From: Flavobacteriaceae bacterium
GTDB taxonomy: Bacteria > Bacteroidota > Bacteroidia > Flavobacteriales > Flavobacteriaceae
Direction of reading: 5' to 3'
Assembly (NCBI GenBank): GCA_002723295.1
Contig: PBNP01000001.1
Location: 1 to 50,285, forward strand
Length of the DNA stretch: 50,285 nt
The position numbers and the translations under genes were made by a program. The notes below the pieces were generated by a model. The model made no database searches. It worked only from the letters and a program-made list of their open reading frames with translations, and was not told the origin of the DNA. Positions 1 to 50,285 of the stretch are shown one piece after another; positions within the stretch are counted from its first letter, which is position 1, and the number at the start of each line of letters is the position of its first letter.

Positions 1-687
1 CCAATCACCAGCTCCAGTAACTCCAATGATTTCATATGATGAGTCGTTATCAATATCTACTTTAATATTGCCTGCATGGCTTTTAGGACAATTGCTGTTA
101 TCGTGAAAGTCAAAACCTTCAATAAGATCAAAACCTTGTCCATTATTGATGTAAAATTTATCAAATGTTTCTAACCTACAAAAGTAATTTCCATCATCAA
201 GATCATATGATGATGGCTGATTCCCATCCTCTCCATGATAGTTTTCAGTATGATAATAAACATCAATCAAGCCATCTCCATTAAAATCCTCTACGGATTT
301 TGCAATGTTACCTGCATCACCTTCGAAAAAAACTTTGTGAGTTGGAATATATCTAAATTTGATATTTCCATTTTCCCTTTCTTGCAAAAGTAATCCTGAA
401 AAAGATCCTATTTCCGGAAGAGCTGCAATATTTAAGAAAATATCATTTAATTGATCATTATTCCAATCAATATCTAAGGAAGAAAATCTACTTAAATGAT
501 GATGGTTTTCTAAGTTGTAGGTTTTTTCATCCTCTAAAATATCATCCATATTGTAAATAGTGTTTTTATGTACTTTTATAATATCAATGGTAAAGGGATT
601 TTCTTCAGTGGTGACATTATTTTGACCAAAAACAACTAAAGGAACCAATAGGAATATTAAATAATAAAGATTAAACAACTTCAACAT
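1..687 (-). CDS. Secreted FG-GAP/VCBS-like repeat protein, C-terminus cut off by window edge
   Basis: The open frame runs from an ATG at 687 to the window edge without a stop, giving 229 residues of the N-terminal part. Residues 1-22 form a signal peptide (MLKLFNLYYLIFLLVPLVVF then GQN). The rest contains repeated calcium-loop-like stretches such as DWNNDQLNDIF, DFNGDGLIDVYY and DIDNDSSYEIIGV, each followed by short beta-strand-like segments. This is the pattern of FG-GAP/VCBS beta-propeller repeats. Such proteins are exported to the cell surface in Bacteroidota and often bind glycans or act in adhesion, but no catalytic residues are visible here. Whether a type IX secretion tail follows cannot be seen. 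The family call is from motif pattern only. Confidence 0.72.
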   Translation of the reverse strand, partial: MLKLFNLYYLIFLLVPLVVFGQNNVTTEENPFTIDIIKVHKNTIYNMDDILEDEKTYNLENHHHLSRFSSLDIDWNNDQLNDIFLNIAALPEIGSFSGLLLQERENGNIKFRYIPTHKVFFEGDAGNIAKSVEDFNGDGLIDVYYHTENYHGEDGNQPSSYDLDDGNYFCRLETFDKFYINNGQGFDLIEGFDFHDNSNCPKSHAGNIKVDIDNDSSYEIIGVTGAGDW

Positions 688-749
688 ACAATTTTTAGAG
701 TATTAATTTATGCAGGATAGTTTAATTTAGAAAATATATTTAACATTTA

Positions 750-827
750 TAAGAAATGTCCTTCTATTATAGGGGTTCTCATTTCTTACAGAATAAATTG
801 TGATTATGGATACTACGTATCCATAAT
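750..827. promoter_or_regulatory. Two perfect inverted repeats in an intergenic region
   Basis: The 182 bp between the secreted-protein start (687) and tRNA-Pro (870) holds no gene. It has two perfect dyads. The first has 9-bp arms, taagaaatg at 750-758 and catttctta at 780-788, separated by 21 bases. The second has 11-bp arms, attatggatac at 803-813 and gtatccataat at 817-827, separated by only 3 bases. Neither is followed by a T-run in the direction of the secreted-protein gene, so a terminator is unlikely. They could be operators or RNA hairpins in its leader. No TAnnTTTG promoter element was found nearby. Confidence 0.4.
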
Positions 828-830
828 AAA

Positions 831-861
831 AAACCTAATCAATTGGCAATTAATTAGGTTT
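831..861 (-). terminator. Rho-independent terminator downstream of tRNA-Pro
   Basis: Arms aaacctaat (831-839) and attaggttt (853-861) form a 9-bp stem around a 13-base loop, which itself contains a short aatt/aatt pairing. On the minus strand the stem is followed by a run of T (plus-strand A at 828-833). It lies 9 bases beyond the end of tRNA-Pro. A T-run on the plus strand makes it potentially bidirectional. Confidence 0.8.
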
Positions 862-869
862 TTTTTGTG

Positions 870-944
870 TCGGGGTGGCAGGATTCGAACCTGCGACCTC
901 CTGCTCCCAAAGCAGGCGCGATGACCGGACTACGCTACACCCCG
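870..944 (-). tRNA. tRNA-Pro (anticodon TGG)
   Basis: On the minus strand a complete cloverleaf can be folded. The acceptor arms are CGGGGTG and CACCCCG with discriminator A at 870. The anticodon arm is CCTGC/GCAGG around a loop with TGG, which reads proline codons. The T-arm has a normal TTCGAAT loop and the D-loop keeps its GG pair. No CCA is encoded, as is usual in this phylum, so it is added after transcription. A consensus promoter lies immediately upstream and a terminator immediately downstream, so it is a single-gene transcription unit between oxyR and the secreted-protein gene. Confidence 0.96.
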
Positions 945-955
945 AAAAGGTTCGG

Positions 956-986
956 CAAATATAAGGTTAATTGTAATTTAATTCAA
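956..986 (-). promoter_or_regulatory. Bacteroidota-type promoter of tRNA-Pro
   Basis: Read on the minus strand, TTG (984-986), 20 bases, then TATATTTG (956-963) matches the TTG-N17-23-TAnnTTTG consensus known from Flavobacterium and Bacteroides. Transcription would start around 949-950, a few bases before the mature tRNA 5' end at 944. This tight spacing supports the call. Confidence 0.8.
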
Positions 987-992
987 TAATAT

Positions 993-1919
993 CTATTTAG
1001 GTGGAATGATTTTTACATTTTCAAATTTAATAACACCTCTTATTACAGATTCAATTGTTTTAAAAAGCGCATTAATAATGGGAAACTTAATAAATGATTT
1101 GTGGTGAATTAAACTAATTTCTCTAGCTGGTGATGGTTCTTGAAAATATCGAATATTCGATTGCTTATCCTTTGATAATAAAATTGAATGAAGATAGGGT
1201 AGGAGAGTCATTCCTAAGCCTTCATCTGCTAGATTAATCATAGTTTCAAAGCTTCCACTTTTGATTTCGAAATTCTTACTATGACTCTTAATGTCGCATA
1301 GACTTAATGCCTGATCTCTAAAACAGTGTCCATCTTCTAAAATTAAAACTTTACTGCTTTCCAAATCTGCTACATCTAATTGTTTTTCTTCACTAAGATG
1401 ATGATGATCAGGAACATAAGCGACAAAAGGTTCATAATATAGGGCTGATTCGATTAATTTGTCATTGCTAAGTGGTGTAGCTCCAATTCCAGCATCTAGT
1501 TTTCCAGCTAAGATTTGTTCCATAAAATTTTTTGTTGTAGTCTCTTCTATTTTTAATGAAACATTTGGGTATTTTTTTAAAAAAGTATTTAAAAATATAG
1601 GGAGTAGGGTCGGGGAAACAGTTGGAATTATACCCAATTTAAAATCACCTCCCACATATCCTTTTACTTGATCACTTATATCTTTTATTTTCAAAGATTC
1701 TTCAAGTATCTTTTTTGCCTGTGGTATAATTTTTTCCCCTAATGAAGTTGGCTGTATTGGTTTTGTATTTCTATTAAAAATTTGACCACCAAGCTCCTCT
1801 TCCAATTTTTGTACTTGCATACTAAGAGTTGGTTGAGTTACAAAACATTCCTCTGCTGCAAGAGTAAAATTACCACATTTAGCTATCGAAATTATATATT
1901 CAAGTTGAGTTATTGTCAT
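993..1919 (-). CDS. oxyR: Hydrogen-peroxide-sensing LysR regulator OxyR
   Basis: This 308-residue protein has the LysR layout: a winged helix-turn-helix at about residues 1-60 and a periplasmic-binding-fold effector domain at about 90-300. The diagnostic feature is GHCFRDQALSLC, which places cysteines at residues 199 and 208, the same numbers as the peroxide-reactive disulfide pair of E. coli OxyR. This separates it from other LysR proteins. It should activate peroxide-defence genes when oxidised. Only 66 bp separate it from the cyclophilin gene upstream on the same strand. I found no consensus promoter in that gap, so it may be cotranscribed. sodC and msrA elsewhere in the window are further oxidative-stress genes, but I saw no evidence that OxyR controls them. 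Confidence 0.93.
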   Translation of the reverse strand: MTITQLEYIISIAKCGNFTLAAEECFVTQPTLSMQVQKLEEELGGQIFNRNTKPIQPTSLGEKIIPQAKKILEESLKIKDISDQVKGYVGGDFKLGIIPTVSPTLLPIFLNTFLKKYPNVSLKIEETTTKNFMEQILAGKLDAGIGATPLSNDKLIESALYYEPFVAYVPDHHHLSEEKQLDVADLESSKVLILEDGHCFRDQALSLCDIKSHSKNFEIKSGSFETMINLADEGLGMTLLPYLHSILLSKDKQSNIRYFQEPSPAREISLIHHKSFIKFPIINALFKTIESVIRGVIKFENVKIIPPK

Positions 1920-1985
1920 TAGAATAAACTATACATATAATAAAATTAATAAATTTAAACTATAAGAATAAAGTTTGTTTTAACT

Positions 1986-2660
1986 TCATTTAATTATGCT
2001 AACTCTCATGTATATATTTTTATGAGGTGTTTCACGATCATCTATTTCTTCAGAATTAATTTTATCAACCACATCCATTCCATCAATTACTTTTCCAAAG
2101 GCAGTATAATTGTTATCTAAATGATATGCTCCTGGTTTTTGTTGTACAATAAAAAACTCAAAGGGTGAGGCAAGCTTATGAGGGTTATCGATTTCACTGC
2201 TAGGCATTGATATAATACCTCTATGATGCTTATTCCCTTTTCTAGTGTCAGGGGGAAGGAGATACCTTCCTATTTTACTTCTTTTCCTTAATACTTTAGG
2301 ATTATCCGAATTTCCTCCTTGAATAATAAAATTTGGGACGACTCGATGAAAAATTGTTCCATCAAAATATTCTTTTTTCGTAAGATAGATGAAGTTAGCT
2401 CTATGGATTTCTGTATTGGAATATAATAGAATATCAATATTGCCATACTCAGTTGTGATTCTAACTTTATTTTCAGGGTTTTCCTTACCATACTCAAATA
2501 AAAATGGTATTGCATTATTTTTATTTAATAAAAATCTTTTTTCTTTTAAAATAACTTCTTTTTTTTCCTTAACTATATGTAATTTTTTAGCTGTATTTTC
2601 TTTTTTAGTAGTTTGACAACCAAAAATAAATATAGGTAAGAGAAAAAATAACATTCTCAT
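1986..2660 (-). CDS. Cyclophilin-type peptidyl-prolyl isomerase, lipoprotein
   Basis: The 224-residue product begins with a short hydrophobic lipoprotein signal ending in the lipobox IFGC (Cys15), so it should be anchored in the envelope facing the periplasm. From about residue 67 the cyclophilin fold follows, with YFDGTIFHRVVPNFIIQGG and, near the C-terminus, YTAFGKVIDGMDVVDKI. The arginine of FHRV and the QGG motif are the usual active-site elements. It catalyses cis-trans isomerisation of Xaa-Pro bonds during folding of exported proteins. Two in-frame ATGs exist, at 2660 and 2654, and either leaves a working signal. The 2660 start codon overlaps the start codon of the divergent NUDIX gene, and its probable promoter lies inside that gene (2690-2723). 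Confidence 0.9.
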   Translation of the reverse strand: MRMLFFLLPIFIFGCQTTKKENTAKKLHIVKEKKEVILKEKRFLLNKNNAIPFLFEYGKENPENKVRITTEYGNIDILLYSNTEIHRANFIYLTKKEYFDGTIFHRVVPNFIIQGGNSDNPKVLRKRSKIGRYLLPPDTRKGNKHHRGIISMPSSEIDNPHKLASPFEFFIVQQKPGAYHLDNNYTAFGKVIDGMDVVDKINSEEIDDRETPHKNIYMRVSIIK

Positions 2661-3303
2661 GAAAGAGTCAATTTTATTAAATAATATTTCAAAAATAAAA
2701 GAAATCCCCTTACCAGGAGCAAAAGCTCATTTATCCATGGCTCCATATCATAGATTTAAATACATAAAGAACTATGATAGTTTTAAGTCAAAAGCAACTA
2801 TTGCTAGTGTTTTGATTTTTGTTTTTGAAAATGACAAAAATGAATCCTGTTTTACACTTATTAAAAGAACATCTGGAATAGGTGTTCATTCAGGTCAAAT
2901 AAGCCTGCCAGGTGGTAAAAAAGAATTAACTGACAATTCAAATTGGGATACTGCAATAAGGGAAAGTGAAGAAGAGATTGGAATAAAAAGAAAAAAAATA
3001 AATTTTGTCTGTGAATTAAGTCCTATTTATATTCCCCCTAGCAATTATTTCGTTTATCCCTTTATTGGAATTTATTCAGAATCACCAAAATTTAAAAGTG
3101 ACCCCCTAGAAGTTGATAGATTAATTACTGTGCCAGTGAAATCATTAATTGATAAATCATTACTAGTTAATAAAAAAATAAATACTACTTATGCTAAAGA
3201 TGTTAGATTTCCTGCCTTTAAATTTAATAATGAAGTTGTTTGGGGAGCCACGGCTATGATATTAGCTGAATTTAAATTTTTATTGAAGAGAATTGATATT
3301 TAA
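2659..3303 (+). CDS. NUDIX hydrolase, CoA-pyrophosphatase (NudL) type
   Basis: The 214-residue protein carries the NudL-type signature GVHSGQISLPGGK just before the NUDIX box, which continues as RESEEEIGI with its metal-binding glutamates (about residues 85-113). Members of this subgroup cleave the pyrophosphate of coenzyme A or its derivatives, giving 4'-phosphopantetheine and adenosine bisphosphate. The first ATG at 2659 is preferred because the conserved N-terminal element IPLPGAKAHLSMAPYHRF needs the upstream residues. That ATG overlaps the opposing cyclophilin start, so any promoter must lie inside the cyclophilin gene. I found no perfect one there. The acyltransferase gene follows after 29 bp and is probably cotranscribed. 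Confidence 0.88.
   Translation: MKESILLNNISKIKEIPLPGAKAHLSMAPYHRFKYIKNYDSFKSKATIASVLIFVFENDKNESCFTLIKRTSGIGVHSGQISLPGGKKELTDNSNWDTAIRESEEEIGIKRKKINFVCELSPIYIPPSNYFVYPFIGIYSESPKFKSDPLEVDRLITVPVKSLIDKSLLVNKKINTTYAKDVRFPAFKFNNEVVWGATAMILAEFKFLLKRIDI
2690..2723 (-). promoter_or_regulatory. Predicted promoter of the cyclophilin gene inside the NUDIX coding region
   Basis: On the minus strand, TTTG (2720-2723), 22 bases and TATTTTTG (2690-2697) give a full match to the Bacteroidota consensus. The expected start point near 2684 gives a leader of about 24 bases before the ATG at 2660. The element lies within codons 11-22 of the divergently transcribed NUDIX gene, so cyclophilin transcription starts antisense to that gene. 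Confidence 0.6.
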
Positions 3304-3332
3304 TTTGGTAAATTTATCTTTTAAGATGAGTT

Positions 3333-4130
3333 ATGCTTTTACTTAAAAAGAATACTTTAGGCCATTATTTAATTTTGAAAAAATGGTTAATAAGATACCT
3401 GGGAATCATGACCCATAGAAGGTATCGTGGATTTAATAAGCTAGAAATTAAAGGGTCAGAAATAATTAGAAATTTACCAGAAAAAAATGTTTTATTTATT
3501 TCTAATCATCAAACTTATTTTGCGGATGTAGTTGCAATGTTACATGTATTTAATGCATGTCTTCATGGTAGAGTTGATTCAATAAAGAATGTTGGATATT
3601 TGTGGAATCCAAAATTGAATATTTATTTCATAGCAGCTAAAGAAACTATGAAAGCTGGTCTTTTACCAAGAATATTGGCCTATGCTGGATCTATTTCTAT
3701 TGAAAGAACATGGCGTGAAAAAGACAAAGAAGTTAATCGTAAGGTAAAATTTTCAGACATATCAAATATTGGTAAGGCTTTAAATGATGGATGGGTAATA
3801 ACATTTCCCCAGGGAACAACAAAGCCTTTCAAACCGATTAGAAAGGGCACAGCACATCTTATAAAAAAATATAAACCCTTAGTAATCCCTATAGTAATTG
3901 ATGGATTTAGACGTTCTTTTGATAAAAAAGGTATAATGATTAAAAAGAGAGATATACTTCAATCAATGATTATTAAATCTGCTTTGAAAATTAACTATAA
4001 AAAAGATTCAATTGAGCAAATTGTAGAAAAAATTGAATATGCAATTGAACAACACCCATCATTTTTGAAAGTTATGTCGGTTGAAGAGCTTAAAGCTCAA
4101 GAGGCTCTAAACAAAGAAAGAATGTGGTGA
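3333..4130 (+). CDS. 1-acyl-glycerol-3-phosphate acyltransferase family protein (PlsC-like)
   Basis: The 265-residue protein has the acyltransferase block I in SNHQTYFADV, with His59 and Asp65, and the substrate-binding block in FPQGTTKPFKPIRKG (FPEGTR-like). It should transfer an acyl chain to a lysophospholipid or related acceptor at the inner membrane. Two details differ from textbook PlsC: five rather than four residues separate the catalytic His and Asp, and the FPEGTR motif reads FPQGTT. I recall the same variants in related flavobacterial proteins, so I take this as a subfamily trait, not decay. It follows the NUDIX gene by 29 bp and ends 11 bp before the convergent sodC stop. The exact acceptor is unknown. 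Confidence 0.82.
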   Translation: MLLLKKNTLGHYLILKKWLIRYLGIMTHRRYRGFNKLEIKGSEIIRNLPEKNVLFISNHQTYFADVVAMLHVFNACLHGRVDSIKNVGYLWNPKLNIYFIAAKETMKAGLLPRILAYAGSISIERTWREKDKEVNRKVKFSDISNIGKALNDGWVITFPQGTTKPFKPIRKGTAHLIKKYKPLVIPIVIDGFRRSFDKKGIMIKKRDILQSMIIKSALKINYKKDSIEQIVEKIEYAIEQHPSFLKVMSVEELKAQEALNKERMW

Positions 4131-4141
4131 AATAACAACTC

Positions 4142-4684
4142 TTATTTTATAATACCTGCACAAGAAACCCTTGCTCCAGCTGCACCAGAAGGTTGTGAAA
4201 TGAAATCATCCTCACCTGCATGAATAATTATAGATTTATCTATTAAATTTTTGATTGGGTCATCACAACCTAAACACCAAAGATCTGTTTTAAACATTAC
4301 CATTCCATGTCCGGTAGAATCAGCAGTAAAATTCCCTATATCTCCCCTATGAAATCCACTATCTTTATCACCCCAAGCACCATGATTTTGAAAAGTAGGA
4401 TTCCAATGACCTCCTGCGGACTTTCCATCAGATGCTGAACAGTCTGCTTTTTCATGAATGTGGATAGCATGCATTCCAGGATTTAGGCCCATTATATGTG
4501 CTTCAAGAATTACTTCTCCATCTTTTTCAGATAAAGATGCAAATCCTGATGTTCCACTATCATTTTTAGAATTTAACGAAACTTTGATCTTGTTCAACTT
4601 TGATTTATTTTCTTGCTTTTTAATACTATTATTACAGTTTATAAAAATTGCAAAAACGATTATAATTATTGGATTAAATTTCAT
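4142..4684 (-). CDS. sodC: Cu/Zn superoxide dismutase, lipoprotein
   Basis: The 180-residue protein starts with a lipoprotein signal ending FINC (Cys17), followed by a Cu/Zn-SOD domain. Visible metal ligands are in HAIHIHEKADC, GGHWNP, HRGDIGNF and the late histidine of IIIHAGEDD. The structural disulfide cysteines are in EKADC and ARVSC. It dismutates superoxide to oxygen and peroxide in the periplasm. The start codon lies one base after the stop of the upstream propeller-protein gene, so the two are almost certainly cotranscribed and perhaps translationally coupled. The gene ends 11 bp from the convergent acyltransferase gene, and no terminator hairpin was seen there. Confidence 0.94.
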   Translation of the reverse strand: MKFNPIIIIVFAIFINCNNSIKKQENKSKLNKIKVSLNSKNDSGTSGFASLSEKDGEVILEAHIMGLNPGMHAIHIHEKADCSASDGKSAGGHWNPTFQNHGAWGDKDSGFHRGDIGNFTADSTGHGMVMFKTDLWCLGCDDPIKNLIDKSIIIHAGEDDFISQPSGAAGARVSCAGIIK

Positions 4685-4685
4685 T

Positions 4686-7600
4686 TTACTTATTATTTAA
4701 ATTAAATATTTTAGTTTCCTTAAAAGGAGATAATTCAGTTTCTTCCATTTTTAATTGATAATTTTTCCAATTATTACTGAAAAAATCATTTGCTTTTTCT
4801 AGAGCAATTTTCAATTCCTCTTTTGCGTGTTCAAGTAATCTAATTTCTGTAGAAGTAATTCCTTTAGGTCTTGTACTTATATAAGATGAAGCTTTATTTA
4901 ACCTATTTAAAACTGTTGGTTTTGGACTTCTTACTATACCTTGTCTTTTGTCATCTTTTCCAAAGAATAAATCTTGTATTTCTTTAATTTCAGAGATAAT
5001 TTCTTTAGTTAGAGAAAGTTGATCCTTAACTAGGGTAGTATCATCTTTTTTTAGTCTTAAATTAAAATCTTTAGTTACTTCTAAACTTTTCGCAAGTTGT
5101 ATTGTGATTTCGTCTGAAATTTCATAGTAGTTGTCTAAAATTTTTCCATACTCATATATTTCATCATTTAGCGTTTTATCAAAGGCAATTCTAGGGTCTG
5201 GTTTAACGGTTATATTACTTTTACTATTTTGATTACCAATTTCAATTATAACATTATAATTTCCTGGTTTAACATCTATACCTGAAGATTCTTTGTTCCT
5301 TTTTTTAATTATCCTGCTAGGATAATTTGGCCCTTTTTCATCCAAAGACCAATTAATTCTATAAAACCCTTTTTCTTTTGGTGTTTTTGTTTTAATGGTT
5401 CTTATTTCTCTTTCGCCATCTAATATTTTTAATGAAATTGTATCCACTTTCTTTTCATTATACTCATCATTATAGAAATATGTAAAATTTGCTCCAAATT
5501 TTCTGTTTGATCCATTAAAAATTGCATCACCACCAAATCTACTTCCTGTTGGTTGTTGTATTGACGATAAATAAGCAGTTGGAGCTTCAAATAATGTAAT
5601 TACCTTGTTTAATTCCGATAAATTACCAGCAATTTTTCTTAAAGGGTTTATATCATCAATTATCCATGCAGCTCTTCCAAATGTTCCAATAACTAAATCA
5701 TTCTCTCTTGATTGTATTGCAAGATCTTTTGTTGGAACAGTTGGAAATGTTTTAGAATTTAATTTTTGCCATTTTTCACCAGCATTAATTGAAATATATA
5801 AACCATCATCAGTTCCTAAGAATAATAGATTTGGATTTATAAGATCTTCAATTATACTAAGGGTAAAAGTTTTTGTGTCTTCTGGACCGACTATTCTCTG
5901 CCAAGTCTTACCGTAATTTTTTGTTCTATATGCATATGGCTCATAATTAAACCTTCTATAATCATTAGCAATTAACAAAGCTTCACCTTTATTTTTGTTA
6001 GAAGCTTTAATTTGAGGAATCCAGCTTCCCTTTGGTAATCCTTTCAACCCTTTGGTTACATCCATCCAATTTTTCCCTCCATCTCTAGTTATATGAACTT
6101 TTCCATCATCTGAACCCACCCATAACATATTTTTTTCAGGTGGGCTTGGTTCAATAACTAAAATTGTGCAATGATTTTCTGCACCAGTTGCATCAAGTGT
6201 TAATCCTCCACTTTCACCTTGTTTTTGTTTGTTAGGATCATTTGTTGTCAAATCTTTAGAGATTATTGTCCATGTTAATCCCTTATCAGTACTTTTATGA
6301 ACAAATTGGCTTCCAAAATATAATGTATTATTATCAAAAGGATCTTGACCAATTGCAGCATTCCAATTAAAACGAAGTTTTATATTAGAATTTGGATGTG
6401 TTGGTCTAACTGAATAATTATTACCTGTTTTCCAATCATATCTTGAGACATATCCTTGTTGACTCATAGCATACCCAAACTGAGAATCATCTTTATCAGG
6501 AACAACATCAAAGCCATCTCCAAATGCAATTTCTTGCCAATAAGAATTTCTTATACCTTGAGTTTTCCAAACATAAGATGGACCTCTCCATGATCCATTA
6601 TCTTGCATTCCTCCATAAACATTATAAGGAAATTCATTATCAGTACTAATATGATAAAATTGAGCTACAGGAATATTTCCAATAAATCTCCATGATTTAC
6701 CACCATCTCTGGATATATTTAAACCTCCATCATTTCCATCGATTATAAATTGACCATCTTCTGGATGAATCCACCATGCATGATGATCTGGGTGAATACC
6801 ATTAGAAACACCGTATGCTGGCATTAGTTGAGTAAATGTTCTTCCTCCATCTTCAGAAACATTAACATATGTAAAAACTGAATAAAGGCGATTCTCATTT
6901 TCAGGATCTACAAAAATATCTGAATAGTAAAACGGACGATTTCCAATATCTTTTTTATCGTTAATCTTTTTCCATGTTTTTCCACCATCATTAGATTTAT
7001 AAAGCGCATTTTTTTTTGATTCAATAAGAGCATATATTATTTGAGGTTTATTTTTAGCTATTGCAATACCAATTCTACCCATATTACCTTTGGGAAGCCC
7101 ATCATTATGACTTTTTTTTGTCCAAGTTTTACCCCCATCATAGGTAATGTAAAGAGAACTTCCTTCACCTCCTGATTTAAAAAACCAAGGATCTCTCTTG
7201 TGTTCCCAGAGTGCTGCAATCAATTTATTAGGATTTTTAGGATCAATTACAAGATCGGCAGCACCAGTTTTGAGATTACCACCCAATATTTTTGACCAGT
7301 TTTCACCACCATCAATAGATTTATACACACCCCTTTCTTTATGTTCTCCCCAAGGAGAACCTATTGCAGCAACATAAATAATATTAGGATTATTTGGATG
7401 AATAATTATTCTGTGAATATGACGAGTTTTTTCTAAACCCATTTTTTTCCAGCTAATACCTCCATCTAAGGATTTAAATATTCCATAACCTCCATTTAAA
7501 CTATTTCGAGGATTTCCTTCCCCAGTACCTACCCAAATTACATCCGGGTTTGATTGTTGTATAGCTATAGCTCCAATTGAAGCTGTTATTTGATTCTCAA

Positions 7601-7835
7601 ATAAGGGATTCCAGGAAATACCACCGCTTTTAGAGTGCCATATTCCACCTGAAGCTGTTCCAACAAAAATAATATTTGGGTTACTATGGACAACATCAAT
7701 AGATGTAATTCTTCCACTCATTCCTCCTGGCCCAATATTTCTTGCGGGAATATTATTTAACCATTTAGTATTGAACTCTTGTGCACTAGAAAAACTAGCT
7801 AATATTAGACTTATAGAAATAAATAATAATCTCAT
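4686..7835 (-). CDS. Exported sortilin/VPS10-like BNR (Asp-box) beta-propeller protein
   Basis: From the ATG at 7835 the protein has 1049 residues and begins with a clean signal peptide, MRLLFISISLILASFSSAQ. An in-frame upstream ATG at 7874 would put 13 extra residues before the signal and is less likely. I count eleven Asp-box motifs of the form S-x-D-x-G-x-x-W, for example SLDGGISW, SIDGGENW, TYDGGKTW and TRDGGKNW. They imply one or two beta-propellers over roughly residues 30-700. The C-terminal part looks like a beta-sandwich followed by a helical segment. Databases usually label such proteins as glycosyl hydrolase or VPS10-domain proteins, but I see no sialidase catalytic set. The substrate is unknown. 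It is cotranscribed with sodC. Confidence 0.8.
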   Translation of the reverse strand: MRLLFISISLILASFSSAQEFNTKWLNNIPARNIGPGGMSGRITSIDVVHSNPNIIFVGTASGGIWHSKSGGISWNPLFENQITASIGAIAIQQSNPDVIWVGTGEGNPRNSLNGGYGIFKSLDGGISWKKMGLEKTRHIHRIIIHPNNPNIIYVAAIGSPWGEHKERGVYKSIDGGENWSKILGGNLKTGAADLVIDPKNPNKLIAALWEHKRDPWFFKSGGEGSSLYITYDGGKTWTKKSHNDGLPKGNMGRIGIAIAKNKPQIIYALIESKKNALYKSNDGGKTWKKINDKKDIGNRPFYYSDIFVDPENENRLYSVFTYVNVSEDGGRTFTQLMPAYGVSNGIHPDHHAWWIHPEDGQFIIDGNDGGLNISRDGGKSWRFIGNIPVAQFYHISTDNEFPYNVYGGMQDNGSWRGPSYVWKTQGIRNSYWQEIAFGDGFDVVPDKDDSQFGYAMSQQGYVSRYDWKTGNNYSVRPTHPNSNIKLRFNWNAAIGQDPFDNNTLYFGSQFVHKSTDKGLTWTIISKDLTTNDPNKQKQGESGGLTLDATGAENHCTILVIEPSPPEKNMLWVGSDDGKVHITRDGGKNWMDVTKGLKGLPKGSWIPQIKASNKNKGEALLIANDYRRFNYEPYAYRTKNYGKTWQRIVGPEDTKTFTLSIIEDLINPNLLFLGTDDGLYISINAGEKWQKLNSKTFPTVPTKDLAIQSRENDLVIGTFGRAAWIIDDINPLRKIAGNLSELNKVITLFEAPTAYLSSIQQPTGSRFGGDAIFNGSNRKFGANFTYFYNDEYNEKKVDTISLKILDGEREIRTIKTKTPKEKGFYRINWSLDEKGPNYPSRIIKKRNKESSGIDVKPGNYNVIIEIGNQNSKSNITVKPDPRIAFDKTLNDEIYEYGKILDNYYEISDEITIQLAKSLEVTKDFNLRLKKDDTTLVKDQLSLTKEIISEIKEIQDLFFGKDDKRQGIVRSPKPTVLNRLNKASSYISTRPKGITSTEIRLLEHAKEELKIALEKANDFFSNNWKNYQLKMEETELSPFKETKIFNLNNK

Positions 7836-7934
7836 TGAATTTAAATTTATTTTAAAGATAATAAACTGATTCAATTTAATTAACTCTTAAAAATATGTGA
7901 TATTTTTACCGATTAAATAAAATATTTTATTTAA

Positions 7935-8987
7935 ATGAAAATAAATAAATTTTTTTTATTTCTATTTGTAGGCTTTTTACTAGAAAGTTGTTCTGCGGTA
8001 AAAAACATTAAGGAATATATTAATCCTATTTCACCAAAGTATAAATCAGTTCCTTTTTTAAAAAAAAATATTCCATCTGAACCTGATTACTCTCTTGAAG
8101 AAAATTGGGCTGTAACTCCAACTAATTATCCAAAATCTTTGATTGAGATTACTAATAATATAAAATCTAATAAAGCTGCTGTTTTTTATATATATCCAAC
8201 TTTATTACTTGACCCAAAAGACATTAGTTGGAATGCTGATGTTAAAAAGAATATTTTTCGTGATGAAGTTATAAACAAGGCTGTTAAATACCAAGCCTCT
8301 GCTTGGTTAGGTGCAGGGGAATTGTATGTTCCATTTTATCGTCAAGCACATATTAGAATTTTTAAAAGTCCATTTGATAAACAAGGGAAAGAAGCATGGG
8401 AAATTGCCTATTCTGATGTAAAAAGATCATTTAATTATTTTCTTAAAAACTATAGAAATAATCGACCTATAATAATTGCTTCACATAGTCAAGGAACTAT
8501 GCATGCTAAAAGATTATTAAAGGAGTTTTTTGATGGAACTGATCTTCAGAATCAATTAGTTGCTGCTTATTTGGTAGGTGCAAAAATTACGGTTGATGAA
8601 TTTAAACATTTAAAGCCTTTAAACTCTCCAAATGAATTTGGAGGTTATGTTAGTTGGAACACATATAAAAATAAAAGATTCCCAAAGAAATATGAACTTT
8701 GGTTTAAGGGGGGAGTAACTACTAATCCTATAAATTGGAATTTGAATAATCAATCAAGTATTTCAGATCATTTGGGCCTTTTGTATACAGATGGTACTAT
8801 ATATTCCAAAAGTGTTAAAATTATCAGACAAGATGGGATTTTATGGGCATCATTACCTAAAGTTCCAAAACGCTTTTGGTTGTCCTTTGTAAAAAGCTAT
8901 CATTTTGCTGACATTAATTTATTTTGGATGGATATTCAAAAAAATGCTATTGATAGATTAAATAATTGGATTAGTAAAAATCAATAA
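7935..8987 (+). CDS. DUF3089 lipoprotein, alpha/beta-hydrolase-like
   Basis: The 350-residue product has a lipoprotein signal ending LLESC (Cys19). The central IIIASHSQGTMHAKRLL contains the nucleophile elbow S-H-S-Q-G (Ser185), and the flanking AVFYIYPTLL and WLGAGELYVPFYRQA match what I know of the DUF3089 family. A late His-containing stretch, SYHFADINLFWMDIQ, could supply the histidine. It is probably an envelope-bound esterase or lipase-like enzyme whose substrate is unknown. It is divergent from the propeller gene, with 99 AT-rich bases between them that hold only a weak TATTTTTA element near 7901. The Gfo/Idh/MocA operon begins 47 bp downstream. Confidence 0.82.
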   Translation: MKINKFFLFLFVGFLLESCSAVKNIKEYINPISPKYKSVPFLKKNIPSEPDYSLEENWAVTPTNYPKSLIEITNNIKSNKAAVFYIYPTLLLDPKDISWNADVKKNIFRDEVINKAVKYQASAWLGAGELYVPFYRQAHIRIFKSPFDKQGKEAWEIAYSDVKRSFNYFLKNYRNNRPIIIASHSQGTMHAKRLLKEFFDGTDLQNQLVAAYLVGAKITVDEFKHLKPLNSPNEFGGYVSWNTYKNKRFPKKYELWFKGGVTTNPINWNLNNQSSISDHLGLLYTDGTIYSKSVKIIRQDGILWASLPKVPKRFWLSFVKSYHFADINLFWMDIQKNAIDRLNNWISKNQ

Positions 8988-9034
8988 AGTTTATTTTAAA
9001 ATGATATATTTTGTAATTTGAACAAAACTTGACT

Positions 9035-10492
9035 ATGAGAAACAAAACATCTAAATTGAATAAGAGTAGGAGAGATTTTATAAAAAAATCTGCTCTTGCA
9101 TCTACTTTTATTATTTTGCCACGTCATGTTTTAGGTGGAATTGGTTTTAATTCACCAAGTGACCAGTTAGCTATTGCTGCAATTGGATCAGGGGGTAAAG
9201 GAAGAAGTGATATATTGAATGCCTCAAGGAATGGTAAGGAAAGAGTTATTGCTTTATGTGATATTGATCCAAAAGGCAATCATGGAGTAATAGAAAGTCG
9301 CAAAAATTTTCCAGATGCTAAATTTTATGAGGATTTTAGAGAAATGCTTGATAGACATCCTGAGATTGATGCTGTGACAATATCAACACCAGATCATACT
9401 CATGCTGTTGCTGCAATAAATGCTATGCAAAGAAATAAGCACGTATATGTTCAAAAACCTTTAACTCATAATATACGTGAGGCTAGAATATTAACAGAAA
9501 TGGCACGAGAGAGAAAAGTTGTAACACAAATGGGTAATCAAGGATCTTCAAATCCCGATCAGTTGACTGTAAAAAATTGGATTAATAATGCTGAGATTGG
9601 AGTAGTTGAAAAGGTATATGTTTGGACAAATCGACCAGTTTGGCCTCAAGGAATCCCAATGCCTAAAAGTGACAACACTAAACTTCCTGATAATCTAAAC
9701 TGGGACTTATGGCTAGGACCAGCAAAGAAAAGAGATTATATTCCCAACATTCATCCTTTTAACTGGAGAGGATGGTGGGAATATGGTACGGGTGCCCTTG
9801 GTGATATGGGATGTCATATTATTGATGTGCCATTTAGAGCTCTTGGCTTAAAATATCCTAAAGATGTTGAGTGTAGCGTTGGAACTTTATATTCTAAAAT
9901 GTGGACACCTGATTATATTCCTGAAGGTGCTCCTCCTTCATCATCTACTACCCTACATTTTGATGCTACTTCAAAAAATAAAAAACCTATTACAATGATT
10001 TGGACAGATGGTGGTATAAGACCCACTCATCCAGATTTAATTCCGCCAAATGAAGATATTGGTGGAAATGGAGGGTATAATGGAGTTATGATGATTGGTG
10101 ATAAAGGAATTATAACTACAGATGTTTATGGTTATAGTCCAAAATTATATAAGGAAGGTCAAGAAACTAAAATAACTACTAATAAAAATAATTTAAATCT
10201 ATCCTTTAAACATACCGCTAGTTGGGTTCAAGCTTGTAAAGCTGGTTTTAATAGCCCTGAACATTTATCTTTAACATCATCATTCGATTATGCTGGACCA
10301 CTAACTGAAACAGTTTTAATGGGTAATATTGGCATTAGAAGTTATTTGCTTCGTAGAAAAAATGATAACGGAGGGATGGATTATTATGCTCGTAAAAAGT
10401 TGCTTTGGGATGGTTATAATATGAAAATTATAAATATGCCAGATGCAAATCAGTTTGTAACTAGAGAATATAGAAAGGGTTGGGAAATATAA
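9035..10492 (+). CDS. Tat-exported Gfo/Idh/MocA-family oxidoreductase
   Basis: The start is placed at ATG 9035; a TTG two codons upstream is possible but unneeded. The N-terminus has a twin-arginine signal, KSRRDFIKKSALASTFIILP, so the folded protein with its nucleotide should be exported. A Rossmann domain follows with AAIGSGGKGR, then ISTPDHTHAVAAINAM and KHVYVQKPLTHNIREARIL, where the lysine of the QKP motif is the usual catalytic residue. The C-terminal domain is the alpha/beta substrate domain, containing GDMGCHIIDVPFRAL. These enzymes oxidise or reduce sugars or cyclitols with NAD(P). It is first in a probable operon with galE and a TIM-barrel protein. The substrate cannot be stated. 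Confidence 0.9.
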   Translation: MRNKTSKLNKSRRDFIKKSALASTFIILPRHVLGGIGFNSPSDQLAIAAIGSGGKGRSDILNASRNGKERVIALCDIDPKGNHGVIESRKNFPDAKFYEDFREMLDRHPEIDAVTISTPDHTHAVAAINAMQRNKHVYVQKPLTHNIREARILTEMARERKVVTQMGNQGSSNPDQLTVKNWINNAEIGVVEKVYVWTNRPVWPQGIPMPKSDNTKLPDNLNWDLWLGPAKKRDYIPNIHPFNWRGWWEYGTGALGDMGCHIIDVPFRALGLKYPKDVECSVGTLYSKMWTPDYIPEGAPPSSSTTLHFDATSKNKKPITMIWTDGGIRPTHPDLIPPNEDIGGNGGYNGVMMIGDKGIITTDVYGYSPKLYKEGQETKITTNKNNLNLSFKHTASWVQACKAGFNSPEHLSLTSSFDYAGPLTETVLMGNIGIRSYLLRRKNDNGGMDYYARKKLLWDGYNMKIINMPDANQFVTREYRKGWEI

Positions 10493-10504
10493 ATTTTTGA
10501 TTAA

Positions 10505-11512
10505 TTGAAAATTTTAGTAACTGGAGGTTTAGGATATTTAGGCTCTCATGTTGTTGTTGATTTACTAAAAAATAGTTTTTCTGTAGTAATTATTGATAAT
10601 TTAATTAACAGTGATATAAGCTCGTTAGATTGTATTACTAATATTTCAAATAAAAACCTAGTTTTTGAAAAACTAGATTTAACTAAAGAAAAGCAAGTAG
10701 AAGAATTTTTTAATAGAAATTCTGACATTGAAGGAGTAATTCATTTTGCAGCACTTAAATCAGTTAGAGAGAGTATAAAATATCCTCTAAAATATTATCA
10801 CAATAATGTCACAGGAATGATTTTATTATTAGAATATATGCCTAAAGGAATTCCGTTTGTTTTTAGCTCTTCATGTACAGTGTATGGAGCTGTTGAAAAT
10901 AATCCAATTGATGAGAATACACCTTACGGAAATCCTCAATCTCCATATGCCCACACAAAACAAATATGTGAAATCATTATGAACTCTAAATTTAAAAGTG
11001 AGGTGAATTTTAAAGGAATATCTTTACGTTATTTTAATCCAATAGGGGCTCATCCAAGTGGTTTAATTGGAGAAAATCCAAAAAATAAGCCTGAAAACCT
11101 AGTTCCTTACTTAACACAGGTAGTTAGTGGCAGAAGAGAAGAGTTAACTGTTTTTGGAAATGATTATTTGACTATTGATGGAACATGTATTAGAGATTAT
11201 ATACATGTAATGGATCTTGCTGATTCTCATATAGCTGCAATAAATCATCTAAATAATTTAAAATCCAAAAAATATCTAGATGATTTTAATATTGGAACAG
11301 GAAAAGGTATAAGTGTTATACAACTAATTAAAATGTTTGAAGAGTCAACAGGAAAAAAAGTTCAATATAAAATTGGTAAAAGAAGACCAGGTGATCTTGA
11401 AGTAGCATATGCAAATACAAAAAAAACTGAAAAAATATTGGGATGGAAATCAAAATATACCTTAGATGAGGCACTTCAATCAGCATGGAATTGGGAGCTA
11501 AACCATCAATAG
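10505..11512 (+). CDS. galE: UDP-glucose 4-epimerase
   Basis: This 335-residue extended short-chain dehydrogenase has the NAD motif ILVTGGLGYLGSHV at its N-terminus. The catalytic elements FSSSCTVYG (Ser) and SPYAHTKQICE (Tyr-x-x-x-Lys) follow. The GalE-type substrate loop LRYFNPIGAHPSGLIGE and the late RRPGDLEVAYANT support epimerisation between UDP-glucose and UDP-galactose. The start codon is TTG: an in-frame TAA lies directly before it, and the NAD motif begins at once, so no ATG alternative fits. It sits 12 bp after the oxidoreductase gene and 46 bp before the TIM-barrel gene. It has no export signal, so it is a cytoplasmic enzyme between two Tat-type proteins. Confidence 0.93.
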   Translation: MKILVTGGLGYLGSHVVVDLLKNSFSVVIIDNLINSDISSLDCITNISNKNLVFEKLDLTKEKQVEEFFNRNSDIEGVIHFAALKSVRESIKYPLKYYHNNVTGMILLLEYMPKGIPFVFSSSCTVYGAVENNPIDENTPYGNPQSPYAHTKQICEIIMNSKFKSEVNFKGISLRYFNPIGAHPSGLIGENPKNKPENLVPYLTQVVSGRREELTVFGNDYLTIDGTCIRDYIHVMDLADSHIAAINHLNNLKSKKYLDDFNIGTGKGISVIQLIKMFEESTGKKVQYKIGKRRPGDLEVAYANTKKTEKILGWKSKYTLDEALQSAWNWELNHQ

Positions 11513-11558
11513 ATAACTATTAAATTTTAATTACCTTGAATAAATATTATAAAAAGAA

Positions 11559-12443
11559 ATGAATAGGAGAAATATTTTAAAGACAATTGGATCAGGTATT
11601 GCAGCTATGGGTGTAATCCCATTAATGGGATCTCAAAAACAAGAAGTATTTAAATCAAACAAATTAAAAGGCAATATTAATCACTCTGTTTGTAAATGGT
11701 GTTTTAATGACATGTCACTTGAAGAGCTAGCAAAAGAAGCAAAAAAAATAGGCTTGGTGGGTATTGACTTAATAGGAACTGAAGGATGGGATGTTTTAAA
11801 AAAAAACAATTTAATTTCAACTATGTGTTACGGAGATTTAGAAGGAAAATCAACTAGAAGCTTGACAAATGGTTGGTGTGATAAAAAATTTCATGATGAG
11901 CTCATATCTAATTACTTTAGACATATAAAATTAGTTGCGGATGCTGGATGGACTAACTTGATTTGCTTTAGTGGAAGCAGGAGAAACATAACTGATAAAC
12001 AAGGACTTGAAAATTGTATTGAGGGCTTGAGTAAAATTATTCCTTTAGCAGAAAAATTGGGAGTTGTTTTGCATATGGAGCTTTTGAATTCAAAGATTGA
12101 TCATAAAGATTATATGTGTGATAATTCACTATGGGGTGTTGAGTTATGTAAACGTTTAGATTCAAAAAATTTTAAATTATTATATGACATTTATCATATG
12201 CAAGTAGATGAAGGTGATGTTATAAGAACAATTTCTGAAAATCACCAACATATCGGACATTATCATACTGCTGGAGTGCCTGGTCGCAATGAAATAGACG
12301 AATCTCAAGAGTTATATTATCCAGCCATCATGAAAGCAATAGTTGAAACAGGATTTAGAGGGTATGTCGCACAAGAGTTTATCCCTAAAAAAAATGATAA
12401 AATAAAATCTCTAGCTAGAGCTGTTCAGATTTGTGATGTATAA
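11559..12443 (+). CDS. Tat-type TIM-barrel protein, hydroxypyruvate-isomerase/sugar-isomerase family
   Basis: The 294-residue product opens with a twin-arginine-like signal, MNRRNILKTIGSGIAAMGV. A xylose-isomerase-like TIM barrel then follows. Metal-site stretches are visible in LGVVLHMELLNS, FKLLYDIYHMQVDEGD, IGHYHTAGVPGRNEID and YVAQEFIPK, matching the Glu-Asp-His-Glu arrangement of the Hyi/AP-endonuclease-2 family. It probably isomerises or epimerises a keto sugar or sugar acid outside the cytoplasm. Its neighbour two genes upstream, the Tat-exported oxidoreductase, is a common partner of this family in Bacteroidota, which suggests the two work on the same sugar. It ends 3 bp before the convergent S10 peptidase gene. 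Confidence 0.85.
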   Translation: MNRRNILKTIGSGIAAMGVIPLMGSQKQEVFKSNKLKGNINHSVCKWCFNDMSLEELAKEAKKIGLVGIDLIGTEGWDVLKKNNLISTMCYGDLEGKSTRSLTNGWCDKKFHDELISNYFRHIKLVADAGWTNLICFSGSRRNITDKQGLENCIEGLSKIIPLAEKLGVVLHMELLNSKIDHKDYMCDNSLWGVELCKRLDSKNFKLLYDIYHMQVDEGDVIRTISENHQHIGHYHTAGVPGRNEIDESQELYYPAIMKAIVETGFRGYVAQEFIPKKNDKIKSLARAVQICDV

Positions 12444-12446
12444 TTT

Positions 12447-13937
12447 CTAGTACTTTGCAGGTTTCCCTTTAGTAGTTGTTTTTTTTATAAAATCTCGCAA
12501 ATCATCGTTTGCTTTTATCAAATCTTCTTTTCTTAAATACATCATATGACCACTTCTATATCCCTTAAAGAAAAAACGGTCCTTAAATTTTCCACTTGGA
12601 TCAACTTGCCACATAGTATACTTTGCACTAAAGTAGGTGGTTGCTCCATCATAATAACCAGATTGAGTAAAAACTTTTAAAAATGGATTTTCAGCCATAG
12701 CTTGTCTTAGATTATCTCTAACTCTTACATTATCTTTATTCCAAGGTCTTACCGAATGATGACCTCTGCCCCAAGTATTATATTTTACATCAGATTTAAA
12801 TTTCAACTCATTTTGTAAATAGTGATTAATAGCTGGTGTAAATGCATGGTCCCATGCACTCATTTCAGCATTATAATCAACCCTATTACCAGAGTCTTGT
12901 CTATCAATTCCTTTATATCTAGAATCTAGCCTTCCAATTGTTTTGCCTTCATCTCTTAAAAGTTCCTTCCAAAAAAATGATGTAGAAAGATTTATATTAT
13001 TTTCAATAATATCTTTTTTATTAAGACCTGTAAAGTATGATATTTTATCTGCAATTGAATTTTTTTCAACCTCACTTATAAATCCTCCTTTTGATAAAGC
13101 TGGAATAAGTTCATTTAATGCAAATTCTTCAGATTTTGGAAGAATTTCCTCTAAATCCAATTTTTGTAGTTCTTCAGGTAGTTTTTTATGGTACCAAGAT
13201 GCAGCTGTATAATATGGAAAATCAATGGCAGAGGAAACTGGACCAGGATATACTTGGTAATCAGCTGGAGAAACTAATATTACACCATTTAAATATATCC
13301 ATTGTTTATCTTGAAGCTCATGAGATAATCCCATCACTCTTACTCCACCATAACTTTCTCCAATTAGATATTTTGGAGAGTCCCATCTGTTTTTTCTTGA
13401 AATAAAAGTGCTAATCCATTCAGCTAGGTATTTTATATCTTGATTAACTCCAAAAAAGGTTTTGCCACTTTCTTTTTTACCTTCATACTCGATGATTCTA
13501 GAATAACCAACATTTACAGGATTAACAAAAACTATATCTGCAGTGTCGAGAATTGAATATGGGTTTGACTTATATCCATAAGGTTGTATAGGATACCCTT
13601 CATCATCAATTTTTAGTATTCTTGGTCCGGTATAACCCATATGCATCCATAATGATCCTGCGCCAGGCCCTCCATTAAAAGAAAAAATTAGTGGACGAGT
13701 TGTATTATTAGAAATGTTAGTTCTTCTATAATATGTGTAAAACAAGCTTGCAATTGGTTTTCCATCTCCATTCCATACTGGTATTCTTCCAGCTTGAGCC
13801 TCATAATTAATTACTTGACCTTTAATTATAGTTTTATGTTGAGTAACTACTAGAGTATCAATAGGCAACTTCTTCTCTTGTGTATATATAAAAGTTGTAG
13901 ATAAAAACAAGAGGTAAAAAAAATATTCCTTTTTCAT
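12447..13937 (-). CDS. Secreted S10-family serine carboxypeptidase-like protein
   Basis: The 496-residue protein begins with a signal peptide, MKKEYFFYLLFLSTTFIYTQ. Diagnostic S10 elements are FSFNGGPGAGSLW (oxyanion region, residues about 86-97), LIGESYGGVRVMG with nucleophile Ser195, a late VFTQSGYYDGATTYF with the candidate Asp, and YRSGHMMYLRKED with the His. This supports an active serine carboxypeptidase that trims C-terminal residues from peptides in the periplasm or outside the cell. The gene is monocistronic as far as can be seen. The strong hairpin at 13995-14014 lies upstream of it and separates it from ompA. Confidence 0.9.
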   Translation of the reverse strand: MKKEYFFYLLFLSTTFIYTQEKKLPIDTLVVTQHKTIIKGQVINYEAQAGRIPVWNGDGKPIASLFYTYYRRTNISNNTTRPLIFSFNGGPGAGSLWMHMGYTGPRILKIDDEGYPIQPYGYKSNPYSILDTADIVFVNPVNVGYSRIIEYEGKKESGKTFFGVNQDIKYLAEWISTFISRKNRWDSPKYLIGESYGGVRVMGLSHELQDKQWIYLNGVILVSPADYQVYPGPVSSAIDFPYYTAASWYHKKLPEELQKLDLEEILPKSEEFALNELIPALSKGGFISEVEKNSIADKISYFTGLNKKDIIENNINLSTSFFWKELLRDEGKTIGRLDSRYKGIDRQDSGNRVDYNAEMSAWDHAFTPAINHYLQNELKFKSDVKYNTWGRGHHSVRPWNKDNVRVRDNLRQAMAENPFLKVFTQSGYYDGATTYFSAKYTMWQVDPSGKFKDRFFFKGYRSGHMMYLRKEDLIKANDDLRDFIKKTTTKGKPAKY

Positions 13938-13994
13938 AATGTTATTCTTTTTGTAATAAGAAAATTAATTCATTTTAATTACATAATAAAAAAA

Positions 13995-14014
13995 ACCTCT
14001 CAAATTTGAGAGGT
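13995..14014 (-). terminator. Bidirectional rho-independent terminator after ompA
   Basis: The core is a perfect palindrome with arms cctctcaaa and tttgagagg at 13996-14013, extended by A and T tracts on either side (13988-13995 and 14014-14019). On the minus strand it follows the ompA stop codon by about 20 bases and ends in a T-run. The symmetry would also let it work on the plus strand. Confidence 0.88.
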
Positions 14015-14037
14015 TTTTTATAGTAGTGAAAATTTCT

Positions 14038-15372
14038 TTAATCAATCTTTATTTCAACACCTCCACGATTAAACTCTACTCTTCGACTTGCTTCACGTCC
14101 TTTCCATGTAGAATTATCACCTAAAGGCTTGCTTTCACCAAAAGCTTTGGTTGAGATTCTGCTAGAATCAACACCAGCAGCTTCTAATGCAGCTTTAACA
14201 GCATCAGCTCTTCCTTGTGAAATTTTCATATTATATTTTTCTGAACCATCTTCGGAAGCATGACCTTCTATAACAATATTTACATCAGAATACTCATCTA
14301 ATAGAGCCTTAAGCTTCATAACCATAGCTTCTCCATCAGAATTAATTTTTGTACTAGAAACATTGAAATATATTTTAGAATTACTGTCAGCTAAAAATTC
14401 AATTAATTTAACAGGTTCAGCAACACATCCTCCATTTTCAGCTACACCTGCCTCATCTGGACATAAATCATCTTTATCTAAGACTCCATCTCCATCAGTA
14501 TCTGGCCAAGGGCATCCATCGTTTCCAACGGCACCAGCTTCATTTGGACATTTATCATCTTTATCAACTACAGTGTCTCCGTCAGAATCTGGACATCCAC
14601 CCATTTCAGCACTTCCAGCAGCATCAGGGCATGCATCTTCTTGATCTGCAATTCCATCACCATCAGAATCTGGACAACCATTCATTTCAGCAGTACCAGC
14701 TTCCTCAGGGCAAGAATCTTTGTTATCAGGAATACCATCACCATCTGTATCAGGACATCCGTCAAACTCTTTTAATCCAGGCACATCTGGACATACATCT
14801 TTTTTATCGTTAACGCCGTCTCCATCACTATCTCCAGTTCCGAACAGGTAAGTTACACCTATAACGTGTTGCATCTGGTTAGATGAATTTTTTTCAGAGG
14901 CATTCCTCATTGAAGTGCTAAGATTAGCAGCCCATTTGTCATTAAGTCTTATGTTAACTCCTGCTCCACCATGAGATGTTCTTGCAGCAGTAGTTGAAGG
15001 GAAAGTACCTTCCTTACTAGAATTCTTTTCGCCAAAATTAGATAATCCATATCCAGCAAAAAGGTAAGGGATTACCTTTCCTTCTTTAACGATATTGAAT
15101 TTAACAACACCATCTACGGTGTAGTAATCTTCAGCAGATTTATCAATACTATTAGCTGAATATTGAGCTCCAATAGAAAAACCTCCCCCTAAATAACGGG
15201 TAAGACTTAGCGCAGGAACACCAAAACCAGAGCCTTTCTCAGCATCATCAATGCTAACAATATTCGCACCAATAGCGATTGCCCATGGATTTTCAGCAGT
15301 TTGAGCAGTTAGATTATTTGAAGTAAAAGTCCAAGCAACTAACGCTAATACGAGAGTCAAATATTTTTTCAT
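14038..15372 (-). CDS. OmpA-family outer membrane protein with five thrombospondin type 3 repeats
   Basis: The start is set at ATG 15372 because it gives the signal peptide MKKYLTLVLALVAWTFTSNN. The GTG at 15423 overlaps the promoter. The 444-residue protein has an N-terminal beta-barrel-like domain (about 25-178) and five tandem calcium-binding TSP3 repeats (about 181-315) of the DSDGDGxxDxxDxCP type. A C-terminal OmpA peptidoglycan-binding domain includes IVIEGHASEDGSEKYN and SQGRADAVKAAL. It is expected to tie the outer membrane to peptidoglycan and is probably abundant. The fourth repeat has DGDT instead of DGDG. A strong promoter and a strong terminator make it a single-gene unit. It resembles the protein at 16126-16986 in its OmpA domain. 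Confidence 0.92.
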   Translation of the reverse strand: MKKYLTLVLALVAWTFTSNNLTAQTAENPWAIAIGANIVSIDDAEKGSGFGVPALSLTRYLGGGFSIGAQYSANSIDKSAEDYYTVDGVVKFNIVKEGKVIPYLFAGYGLSNFGEKNSSKEGTFPSTTAARTSHGGAGVNIRLNDKWAANLSTSMRNASEKNSSNQMQHVIGVTYLFGTGDSDGDGVNDKKDVCPDVPGLKEFDGCPDTDGDGIPDNKDSCPEEAGTAEMNGCPDSDGDGIADQEDACPDAAGSAEMGGCPDSDGDTVVDKDDKCPNEAGAVGNDGCPWPDTDGDGVLDKDDLCPDEAGVAENGGCVAEPVKLIEFLADSNSKIYFNVSSTKINSDGEAMVMKLKALLDEYSDVNIVIEGHASEDGSEKYNMKISQGRADAVKAALEAAGVDSSRISTKAFGESKPLGDNSTWKGREASRRVEFNRGGVEIKID

Positions 15373-15392
15373 TTTGTAATTGTTATATACAG

Positions 15393-15425
15393 CAAATATA
15401 GTAAAAACAAGCATAAATTCCACAA
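15393..15425 (-). promoter_or_regulatory. Consensus promoter of the ompA-like gene
   Basis: On the minus strand, TTG (15423-15425), 22 bases and TATATTTG (15393-15400) match the Bacteroidota consensus exactly. Transcription would begin about 15386, leaving a leader of only about 14 bases before ATG 15372. This placement rules out the upstream in-frame GTG at 15423 as the true start. Confidence 0.75.
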
Positions 15426-15457
15426 TCTGAAAAAAATCTGTAATTTATCTTACAAAT

Positions 15458-16009
15458 TCAACTTGAGTATTTCTTTATTTTAAGCCTAAACTCCTTTTCG
15501 CTTAATTTTTCAAGAACGTAATGAATATTAGCCAATATAGTGCCTCTTGAAAAGCTTATATTAACAAGTTTTATATTTTGATGACACCAATTTTTTATTC
15601 TAGATGTGTCTATTTGAGAAAATGGTATTGAAATAGCTTTGGAGAAAAATTTATTAGCTCTTGTAAGTGATGAATCTTCGGCTATAACCCTAAATTCAAG
15701 TGTTTTGATTTTTTCATCACTTGTAATTGTTACAAAATATTTAGTTTTAGATAATTCTTTTAGATATTCTTTTTTACTCAAATTATTTTTTTCAAATGAA
15801 GCATTATCATTTAGATAAAATCCATTTACAATAAGATTTTTCTCAAATATGTTTGGAGAAATACCCTCAATATAATTCGAGCCTACTTGAGAAGTGTTCT
15901 CAGAATTAAGAACCTTTTCAAATTCAAACAAATTTGATTTTTCATTAAAATTGTTACATTGGATTATAAAAAAGTATATTATAAAATAAATAATTTTGTA
16001 GTTTTTCAT
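15458..16009 (-). CDS. Hypothetical lipoprotein, no recognised family
   Basis: I do not recognise this 183-residue protein. It begins with a strongly hydrophobic segment ending FIIQC (Cys18), which fits a lipoprotein signal. The remainder is rich in Asn, Ser, Lys and Glu, with predicted alternating strands and helices and no catalytic motif that I can see. A segment around residues 95-160 (TSDEKIKTLEFRVIAEDSS onward) could form a small mixed alpha/beta domain. It lies 85 bp upstream of the ompA start on the same strand and is divergent from the second OmpA gene, 116 bp away. That location suggests an envelope role, but this is inference from position only. Confidence 0.6.
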   Translation of the reverse strand: MKNYKIIYFIIYFFIIQCNNFNEKSNLFEFEKVLNSENTSQVGSNYIEGISPNIFEKNLIVNGFYLNDNASFEKNNLSKKEYLKELSKTKYFVTITSDEKIKTLEFRVIAEDSSLTRANKFFSKAISIPFSQIDTSRIKNWCHQNIKLVNISFSRGTILANIHYVLEKLSEKEFRLKIKKYSS

Positions 16010-16076
16010 TTTACTAAAATACTTTAAAGAGTTGATTATTTTAAATTTATATCATAAATAAATTACCTAGATTGAA

Positions 16077-16107
16077 TTGCAATTTTTAATAAAAATCAAT
16101 ACATTTC
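16077..16107 (+). promoter_or_regulatory. Probable promoter of the second OmpA gene, followed by an A14 tract
   Basis: TTG (16077-16079), 20 bases and TACATTTC (16100-16107) match the consensus except for the last base. The predicted start point, about 16112-16114, falls inside a run of 14 A (16109-16122) that ends three bases before the ATG at 16126. The leader would be almost pure A. Confidence 0.5.
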
Positions 16108-16125
16108 TAAAAAAAAAAAAAAGAA

Positions 16126-16986
16126 ATGAAATTTAAATTACTATCGTTATTGATTTTTTTCACTTTGAATGCTTATTCACAAGTGGAACTTGAAGGTGTT
16201 GTTAAAGACAAAAAAACTAACACTCCAATTGAGGATGTTAGGATTCAGTTAAAACCTATTAGTAGTAAAGGTGCAGGATATTGGACTGGAACTATGACAA
16301 AGCAAAACGGCTTATATAAGGTTTCAACTACAATGAAACTTCCTGCTCAAATTTCATATGAAAAAGAAGGATGTGGAAAAAAAACTATAAGAATAAGAAC
16401 AGGTGATGAAGATGTAGCTGTAGTTGTTTTAAATTGCTCTGATGAGGCGATAGCAGCTATAATTAAAGAACAGACTACAGATACTGATGGAGATGGATTG
16501 GTTGATAAACATGATAAATGTCCAAAAGAGGCTGGTGTTCCTGAAAATGAGGGCTGCCCTGCAGAAGAAGTAGAAAAAGCTGGGCCATCTCTAGAAGAGA
16601 TTGCTGCAGCTGAAAAAGCTAAAGTAGATGCTTTAAAAGCATCGAAAGCTAAAGCAGATTCAGCACTTGGAGCAAAAATTAAATCAAGTATAAAATTTAC
16701 TTTAAACAGTTATGTTGTTTCTTCTAGTGGAAATAATCTTTTACGTGAAATAAGAGATTTACTTGTTTCAAATCCTTCTGCTAAAATTTACCTTCATGGT
16801 CATGCATCAACTGATGGAAGTTCTGAATACAATCAAGTTTTATCAGAAAACAGAGCTTCTGCTGTAAAAAAGATTCTTGTAGATCTAGGAATTGATTCTT
16901 CAAGAATTAAATCTATGGGTCATGGAGAAGATAATCCTCTTGAAAGTAATTCTTCATCAAGAAGAGTTGAGATTAGTATGCAGTGA
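16126..16986 (+). CDS. OmpA-family protein with N-terminal carboxypeptidase-regulatory-like domain and one TSP3 repeat
   Basis: The 286-residue protein has a signal peptide (residues 1-18, ending NAYSQ). A beta-sandwich of the CarboxypepD-regulatory type follows at about 19-104 (LEGVVKDKKTNTPIEDVRI). One calcium-binding repeat, DTDGDGLVDKHDKCP, lies at about 119-133. A short Ala/Lys/Glu-rich linker (about 150-182) leads to an OmpA C-terminal domain with IYLHGHASTDGSSEYN and SENRASAVKKIL. It should bind peptidoglycan from the outer membrane or periplasm. It lacks the beta-barrel domain of the larger OmpA protein nearby, so it may be an anchor or linker and not a channel. A bidirectional terminator follows directly. 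Confidence 0.88.
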   Translation: MKFKLLSLLIFFTLNAYSQVELEGVVKDKKTNTPIEDVRIQLKPISSKGAGYWTGTMTKQNGLYKVSTTMKLPAQISYEKEGCGKKTIRIRTGDEDVAVVVLNCSDEAIAAIIKEQTTDTDGDGLVDKHDKCPKEAGVPENEGCPAEEVEKAGPSLEEIAAAEKAKVDALKASKAKADSALGAKIKSSIKFTLNSYVVSSSGNNLLREIRDLLVSNPSAKIYLHGHASTDGSSEYNQVLSENRASAVKKILVDLGIDSSRIKSMGHGEDNPLESNSSSRRVEISMQ

Positions 16987-17006
16987 TTATAATATTTTAA
17001 AATTAG

Positions 17007-17035
17007 AAAAGCCTATTTATTCAAAATAGGCTTTT
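17007..17035. terminator. Bidirectional rho-independent terminator between convergent genes
   Basis: Arms aaaagcctattt (17007-17018) and aaataggctttt (17024-17035) give a perfect 12-bp stem around a 5-base loop. A T-run on the plus strand (17032-17039) ends the OmpA transcript. The opposite side is A-rich and can serve the convergent acylase gene, whose stop codon abuts the T-run at 17038. Confidence 0.88.
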
Positions 17036-17037
17036 TT

Positions 17038-19470
17038 TTAATTGGATATTTTATGTAACAAAAGTTTTGTTTTGCTAGGTGTTAGGTAAGACCTTTTATA
17101 GGTTACAGACTTGATTTTCTCCTTAGAATAATACATTGGAAAATATTTATCATTTGCCCATTTTTGATAAAGATTACTATAGAAAGGACTGTCTGGATTT
17201 CCAGATTGTCCAGGACTATTGGCAGCAATAGAGGAGTCCCAATCACCAGTGTTAACTATTATTCTAAAAGTGGCTCCACTAGATTGTCTATTATTCCCAC
17301 CTGTAGATCCAGGTGTATATGAGTTCCCGCCTCTTGGTAGAGGGCCAAGATTTAATTTATTTGCAGTTTCTTTATCTGTTATTTTACCTAAAGGATGATT
17401 TATAGCAATGTGTTTGAACTTTTCTTGTCCATATTGCCAATTTATAATTTTTGGACCCAAATTTTTTTCAAGATTGTTTATTGCATTTACAAAAGATTCT
17501 TTTAAAAAATTATTTCTAGATAAAATAGGATTATTTCCAAAGAATTCTTTTTTTGGAATAACAATCCAATCAATAATTTTTTTTAGTTGAATTGAGGTAA
17601 TAAAACCCTTAGCCTTTTCAGGTACAAATTTTTCATGAGCTAGTTTTTTTATTTCATTTTCCCATGAAACATAAATTGCAGCAGGAACGGAATTAGGTTC
17701 TAATTTAAAATCCCAATCAAATAATTTTTCTTTTATATTAGAATTTTTTTGATTAAAAGATATATTATTGAGTAATGGTATTAATATCTTAGCTGGGATA
17801 GATGTAACATCAACTTGAAGATTTTTCATTATATTCATATTCAGAGGAGTCTTTTGATTAAGTACTTCATTTACTCTTTCTCCTCTATAAGGATCTGACC
17901 AAGAGAAACCTATTGCATTCCAGTATTTATAGCTTTTTGGAGTCACATTTTGATTTGCTGTAGCTATAAAACCTCTAGAGGGGTTTAATTCATTTGGTTT
18001 GTCAATTATAGGGAGGTATCCTTCCCATTCATAATCTCCATTTCCTAATACAGGTACTAATCCACTAAAATTTGATCTAATTGGAGCAATTCCAACAGCT
18101 TGCCAACCAATATTACCTTTTTTGTCAGCCCAAATCATATTTTCACCAGGAATATTACTATAGTTACATGCTTCTCTAAACTCTTCCCAATTTTTAGCTT
18201 GATTCATTCTTAGAGATGCCAGATAAGGAGATCCACCTTGTTCTAACCATGCACATCTTACAGCAAAAGCTATATTTTTTGTTTTGTTAAAATAAGTTAC
18301 AGGTCCATGATGAGTATATTTTAATTTAACTTCTTTTGGAGTGTTACCTTTAATAGGAATTATTTCCTTTATTATTTTCATTTTTCTCCATTTACCATGA
18401 AATTTATATTCTAAGGAATCATTAGGATTTATTTCATACTGATATAAATCTTCTCCATCTGTTCTAAATACTGTAAGTCCCCATGATCCAAATTCATTGT
18501 GTCCAATTGAAATACCTGGTATTTCTGGTTCGCCCCCTCCAATGACATTCCAATTAGGAGAGATTAAATGTGCCATATATCTTAAGGATGGAACTGAAAT
18601 TCTTCTATGAGGATCATTTGCCATGTATGTATTCCCATCTTCAGTTTTTTCTCCACTTACAACCCAATTGTTACTCCCGATAGATAAAGAATCATTAATT
18701 GGTTCATTTTGATAGGCTAGGGTTTGATTTTTTTTATAATCTTTTGTTATATCATTTTCTGAAAATCTTAGTGATTTTCTAAATGCATAATAAGGAGACA
18801 ATATATTTTCAAAAAGTAGCTCTTTATCAATTTTTGGATCTAATGTAATTATGGGGTCTTTTGGATGAAACCACATTAGCTCTTTTACTTTATCCTCACC
18901 TAATAAAGCGACGGCTCTACCAATTTGAAGCTCTGCACCTATGTTTCCTAATAAACCTTGATGTCTTGAAATAACAACTTCAGGAGTCCATATATTTGGT
19001 TTTATTCCTAAAATTTTGAATGGCAGGGGTAGATCATCTGGAGTCTTGTTTATTTCAGTAATATATTTATTGATGCCATCAACATATGCCCGAATTATTT
19101 TTGCTCCATCAGGATGATAATGATTTAATTCTTCCTCTATATCTCCCCTAAATTTAAATAATCGAGCTCCTATATCTCTATCTAATTCTTTTTCACCCAG
19201 AATTTCAGCTACAGTTCCAGTTGCCTGACGTCTCCATACTTCGAACTGAAAAAGCCGGTCTTTTGCAGCAAGATATCCTTGAGAAAAAAATAAATCGTAT
19301 TGATTTTGAGCATAAATATGGTTAACCCCCCATTGATCTCTTAGAACTTCAACTACATCATTAATTTCATTTATTGAAATTTCTTCATATTTAACATTAT
19401 CTTCAAATCCCTCATTACATGATAGCCCAAAGGCTATTATAAGAAAAAGATATGATTTTAAGAATTTCAT
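17038..19470 (-). CDS. Penicillin-acylase-family Ntn hydrolase, lipoprotein
   Basis: The 810-residue precursor has a lipoprotein signal ending FGLSC (Cys18), an alpha-chain region up to about residue 265, and then the N-terminal nucleophile motif SIGSNNWVVSG. Ser266 would become the new N-terminus of the beta chain after self-cleavage. Other family signatures are DPHRRISVPSLRYMAHL and GISIGHNEFGSWGLTVFRTDGEDLY. The late GGNSYTPGSTGGNNRQSSGATFR is also family-like. The enzyme hydrolyses amide bonds of acylated amines such as N-acyl homoserine lactones or beta-lactam side chains; the real substrate is unknown. Only 22 bp separate its start from the terminator of tRNA-Arg, and I found no promoter there. 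It may depend on readthrough from the tRNA transcript. Confidence 0.92.
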   Translation of the reverse strand: MKFLKSYLFLIIAFGLSCNEGFEDNVKYEEISINEINDVVEVLRDQWGVNHIYAQNQYDLFFSQGYLAAKDRLFQFEVWRRQATGTVAEILGEKELDRDIGARLFKFRGDIEEELNHYHPDGAKIIRAYVDGINKYITEINKTPDDLPLPFKILGIKPNIWTPEVVISRHQGLLGNIGAELQIGRAVALLGEDKVKELMWFHPKDPIITLDPKIDKELLFENILSPYYAFRKSLRFSENDITKDYKKNQTLAYQNEPINDSLSIGSNNWVVSGEKTEDGNTYMANDPHRRISVPSLRYMAHLISPNWNVIGGGEPEIPGISIGHNEFGSWGLTVFRTDGEDLYQYEINPNDSLEYKFHGKWRKMKIIKEIIPIKGNTPKEVKLKYTHHGPVTYFNKTKNIAFAVRCAWLEQGGSPYLASLRMNQAKNWEEFREACNYSNIPGENMIWADKKGNIGWQAVGIAPIRSNFSGLVPVLGNGDYEWEGYLPIIDKPNELNPSRGFIATANQNVTPKSYKYWNAIGFSWSDPYRGERVNEVLNQKTPLNMNIMKNLQVDVTSIPAKILIPLLNNISFNQKNSNIKEKLFDWDFKLEPNSVPAAIYVSWENEIKKLAHEKFVPEKAKGFITSIQLKKIIDWIVIPKKEFFGNNPILSRNNFLKESFVNAINNLEKNLGPKIINWQYGQEKFKHIAINHPLGKITDKETANKLNLGPLPRGGNSYTPGSTGGNNRQSSGATFRIIVNTGDWDSSIAANSPGQSGNPDSPFYSNLYQKWANDKYFPMYYSKEKIKSVTYKRSYLTPSKTKLLLHKISN

Positions 19471-19494
19471 CTATATAAATTTAAATAAAAATAA

Positions 19495-19525
19495 AAAAGG
19501 AGAATTATTTTACGATTCTCCTTTT
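19495..19525 (-). terminator. Rho-independent terminator of tRNA-Arg
   Basis: Arms aaaaggagaat (19495-19505) and attctcctttt (19515-19525) form an 11-bp stem with a 9-base loop. On the minus strand the stem starts just after the tRNA 3' end and runs into Ts (plus A at 19493-19498). Confidence 0.82.
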
Positions 19526-19526
19526 G

Positions 19527-19600
19527 TGACCTCGGCAGGATTCAAACCTGCAACCTCTTGAGCCGTAATCAAGTGCACTATTCAGTTATGCTACGAGGCC
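19527..19600 (-). tRNA. tRNA-Arg (anticodon ACG) with A19-U56 instead of G19-C56
   Basis: On the minus strand the acceptor arms GGCCTCG and CGAGGTC pair with one G-U, and the discriminator is A at 19527. The anticodon arm CTTGA/TCAAG holds the loop TTACGGC, anticodon ACG. A34 would be deaminated to inosine to read CGU, CGC and CGA. The T-stem GCAGG/CCTGC is perfect, but the T-loop reads TTTGAAT, so position 56 is U (19544) rather than C. The D-loop reads CTGAATAG, so position 19 is A (19582) rather than G. The two changes preserve a Watson-Crick tertiary pair. A15-U48 likewise replaces G15-C48. No CCA is encoded. Confidence 0.93.
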
Positions 19601-19695
19601 TTTATTAATGTTTATAGTAGTTTACAGCTTATTTTTAAAATTGTTGATAGTGATTATAACAACAGTTGTAACAACATAGCTGTTTTTTGTACACG

Positions 19696-19703
19696 CAAAT
19701 ATA
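19696..19703 (-). promoter_or_regulatory. Possible -7 element for tRNA-Arg
   Basis: TATATTTG on the minus strand matches the -7 consensus, but no TTG occurs at the right distance upstream. Transcription from here would give a leader of about 90 bases before tRNA-Arg at 19600. The 188 bp between the tRNA and the small gene at 19789 otherwise hold repeated aacaac motifs and no open frame that I can support. Confidence 0.35.
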
Positions 19704-19788
19704 ATAATACTATCCTTTAGTATCTATGCATTTTACTTCTGATCCCCACTTAACTTTTGTTCTTTTTATAATGTTTTATTTTAGTTAA

Positions 19789-19965
19789 ATGAAAAAAATC
19801 TATTATAATGTTGCAGTTGGTTTAACTATTATAAATCTTATTGAAGTGGCTATTAGAAAATTCACTAACCTTGGCTCTATACTTCCTGCTAATGTTAAAA
19901 TTATTTCAATTATTATAGCATTGTTTTGTTTTGGAATACATTTCTATAAAAAAGAAGATAAATAA
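19789..19965 (+). CDS. Small two-helix membrane protein, 58 residues
   Basis: A complete open frame from ATG 19789 to TAA 19963-19965 encodes MKKIYYNVAVGLTIINLIEV, then a short polar loop with IRKFTNLGSILPANV, then a second hydrophobic stretch (IISIIIALFCFGIHF) and a lysine-rich end (YKKEDK). The pattern of two membrane spans with charged ends is typical of small inner membrane proteins. No family is recognised. It lies between tRNA-Arg and the MerC-domain gene, which starts 57 bp downstream on the same strand. Support comes from the start context, the membrane profile and a clean stop. Homology would have to be checked. Confidence 0.5.
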   Translation: MKKIYYNVAVGLTIINLIEVAIRKFTNLGSILPANVKIISIIIALFCFGIHFYKKEDK

Positions 19966-20022
19966 AAGAATATATACCTATGGTTTAGTTGCGAATATTT
20001 ATTTATTTTTGCACTGAAAATT

Positions 20023-20388
20023 ATGAAAACAACTACATATAATTCAGATCATTTGGGAGTAATAACAAGCTCATTGTGTATTTTACATTGTTTAGCTTCC
20101 CCATTTTTATATTTTTCAAGCTTATGGCAATCATTTAATTATCTATTCATTCTTGTTTCGTTCATTGCTATATTTCGTTCAGTTGAAAACTCCTCTAATA
20201 TTATTATAAAGGGTTGTTTAAGCTCAGTTTGGTTTTTTCTTTGCCTATTAATTTTAAATGAGGAATTTGAAATTATATCTCTTTCAGAATTTTATACATA
20301 CACATTTGCTTTTACTCTTGGCTCACTTCATATATACAATTTAAAGTATTGTAGGTGCAAAGATGACAATTGTTGTACTCATAAATAG
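20023..20388 (+). CDS. MerC-domain membrane protein
   Basis: The 121-residue protein has four hydrophobic segments and the MerC signature near the N-terminus, SSLCILHCLASPFL, with the CxxHC metal-handling pair. It ends in a cysteine-rich tail, YCRCKDDNCCTHK. MerC proteins move metal ions such as mercury across the inner membrane. In Bacteroidota that lack a mer operon, as here, the ion is uncertain and may be zinc or another soft metal. No merA, merR or zinc regulator is next to it. A TATTTTTG element at 20004-20011 could be its -7 box, with a weak upstream half. It ends 11 bp before the convergent DinB-family gene. Confidence 0.82.
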   Translation: MKTTTYNSDHLGVITSSLCILHCLASPFLYFSSLWQSFNYLFILVSFIAIFRSVENSSNIIIKGCLSSVWFFLCLLILNEEFEIISLSEFYTYTFAFTLGSLHIYNLKYCRCKDDNCCTHK

Positions 20389-20399
20389 TGAGCCATTCA

Positions 20400-20927
20400 T
20401 TATTTTTTTGTTCTTCCTAAAAATACATTCACTCCTTTATTAATTGGATTACCACTTGACCTTCTAAATGAAACTATTTGTCCTGTATGATAAATTATAT
20501 CAGCTATTGGACCATTTAGTAAATTCCAAAAAGGGAAAGAGGATTTAAAATCATTTCTTTCAAAAATAATTTTAAACATATTTAAATCGATTTCATTTTC
20601 TTTTAAGATATTTTTATTGAATAGCTCTAAATTTTTTAATGTCTTTTTTCTCAAATCATCATATGACTTTGGAATATTATCAGGTGGTCTAATATTTATT
20701 TTATTCAGTAAAGTGTTTTTAACTGTTAGTGATAAGACATAAATATGTTCCAAAGTTTGGTAAGTAGAAATAGAATTTGGACTAGGTTTAAAATTTAAGT
20801 CTTCTAATCTAAGATTATTAGACGCCCAATAATATCTGTAACCAACCCCTTCAATTAATCTTGATATAATGTTAACCGATGAGTAATTATCTTTTTCTTT
20901 ACTAATCTGAGAAAATGGCAAATCCAT
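20400..20927 (-). CDS. DinB/YfiT-superfamily protein
   Basis: The 175-residue protein has the helical DinB layout. Metal-ligand histidines are likely in SISTYQTLEHIYVLSLT and near the end in IADIIYHTGQIVSFRR. The family is a four-helix bundle that often binds a divalent metal. Known members include thiol-transferases and stress proteins, but function cannot be assigned from sequence here. It is the last gene of a same-strand run. The 47-residue protein ends 28 bp before its start, and CAP and the 150-residue secreted protein lie further upstream. It is convergent with the MerC gene. Confidence 0.75.
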   Translation of the reverse strand: MDLPFSQISKEKDNYSSVNIISRLIEGVGYRYYWASNNLRLEDLNFKPSPNSISTYQTLEHIYVLSLTVKNTLLNKINIRPPDNIPKSYDDLRKKTLKNLELFNKNILKENEIDLNMFKIIFERNDFKSSFPFWNLLNGPIADIIYHTGQIVSFRRSSGNPINKGVNVFLGRTKK

Positions 20928-20955
20928 TTACTTTTTGTGGTTTTGAAAAATATTT

Positions 20956-21099
20956 TTAATGATGAATAAAATATATTATTAGTCCGCCAACAATCATTCC
21001 TTCCATATAAGCAATCCAATACAATCCATAGTCTGATACACCAAATTTTTTTTGGAACCATTTAATAAATTCTTTATGAAAATCAATCATGATATTCAT
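20956..21099 (-). CDS. Small single-span membrane protein, 47 residues
   Basis: A complete frame on the minus strand starts at ATG 21099 (or 21090) and ends with TAA at 20956-20958. It begins MNIMIDFHKEFIKWFQKKFG, an amphipathic helix. It continues with VSDYGLYWIAYMEGMIVGG and ends LIIYFIHH, giving one glycine-containing membrane span. It sits between the CAP gene (stop at 21111, 11 bp upstream) and the DinB gene (28 bp downstream), with the spacing expected inside an operon. A 68-residue frame on the same strand at 20855-21061 overlaps both and is rejected in its favour. The family is not named with certainty. The composition and placement make it a likely real gene. Confidence 0.55.
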   Translation of the reverse strand: MNIMIDFHKEFIKWFQKKFGVSDYGLYWIAYMEGMIVGGLIIYFIHH

Positions 21100-21110
21100 T
21101 AAATCCCAAA

Positions 21111-21665
21111 TTAATAAGGGAATTGTCCAATTACATTACCTGGGGGACTATAACGAGCAGCGACAAACATTTTTCCTGAGGCACTTTTCCATTTAGCAAT
21201 ACCCACTTCTGTAGTAGTACTCCATATAATCTGAGTATAATGACCAATCATAACATCTGCATTTAAGGGAGATCCAATTACCGCATAAGTGTAATCAGAT
21301 ATTTCATTATACCACAAAACCGAAGCATCTGTTCCAGGAGTTGAGCTAAAGGTTTCAATTTCACCAGTACTACAGCACCAATAGTATAAATTCTCTCCTT
21401 GTCCAGGTCTACTTTCATTAGAAGAATGGAACATTTCTTCTTGTTCAGCCATAACTTTAGCCCAATTAAGGGCATCTTGCGCCAACTTATCAGACCACTC
21501 TAAATTAGGAACTCCAACTTCAGCCCTTGCATCATTATGAACTTTCAAAGATAAAACCTTATCGTTTTCAGATAAAAAGCCAATACTGTTATCATCTGAA
21601 TCTTTTGAACATGATATAACACAAAATATCAAAGCAAAAATAGATACGATAGATTTTTTTATCAT
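21111..21665 (-). CDS. CAP/SCP-domain lipoprotein
   Basis: The start is placed at ATG 21665, which gives the lipoprotein signal MIKKSIVSIFALIFCVISC (lipobox VISC). An in-frame start at 21737 would bury the signal inside the upstream gene. The 184-residue protein carries a CAP domain: LKVHNDARAEVGVPNLEW, FHSS with a conserved His, GQGENLYYW, and the signature MIGHYTQIIWSTTTEVGIAK. Bacterial CAP proteins are exported and some bind lipids or act on the envelope, but the activity is not known here. A CC pair in YYWCCSTG may form a disulfide or a metal site. The start is one base from the stop of the upstream gene, so the two are coupled. Confidence 0.88.
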   Translation of the reverse strand: MIKKSIVSIFALIFCVISCSKDSDDNSIGFLSENDKVLSLKVHNDARAEVGVPNLEWSDKLAQDALNWAKVMAEQEEMFHSSNESRPGQGENLYYWCCSTGEIETFSSTPGTDASVLWYNEISDYTYAVIGSPLNADVMIGHYTQIIWSTTTEVGIAKWKSASGKMFVAARYSPPGNVIGQFPY

Positions 21666-21666
21666 A

Positions 21667-22119
21667 CTATTTTTCTTTTCTAAAAAGATATCTCGTAACA
21701 AAGATTCCATTATTATCTTTATCTCCAGCAGATTCAACAGCTGAAGTTACTGAAAATAATTCCCATCCATTTTCTGACATTATATTTAATTTAGATCTAA
21801 CCATTGCATCGTTTGTTGCAATATTATTAAATCTAATTCCGCCTATATTATAAAAGTTTAATAATTTGGTTTCTTCAAATGCCTTTGTTCTTATTTCATT
21901 TCTTTTAGCTTTGCTTTTTTCTTTTTGACCATCTTCCTTTCTTATTGTTGTAGCAATAGTATAATCTACATTTTCTGTTTTAGCAATCATTCTTGATCTT
22001 CCTAATCCTTTTGGAACTATAGATTCAATAACTGTTACAATTTCAAATTCGTAGGTTTGAGCTGAAAGTTCAGAGAAAGCCAATAGGCTTAACATTAAAA
22101 TTAATTTTAATTTTTTCAT
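21667..22119 (-). CDS. Secreted protein with DUF4177-like domain
   Basis: The 150-residue product has a signal peptide, MKKLKLILMLSLLAFSELSA, cleaved before QTYEF. The C-terminal stretch SENGWELFSVTSAVES, followed by FVTRYLFRK, resembles DUF4177, where a conserved Gly-Trp-Glu lies in a short alpha/beta fold. The middle is lysine-rich and polar. The function is unknown. It is first in a run with the CAP gene (1 bp apart), the 47-residue membrane protein and the DinB protein. It is divergent from the GNAT gene across a 76-bp AT-rich gap in which I saw no consensus promoter for this strand. Confidence 0.6.
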   Translation of the reverse strand: MKKLKLILMLSLLAFSELSAQTYEFEIVTVIESIVPKGLGRSRMIAKTENVDYTIATTIRKEDGQKEKSKAKRNEIRTKAFEETKLLNFYNIGGIRFNNIATNDAMVRSKLNIMSENGWELFSVTSAVESAGDKDNNGIFVTRYLFRKEK

Positions 22120-22195
22120 AATTTTTTTATTGATTCAATTTAGAATAAATGTAACAATTTAATTTTATTCTTAATTTGTTTATATATTTCTAAGT

Positions 22196-22648
22196 ATGAA
22201 TATAAGAGTTGCTTCTCAAGATGATTTAAATATCCTTTTGGAATTAGAACAAGGTATAGTGAAATATGAAAGGCCTTATGATTCAGAATTAAATGAAGGG
22301 CCAATAAATTATTATAATCTTTCTGAATTAATTAAATCAGAAAATGCTCAAGTATTGGTTGTTGAAATTAATAATGAAATTGTTGGATCTGGTTTTGCTG
22401 AAATAAGAAAAGCAAAACCTTTCATGAAATATAAAAAATTTATACACCTTGGATTTTTTTATGTTAAACCAAGGTATAGAAATATGGGGGTAAATAAAAT
22501 GATCATAAAGGGCTTAATTAAGTGGTCTAAATCAAAAGGTCTTAGAAATATTAGACTCAAAGTTTACAATAAAAATAAAAATGCACTTCAAGCATATTTA
22601 AAATCTGGATTCAAACCTACTCTTTTAGAGATGAGATTAAAATTATAG
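22196..22648 (+). CDS. GNAT-family N-acetyltransferase
   Basis: The 150-residue protein has the GNAT order: an N-terminal strand and helix (IRVASQDDLNILLELEQGI), strand-rich VLVVEINNEIVGSGFAEI, and the acetyl-CoA motif A in HLGFFYVKPRYRNMGVNKMI, a slightly altered R/Q-x-x-G-x-G/A. The late NKNALQAYLKSGFKP is the usual motif B helix. It should move an acetyl group to an amine of an unknown small molecule or protein. The weak element TATATTTC at 22183-22190 is close to the -7 consensus. The gene precedes the exchanger gene by 53 bp, but that gene has its own -7 element. Confidence 0.85.
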   Translation: MNIRVASQDDLNILLELEQGIVKYERPYDSELNEGPINYYNLSELIKSENAQVLVVEINNEIVGSGFAEIRKAKPFMKYKKFIHLGFFYVKPRYRNMGVNKMIIKGLIKWSKSKGLRNIRLKVYNKNKNALQAYLKSGFKPTLLEMRLKL

Positions 22649-22679
22649 AATTAATAATTCCTTAAATATGTTTAAACCC

Positions 22680-22687
22680 TATATTTG
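22680..22687 (+). promoter_or_regulatory. -7 element upstream of the CaCA exchanger gene
   Basis: TATATTTG, followed by C, is a full match to TAnnTTTG and lies 14 bases before ATG 22702. The predicted start point would give a leader of about 9 bases. No TTG is present at the expected upstream distance; only TTA-containing sequence occurs there, so strength is uncertain. Confidence 0.45.
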
Positions 22688-22701
22688 CTAAAAATTTAAA
22701 G

Positions 22702-23643
22702 ATGGCATTTATTGCAATAGTAGTAGGTATTATTCTACTGATTAAGGGTGGTGATTGGCTTTTGAAATCTGCAGTTTCATTATCTTTAAAAATAGATATC
22801 CCAAAAATTGTAATTGGAATGACAGTTGTGTCTTTTGCAACTTCTGCGCCAGAATTAATTGTTAGTATTCGTTCTGCATTGATGGGGCATCCAGACTTAG
22901 CATTAGGTAATGTTATTGGATCTAATATTGCAAATTTAGGTTTTGTTTTAGCTATAACTATACTTATTGCTCCAATTAGTGTAACTCGAAGTTTTTATCG
23001 AACTGATTGGCCAATGATGGCTAACGCTACTGTGCTGTTTGTTTTGTTTATTTATTTTGACCAAACATTATCAAGTCTTGAAGGTATTATAATGTTTGGT
23101 ATGCTAATTTGTTTTTTAATTTATTTAATTTTTTATAAAAGGATGGAAGAAATTCAAGATGAAATTTCAGATCAAAAAGAAATATTTTCTTTTATAAAAA
23201 TAGTATGGCTTTTTATTATTGGAGGTTTTAGCTTATGGTTAGGATCAGAGGCTCTTATAAAAGGTGCTGTTGAACTAGCAGAAGGAATTGGAGTTTCTGA
23301 AAGAATAATTAGTATAAGTATTATTTCAATTGGGACTAGTATTCCTGAGCTTTCAGCCTCTTTGATTGCTATTATAAATAAAGAAAAGGCTATTTCTTTA
23401 GGAAATTTAATTGGATCAAATATATTCAATTTACTTGCTGTATTAGGAATTACATCAATAATTGCGCCTATTAAAGCTTTTGACTTAGAGCTTATCAACA
23501 ATGATATTTGGTGGATGACAGTAATATCTTTTTTATTACTTCCCTTGGTGTTTTTAAGTAAACAAAGGAAATTGACTTGGATACAAGGTTTGATCTTAAT
23601 ATCAATATACCTTACTTTTTTATATCCTTTAATTTATTTATAA
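22702..23643 (+). CDS. Calcium/sodium antiporter of the CaCA family (YrbG-type)
   Basis: The 313-residue membrane protein has two inverted alpha-repeats. The first contains GMTVVSFATSAPELIVSI and GNVIGSNIANLGFVL. The second contains SIGTSIPELSASLIAI and GNLIGSNIFNLLAVLGI. These carry the conserved acidic and asparagine residues that bind Ca2+ and Na+ in this family. About ten transmembrane helices can be drawn, with a short charged cytoplasmic loop (YKRMEEIQDEISDQKE) between the halves. It should export calcium using the sodium gradient, which fits a marine lifestyle. A strong bidirectional terminator follows and separates it from the convergent glutamine synthetase. Confidence 0.93.
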   Translation: MAFIAIVVGIILLIKGGDWLLKSAVSLSLKIDIPKIVIGMTVVSFATSAPELIVSIRSALMGHPDLALGNVIGSNIANLGFVLAITILIAPISVTRSFYRTDWPMMANATVLFVLFIYFDQTLSSLEGIIMFGMLICFLIYLIFYKRMEEIQDEISDQKEIFSFIKIVWLFIIGGFSLWLGSEALIKGAVELAEGIGVSERIISISIISIGTSIPELSASLIAIINKEKAISLGNLIGSNIFNLLAVLGITSIIAPIKAFDLELINNDIWWMTVISFLLLPLVFLSKQRKLTWIQGLILISIYLTFLYPLIYL

Positions 23644-23644
23644 A

Positions 23645-23672
23645 AAAGACACTCTAATTAAAGAGTGTCTTT
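23645..23672. terminator. Bidirectional rho-independent terminator between exchanger and glutamine synthetase genes
   Basis: Arms aaagacactct (23645-23655) and agagtgtcttt (23662-23672) form a perfect 11-bp stem with a 6-base loop. A-tract and T-containing flanks on either side let it serve both the plus-strand exchanger gene and the convergent glutamine synthetase gene ending at 23697. Confidence 0.85.
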
Positions 23673-23696
23673 ATAAAAAATATTTAAAAGTATAAT

Positions 23697-24719
23697 CTAG
23701 ATCTTAGCAGATTTTACAGTTTTAATAATGCGGGCGGCTATTTTATATGGATCACCATTTGAAGCTGGACGTCGATCTTCTAACCAGCCTTTCCATCCTT
23801 TTTCTACTGTCCCAATTGGAATACGAATTGATGCTCCTCTATCAGAAATACCATAGCTAAAATCATTAATAGAGGCTGTTTCATGGAGACCAGTTAATCT
23901 TTGATCATTGTCATGACCATAGACAGCAATGTGTTCTTTTGCTACTGGTCTAAACGCCTCGCAAATCTTTTCATAAGTTGCTTGTTTCCCACAAGTTCTG
24001 AGGATTGTATTGGAAAAATTTGCATGCATTCCCGATCCATTCCAGTCTCCTTTTACAGGTTTTGGATGATATTCTATATAATACCCATATTGTTCAGTTA
24101 AACGATCTAAAAGATATCTTGCTACCCACATTTCATCTCCGGCTTTTTTAGCTCCTTTAGCAAACAACTGAAATTCCCATTGACCACTTGCTACTTCCTG
24201 ATTTATTCCTTCAAAGTTTAAACCAGCAACAATACATAAATCTGCATGTTCTTCAACAAATTCTCTTCCATGAGTATTTTTTCCACCAACTGAACAATAA
24301 TATAAGCCTTGTGGACCTGGATAGCCTCCAACAGGAAATCCTAAAGGAAGTTGTGTTTCAGTATCCATTATAAAATACTCTTGTTCAAAGCCAAACCAAA
24401 AATCATTATCATCATCATCTATTGTAGCTCTTGCATTTGAATCGTGCGGTGAACCATCAGCATTCAAAACTTCTGTCATAACCAAATAACCATTAACTCT
24501 CATTGGATCTGGATATATTGCAACAGGTTTTAAAAGACAGTCTGATGAACCCCCTTCTGCTTGAAGAGTTGAAGAGCCATCAAATGACCAAATTGGGACA
24601 TCCTTTAAATTCCCACTAAAATTATCAATTATTTTTGTTTTACTTCTTAGATTAGCAGTTGGAACATATCCATCTAGCCAAATATATTCAAGTTTAGATT
24701 TACTTTTAGATTTACTCAT
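23697..24719 (-). CDS. Glutamine synthetase, type II (eukaryotic-like)
   Basis: At 340 residues this is much shorter than the roughly 470-residue GSI and fits GSII. Motifs are LDGYVPTANLRSKTKI and VPIWSFDGSSTLQAEG in the beta-grasp region, then WFGFEQEYFIMD (metal-binding glutamates). Later come VASGQWEFQLF, the ammonia/ATP region GSGMHANFSNTI, LTGLHETASINDFSYG, and RIPIGTVEKGWKGWLEDRRPASNGDPY. It condenses ammonia with glutamate using ATP. The N-terminus has a Ser-Lys repeat, SKSKSKSK. The tyrosine-adenylylation loop of GSI is absent, so regulation must differ from the enteric model. The P-II/Amt operon lies about 8 kb away in this window and serves the same pathway. Confidence 0.94.
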   Translation of the reverse strand: MSKSKSKSKLEYIWLDGYVPTANLRSKTKIIDNFSGNLKDVPIWSFDGSSTLQAEGGSSDCLLKPVAIYPDPMRVNGYLVMTEVLNADGSPHDSNARATIDDDDNDFWFGFEQEYFIMDTETQLPLGFPVGGYPGPQGLYYCSVGGKNTHGREFVEEHADLCIVAGLNFEGINQEVASGQWEFQLFAKGAKKAGDEMWVARYLLDRLTEQYGYYIEYHPKPVKGDWNGSGMHANFSNTILRTCGKQATYEKICEAFRPVAKEHIAVYGHDNDQRLTGLHETASINDFSYGISDRGASIRIPIGTVEKGWKGWLEDRRPASNGDPYKIAARIIKTVKSAKI

Positions 24720-24756
24720 GATTGATTATATATTTTTATTAGAAATTTTAACTAAC

Positions 24757-24764
24757 CAAAAGTA
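24757..24764 (-). promoter_or_regulatory. -7 element upstream of glutamine synthetase
   Basis: TACTTTTG on the minus strand matches TAnnTTTG, 38 bases before ATG 24719. No TTG half-site is at the right distance, which may mean an activator is needed. A small dyad, ttttag-cc-ctaaaa, lies at 24792-24805 just upstream and could be an operator. Evidence for that is weak. Confidence 0.45.
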
Positions 24765-24869
24765 ATAATTTAATGATATTCATATTTGCTGTTTTAGCCC
24801 TAAAATGGCATATGTGAATAAGTTTTAATAAATAGTTTATTTTTTTGGATTAATAATTAATTTATAATA

Positions 24870-24901
24870 TTGGGTGATTTTCTATACTTGGAGTATTTTT
24901 G
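24870..24901 (+). promoter_or_regulatory. Consensus promoter of purM
   Basis: TTG (24870-24872), 21 bases and TATTTTTG (24894-24901) are a full match to the Bacteroidota consensus. The start point would be near 24907, leaving about 12 bases of leader before ATG 24919. It should drive the purM-prfA-pyrF-hydrolase series. Confidence 0.7.
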
Positions 24902-24918
24902 TATAAATACTATTTTCT

Positions 24919-26088
24919 ATGTCTGATAATCGTTATGGATTAAGGGGAGTTTCTTCTCATAAAGAAGATGTTCATAATGCAATAAAGAACATTGATAAGG
25001 GTTTATACCCTAAAGCTTTTTGCAAAATTGTTCCTGATCATTTAACTGGAAGCAACAATCATTGTTTAGTAATGCATGCTGATGGAGCTGGAACTAAATC
25101 TTCTTTAGCATATGTTTATTGGAAGGAAACGGGAGATTTATCTGTATGGAGAGGAATAGCTAAGGATTCACTAGTCATGAATCTAGATGATCTTTTATGT
25201 GTAGGAGTAGCTGACAACATATTCTTTTCCTCAACTATTGGAAGAAATAAACATAGAATTCCTGGGGAGATTATTTCTGAGATAATTAAGGGAACTAATG
25301 AGATGATTGAAGATTTACTCAAGTATAATATTAATATTTATTTTACAGGAGGTGAGACTGCGGATGTTGGGGATTTAGTTAAAACAATTATAGTTGACTC
25401 AACTGTGATGGCAAGGATAAAAAAACATGATATTATTGATAATTCAAATATTAGTTCTGGAAACGTCATTATTGGATTAGCATCTTTTGGTCAGGCCACT
25501 TATGAAAATAATTATAATAGTGGGATTGGAAGTAATGGTCTAACATCTGCAAGGCATGATATTTTTTCTAATTATTTGGCAAAAAAATATCCAGAAAGCT
25601 ATGATAATTCTTTACCGTCGTCTTTAATTTATTCTGGAAGTAGAGATATAACTGAAGTTTTTGAAAAAAGTAACATTGATATTGGAAAACTTGTTCTTTC
25701 CCCAACTAGAACATATGCTCCAATTGTTCAACAGATTTTTAAAGAAATTGGTCAAAAAAACATTAATGGAATGATCCATTGTACTGGTGGTGGACAAACT
25801 AAAATTCTTCACTTTATTGATAAATTGCATATAGTAAAGGACAATTTTTTTACAATTCCATCATTATTTAATATAATTAAGAAAGAGTCTGGAACCTCAT
25901 TTGAAGAAATGTATAAAGTTTTTAATATGGGTCACAGATTAGAATTTTATGTTGATGATTCTATTTCTCAAGAAATTATTTCAATATCAAAGCAATTTAA
26001 TGTGGATGCTAAAATTATTGGAAGAGTTGAATCATCAAATAGTAAAAAGCTTACCTTAAGTACATCTGAAGGAACTTTTACTTATTAA
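24919..26088 (+). CDS. purM: Phosphoribosylformylglycinamidine cyclo-ligase (AIR synthase)
   Basis: The 389-residue protein has the AIR-synthase two-domain layout. The N-terminal domain shows MHADGAGTKSSLAYVY, AKDSLVMNLDDLLCVGV and IYFTGGETADVGD, the ATP and metal-binding regions. The C-terminal domain has GLASFGQATYENNYNSGIG, LSPTRTYAPIVQQIF, HCTGGGQTKILHF and FNMGHRLEFYV. It forms the imidazole ring of purines from formylglycinamidine ribonucleotide with ATP in the cytoplasm. The family match is to the longer Bacteroidota PurM type, which differs from the roughly 345-residue enteric enzyme. It begins a plus-strand series: prfA 34 bp downstream, then pyrF. Confidence 0.88.
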   Translation: MSDNRYGLRGVSSHKEDVHNAIKNIDKGLYPKAFCKIVPDHLTGSNNHCLVMHADGAGTKSSLAYVYWKETGDLSVWRGIAKDSLVMNLDDLLCVGVADNIFFSSTIGRNKHRIPGEIISEIIKGTNEMIEDLLKYNINIYFTGGETADVGDLVKTIIVDSTVMARIKKHDIIDNSNISSGNVIIGLASFGQATYENNYNSGIGSNGLTSARHDIFSNYLAKKYPESYDNSLPSSLIYSGSRDITEVFEKSNIDIGKLVLSPTRTYAPIVQQIFKEIGQKNINGMIHCTGGGQTKILHFIDKLHIVKDNFFTIPSLFNIIKKESGTSFEEMYKVFNMGHRLEFYVDDSISQEIISISKQFNVDAKIIGRVESSNSKKLTLSTSEGTFTY

Positions 26089-26122
26089 ATTATATTGTAA
26101 TTTATGCTAAGAGATTTAAATA

Positions 26123-27193
26123 ATGACTGAAAAACTTAAAATAGTAAAACAACGTTTTGAAGAAATCTCAGATTTAATTATTCAGCCAAATATTATATCT
26201 GATCAAAAAAGATATATTGAAATTAATAAAGAGTATAAAGAGTTAAAAACTATTATGGAAAATGGAGATAAATATAATTCTCTAATAGCGAATATTGAAG
26301 AAGCAGAAAAAATATTAAAAAATGAAAGTGATTCTGAAATTTTAGAAATAGCAAAATTGCAAATAGAAGAGGCTAAGGCTGAGCTGCCAATTATTGAGGA
26401 AAAAATAAAATTACTTTTAATTCCAAAAGATCCAGATGATAAAAAAGATGTTGTAATTGAAATTCGTGCCGGAACAGGAGGAGATGAAGCTAGTATTTTT
26501 GCAGGCGATTTATATAGAATGTATATAAAATATTGTCAAGATAAAGGATGGAAAACAAGTTTAGTTGATTCAAGTGAGGGGACAGCTGGTGGGTTTAAAG
26601 AAATTATTTTTGAAGTTTCAGGTGAAGAGGTTTATGGTACACTTAAGTATGAATCAGGAGTTCATAGAGTTCAAAGAGTCCCTCAAACAGAAACCCAAGG
26701 TCGAGTGCATACATCAGCAGCAACTGTAATGATTTTGCCTCAAGTTGAGGAGTTTGATGTTCAAATTGACATGAATGAAGTACGTGTTGATTACTTTTGT
26801 TCTTCAGGGCCTGGAGGGCAGTCTGTTAATACAACTTATTCTGCTGTAAGATTAACTCATGAACCAACTGGAATTGTTGCTCAATGTCAAGATCAAAAAT
26901 CTCAACATAAAAATAAAGATAAAGCCTTAAAAGTTTTAAGGTCTAGACTTTATGAATTGGAATTGAGTAAAAAACTTGAAAAGGATTCTGAAAAAAGAAA
27001 CACTTTAGTATCATCTGGAGATAGATCTGCAAAAATAAGGACATATAATTATCCACAAGGTAGAGTTACTGACCATAGAATTGGTTTAACTCTTTATGAT
27101 TTGCAAAATATAATTGATGGTGATATTTCAAAACTTATTGATGAATTGCAAATTTTTCAAAATACAGAAGAATTAAAAGCTCAGCAGAATTGA
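26123..27193 (+). CDS. prfA: Peptide chain release factor 1
   Basis: The 356-residue protein is a class I release factor. The GGQ tripeptide is at 231-233 in [17 protein letters not shown] and triggers peptide release in the ribosome. The stop-codon recognition region [20 protein letters not shown] carries Pro-x-Thr, the RF1 signature for UAA and UAG, rather than the SPF of RF2. The N-terminal helical domain (about 1-105) and [20 protein letters not shown] are typical. No internal stop or frameshift site is present, unlike prfB. The pyrF start follows the stop codon by one base, so translation of the two is probably coupled. Confidence 0.96.
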
Positions 27194-27194
27194 T

Positions 27195-28022
27195 ATGAAA
27201 AAAGATCTTATTTTTGAAGAGATTAAAAAAAAGCGTTCATTTTTGTGCGTAGGGTTAGATGTTGATTTGAAAAAAATCCCAAATCATTTACTCAATGAAT
27301 CTGATCCAATATTTTCTTTTTGTAAATCTATAATTGACTATACAGCTGAATTCTCTATTGCATTTAAAATTAATATTGCTTTTTTTGAATCTCATGGGAG
27401 TAAAGGCTGGAAGTCGTTAGAAAAAGTCATTAATTATATCTCAAATGAGTATCCCGATATCTTTACCATTGCTGATGCTAAAAGGGGTGACATTGGGAAC
27501 AGTTCCTATCAATATGCTAAAGGATTTTTTGAAACTCTTTCATTTGATTCTATAACTGTATCTCCATATATGGGTGAAGATTCAATAGAACCCTTTTTAA
27601 ATTTTAAAGATAAATTTGCAATACTACTTGCTTTAACTTCAAACAAAGGCGCTAATGATTTTCAGTTTTTTTATTCAAATCAAAATCCCTTATTCAAAGA
27701 GGTTATTGATATTTCAAAAAAATGGAAAAATTCTGAAAGATTAATGTATGTAGTTGGAGCTACAAAGACTTCATTTTTAAAAGAAATTAGAAAAATTATT
27801 CCAGACTCATTTATTTTAATTCCTGGTATTGGTGCTCAAGGAGGAGACCTTATTGAAGTATCTAAAAATGGGTTGAATAATAAATGTGGAATTATCGTTA
27901 ATTCATCACGTAAAATAATATACTCTGACTCTGGAAAAAAATTTGCTGAATCAGCAAGATTAGAAGCTAAGAAAATTCAAATTGTTATGGAAAAACAGTT
28001 GAAGATTAAAGGGATTATTTAA
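27195..28022 (+). CDS. pyrF: Orotidine 5'-phosphate decarboxylase
   Basis: The 275-residue protein fits the longer, subfamily-2 PyrF. It begins [14 protein letters not shown], then [13 protein letters not shown], and the catalytic [15 protein letters not shown] holds the Asp-x-Lys-x-x-Asp triad. Later [16 protein letters not shown] and [13 protein letters not shown] bind the phosphate. It decarboxylates OMP to UMP, the last step of pyrimidine synthesis. The start lies one base after the prfA stop. The stop shares one base with the start of the next gene (TAATG), giving tight coupling across prfA, pyrF and the hydrolase. Confidence 0.94.
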
Positions 28023-28840
28023 TGTTAAATTACAACATATATAGAAATAAAAAATCAAATTCTCCATGGATTACTTTTGTACATGGGGCAGGAGGGAGTT
28101 CTTCTATATGGTTTAAGCAAATTCGTTTCTTTAGAAGGTTTTTTAATATAATTTTAATTGATTTAAGAGGTCATGGCAGTTCTAGAAATTTATCTTCTGT
28201 AAAGTATAAATCTAAATATACTTTTGATGATGTAACAAATGATATTATTGAAGTTTTAGATTTTGAGGATATTAAAAAATCTCATTTTGTTGGAATTTCT
28301 TTAGGCACAATTTTAATTCGAAAACTTGCTGAGCTTTCCCCAAAATATGTTTTAAGTATGGTTATGGCTGGGGCAATAATTGAATTAAATTTTAGATCTA
28401 GAATACTAATGCATATTGGAAATTTAACTAAGTCATTTTTACCTTATATGTGGATTTATAAATTTTTTGCTTTTATAGTTATGCCTAATGCTAACCATAA
28501 AGACTCTCGTTTGTTATTTGTTAGAGAAGCAAAGAAACTATATAGGAAAGAATTTATAAAGTGGTATAAGTTAACTTCTGAAATCATTCCTTTATTAAAA
28601 ATTTTTAGAAAGGTGGAAATTAAAATTCCTACTCTTTATATAATGGGTTCTCAAGATTATTTATTCCTTCCATCAGTTAAAGAATTAGTTGCAAAACATA
28701 GTTTTTCAAAACTATTAGTTTTTCCAAAATGTGGGCATTTAGTTAATATTGAAAAACCAGATTTGTTTAATAATGAAATTTTATCCTTTCTTAAGGAAAG
28801 GTTAATAATTAATTCCAAACACCAGGTTGATTCAATTTAA
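28022..28840 (+). CDS. Alpha/beta-fold hydrolase
   Basis: The 272-residue protein has the alpha/beta hydrolase order. The oxyanion region is FVHGAGGSSSIWFKQ, followed by LIDLRGHGSS. The nucleophile elbow is FVGISLGTILIRK with Ser in G-I-S-L-G. The acidic residue is in YIMGSQDYLFLP and the histidine in FPKCGHLVNIEKPDLF. The substrate cannot be inferred. It begins on the last base of the pyrF stop and is likely cotranscribed. Its last 32 bp overlap the end of the convergent amidohydrolase gene, so the two transcripts must be complementary there unless one stops early. No hairpin terminator was seen for either. Confidence 0.87.
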   Translation: MLNYNIYRNKKSNSPWITFVHGAGGSSSIWFKQIRFFRRFFNIILIDLRGHGSSRNLSSVKYKSKYTFDDVTNDIIEVLDFEDIKKSHFVGISLGTILIRKLAELSPKYVLSMVMAGAIIELNFRSRILMHIGNLTKSFLPYMWIYKFFAFIVMPNANHKDSRLLFVREAKKLYRKEFIKWYKLTSEIIPLLKIFRKVEIKIPTLYIMGSQDYLFLPSVKELVAKHSFSKLLVFPKCGHLVNIEKPDLFNNEILSFLKERLIINSKHQVDSI

Positions 28841-30368
28841 AACTCTCTTTTTCTTTGGCTTTATTTACAATTTCCTCAATATTTTTTAAAAGTTCTTTAG
28901 CATTATAAATAACACCGTTACTAATTGTATATTTTATACCTCCAACTCTTTTAATTTTATTTTCTTCAGAAAGTTTTATTGCTCCAGTTCCATATAGTAC
29001 TTTCAGATTTTTCAAGGGATTCTCTTCTATAAGAATTAAATCAGCCTGTTTTCCAACTTCAATTGATCCTATTTTATGATCCATTCCAAGTGCTTCAGCA
29101 CCATTTAAAGTTGCGGAACGGATTACTTCTAATGGATGAAACCCAGCTTCCCTAAGTAATTCAAGCTCTCGTATATATCCAAACCCATAAAGTTGATAGA
29201 TGAATCCAGAATCTGATCCAGCAGTTACTCTACCTCCTCTATTTTTGTATTCATTCACAAATGTCATCCACAATTTAAAATTATTTTTCCAAGCTACCTC
29301 TTGTTCAGTTCCCCAAAAATGCCAATATGATCCGTGTGAAATTTTACTTGGCTCATAAAATTTCCAAAGAGACGGGAGTGTATATTTTTCATGCCATTCC
29401 GCCCTTCTTGCTCTATGTAAATCTCTACTAGCCTCATAAATATTAAATGTTGGATCTAAAGTAAAATCAAGTGCTAATAATTGATTCATAACTGAATTCC
29501 AATGATCTGAATAAGGTGGAGCTGCTTGCTCCCATAGTTTACCTGCTTCTTCGAATCTATGTTGTTCATTTTGATAATTATAGTCTAGTGGATAGTTTTG
29601 AACAGTTTTATCTTCAAATAGGGCTTCAGGCAAACCATACCAGTGTTCCATTGATGTTAATCCAGCTTTTGCAGAATGTAAAACATTCCATCTTGCAACA
29701 CTCATTTGTGCATGATGGCAAGCTGATCTTAATCCTAACCTTTTGTTTTCATCTAAAGCTGCTGTCATTATTTCAGGTTCAGCACCTAAAAATTTTATTC
29801 CATCAGCACCATTTTTTTTATTCAACCTAACCCATTCTCTTGCTTGTTCAGGATTATTTATTCCGTTTTTTGCTCCTTGCCCAAAAAATGTATAAGTAAT
29901 TATTGTTGGAGCAATTATTTCATTCGTCTCTGATCTTTTTTTCAATTCTAATGCGTATTTTAAACCTCTTCCTCCTGGTTCTCTTACTGTGGTTATGCCA
30001 TGAGCTAGCCATAGTTTAAAAACGTAGTTCCAATCTGCACCTTGAGAGGTTCCACCAATATGACCATGCATATCAATAAAACCTGGAAGCAAATACATTC
30101 CTGACGCATCAATCTCTTTTCCACCTTTTTTTAATTTTGGCCTTTTTTTATATTCAATTTCAATACCTGGATATCCTACAACTGCTATCTTAGTAATTTT
30201 ATCCTCTTCAATTACCACATCTATTGGTCCTCTGGGAGGTGCGCCATTTCCATTAATCAGGGTAACCCCTCTAATAATTAGTTGAGAAAATGGGCCTTCA
30301 GAAAAATCTTGAGCAAAAACAAATACTTGACTTAGTAATAAAAAAATAGACACAATAACAACCCTCAT
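28809..30368 (-). CDS. Exported amidohydrolase-family protein
   Basis: The 519-residue protein has a signal peptide, MRVVIVSIFLLLSQVFVFAQ, and a metal-dependent amidohydrolase fold. The first metal motif is LLPGFIDMHGHIGG (His-x-His), with further ligands plausible in SACHHAQMSVARWNVLHSA, MEHWYGLPE and TAGSDSGF. The C-terminal beta domain ends with IGSIEVGKQADLILIEENP, the usual closing element. Such periplasmic members often hydrolyse cyclic amides or dipeptides (imidazolonepropionase or prolidase-like). The actual substrate is not known. It lies downstream of the P-II/Amt/porin operon, with a possible weak terminator between, and overlaps the convergent hydrolase gene by 32 bp. Confidence 0.88.
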   Translation of the reverse strand: MRVVIVSIFLLLSQVFVFAQDFSEGPFSQLIIRGVTLINGNGAPPRGPIDVVIEEDKITKIAVVGYPGIEIEYKKRPKLKKGGKEIDASGMYLLPGFIDMHGHIGGTSQGADWNYVFKLWLAHGITTVREPGGRGLKYALELKKRSETNEIIAPTIITYTFFGQGAKNGINNPEQAREWVRLNKKNGADGIKFLGAEPEIMTAALDENKRLGLRSACHHAQMSVARWNVLHSAKAGLTSMEHWYGLPEALFEDKTVQNYPLDYNYQNEQHRFEEAGKLWEQAAPPYSDHWNSVMNQLLALDFTLDPTFNIYEASRDLHRARRAEWHEKYTLPSLWKFYEPSKISHGSYWHFWGTEQEVAWKNNFKLWMTFVNEYKNRGGRVTAGSDSGFIYQLYGFGYIRELELLREAGFHPLEVIRSATLNGAEALGMDHKIGSIEVGKQADLILIEENPLKNLKVLYGTGAIKLSEENKIKRVGGIKYTISNGVIYNAKELLKNIEEIVNKAKEKESFKLNQPGVWN

Positions 30369-30390
30369 TATTTTGTTTTTATTTAAAGAT

Positions 30391-30417
30391 AAAAAAAACC
30401 AGAGTATCTAAACCTGG
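30391..30417 (-). terminator. Possible weak terminator after the porin gene
   Basis: On the minus strand a short CCAG/CTGG stem (30414-30417 with 30399-30402) is followed by eight T (plus A at 30391-30398), about 44 bases after the porin stop. The stem is only four pairs with an 11-base loop, so it may be inefficient. Its position directly before the amidohydrolase start would allow partial readthrough. Confidence 0.35.
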
Positions 30418-30460
30418 AGCATAATAAATAAGTGATTATAATATTGAGTACAATAAATTC

Positions 30461-31498
30461 TTAAAATGAATAGATTGCAGCAATAATAAATGATGCTAAG
30501 CTTTTAGTTCTTCCTGTTAATGATCTATTTATAGGGTCTATTTTTCCAAAAATTTCTTCTGAAGCATTATCAACTCGAATTTCTGACTTAACAATCATAT
30601 TATCTGAAGTAAAATTACCTGTAATTGTAATTGATATATTATCTGCTTCATTTGCACCAAAGACACCTGTAAAATCTTTTTTATCTGAAAACAATTCCAA
30701 TCTTGATCCTAATTCAAATGAGTCTAATAGTTTAATTTGCGGATATAAAGCTATACCAGAAAAACCTCCTCTATCATTTGAAAGTGATGCAGAAGTTGCA
30801 TTAATCCCTAAAAAAAATGAATCTGAAATGTCTATACCACCAATATATTCAATCTGATTATATCCTTGACCAGTTAAATAATTAAAGAAATGATCCTTAA
30901 TACCAAATTGAGATCCAAACATATATGTATCATTTGGATTACTATCTGTGACATCAGATGGGTTTAATAAACTAACTAGCAATGATATGTCTTCAGACAA
31001 AGATAAATCAGCTTTTAATCCTGTATGTGAAAGAGGACCAAAGGTAAACATATATGATGTAGAGTAATTAAAGTTAAGTATTGGTGAAATTTTTTCATAA
31101 CCTAAAAAACTATTAAAATTACCCATTGTAATTTTTACTTTATCTGTCAAATTGTAATAAATATATAGTTGGTTTACAATACTGCTAGACCCCCTAGAGT
31201 TAAAAACTGATTCAATACCTCTAGGGCCAAAAACTAAATCTGAAACAAAACCAGATTTTTCTCCATTATAGGAAGTTATAATATTAAACATTCCTAGAGA
31301 AAAGCCAGCTCCATTTGCAAAAAAAGTACCAGGAGCTTGATTTTGATTTTCAGCAAAATTATAACGCATATATGTATCAACAGATCCTGATATTTGAAAT
31401 ATTTTTTTTTCTTTAGTTAATTCTTGAGAATATGAAAAAGAAGAAAGCAACAAAATTGAACATATAATGACCTTTAATAATTTATATATTTTATTCAT
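30461..31498 (-). CDS. Outer-membrane beta-barrel porin of the Amt operon
   Basis: The 345-residue protein has a signal peptide (to about residue 24, ending SFSYSQ). The mature region alternates short polar turns with amphipathic strands and ends in aromatic YSF, typical of outer membrane beta-barrels. Segments such as SGSVDTYMRYNFAENQN and GNFNSFLGYEKISPI resemble the putative beta-barrel porin-2 (Bbp2) family of Bacteroidota. It is third in the glnK-amtB operon, 27 bp after amtB, which suggests it lets ammonium or small nitrogen compounds cross the outer membrane. That role is inferred from context and not from a known substrate-binding site. Confidence 0.78.
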   Translation of the reverse strand: MNKIYKLLKVIICSILLLSSFSYSQELTKEKKIFQISGSVDTYMRYNFAENQNQAPGTFFANGAGFSLGMFNIITSYNGEKSGFVSDLVFGPRGIESVFNSRGSSSIVNQLYIYYNLTDKVKITMGNFNSFLGYEKISPILNFNYSTSYMFTFGPLSHTGLKADLSLSEDISLLVSLLNPSDVTDSNPNDTYMFGSQFGIKDHFFNYLTGQGYNQIEYIGGIDISDSFFLGINATSASLSNDRGGFSGIALYPQIKLLDSFELGSRLELFSDKKDFTGVFGANEADNISITITGNFTSDNMIVKSEIRVDNASEEIFGKIDPINRSLTGRTKSLASFIIAAIYSF

Positions 31499-31525
31499 AT
31501 ATCTTAAATTTAAGACAAATTTAAA

Positions 31526-32764
31526 TTAATGTTGATTCGTTCTGAAATCTGCATAAGCTTCCATAGTATGCTCCGAAACATCTAAACCCCTTAATTCTTC
31601 TTCATTTGATACTCTAAGACCACATATTGATTTTACAATAATTAATAATATAAATGAAGATAAAATGCAAAACACACCAATTATTAATATTCCAAATAGT
31701 TGAATTAATATTTGGCTTAAACTTGCCATATCACCAAATATCCCAACAGTTAGTGTTCCCCAAATACCACAGATCAAATGAACAGCTACAGCACCAACTG
31801 GATCATCAAGTTTTAATTTATCAATCAATGAAATTCCATACACAATAATTACACCAGAAATTAAACCAATTATAATAGACTCCATAGGAGACATTTGGTC
31901 GGCTCCTGCAGTAATTCCAACTAAACCCCCTAGTATTCCATTCATAAACATTGTTATATCAAAATTTTTATATAAAAAATTTGAAAACAATGCTGATGAA
32001 ACACCACCTGCTGCAGCTGCTAAACAAGTTGTTACTAGTGTCAGAGATGTTATAGCAGGATCTGCAGATAAAACTGAACCTCCATTAAAACCAAACCATC
32101 CTAACCAAAGAAGAAGAACACCTGCCGAAGCGAGGGGTATATTATGACCTAATAAAGCATTAGGATTACCATCTTTATCAAATTTTCCAATACGTGATCC
32201 AAGCATGTAGATTGAAATTAATGCAGCCCATCCCCCAACAGAATGAACCAAAGTTGATCCAGCAAAATCATAAAACCCTATACTATCAAGAAATCCACCA
32301 CCCCATTTCCATGACCCAACAATTGGATAAACTAATCCTACATATAAAGCTGCGAAAAGCATAAAACTAGATAGTTTGATTCTTTCTGCTACTGCACCTG
32401 ATACAATTGTAGCAGCTGTAGCAGCAAACATTCCTTGAAAAAGAAAATCTGTCCACCAAGTATAACCCCCATCTGCATAACTATAATCCATTCCTCCTTC
32501 TGGAGGTGTGATTCCAAAACCTGCAAATTTGATTATTCCTAAAGAGTCTTCTTCAAATCCTGGATACATTAGATTAAACCCTCCCAATGCATAAATTAAA
32601 AGACCTGCTGTAATTACAAAAAAGTTTTTGAATAATATGTTAATTGTATTTTTTTGTCTGGTTAAACCTATTTCTAGAAAAGAAAAACCTAAATGCATAA
32701 TAAAAACGAGAGCTGTACAGATCATCATCCATACATTATTTATTGTTAAAATTGTTGATTCCAT
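31526..32764 (-). CDS. amtB: Ammonium transporter
   Basis: The 412-residue membrane protein is an Amt/Rh family member with about eleven spans. The twin pore histidines are in GSTLVHSVGGWAAL and DPVGAVAVHLICGIWG, and family signatures include FFQ/FLFQGMFAATAATIVSG and LGWFGFNGGS. There is no long signal peptide. It carries ammonium or ammonia across the inner membrane. It starts 11 bp after the P-II gene, the usual Amt-GlnK pairing in which P-II plugs the pore when nitrogen is plentiful. The C-terminal cytoplasmic tail ends with EELRGLDVSEHTMEAY, the conserved region that contacts P-II. Confidence 0.96.
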   Translation of the reverse strand: MESTILTINNVWMMICTALVFIMHLGFSFLEIGLTRQKNTINILFKNFFVITAGLLIYALGGFNLMYPGFEEDSLGIIKFAGFGITPPEGGMDYSYADGGYTWWTDFLFQGMFAATAATIVSGAVAERIKLSSFMLFAALYVGLVYPIVGSWKWGGGFLDSIGFYDFAGSTLVHSVGGWAALISIYMLGSRIGKFDKDGNPNALLGHNIPLASAGVLLLWLGWFGFNGGSVLSADPAITSLTLVTTCLAAAAGGVSSALFSNFLYKNFDITMFMNGILGGLVGITAGADQMSPMESIIIGLISGVIIVYGISLIDKLKLDDPVGAVAVHLICGIWGTLTVGIFGDMASLSQILIQLFGILIIGVFCILSSFILLIIVKSICGLRVSNEEELRGLDVSEHTMEAYADFRTNQH

Positions 32765-32775
32765 GTAATATCTAT

Positions 32776-33114
32776 TTAATTTAAAGAACCTCCACCTTTT
32801 TCTCCAGTCCTTACTCTATAAGCTTCTTCAACTGGAAGGACGAAAATTTTTCCATCACCAACTCTATCTGTTGCACCAGATTTAATTATTGCATCAATGG
32901 TTCTTTGAAGAAATTCATCGTTTACAACTATGGATAAAAATCTTCTTTGAATTTCTGCTGTACTATAAGATATACCTCGATAAACATGACCTTGTTTTTC
33001 ATGTCCTTGACCTGTCACATCCCAGTAACTAAAGAAATTAACTTCTACATCGTGAAGGGCTTTTTTTACTTCTTCAAATTTTGATTTTCTAATTATTGCT
33101 TCAACTTTTTTCAT
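32776..33114 (-). CDS. P-II nitrogen regulatory protein
   Basis: The 112-residue protein is of normal P-II length. The T-loop has VYRGISYSTAEIQRRF with Tyr50 in the place of the uridylylation tyrosine. The B-loop follows as ATDRVGDGKIFVLPVEEAYRVRTGE. P-II proteins bind ATP, ADP and 2-oxoglutarate and act by blocking Amt and tuning other nitrogen proteins. As first gene of the P-II/amtB/porin operon it is best called GlnK-like. Whether it is uridylylated cannot be judged: no glnD is in the window. A -7 element lies at 33136-33143. The 156 bp upstream, to crcB, hold no other gene. Confidence 0.94.
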   Translation of the reverse strand: MKKVEAIIRKSKFEEVKKALHDVEVNFFSYWDVTGQGHEKQGHVYRGISYSTAEIQRRFLSIVVNDEFLQRTIDAIIKSGATDRVGDGKIFVLPVEEAYRVRTGEKGGGSLN

Positions 33115-33135
33115 GGTTTTTTTATTTAATAGTTA

Positions 33136-33143
33136 CAAAATTA
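33136..33143 (-). promoter_or_regulatory. -7 element of the P-II/amtB/porin operon
   Basis: TAATTTTG on the minus strand matches TAnnTTTG, 22 bases before ATG 33114. The expected TTG half-site is only TTA at 22 bases upstream. A weak upstream half could fit a promoter that needs an activator under nitrogen limitation, but no regulator site was identified. Confidence 0.45.
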
Positions 33144-33270
33144 TTTTAATGAATTATTAATCTGATAAAATTTTAAATAATAAATATAAATTTTTGCAAT
33201 TTGATAATTATATAACTAAGTTTTACGAGCATGTCTAATTTATTAATTAATTTTAATTGGATCTAGGTTG

Positions 33271-33639
33271 TTAATTTGTTGTATCTAAGAAACTATAACC
33301 AAAACGAATCATTAAGATTCCTAATATTATACTTGACAAAGAATAAGTAATAAACAGTATCCAATTTTCTTGTTTTATCATAAATAATGCCTCATGACTA
33401 AAAGCTGAAAAAGTTGTTACTCCTCCACATATACCAAAAGTTAAAAATATAACCCAATCATTTTGCAAGTTTTTAAATGCCCAACTCATAAAAACACCTA
33501 AAAGAAAGCATCCAAATAGATTAACTATAAAAGTTCCAAGAGGAAAGCTAGGGGAATTTAATTTGCTTATTAAATATCTAATAGAACAGCCAATTCCACC
33601 CCCTATAAAAACAAAAAAAACTTCTCTTAGTATATTCAT
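33271..33639 (-). CDS. crcB: Fluoride exporter CrcB/Fluc
   Basis: From the ATG at 33639 the protein has 122 residues and four membrane spans, the normal Fluc subunit size. Signature stretches are FIGGGIGCSIRYL, GTFIVNLFGCFLLG and FGICGGVTTFSAFSHE, the last holding the Phe box of the fluoride pore. The start at 33639 is preferred because it overlaps the upstream stop as ATGA. Ten further residues at 33669 would lie in the other gene. It forms a dimer that lets fluoride leave the cytoplasm. It is third in a tightly packed operon. I found no fluoride riboswitch motif upstream of the operon. Confidence 0.93.
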   Translation of the reverse strand: MNILREVFFVFIGGGIGCSIRYLISKLNSPSFPLGTFIVNLFGCFLLGVFMSWAFKNLQNDWVIFLTFGICGGVTTFSAFSHEALFMIKQENWILFITYSLSSIILGILMIRFGYSFLDTTN

Positions 33640-34190
33640 TTTATTGGGTAATAAAGACCTGTAATCCATTTTGTTGAATCTTTCGTTTGTTCAATTCCTT
33701 TCCAAAACACTTCAAATGGGGCATTAATTAAAATTTTTTTCTTCAACTTAAGATACTGATCTAGAATTTCCCAACCTTTATATCTTTTGGAAAGATAACC
33801 TTTATGAACAACACTTAAAACATCCAGTTTGGGATAATAATTACATACAAATTTTGATGGAAGTAAAATATCTGAACATTGCTTTACTGGGACTGCTATA
33901 ATATATTGTGTATTTGTTTTTGATCTTGAGGTATAGATAATAAAAGAGGAACCATTTACAAATAATTTATTTGTTGAAATAAATTTTTTTAGTTCTTTAA
34001 ATTCTTTTATTTGAGTTTTTTCAAAATTTTCATTTGGAGTTAAAAGAATTTTTCCTAAATAAAATCCTCCCTCGTGAATTTGTTTGCCTTTATATTCGGT
34101 AGTACTAATAAAACTCTTTTTAAGAAAAAATATTATTAGTAGAATTATGCTAAATGAAATTAGAATTCTGTGTTTATTAATTAGCTTCAC
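33636..34190 (-). CDS. Hypothetical single-span membrane protein, possible GyrI-like domain
   Basis: The 184-residue protein starts at a GTG that overlaps the preceding stop (GTGA). One membrane span lies at about residues 8-24 (ILISFSIILLIIFFLKK). The remaining domain faces outward or inward as a soluble part. YIIAVPVKQCSDILLP and LSVVHKGYLSKRYKGWEILD resemble the small-molecule-binding GyrI/AraC-effector fold, where a Gly-Tyr element is common, but the match is loose. The gene overlaps crcB by four bases downstream and the small membrane protein by four bases upstream. I cannot assign a function. Its tight coupling with crcB suggests a shared role in envelope or ion stress. Confidence 0.65.
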   Translation of the reverse strand: MKLINKHRILISFSIILLIIFFLKKSFISTTEYKGKQIHEGGFYLGKILLTPNENFEKTQIKEFKELKKFISTNKLFVNGSSFIIYTSRSKTNTQYIIAVPVKQCSDILLPSKFVCNYYPKLDVLSVVHKGYLSKRYKGWEILDQYLKLKKKILINAPFEVFWKGIEQTKDSTKWITGLYYPIK

Positions 34191-34375
34191 TTTTGAGTAT
34201 AAAGTTTAATTAAAAATAAGGATAGAATTATTGAAAGTATAAACAAAAGTATTTTGAATGTACCTTTGAAATAATCTTTTTGATTTTTTGCATCCTTCCT
34301 ATATGAATAAATTATAACTGATGTAAATACAATAAAGAAAAAAAGCGCAAAAATAAATTGTCCCTTGCTAAACAT
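34187..34375 (-). CDS. Small two-span membrane protein, 62 residues
   Basis: The protein has two hydrophobic segments, ALFFFIVFTSVIIYSY and LLFILSIILSLFLIKLY, joined by a charged loop, RKDAKNQKDYFKGT. It begins MFSKGQFIF, a start I recall from similar small flavobacterial proteins. No enzyme motif is present. It is first in the operon with the 184-residue protein and crcB, and overlaps the second gene by four bases. It is divergent from the pyrophosphatase-like gene across an 82-bp gap. That gap has a short dyad, aatcatt-tt-aatgatt, at about 34419-34434 but no full promoter consensus. Confidence 0.65.
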   Translation of the reverse strand: MFSKGQFIFALFFFIVFTSVIIYSYRKDAKNQKDYFKGTFKILLFILSIILSLFLIKLYTQK

Positions 34376-34457
34376 AAAAAATTTTTGCTAAAATAATCAT
34401 TGAATATTTAATTCATTAATCATTTTAATGATTTGTATTATTTTGCAAAAAAAAACT

Positions 34458-34847
34458 ATGATTGAAAAACCACTTAATGCAGTCGAAAAGTTTCATAAAG
34501 CATTTGGAATTGAAATTTCTGAATCACCCATAGCTAAAACTTCAGATAAAAAAATTGAATTACGATTTCGATTAATGCAAGAAGAAAATACTGAATATTT
34601 AAAGGCTGCAAAAGAAGATGACCTTATTGAAGTAGCAGATGCATTGGGCGATATGTTATATATTTTATGCGGAACCATATTAACTCATGGAATGCAGTAT
34701 AAAATTGATGAGGTTTTTGATGAAATTCAAAAAAGTAATATGAGTAAATTAAATAAAGATGGTAAACCTATTTATAGAAAAGACGGAAAAGTGCTTAAGG
34801 GTCCAAATTATTTTAAACCAGATATAAACAAAATTTTTAATCAATAA
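34458..34847 (+). CDS. MazG-like nucleoside-triphosphate pyrophosphohydrolase superfamily protein
   Basis: The start is placed at ATG 34458, giving 129 residues that begin MIEKPLNAVEKFHKAFG. An in-frame ATG ten codons upstream would add MICIILQKKT, which does not look conserved. The all-alpha NTP-PPase metal motif is visible: an Glu cluster in RLMQEENTEYLKAAKEDD and the second acidic pair in LIEVADALGDMLYILCG. Such proteins hydrolyse NTPs or dNTPs to monophosphates. The C-terminal NMSKLNKDGKPIYRKDGKVLKGPNYF-type tail is lysine-rich and typical of this subgroup. The preferred substrate is unknown. It ends two bases before the convergent ilvE stop. Confidence 0.8.
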   Translation: MIEKPLNAVEKFHKAFGIEISESPIAKTSDKKIELRFRLMQEENTEYLKAAKEDDLIEVADALGDMLYILCGTILTHGMQYKIDEVFDEIQKSNMSKLNKDGKPIYRKDGKVLKGPNYFKPDINKIFNQ

Positions 34848-34849
34848 AA

Positions 34850-35902
34850 TTATTCTACGCTAACTCTCCAATTATGAGGATCTTTTGTTGAATTGTATTG
34901 AATAGAAGTTAGAGCATCCTTTAAAATATTAGCATATGATTCTTTAATAAATGGTAGCTTATATTTTTTTTCTTTATATCCAAAGCTAGTTATAGGACAT
35001 ACAACGACAGCTGTGCCCGCTCCAAATAATTCTTTTAGAGTCCCGTCATTAAAAGAATCAATTAGTTCTTTGACTTTAATTGGACGTATTTCAACATTTA
35101 TTCCTTTGTCTTTAGCAATTTGAATTATACTTTTTCTAGTAATTCCATCAAGAATTCTATCGTTAGTTGGAGAGGTAATTAAAGAATTGTTTATCCTAAC
35201 AAAAATATTCATTGTTCCTGCCTCTTCAATGTATTGGTGTGAATTAGCATCAGTCCATATTATTTGATCAAAACCTTTATTTTGAGCAAGTTTAGTTGGA
35301 TAAAATGATGCAGCATAATTTCCAGCAGCCTTTGCATATCCAACACCCCCACTAGCTGCTCTGCTATATTTTTCAGCAATTAAGACATTAAAATCTTGTT
35401 CTTCATTATAATAAGACTTTGCAGGTGTACAAATTATTAAGAACTTGAACTCTTTTGATGGAGAAGCTTGTATACAGTTTTGATTTGCAAAGACAAATGG
35501 TCTTATATAAAGAGAATTTCCCTTTCCAGGCTGAACCCATTTGGAATCAATTGAAACTAAAGTCTTAATTCCATCAATAAAAATATTTTCTGGAATTAAT
35601 GAAATTTCTAGACGTTCACAAGATTTATTTAATCTAGCCCAATTTTCTTTTGGCCTGAACAACCATATTTTATTTTTAGCATCTTTATATGCTTTCATTC
35701 CTTCAAAAACAGCCTGTCCGTAATGAAGACCATTTGCCGATGGGGAAATTAACAAATCTTGATATGGAACTATCTTTGGTGTATTCCATTTGTTGTTTTT
35801 ATAATCACACACAAACATGTGATCAGAAAAAATTTCACCAAATTGTATTTCATTAAAGTTAATTTGATTAATCTTTGGATTAGTATTTTTTTCTATTACC
35901 AC
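34850..35902 (-). CDS. ilvE: Branched-chain amino-acid aminotransferase
   Basis: The 350-residue fold-type IV PLP enzyme shows LHYGQAVFEGMKAYKDA, LFRPKENWARLNKSCERL and GVGYAKAAGNYAASFYP, where the lysine before the Ala-Ala should bind PLP. YIEEAGTMNIFV and GAGTAVVVCPI also match the eukaryotic-like BCAT subgroup. It transfers amino groups between branched-chain amino acids and 2-oxoglutarate. The start codon is GTG at 35902: a stop lies three codons upstream, and the conserved N-terminal region INFNEIQFGEIFSDHMFVCD needs this start. It is divergent from mnmD across a gap with a 28-bp palindrome. Confidence 0.94.
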   Translation of the reverse strand: MVIEKNTNPKINQINFNEIQFGEIFSDHMFVCDYKNNKWNTPKIVPYQDLLISPSANGLHYGQAVFEGMKAYKDAKNKIWLFRPKENWARLNKSCERLEISLIPENIFIDGIKTLVSIDSKWVQPGKGNSLYIRPFVFANQNCIQASPSKEFKFLIICTPAKSYYNEEQDFNVLIAEKYSRAASGGVGYAKAAGNYAASFYPTKLAQNKGFDQIIWTDANSHQYIEEAGTMNIFVRINNSLITSPTNDRILDGITRKSIIQIAKDKGINVEIRPIKVKELIDSFNDGTLKELFGAGTAVVVCPITSFGYKEKKYKLPFIKESYANILKDALTSIQYNSTKDPHNWRVSVE

Positions 35903-35916
35903 ATTTATTTATTTTG

Positions 35917-35944
35917 AATAAATTAATTTTAAAATTAATTTATT
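35917..35944. repeat. Perfect 28-bp AT-only palindrome between ilvE and mnmD
   Basis: Half-site aataaattaatttt (35917-35930) is followed without spacer by its reverse complement (35931-35944). It lies in the 78-bp gap between the divergent ilvE and mnmD genes and contains no G or C. It could be a binding site for a dimeric regulator or a structure-forming element. In such AT-rich DNA chance palindromes occur more often, so function is uncertain. Confidence 0.5.
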
Positions 35945-35980
35945 TTAATTCATAAAACATTCTTTTTATTATAAAAATTG

Positions 35981-36640
35981 ATGAAAAAAAAAATCATAAC
36001 CGCTGATGGAAGTTTTTCTGTATTTGATTCTGTATTAAATGAAACTTATCATTCTATAAATGGTGCTTTAACTGAATCATTACATGTGTATATTAATAGT
36101 GGACTTCTTTTTTGGAAGAATAAAATGAAGAAACAAAGCAATTTTTGTAATATTTTTGAAATGGGTTTTGGAACTGGATTAAACGCATTATTAGCTAAAA
36201 GGTTTTCAGACCAAAAAAAGTTTAAAGTAAATTTTTTTAGTATTGAGAAATTTCCGTTAAGTTCAAGTCTTTATAATTCAATTAAACCAATTGATCTTAG
36301 TTTGTCTGAAGAAAAAATTTTTAAAGCCCCATGGAATAAAAAGTTTCTAATTAGTAAGTTTTTTACAATTACTAAGATTAAAGGTGATTATTTAGATTTT
36401 AATTATAGAAAGTCATTTGATATTGTATTTTATGATCCTTTTGGATATAATACTCAACCTAATTTATGGAGTAAGAAAGCTTTGAAAATTTCTTTTGACC
36501 TACTAAATAAAGGTGGTGTTTGGGTAAGTTACTGCTCAAAAGGAAAAGTAAGGAGAGATTTATTAGAATTAGGGATGAAAGTTCATAGATTGGATGGTCC
36601 TCCTGGAAAAAGAGAAATTATAAGAGCAATTAAGGTTTAA
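35981..36640 (+). CDS. mnmD: tRNA 5-methylaminomethyl-2-thiouridine methyltransferase
   Basis: The start is ATG 35981 rather than a TTG one codon upstream. The 219-residue protein is a class I methyltransferase, with the SAM motif FEMGFGTGLNALLAK and a later DIVFYDPFGYNTQPNLW. The closing VHRLDGPPGKREIIRA is the family signature. It matches MnmD, the stand-alone methyltransferase half of the enteric MnmC fusion, which finishes the wobble-uridine modification mnm5s2U34 in tRNAs for Lys, Glu and Gln. The MnmC oxidase half is absent here, as is usual in Bacteroidota. It lies 16 bp before the epimerase gene and is probably cotranscribed with it. Confidence 0.9.
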   Translation: MKKKIITADGSFSVFDSVLNETYHSINGALTESLHVYINSGLLFWKNKMKKQSNFCNIFEMGFGTGLNALLAKRFSDQKKFKVNFFSIEKFPLSSSLYNSIKPIDLSLSEEKIFKAPWNKKFLISKFFTITKIKGDYLDFNYRKSFDIVFYDPFGYNTQPNLWSKKALKISFDLLNKGGVWVSYCSKGKVRRDLLELGMKVHRLDGPPGKREIIRAIKV

Positions 36641-36656
36641 TAAGTATTTTGCAAAT

Positions 36657-37559
36657 ATGAAGGTATTAATAACTGGAGCAACAGGATTAATTGGAAGGAG
36701 TTTGGTTAAAAAGTTAATTAATAAAGGTTTTTCAATAAATTTTTTAACTACCAAAAAGAATCGAGAATTTAAACTAAATGGATGTAAAGGTTTTTATTGG
36801 AACCCTTCTTTAGGCAAAATTGATTTAAAAGCTTTTAAGAATATTTCATTTATAATACATCTTGCTGGGTATCCTATATCAAAACCATGGACTAAAAGAA
36901 ATAAAAGAGTAATGATGGATAGCAGAATTCTCTCAACTCAAATTTTATATAATTCTTTAGTAGAATTACAATTAAAGGTTGATGTATTTATATCTGCGTC
37001 AGCATTAGCCTATTATGATGATAGTATAATAAAAACTTATACAGAGAATGATTTGGTTTCAAATAATAATAATTTTATTCAAAAACTTGTAAGTGATTGG
37101 GAAGCTACATCAGATCTTTTAGAAACGCAATCAAATAACCTTGTTAAACTTAGGATAGGACTAGTACTATCTAATAGAGGTGGAATTTTACCTAAATTAT
37201 TATTACCAATGAAATTTTGCATGGGCTTAGTTTTTGGAAATGGAAACCAATGGCAATCTTGGATTCATTTGGATGACATTACAAACATTATTTTACATTC
37301 TATTGAAAATAAATTAAGTGGCACATTTAATGCTGTGTCTCCAAATCCAGTCAAGCAAATAGAAATAGTTAAATATTTTGCTAGTAAGATTAATCACCCA
37401 ATTTTATTTTTCAAAATTCCTAACAGAATAATTAGTTTATTAATGGGCGAAAGAAGTCAGCTTTTATTGGATAGTCACAAGGTAAGCTGTAGGAAAATTT
37501 TAAAGACCGGATTTAAATTCAATTTCCCAAAAATTAATGATATTAATTTTATTAAGTGA
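36657..37559 (+). CDS. TIGR01777-family NAD(P)-dependent epimerase/dehydratase
   Basis: The 300-residue short-chain-dehydrogenase-like protein begins MKVLITGATGLIGRSLVKKL, a GxxGxxG nucleotide motif. Family features are IIHLAGYPISKPWTKRNK, VFISASALAYYDD and LRIGLVLSNRGGILPKLLL, followed by QWQSWIHLDDITNII. These match the TIGR01777 (SulA/YfcH) group, whose substrate is unknown. The Tyr-x-x-x-Lys catalytic pair of classical epimerases is not obvious, as is usual in this group. It follows mnmD by 16 bp. The grpE promoter begins only three bases after its stop. Confidence 0.88.
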   Translation: MKVLITGATGLIGRSLVKKLINKGFSINFLTTKKNREFKLNGCKGFYWNPSLGKIDLKAFKNISFIIHLAGYPISKPWTKRNKRVMMDSRILSTQILYNSLVELQLKVDVFISASALAYYDDSIIKTYTENDLVSNNNNFIQKLVSDWEATSDLLETQSNNLVKLRIGLVLSNRGGILPKLLLPMKFCMGLVFGNGNQWQSWIHLDDITNIILHSIENKLSGTFNAVSPNPVKQIEIVKYFASKINHPILFFKIPNRIISLLMGERSQLLLDSHKVSCRKILKTGFKFNFPKINDINFIK

Positions 37560-37562
37560 CAT

Positions 37563-37595
37563 TTTGACATTTTTTAATAAATGGCAATACCTTTG
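37563..37595 (+). promoter_or_regulatory. Consensus promoter of grpE-dnaJ
   Basis: TTTG (37563-37566), 21 bases and TACCTTTG (37588-37595) followed by C is a full match to the Bacteroidota housekeeping consensus. The start point would be about 37601, giving a leader of about 26 bases before ATG 37627. No CIRCE element was seen. Confidence 0.78.
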
Positions 37596-37626
37596 CATCT
37601 AATTAAATAAAATATAACATAATGTA

Positions 37627-38166
37627 ATGTCTAAATCTAAGTTAAATTCAGATAAGAAAGGTGTCAAGTCTAAAACTAGATTAACTAAAAATAAAAACAC
37701 TAATTCTCGTAAACCTTTACCTTTAGATAATCTTAAGGAAGAAGTAAAAAATGAAAAAGATAAATTTCTTCGTCTTTTTGCAGAATTTGAGAATTATAAA
37801 AAGAGAACCTCTAGAGAGAGATTGGATTTATTTAAAACTGCTAGTCAGGAAATAATGACAGCTATTATACCGGTTTTAGACGATTTTGATAGAGCAAAAA
37901 ATCAAATTAATATTGACAAATCTACTGAAGAAGTAAAGGGTTTAATATTAATTTATAACAAATTAATTGAAATAATGAAATCAAATGGTCTTTCTGAAAT
38001 AGAGGTTTCAAAGGGTGATACTTTTGATCCTGAAATTCATGAAGCAATTTCTCAAATCCCATCAAAGAACTCTAATCAAAAGGGAAAAATAATTGATATA
38101 GTAGAGAAGGGGTATCAACTAGGAGAGAAAACAATTAGATTCCCCAAAGTGGTTGTAGGACAATAA
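37627..38166 (+). CDS. grpE: GrpE nucleotide-exchange factor for DnaK
   Basis: The 179-residue protein begins with a basic, low-complexity tail (about 1-32), followed by the long helical dimerisation stretch NLKEEVKNEKDKFLRLFAEF with ENYKKRTSRER. The C-terminal beta domain has VSKGDTFDPEIHEAISQIP and GKIIDIVEKGYQLGEKTIR with FPKVVV, the GrpE signature. It speeds ADP release from DnaK in the cytoplasm. It is the first gene of a two-gene chaperone operon with dnaJ, 10 bp downstream, behind a consensus promoter. dnaK is not in this window. Confidence 0.94.
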   Translation: MSKSKLNSDKKGVKSKTRLTKNKNTNSRKPLPLDNLKEEVKNEKDKFLRLFAEFENYKKRTSRERLDLFKTASQEIMTAIIPVLDDFDRAKNQINIDKSTEEVKGLILIYNKLIEIMKSNGLSEIEVSKGDTFDPEIHEAISQIPSKNSNQKGKIIDIVEKGYQLGEKTIRFPKVVVGQ

Positions 38167-38176
38167 TATTTTTTAA

Positions 38177-39283
38177 ATGAAAGAAGATTATTATGAAATA
38201 TTAGGGGTATCAAAATCAGCATCAACAGCTGAAATAAAAAAGGCATATAGAAAAAAGGCTATTGAATATCATCCAGATAAAAATCCAGGTGATAAAAATG
38301 CTGAAACAAATTTTAAAAAAGCTGCTCAAGCATATGAAGTATTAAGTAATTCTGATAAAAGAGCTAAATATGATCAATATGGTCATGCCGCTTTTGAAAA
38401 CGGAGGTTTTGGAAGTGGGGGGATGAATATGGATGATATATTTAGTCAATTTGGTGATATTTTTGGAAGTGCTTTTGGAGGATTTGGAGGAGGTTTTGGT
38501 CAGCAGAGATCTGGACCAAGAAGGGGGAGTGATTTAAGAATAAGGGTATCTCTAACTTTAGAGGAAATATTATCAGGTGTTGAGAAAAAGGTAAGGGTTA
38601 AGAGAAAAATTCAAGCTGCTGGATTATCATTTTCAGAATGTTCAGCTTGTAATGGTTTGGGACAGGTTAATAGAATTACTAATACTATTTTAGGTAGAAT
38701 GCAAACTTCATCCCCTTGTAATTCATGTAGTGGTACAGGAAAAATAATTCAAAATAGACCTGTTGGTTCTGATTCAAATGGTATGATAAATGAAGAAGAA
38801 ACAGTTCCTATAAATATTCCAGCTGGTGTTGAGGATGGTATGCAATTAAAGGTGTCTGGAAAAGGAAATGCAGCCACAGGAAATGGAGTATCTGGTGATC
38901 TTTTAGTTTTGATTCAAGAAAAACCTCACGAAAGATTTGTTCGTGAAGGACAAAACTTACATTTGGATATTTATATCAGTATTTCTGAAGCAGTACTTGG
39001 AATATCTAAAGATATTCAGCTTTTAAATGGAAAAGTTAGAATTAAATTAGAATCTGGGATTCAATCAGGAAAAACCCTTAGGCTTAGAAATAAGGGAATT
39101 CCTGACATAAATGGTTATAGTAGTGGAGATTTATTAGTCCACATAAATGTTTGGACTCCAAAAGTTTTGAATAGAGATCAAAAGAATTTTTTTCAAAGTA
39201 TGTTAGAAGATGATAATTTTGAGCCAAAACCAGATAAGTCAGACAAATCTTTTTTTGAAAAAGTTAAGGATATGTTTTCTTGA
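38177..39283 (+). CDS. dnaJ: DnaJ co-chaperone with a half-size zinc domain
   Basis: The 368-residue protein has a J-domain with HPD at 32-34, then a Gly/Phe-rich segment (about 75-113). The zinc region carries only two CxxCxGxG motifs, CSACNGLG (155-162) and CNSCSGTG (181-188), instead of four. By position and the joining segment they correspond to motifs 2 and 3, which form the second zinc site. The first site (motifs 1 and 4) is missing and replaced by [12 protein letters not shown]-terminal substrate-binding domains follow. It recruits substrates to DnaK. I recall a similar reduction in other Flavobacteriia. It is second in the operon with grpE. Confidence 0.92.
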
Positions 39284-39317
39284 TTTGATTATTGTTTGAT
39301 AGTATAGATTACATTTT
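39284..39317 (+). promoter_or_regulatory. Probable promoter of the response regulator gene
   Basis: TTTG (39284-39287), 22 bases and TACATTTT (39310-39317) match the consensus except for the last base. The start point would be around 39323, leaving about 33 bases to ATG 39356. It would drive the response regulator and, 5 bp beyond it, the M28 peptidase. Confidence 0.4.
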
Positions 39318-39355
39318 TTTTGTAGTATATTACAATAATAAACTTTATAGGTAAA

Positions 39356-40522
39356 ATGGCAAAAATTTTAATTATTGAAGATGAAGAGCCTATTAGAAGA
39401 GTGTTGGTGCGTATTTTAACTGAAGAAGATTCAAATTACAAGGTAGATGAGGCTATTGATGGCAGTGTTGGTATTAAAATGATATCAGAAAACAATTATG
39501 ATCTTGTTTTATGTGATATTAAGATGCCAAAATTTGATGGGATTGAAGTTTTGGAGAAGACAATTAAAACATATAATAGTTCTTTGCCATTTATTATGTT
39601 AACAGGTCATGGGAATATTTCAACTGCCGTAGAAGCTATGAAGTTAGGCGCATATGATTTTATATCAAAACCCCCAGATTTAAATCGATTATTAAATTCT
39701 GTTAGACATGCTTTAGAGAATAAAAACTTAGTCAGGGAAAACAAAATACTTAAAAGGAAGGTTGCAAAAAAATATGAAATTATTGGTAAATCTAATCAAA
39801 TTAAAACTATCCATAATCTTATTGACAAAGTTGCCCCGACTGATGCTAGAGTTTTAATAACTGGAGAAAATGGAACTGGTAAGGAATTGGTTGCACATAA
39901 TCTTCATCAAAAAAGTGATAGATCCAAGGCTCCATTTGTAGAAGTTAATTGTGCTGCTATACCTGCTGAATTAATTGAAAGTGAACTTTTTGGCCATCTT
40001 AAGGGGTCATTCACATCTGCAATTAAAGATCGTTCAGGTAAATTTGAATCAGCAAATGACGGAACATTATTTTTAGATGAAATTGCTGATATGAGTTTGG
40101 CAGCTCAAGCAAAAGTACTTAGAGCTTTAGAGGAGAATAAAATACAAAGAGTTGGTGGAAATAAAGATATTTCTGTTAATGTTAGAGTTATAGCTGCAAC
40201 AAATAAAGATCTTTCTTTAGAAATAAAGGAAGGAAGATTTAGAGAAGATTTATTTCATCGACTTGCTGTTATAATTATTGATGTGCCTCCACTAAAGGAA
40301 AGAAAAGAAGATATAATTCTATTAGTAGATCATTTTGTAAAAAGTTTATCAAATGAGCAGGGTATTGAAATAAAAAAATTTGACTTACAAGCTATTGAAT
40401 CTCTAAAAAATTATCCTTGGTCAGGAAATGTTAGAGAATTACGAAATGTTGTTGAAAGATTAATGATTTTGGGAAGTAATCCAATAACTAAAAATAATAT
40501 AAAACAGTTTGCTTCAAAATAA
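39356..40522 (+). CDS. NtrC-like response regulator with AAA+ domain but no DNA-binding domain
   Basis: The 388-residue protein has a receiver domain (1-120, phospho-acceptor Asp54 in VLCDIKMP) and a sigma-54-activator-type AAA+ domain (about 140-370). Walker A is GENGTGKE at 170-177, Walker B is GTLFLDEIADM, and the arginine-finger region is FREDLFHRLAV. The sigma-54 contact loop, normally GAFTGA, reads GSFTSA at 217-222. The protein stops just after the AAA+ lid, at NNIKQFASK, with no Fis-type helix-turn-helix. It may therefore act without binding DNA, as seen for some truncated activators, or not through sigma-54 at all. Its sensor kinase is not in the window. The M28 peptidase gene follows after 5 bp. 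Confidence 0.86.
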   Translation: MAKILIIEDEEPIRRVLVRILTEEDSNYKVDEAIDGSVGIKMISENNYDLVLCDIKMPKFDGIEVLEKTIKTYNSSLPFIMLTGHGNISTAVEAMKLGAYDFISKPPDLNRLLNSVRHALENKNLVRENKILKRKVAKKYEIIGKSNQIKTIHNLIDKVAPTDARVLITGENGTGKELVAHNLHQKSDRSKAPFVEVNCAAIPAELIESELFGHLKGSFTSAIKDRSGKFESANDGTLFLDEIADMSLAAQAKVLRALEENKIQRVGGNKDISVNVRVIAATNKDLSLEIKEGRFREDLFHRLAVIIIDVPPLKERKEDIILLVDHFVKSLSNEQGIEIKKFDLQAIESLKNYPWSGNVRELRNVVERLMILGSNPITKNNIKQFASK

Positions 40523-40527
40523 TTTAC

Positions 40528-41910
40528 ATGAAAAATTTATTAATTTATTTTACTTTTTTTTCGTTAATAGTTTTTTCTCAAGAAAAAACGACTATTAATA
40601 TTGAAAAGAAAATAGAGTTATTTTATAATCATTCACTTACCCAAGGAAAAAGTTATGATTGGTTGGCACATTTATCTAATCAAATTGGTGGTCGTTTATC
40701 TGGATCATTAAATGCTGAAAGAGCTGTTAATTGGGGAAAAGAAGAATTAGAAGCACTTGGGTTAGATAAAGTATGGCTTGAACCAGTAATGGTGCCTAAA
40801 TGGGTAAGGGGAAACTTTGAATATGCAAGTATTGAAACTACACCAGGAACAATTATAAATGTTCCAATTTGTGCACTTGGCGGCTCTGTTGCCACTCCTG
40901 CTAATGGAATTAAGGCTGAGGTTGTAGAAGTGGACTCTTTTGAAAGCCTTAAGAACCTAGGAAGAGAAAATATTGAAGGGAAAATAGTTTTTTACAATCG
41001 TCCAATGAATCCAAAATTAATTAATACATTTTTAGCTTATTCTCAAGCAGTTAATCAAAGACATACTGGAGCTCAAGAAGCCATTAAATATGGAGCGTTA
41101 GCTGTTATTGTTAGATCTATGAATTTAAAAAATGATGACTATCCTCATACTGGATCAATGAGTTATGGTAAAACTAAATTAAGTAAGCGAATTCCTGCTG
41201 CTGCAATAAGTACTAATGGAGCAAATTTATTAAGCTCAATGCTAAAACTTAATCCTAAGCTTAGGTTTTTTATCAAACAAAACTGTAAAAATTATCCTGA
41301 TGTCTTATCATATAATGTGATTGGTCAAATAAATGGTGCTGAATTTCCTGATAAAATTATTTTAGTTGGAGGTCATTTGGATTCTTGGGATTTAGGAGAT
41401 GGCGCACATGATGATGGTGCTGGAATTGTTCAATCTATGGAAGTTCTTAACCAATTCATATCTCTAGGAATAAAACCGAGACATACTATCCGTGTAGTTT
41501 TATTTATGAATGAAGAAAATGGACTAAAAGGTGCAAGAAAATATGCTGATAACGCTATTAAAAATAATGAGCATCATTATTTTGCTCTTGAGTCTGATGC
41601 GGGTGGTTTCACTCCAAGAGGTTTCACATTTGATGCGCCAGATTCAATCTATAGTAAGATTCTTTCTTGGAAAAAATATTTTAAACCATATATGATTAAT
41701 TATTTTGGGAAAGGAGGGGGTGGAGCTGATGTTGGACCTTTAAAAAAAACAGGTACAGTTCTTGCTGGATTAAGACCCGATGCACAAAGATATTTTGATT
41801 ACCATCACGCTGCCTCAGATACCTTTGAAGCTATAAATAAAAGAGAACTTGAGATTGGAGCAGCTACTATGACTAGTTTAATTTATTTGGTGGATGTTTT
41901 TGGTTTATAA
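40528..41910 (+). CDS. Exported M28-family zinc aminopeptidase
   Basis: The 460-residue protein has a signal peptide, MKNLLIYFTFFSLIVFSQ, a protease-associated-like insert and the M28 di-zinc core. Metal ligands appear in order: His of VGGHLDSWDLGDGA, Asp of HDDGAGI, Glu of NEENGLKGA, Asp of ESDAGG, and His of DYHHAASDTFE. It should remove N-terminal amino acids from peptides in the periplasm or outside. Together with the S10 carboxypeptidase it points to a peptide-feeding lifestyle. It follows the response regulator gene by 5 bp and is probably cotranscribed with it. Confidence 0.93.
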   Translation: MKNLLIYFTFFSLIVFSQEKTTINIEKKIELFYNHSLTQGKSYDWLAHLSNQIGGRLSGSLNAERAVNWGKEELEALGLDKVWLEPVMVPKWVRGNFEYASIETTPGTIINVPICALGGSVATPANGIKAEVVEVDSFESLKNLGRENIEGKIVFYNRPMNPKLINTFLAYSQAVNQRHTGAQEAIKYGALAVIVRSMNLKNDDYPHTGSMSYGKTKLSKRIPAAAISTNGANLLSSMLKLNPKLRFFIKQNCKNYPDVLSYNVIGQINGAEFPDKIILVGGHLDSWDLGDGAHDDGAGIVQSMEVLNQFISLGIKPRHTIRVVLFMNEENGLKGARKYADNAIKNNEHHYFALESDAGGFTPRGFTFDAPDSIYSKILSWKKYFKPYMINYFGKGGGGADVGPLKKTGTVLAGLRPDAQRYFDYHHAASDTFEAINKRELEIGAATMTSLIYLVDVFGL

Positions 41911-41935
41911 AAGTGTAATTTAGCCAAAAAAATTC

Positions 41936-43315
41936 ATGGGCTTACTAACTGCCTATACTAAAGAATTTAGATATAATTTAAAGCTTGCTATTCCTGTCAT
42001 AACAAGTTTGCTTGGGCACACATTTGTTCAATTAGTTGATAATATAATGGTTGGACAGTTAGGAACTGCCTCTCTAGCTGGAATTTCTTTAGGAAATAGT
42101 TTTTTTTGGATTGCAATGTCATTGGGTATAGGTTTTTCAACTGCAATTACACCTTTAATTGCCGAAGCAGACGGTGAAGGTAATTTAATTAGGGTTAGAA
42201 AAGTTTTAAATCATTCAATAATAGCATGTGTTATTATGGGATTAATCTTAGCTGTTAGTGTTCTCATAAGTCAGCCTTTACTTTTTAAAATGGGACAACC
42301 TAATGAAGTAGTTGGCTTAGCATATAATTATTTATTTTGGGTTGCAATTTCATTAATTCCATTGATTGTTTTTGAGGCTTTTAAGAAATTTTCTGATGGA
42401 TTATCTCATACAAAACCAGCAATGTATGCAACTTTGCTATCTAATCTTCTTAATATAGTTTTAAATTATATGTTAATCTTTGGAAAGTGGGGAGCACCGG
42501 CTCTTGGTGTTGAGGGAGCTGCTATTGGAACACTAATTTCTCGAATTTTTGCATTATTCTTTTTGTTTACGTATTTAAAAATTGATGAGCGTTTCTCTCC
42601 ATATTTTAAAAAAATTATAAATAGAAAGCTGGATATTACCATTTTTAGAAAAATATTTAATCTGGGTTTACCTAGTGCAGGTCAAATGTTTTTTGAAGTT
42701 GGTTTTTTTACATGTGCTGTATGGTTATCAGGATTATTAGGTAAGAATTCTCAAGCTGCTAATCAAATTGCTTTAAATCTTTCAACAATAACATTTATGT
42801 TTGCTTCTGGACTAGGTGTTACTTCTATGATTAGGGTTGGAATACTAAAAGGAAGAAATAATTTTATTGAATTAAGAAGAATTGCTATTTCAACTTTTTT
42901 TTTAATTTTTATTTTTGATATTGTTTTCTGCCTACTTTTTTTAATTTTTAATAATGAATTGCCATGGCTTTATTTGGATTTAGATTCATCTCATAACAAA
43001 ACCGATATATATGAAGTTATTTATTTGGCTTCTAATCTATTAATAATTGCTGCTTTTTTTCAAATTTCTGATGGCCTTCAGGCTGTAGTTTTAGGTGCTT
43101 TAAGAGGTATGCAAGACGTTAATATTCCAACATTAATTACTTTTATTTCATATGGTTTAATTGGCCTGCCTGTTTCATATATTGTTGGAATTTACTATAA
43201 TATTGGGGTTTCAGGTATTTGGATAGGACTTTTAACTGGTCTTAGCGCTTCATCAACTCTTTTATTTTTAAGATTTCAATATCTTACCAAAAGTTTAATA
43301 TCAAAATATAGTTAA
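41936..43315 (+). CDS. MATE-family multidrug efflux transporter
   Basis: The 459-residue membrane protein has twelve predicted spans in two MatE halves. The first half shows LGHTFVQLVDNIMVGQLGTASLAGISLGNS, and the second shows LGLPSAGQMFFEVGFFT and MFASGLGVTSMIRVG. The acidic residue in the first helix (Asp of VDNIMVG) is typical of Na+- or H+-coupled members. It should expel cationic drugs or metabolites. It begins 25 bp after the M28 peptidase gene. The 79-residue gene starts one base after its stop, so these three genes through PAP2 are read as one unit. Confidence 0.92.
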   Translation: MGLLTAYTKEFRYNLKLAIPVITSLLGHTFVQLVDNIMVGQLGTASLAGISLGNSFFWIAMSLGIGFSTAITPLIAEADGEGNLIRVRKVLNHSIIACVIMGLILAVSVLISQPLLFKMGQPNEVVGLAYNYLFWVAISLIPLIVFEAFKKFSDGLSHTKPAMYATLLSNLLNIVLNYMLIFGKWGAPALGVEGAAIGTLISRIFALFFLFTYLKIDERFSPYFKKIINRKLDITIFRKIFNLGLPSAGQMFFEVGFFTCAVWLSGLLGKNSQAANQIALNLSTITFMFASGLGVTSMIRVGILKGRNNFIELRRIAISTFFLIFIFDIVFCLLFLIFNNELPWLYLDLDSSHNKTDIYEVIYLASNLLIIAAFFQISDGLQAVVLGALRGMQDVNIPTLITFISYGLIGLPVSYIVGIYYNIGVSGIWIGLLTGLSASSTLLFLRFQYLTKSLISKYS

Positions 43316-43316
43316 A

Positions 43317-43556
43317 ATGTCAAATGAATTACTTCCTAAGTATTTAATTGCCGATAATTCTGAATTTTCTAAACTAATATATGTTGTACATACACAATAT
43401 CCTCGTTTTATTTTAAATGTTCTAAATGATCAAATTCATTGGCAAGAGGACTTTGATAGTAATGATGAAAAAGAAATTATTAATAACACAAAATCATGGA
43501 TTAAAGATGCACTAAAATTTTATGATTCTGAAATTAATAAAATTCAAAAATGTTAG
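43317..43556 (+). CDS. Small conserved hypothetical protein, 79 residues
   Basis: The protein is acidic and soluble: SKLIYVVHTQYPRFILNVLN, then QIHWQEDFDSNDEKEI, and a closing helix with AALKFYDSEINK-like spacing. It has no signal or membrane span and no catalytic motif. I recall similar short proteins in other Flavobacteriia, with His-Thr-x-x-Pro-Arg-Phe and Phe-Tyr-Asp-x-Glu conserved, but no function. It starts one base after the MATE stop and overlaps the PAP2 gene by seven bases, so translation of all three is probably coupled. Confidence 0.7.
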   Translation: MSNELLPKYLIADNSEFSKLIYVVHTQYPRFILNVLNDQIHWQEDFDSNDEKEIINNTKSWIKDALKFYDSEINKIQKC

Positions 43557-44113
43557 ATTCATTACTAAATTTAGACAGCAACCTATTTGTGTTATTAAAT
43601 AGTCTAGGATCACCTAAATATGATTTCTTTTGGATGGTTATTACAAATAAAATGACAAATATTTCTGTTTATTTAATGTTATCTATTTTTTTTCTAAAGA
43701 AAAATAATATAAGGGATTTCATTAGATTAATATTTTTATTGGGATTATTAATTTTAATTACTGATCAAATGACAAATTTTTTTAAATATTTTATATCTAG
43801 ACCAAGACCCTGTCATGATCAAAATTTAATTGAATTAATCAGGTTAGTTAAATCTTCCTGTGGAGGACAATATGGTTTTTTCTCTGGTCATGCTTCAAAT
43901 TCTTTTGCTTTGGCTATCTTTTTTTCAAATTTATTATTTATTCACTCAAAAAAAATTTCGTTTTTTCTTGTGTCCTTTGCGAGCTTGGTAGCATATAGTA
44001 GGATTTATATTGGTGTTCATTATCCATTAGATATAGTTTTTGGAGCATTATTTGGAAGTATTAATGGATATATTTTCTTTTACTTGTGGAAGAAATATAC
44101 TTTTAGTACTTAG
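43550..44113 (+). CDS. PAP2-family membrane phosphatase
   Basis: The 187-residue protein has five or six membrane spans and the PAP2 active site in three blocks: KYFISRPRPCHDQ (KxxxxxxRP), FFSGHASNSFALAI (PSGH-type, with Phe-Phe replacing the usual proline) and SRIYIGVHYPLD (SRxxxxxHxxxD). It removes phosphate from lipids such as phosphatidic acid or undecaprenyl pyrophosphate at the outer face of the inner membrane. Which of these applies cannot be decided. It overlaps the 79-residue gene by seven bases. The 42 bp to the convergent msrA gene contain no clear terminator. Confidence 0.9.
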   Translation: MLDSLLNLDSNLFVLLNSLGSPKYDFFWMVITNKMTNISVYLMLSIFFLKKNNIRDFIRLIFLLGLLILITDQMTNFFKYFISRPRPCHDQNLIELIRLVKSSCGGQYGFFSGHASNSFALAIFFSNLLFIHSKKISFFLVSFASLVAYSRIYIGVHYPLDIVFGALFGSINGYIFFYLWKKYTFST

Positions 44114-44155
44114 ATATCTTAACTAAATTTGAGATTATAATATTAATACAAGATA

Positions 44156-44811
44156 TTATCTTTTGTGTTTTAATAAGCTTGGAAAGTTTGTTTTAAATTT
44201 TTTTAGTCTTGGAACAGAAACAGCTTTAATATATGGATTATTAGGATTACGTTTCTCATAGTTTTGATGATATTCTTCTGCAATATAAAATTTCTTTAAT
44301 TCCTTTACCTCTGTTACTATTTTGTTATTATAGATATTTGAATTGGTAAGTTTTTTAATATATTTTTCAATTAAATTTTTTTCATTTTCATTTTTGTAAA
44401 ACGCAATTGACCTATATTGTGTTCCTTTATCTGGTCCTTGTCTATTTAGAGTAGTAGGATCATGAGATCCAAAAAATATTTCTAACAACGTTTCAAATAA
44501 AATAATATTTGGATCATAATAACTTTTACAGTTTCTGCATGTCCAGTTCTACCAGTTATTATTTGATTATAGGTTGGATTTATTGTATTTCCTCCTGCGT
44601 ACCCAGAGTAAACTTCCTTTACCCCAATAACATTTTCAAAAATGGCTTCAACACACCAAAAGCATCCTGAAGCAAAATAAGCTTCATTAAATTTGTCTTG
44701 ACTTAATGAAATTTGAGAAATAATATTTTGGTCAATATTATTTTTCTTTAAGCCTGCTCCATTACAAAATTGAAATAAAATAAAAATCAATACTAGAAAG
44801 TAATTTTTCAT
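44156..44811 (-). pseudogene. msrA: Peptide-methionine (S)-S-oxide reductase, broken by a one-base deletion
   Basis: Two overlapping frames on the minus strand together make one MsrA. The first (from 44811) has a lipoprotein signal ending FQFC and the catalytic [13 protein letters not shown] (Cys50, Cys53), and reads to [12 protein letters not shown]. It then runs into [11 protein letters not shown] and a stop. The second frame supplies the expected continuation, [20 protein letters not shown], through to KAVSVPRLKKFKTNFP. Adding one T near 44517-44520, so that GTTATTATGATC becomes GTTATTTATGATC, restores a 218-residue protein with the usual Tyr-Asp-Pro. The cause is either a true mutation or a sequence error. 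It is last in the secA-led series. Confidence 0.85.
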
Positions 44812-44817
44812 ATTGTT

Positions 44818-45960
44818 TTATTTTGAATTTAATTTATTTATAAAGTAAAGCATATCATCTGTATATTTTTTCCAAGAATAGTTAGTAATAGAATTCTCTA
44901 TATTTTTTTTATATTTTTTTATATTTTCACTTCTAAGCATTTGATTTAATTTAGCAGAAATTTCTTTTGGATTATGAGATGAAACCTCTCCGCTTTTATC
45001 TTTAATTATTGGATCTTTTAACCCAACTAAATCACTTACCAAAATAGGTTTTCTATAATGATAGGCTAGTGGTATAACTCCACTTTGTGAAGCTGTTTTA
45101 TAAGTTAATGCAACTATATCTGATCCTGAAAAATAAAAATTAGTTGACTTTTCATCTGCATAATTAGAGATTAGATATATTTTATTTTTCAAATTAAGTT
45201 GACCAATCATCTTTTTATATTTTTCTATTGACTCATAAAATTCCCCAATTATAGCAAGTCTTGTATTAGTATTATTAATTGGTTTTTCTGCAAGTGATTT
45301 TATTAAAATATCCAAACCTTTGTAATTTCTGATTAATCCATAAAATAATATAATTTTATCGTTTAGATTCCAACCAAGTTTTTTTCTAGCTTCACTTTTC
45401 TTTATTTGTTTAGGTAGTTTATGATTAATTGGATGAAAACCCGAATAAATAGGCTTATTCACATTATTATTTAATTCTAATGCTACATTATTTGAAAGAG
45501 TTAAATATCCATCAACATATTTAATGAGTAAATTATTCAAAAACTTATCAGTATATCTCTTTTCATGCGGTGACCAATTATCAACAAGCGCAATTTTTAA
45601 TATGCTTCCATTTACTCTTTTCAAAATATTAATATAACATGGTGATAAAAAAGGAGTAAAATATCTAATAATTATTGTCCTTGGATTAAGTTTATTAATT
45701 CTTCTTGCAACCTTTATCCAATTTAATGGGTTATATGAATGAATTATTCTTTTAATTTTTAAATTATAATTAAACCTTTCATGATTAAATTGTGTTTTTC
45801 CTGGAAAAATAAAATCTGGATAAAGTTTATTAAATGTGTATAAAATCACAGAATTATTTGATTTAATCAAACTTGAAGCTAATTCATGTTGAGTATCTGC
45901 AATACCTCCTCTATAAGGATATGCTGGTCCAATTATTAAGAAATCAATCTGTTTCGCCAT
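44818..45960 (-). CDS. GT4-type glycosyltransferase
   Basis: From ATG 45960 the protein has 380 residues; a TTG two codons upstream is unneeded. The GT-B fold is shown by FLIIGPAYPYRGGIADTQHE at the N-terminus and a C-terminal half with KIILFYGLIRNYKGLDILI, RLAIIGEFYESIEKY and SDIVALTYKTASQSGVIPLA, the nucleotide-sugar-binding region. It should add a sugar from a nucleotide donor to a lipid or glycan acceptor in the cytoplasm. The acceptor is unknown. It overlaps the end of the sterol-desaturase-family gene by 17 bp. msrA starts 6 bp after its own stop. Neighbouring surface-polysaccharide genes are not present. Confidence 0.88.
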   Translation of the reverse strand: MAKQIDFLIIGPAYPYRGGIADTQHELASSLIKSNNSVILYTFNKLYPDFIFPGKTQFNHERFNYNLKIKRIIHSYNPLNWIKVARRINKLNPRTIIIRYFTPFLSPCYINILKRVNGSILKIALVDNWSPHEKRYTDKFLNNLLIKYVDGYLTLSNNVALELNNNVNKPIYSGFHPINHKLPKQIKKSEARKKLGWNLNDKIILFYGLIRNYKGLDILIKSLAEKPINNTNTRLAIIGEFYESIEKYKKMIGQLNLKNKIYLISNYADEKSTNFYFSGSDIVALTYKTASQSGVIPLAYHYRKPILVSDLVGLKDPIIKDKSGEVSSHNPKEISAKLNQMLRSENIKKYKKNIENSITNYSWKKYTDDMLYFINKLNSK

Positions 45961-47206
45961 AAACAATTTTTACTGGCATTCTTATAAATAGTAAACTTAA
46001 TAAAGTAAGACTAAAATAAAATATTGAAAAATAAAGAAATGGTTTTGAAACAAAACTATAAAACTCAAACTGAAAAGGTAAATTAAAATATATTAAAGCT
46101 AGTGAACACCTAACAAACTCAAAGCGATTAGCCCATTTGTGACCATCCATAATTGAAGTATAGCCAAAAATAGTTATCATGATAATTGATGCTATCCAAA
46201 AACGATGGTTAATATCTAATTCACTATAATTATATAACAAGAAAAATAAAAAAATGTTAACTGCTAAAAGTTGAATAAATGCCCAAATTTTAACTTCTAA
46301 AGTTGTATTAACTGAATATTTGACTTGAGATTTAACATCATTGATAGTAGGTATAGGAAAACGTTTTTTCATATCATCAGGCCTCCAGCCTGTTGGTTTA
46401 AACCAAATTAAAAACTTTGCCTTCCAATCCCTTGTATAAAAAGCATCAGTTATTAGTCTCCATAAATGTTGAAAATTAATCCAAAAAGGATTCCAAGTTC
46501 TTACAGGTTTTAAAACCCCATAAACCGGTTCAACATCATCAAGTTCTTCTTGAAATGTTCCGAATAACCTATCCCAAACACAGAAAATTGACGCAAGATT
46601 TTTATCAATATACTCAGGGTTAATAGCATGATGAACTCTATGTTGAGATGGTGTAACTATGATATACTCTAAGAAACCTAATTTTCCAATGTGTTTTGTG
46701 TGATACCAAAATTGACCAAATAAATGAAGAGGAGCTAGTGTGGTAATTATTTTTGGAGGAACACCTAATATTGCAGCAGGTATTAAAAAAACTGCAGTAA
46801 ATCCAAGAAGGTTTGATATGCTTTGTCTTAATGCACATGCTAAATTAAACTCTTCACTACTATGATGAATTATATGTTGATTCCAAAAAAAATTTATTTT
46901 GTGGTTTAGTCTATGAATCCAATATTGGGCAAAATCAATACAAATAAAAGCTATAAACCATAAGAAGAAATTATTTGGCAGACTAATAATTGAAATTTTT
47001 TCTACTAAGTAAGGATAAGATACTAATATAATAATTAGTCCTAGAGAATCTTTTATAACATTTGTGATTCCAGATGTTAGGCTTGATATAGTATCCATAA
47101 AGGTATGAGTTTGTTTTCCAACATAATGACCATATATAATCTCTATTGTAATAAGAAACATAAATAAGGGCACTGCAATTAATAGAGCGTTAGCATATGC
47201 TTCCAT
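45944..47206 (-). CDS. Sterol desaturase/fatty acid hydroxylase superfamily membrane enzyme
   Basis: The 420-residue protein has several membrane spans and the di-iron histidine boxes HRLNH, QHIIHHSSEEFN and QHRVHHAINPEY, so it is a membrane oxygenase of the fatty acid hydroxylase superfamily. The length and extra C-terminal spans resemble the alkylglycerol-monooxygenase-like branch. It may hydroxylate or desaturate a lipid. The lipid is unknown. It starts two bases after the secA stop and overlaps the glycosyltransferase gene by 17 bp, so the group is cotranscribed. A link to a glycolipid is tempting because of the adjacent glycosyltransferase, but that is inference. Confidence 0.88.
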   Translation of the reverse strand: MEAYANALLIAVPLFMFLITIEIIYGHYVGKQTHTFMDTISSLTSGITNVIKDSLGLIIILVSYPYLVEKISIISLPNNFFLWFIAFICIDFAQYWIHRLNHKINFFWNQHIIHHSSEEFNLACALRQSISNLLGFTAVFLIPAAILGVPPKIITTLAPLHLFGQFWYHTKHIGKLGFLEYIIVTPSQHRVHHAINPEYIDKNLASIFCVWDRLFGTFQEELDDVEPVYGVLKPVRTWNPFWINFQHLWRLITDAFYTRDWKAKFLIWFKPTGWRPDDMKKRFPIPTINDVKSQVKYSVNTTLEVKIWAFIQLLAVNIFLFFLLYNYSELDINHRFWIASIIMITIFGYTSIMDGHKWANRFEFVRCSLALIYFNLPFQFEFYSFVSKPFLYFSIFYFSLTLLSLLFIRMPVKIVYGETD

Positions 47207-47208
47207 AA

Positions 47209-50200
47209 TTAATTATTTTGATGACTAATTAAAACCCAATCTCCTTTTGAAAGAAAAGGTTCTGCATGTTTATATTTTAAGTTTTTTGAATTTCCAGTAG
47301 CTACATTTTTAATAGTTACTTTTTCATTGCGACCAATTTTAGGGTTTTTTCTTACTATAGTTTCTACCGCTTTTCTTTGGGGAGAGCTAGCAGAAGCTCC
47401 TACTGATCTATTTTGTGCCGCTAATTGATCAGTATTTAACACTTCATCTTTTTGAGTTGCATAATCATCTTTTAGTTTCTGTTTTTTTGCCTCTTGAATT
47501 GAAGATTCATTTTGTGTAGGCAATGCTGCTTTAATTAAAAATGATAGTGTATCTCTATTCAATTGATTAATCATCTCTTTAAAAAGCTCAAAAGATTCAA
47601 ATTTATATATTAACAATGGGTCTTTTTGCTCATGAACAGCTAATTGTACAGATTGTTTTAGCTCATCCATTTTTCTTAAATGAGTTTTACAACTTTGATC
47701 GATAAATGCTAATGTGATATTTCTTTCAAAATCATCAACAAGCTTACTTCCTTTTGAATCATATGCATTTTTAAGATCTGTTACAACACTAATTGATTTA
47801 ATTCCATCAGTAAATGGAACAACAATTCTTTCAAATCTATTCCCAGGATTTTCATAAACATTTTTTATCACTTTGAATGCCAAGCTAGCATTATTAGTAA
47901 TTTTTTTATTATAAAACTCTAATAGAAAGTTGTAAAGTTCTTTTATTAATGATTCTTCTTCAGAATTTTCAAATTGATTAAAATCAAATGGAGCAGTTAT
48001 TGAAAAATTACTAATAATCTCAAACTCAAAATTTTTGTAATCATTTGAGGATTTATTATTAATGACTATTTCTTCACAAGTGTCATATAGCATATTTGCT
48101 ATATCTAGTTTTAATCTATCTCCACTTAGTGCATTTTTTCTTCTTTTATATATTACTTCACGCTGAGCATTCATTACATCATCATACTCTAATAATCTTT
48201 TCCTTATTCCAAAATTATTTTCTTCAACCTTTTTTTGAGCTCTTTCAATAGATTTTGTCATCATAGAGTGTTGAATTACTTCACCTTCCTCTAATCCCAT
48301 TCTATCCATTACTTTTGCTACTCTTTCAGAACCAAATAAACGCATTAAATTATCTTCTAATGAGACAAAGAATTGAGAACTGCCTGGATCTCCTTGTCTT
48401 CCTGATCTCCCCCTTAATTGCCTGTCAACTCTTCTTGAATCATGTCTTTCAGTTCCAATAATGGCAAGTCCTCCAGAGGTTTTAACATTTTCAGTTAGTT
48501 TAATATCAGTCCCCCTTCCAGCCATATTAGTAGCTATTGTAACAATACCGGGGTTTCCTGCTTCAGCAACAATATCTGCTTCTTTTTTATGAAGTTTAGC
48601 ATTTAGAACATTATGCTTTATTTTTCTTATTGTTAACATTTTACTTAGTAATTCTGAGATTTCAACTGATGTTGTTCCAATTAATATGGGTCTTCCTAGA
48701 TTTGAAAGCTTTGATACTTCTTCAATAACTGCGTTGTATTTTTCTCTTTTTGTTTTATAAATCAAATCATTTTCATCATTTCTTTCTACCGGTCTATTAG
48801 TAGGTATCTCTATAACGTCCAATTTATAAATTTCCCAAAATTCTCCTGCTTCAGTTATAGCAGTTCCAGTCATACCTGCTAATTTTTGATACATTCTAAA
48901 ATAGTTTTGAAGAGTTATTGTTGCAAAAGTTTGAGTTGCTGCCTCTATTTTAACATTTTCCTTTGCTTCAATAGCTTGATGCAACCCATCTGAATATCGT
49001 CTTCCTTCCATTATTCTTCCTGTTTGTTCATCAACTATCATTACTTTGTTTTCCATTACCACATACTCAATATCTTTTTCGAAAAGAGTATATGCTTTTA
49101 AAAGTTGATTCATTGAATGAATTCTTTCGCTTTTAATATTAAAGTCTTTAAACAATACCTCTTTTTCTTTTGCTTCTAATTCAGGAGTTAGATTTTTTGA
49201 TTCAATATTTGCTATTTCAGAACCCATATCCGGTAAAATAAATAGATTTGAATCATTGCTGCTGGCTGAAAGTATTTCAGTTCCTTTATCAGTTAAATCT
49301 ATCTGATTATTCTTTTCATCAATAACAAAAAGTAGTTCTTCATCAATAATATGCATATTCCTGTTATTATCCTGAATGTAAAAGTTCTCAGTTTTTTGTA
49401 ATAATTGTTTTATACCTTCTTCACTTAAAAATTTAATCAATGCTTTATTTTTTGGCAAACCCCTGTATGCCATGTAAAGCAATTTCCCTCCTTCTTCTTC
49501 TTCACCACTTCTAATTTTATTTTTTGCGTTTGCTAAAACATTTGTGAGAAGGGATTTTTGTCTTCCAACTAAATCATAAACTTTAGATTTTAATTTATCA
49601 AACTCATGGCGGTCTCCTTCTGGAGTTGGTCCAGAAATAATTAATGGAGTTCTTGCATCATCAATTAATACAGAGTCTACTTCATCTACTATTGCATAAT
49701 GATGTTTTCTTTGAACTAAATCTTCAGGTGCATGAGCCATATTATCTCTTAAATAATCAAATCCAAACTCATTATTTGTTCCATATGTAATATCTGCATT
49801 ATATGCTCGACGTCTTTCATCACTATTAGGGTTATAAAAATCTATACAATCTACAGTCAATCCATGAAATTGAAAAAGAGGAGCCATCCAAGCACTGTCT
49901 CTTTTTGCCAAATAGTCATTTACTGTAACTAAATGAACTCCTTTTCCCGTTAAAGCATTAAGAAAAAGAGGAAGTGTAGCTACAAGAGTTTTACCTTCTC
50001 CTGTTTGCATTTCAGCTATTTTTCCCTTATGAAGAGCTACACCGCCTATAAGTTGAACATCATAATGAATCATATCCCAAGTAATATCTTTACCTGCGGC
50101 ATCCCATGAATTTTTCCAATATGCCTTATCATTTTTTAGTTCAACATATTCATGTTTAGAAGAAAAAATTCTATCAAAATCGGTTGATGTCACCTCTAAA

Positions 50201-50285
50201 CTTTTATTTTCAGCAAATCTTTTTGCTGTTTCTTTGATTATTGCAAAGGCCTTTGGTAAATGTTTTTCAAGTTCATCTTGCAAAA
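47209..50285 (-). CDS. secA: Preprotein translocase ATPase SecA, N-terminal part beyond window edge
   Basis: The frame is open to the window edge; the first visible codons read [18 protein letters not shown], so the true start lies outside. At least 1024 residues are present. Motor motifs are [14 protein letters not shown] (Walker A), [20 protein letters not shown] (DEVD), [17 protein letters not shown] and [15 protein letters not shown] large insertion lies between the first motor segment and [20 protein letters not shown], as is typical of Bacteroidota SecA. The C-terminal end has [11 protein letters not shown] where other SecA have the zinc/SecB-binding CxCxSGx8CH tail, so that tail is absent. 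It pushes preproteins through SecYEG with ATP. Confidence 0.96.

Follow-up and report, generated by a model that had tools for sequence, protein, structure and literature searches.

The elbow pair between nucleotide 19 of the D-loop and nucleotide 56 of the T-loop is lacking in some mitochondrial tRNAs. In the portions of the literature on which we draw, G19-C56 is called invariant (PMC6337575) and the bases of the pair are called conserved (PMC4810234, PMC7912444); the ribosome makes use of the exposed face of the pair, while RNase P clamps onto the elbow (PMC4810234). The closest described departure is tRNA-Pyl, which, according to the sections of PMC6337575 cited here, loses the pair, whereas the tRNA described below keeps it in Watson-Crick form. 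The D- and T-loop variants selected on a tRNA-Pyl scaffold, as presented in those same sections, likewise concern co-varying D-loop and T-loop bases, but all nine variants of one selection carry C56, whereas U56 with A19 occurs naturally in our case. A search of open-licence papers for A19-U56, spelled with a hyphen or a space, returned no paper, nor did we find switching of the elbow pair in Bacteroidia in that literature, although specialists may know of it.

The window, by which we mean the whole 50,285-nt stretch analysed here (positions 1 to 50,285 of contig PBNP01000001.1, Flavobacteriaceae bacterium, assembly GCA_002723295.1), contains a tRNA-Arg(ACG) gene at 19527-19600 on the minus strand, comprising tRNA positions 1-73 with no encoded CCA. 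The gene was called by both ARAGORN and Rfam (RF00005, 58.9 bits against a cut-off of 29), and its minimum-energy fold is predicted to be the cloverleaf, which together with the score above the cut-off makes it a class I tRNA. It resembles canonical class I bacterial tRNA-Arg(ACG) in its cloverleaf, its RF00005 match, its anticodon ACG (19564-19566), A20, A73 and the T-loop bases U54, U55, R57 and A58. A20 (19581), which adjoins position 19 and is the main arginine identity base in bacteria, belongs with C35, A or G at 73 and the anticodon to the tRNA-Arg(ICG) identity set described in the part of PMC9976931 cited here, and the gene carries all of them. Whereas the canonical molecule has G19-C56, the D-loop AACTGAATA and the T-loop TTTGAAT give A19 at 19582 and U56 at 19544 (both minus strand), confirming the replacement proposed in the initial annotation of this DNA. 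We regard the molecule as a variant of an ordinary tRNA and not as a new kind of molecule. A comparison of gene sequences makes it very probable that this is a tRNA-Arg(ACG) of ordinary shape whose elbow is closed by a Watson-Crick A19-U56 pair, and that the identity of the pair is switchable in Bacteroidia.

Other features of the gene were only partly as first described. The remaining arms had been called perfect, but G2-U71 and U13-G22 are wobble and not Watson-Crick pairs. A15-U48, put forward as a second A-U site in the elbow, is present but nothing unusual, as it occurs in 5 of the 24 distinct tRNAs of the assembly (Arg ACG, Arg CCT, Arg TCG, Gln TTG and Leu TAG). The tRNA-Pro of the window proved canonical at 19 and 56, as stated, and the terminator noted after the tRNA-Arg(ACG) was recovered as an intrinsic terminator directly 3' of the gene (19495-19525, minus strand), composed of an 11-bp hairpin and the U run behind it (−10.9 kcal/mol, z −3.7). 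A consensus terminator scan reported none after the tRNA-Arg(ACG), its loop limit being 8 and the actual loop 9. TadA, the deaminase that forms inosine in tRNA-Arg(ACG), presumably acts on A34. For context, a penicillin amidase family gene lies downstream on the same strand (17038-19470, minus; Pfam PF01804, E 2.6e-190).

The assembly of the window is 68.8% complete and holds 24 tRNAs with a single Arg(ACG); C56 is present in all 23 others, and Arg(TCT), Arg(TCG) and Arg(CCT) are G19-C56. A relative assembled as one contig (G020; 46 tRNA matches, 34 distinct tRNAs) has U56 only in Arg(ACG), again a single gene, in agreement with the earlier expectation that there would be no second copy. DNA matches to the window tRNA were present in 36 of 40 relatives, and among the loci of the 29 best, which were typed, 28 were A/U and one was G/C (G031). 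In a sample of the order, every one of the 15 genomes from the window's family likewise has A19-U56; both results bear out the prediction that the pair recurs in the clade. Another tRNA of the same genome has an odd T-loop: L024 (C32:5941-6014, minus strand), with anticodon CAT and probably of the Ile2 type, reads ATCATGC against a TTCRANN consensus, with positions 54 and 58 both altered, whereas its counterpart in G020 reads TTCAAAT. This may be either lineage-specific or an error.

Beyond the family, the A19-U56 state is not a one-time clade marker. Patterns for the two states matched 105 of the 119 genomes in the even order sample; 41 had A19-U56 and 64 had G19-C56 only, none was mixed, and three of the 41 (G139, G055 and G064) had both states. 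In the even class sample, the class being the GTDB grouping, 261 of 295 genomes matched; the tRNA matches listed show the same two states, intermingled inside families and even inside one genus (g93). Chance matches in G335, G216, G156 and G278 were removed from this sample by eye, ARAGORN finding no tRNA at the two of those places that were fetched as loci. A pattern for A/U alone matched 28 of 148 genomes in a phylum sample, all of them among the 37 members of the class, and none of the 111 genomes of the other classes, a result restricted to the D-loop AACTGAATA that this pattern requires.

In a named collection covering 84,980 species, at least 118 contigs matched, and an arginine tRNA with A19-U56 was found in 118 of 118. 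The titles of 116 name Bacteroidota or groups within it, and include Flavobacterium, Chryseobacterium, Prevotella, Bacteroides, Parabacteroides, Alistipes, Chitinophaga and Emticicia, among others. The remaining two are an "uncultured bacterium" (L421) and a Paenibacillus metagenome-assembled genome (L437). We suspect that L437 is a mislabelled Bacteroidales contig; a Pfam search of it returned a DUF748 match alone, below the cut-off. As a side observation, L437 holds at 245-700 and 801-877 (minus strand) an A19-U56 tRNA-Arg(ACG) whose CCA is encoded, together with a frame immediately downstream of it that by eye resembles TadA.

If the pair must remain Watson-Crick, changes on one side should be missing, and this is what we observed. 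All fetched loci together gave 320 distinct tRNA bodies, of which 211 had C56 with GG, 109 had U56 with GA and none was mixed (332 bodies before end trimming, 215 G-C and 117 A-U). State had guided the choice of many of these loci, but not that of the 176 tRNAs reading codons other than CGN, which divided into 173 G-C, 3 A-U and no mixed pair. A pattern for G19/U56 matched 4 of 395 class genomes, and ARAGORN found no tRNA at any of the four. A pattern for A19/C56 matched 5 of 295 genomes and established no such tRNA: two matches were not tRNAs, two were G19-C56 tRNAs in which the GG is displaced, and the stretch of those two recurs in the fifth. Other 19-56 states could hide in the unmatched genomes (14 of 119 in the order sample and 34 of 295 in the class sample) because the patterns allow a single D-loop length and prescribe certain bases. 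Within 78 typed 46-mers, which were selected for state, columns 19 and 56 share 0.99 bit with state and the next column 0.27. This covariation, with mixed pairs absent, supports a Watson-Crick contact between 19 and 56 in the window tRNA, and likewise the suggestion of the initial annotation that the double change is compensatory and not decay. In the Bacteroidia sampled, 19-56 is thus seen solely as G-C or A-U. The anticodon loop of tRNA-Arg(ACG) also varies across Bacteroidia, mainly between two linked forms, TTACGGC and CTACGGA (positions 32 and 38), which show a loose association with the state at 19-56 (mutual information 0.16).

Trees built from 80 genomes, picked to span families holding both states, show that the pair has switched many times; since the sample is enriched in this way, the number of switches gives a minimum and should not be taken as a rate. 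The RpoB tree comprised 75 genomes (G037, with a broken gene, G292, in which the longest frame is not RpoB, and G049, G113 and G155, in which rpoB was not found, were left out) and required 24 state changes, at least 19 of them forced by well supported branches. Shuffled labels gave a mean of 24.5 changes, so that in this enriched set state is no more clustered than when shuffled. The arginyl-tRNA synthetase (ArgRS) tree of 77 genomes, 75 of them single-state (G000 and G350, with none, and G084, with a fragment, were left out), gave 23 changes, at least 14 of them forced, against a shuffled mean of 25.2.

Does this pattern reflect repeated compensation within one gene, or differential loss from two old paralogous lineages, one A/U and one G/C, or replacement of the gene by horizontal transfer? 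The second group of explanations is a serious contender, though we hold it to be somewhat improbable as the whole account. In its favour, identical 46-base cores occur in far families, a G/C core in f7, f67, f48 and f20, whose four genes have unlike acceptor stems, and an A/U core in f8, f13 and f35. Moreover, in 6 of the 10 mixed families (f5, f20, f27, f8, f13 and f48) the closest A/U gene is separated from the closest G/C gene by 8 to 10 differences at the 44 other positions, as compared to 5 differences in one family and 1 to 3 in three, so that many switches resemble an exchange of the tRNA body and not a pair of point changes; no single lineage was caught altering 19 and 56 alone. On the other hand, A/U sits on many bodies, and the 46-mers of G241 (A/U, f37) and G382 (G/C, f75) are identical except at 19 and 56 (over the full length, though, even the closest pairs of tRNAs are not alike, G241 and G382 differing at 7 of 73 positions and G241 and G357 at 9). 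In families f36, f5, f20 and f37, both states also occupy one chromosomal locus, marked by a shared upstream gene; a shared locus was not demonstrated in f27 (G153, G350) or for G356 and G302 of f36, and in f56 the shared gene is present at differing distances. Two-state genomes, finally, are few (3 of 105 in the order sample): the second tRNA-Arg(ACG) of G139, which is G19-C56, sits in an array of 15 tRNA genes, and in G234, a two-state genome of the class sample, each state lies on a contig shorter than 9 kb, the contamination of the assembly being 4%. The many differences between the closest genes and the identical cores in distant families make it likely that part of the switches came about through replacement of the tRNA body.

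Co-evolution with ArgRS could have driven the pair, as the main identity base A20 adjoins position 19. Arginine tRNAs make up 106 of the 109 distinct A/U bodies and all 106 carry A20, although most were selected by an arginine-tRNA pattern and most patterns also required A20. In 18 independent pairs, however, no ArgRS column tracks the state (among the 34 column tests that passed a prefilter, the best gave 9.3 with, 1.6 against and 7.1 with no difference), and the pair also occurs in Gly(UCC) and Ser(CGA), which leaves this explanation improbable. Relaxed selection, with a little-used or redundant tRNA drifting off consensus, we consider very unlikely. The rpoB gene of the window's own genome does use CGU, CGC or CGA for just 15 of its 65 arginine codons, but the 43 A/U genomes use them for a mean of 62%, indicating that the tRNA is in use, and A/U and G/C carriers do not differ in this share (0.625, n = 43, against 0.63, n = 30; P = 0.71). 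The gene is moreover single in its own assembly and in G020, and a one-sided change is absent from the 320 bodies. Neither GC3 of rpoB (19 independent pairs: 2.5 with, 5.0 against, 11.5 with no difference; median P = 0.51) nor CGU/CGC/CGA use in rpoB (1.3 with, 4.4 against, 13.3 with no difference) followed the state; the G292 value in both tests came from a wrong frame, and the means hardly move without it. An arms race would lead one to expect faster turnover of Arg(ACG) than of other tRNAs, which was not seen in three genome pairs, where Arg(ACG) differences were at or below the median of the tRNAs (6 against 6, 6 against 9 and 13 against 17). Because the state shows no link with GC3, codon use or ArgRS columns, and the gene evolves no faster, both decay and synthetase-driven change are disfavoured. 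An assembly or sequencing error is practically negligible as an explanation, given the identical 74-mer in four other genomes of the genus and the pair in the arginine tRNA of all 118 named contigs.

A near-neutral switch bound to Watson-Crick form fits these data best. The best reading is that 19-56 must be Watson-Crick and that in Bacteroidia its identity can switch, either through point changes or because the gene is replaced. What the ribosome, RNase P and the enzymes docking on the exposed face would need is the Watson-Crick shape of the pair and not its identity; an A-U pair, having the same overall shape as G-C, could then serve at 19-56 and fulfil the same role. A passing mismatch would be quickly lost, or the change would be made in one step through replacement of the tRNA body.

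The carriers of A-U are mainly arginine tRNAs that read CGN codons, and mostly Arg(ACG). A restriction of A-U to the anticodon ACG was considered and is ruled out, since the pair is also present in Arg(TCG), Arg(CCG), Gly(TCC) and Ser(CGA). Arg(TCG) is A/U in two f20 loci that have this gene alongside (G192 and G419) and in 12 genes among the 118 named contigs. Two Prevotellaceae carry the pair in several tRNAs at once: Leyella lascolaii (42 distinct tRNAs) in Arg(ACG), Arg(CCG), Gly(TCC) and Ser(CGA), and UBA2448 (37 tRNAs) in Arg(ACG), Arg(CCG) and Gly(TCC). The state, which switches repeatedly across the class and probably in part via replacement of the tRNA body, is thus not limited to Arg(ACG). 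One tentative explanation, to which we give slightly less than even weight, is that the elbow pair of Bacteroidia is fixed in shape and free in identity because some of the machinery that reads the elbow (RNase P, the L1 stalk, L5 or T-loop modification enzymes) no longer demands G19-C56, the flips falling chiefly in CGN-reading arginine tRNAs and, in some Prevotellaceae, in several tRNAs together. The freedom at 19-56 may differ between tRNAs, since G19-C56 is important for leucine tRNA identity in E. coli according to the part of PMC9976931 cited here.

What makes the case of interest is the class-wide, repeated and always paired switching at a site described as invariant. It amounts to a natural experiment that separates what the machinery needs, a Watson-Crick pair, from what is usually supplied, G-C, and genome pairs with both states at one locus are ready-made material for testing the elbow requirement.

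Two further observations concern tRNA bodies found along the way. A 46-base tRNA-Arg(ACG) core is common to G030, G425, G278 and G372 (L305-L308), which represent four families and at least two orders; the acceptor stems of these genes differ and they have no neighbours in common, and either horizontal movement or strong constraint is possible. The array of G139 (L312, contig C38, 2956-5250) packs its tRNA genes, which have odd bodies, into about 2.3 kb and looks phage-like.
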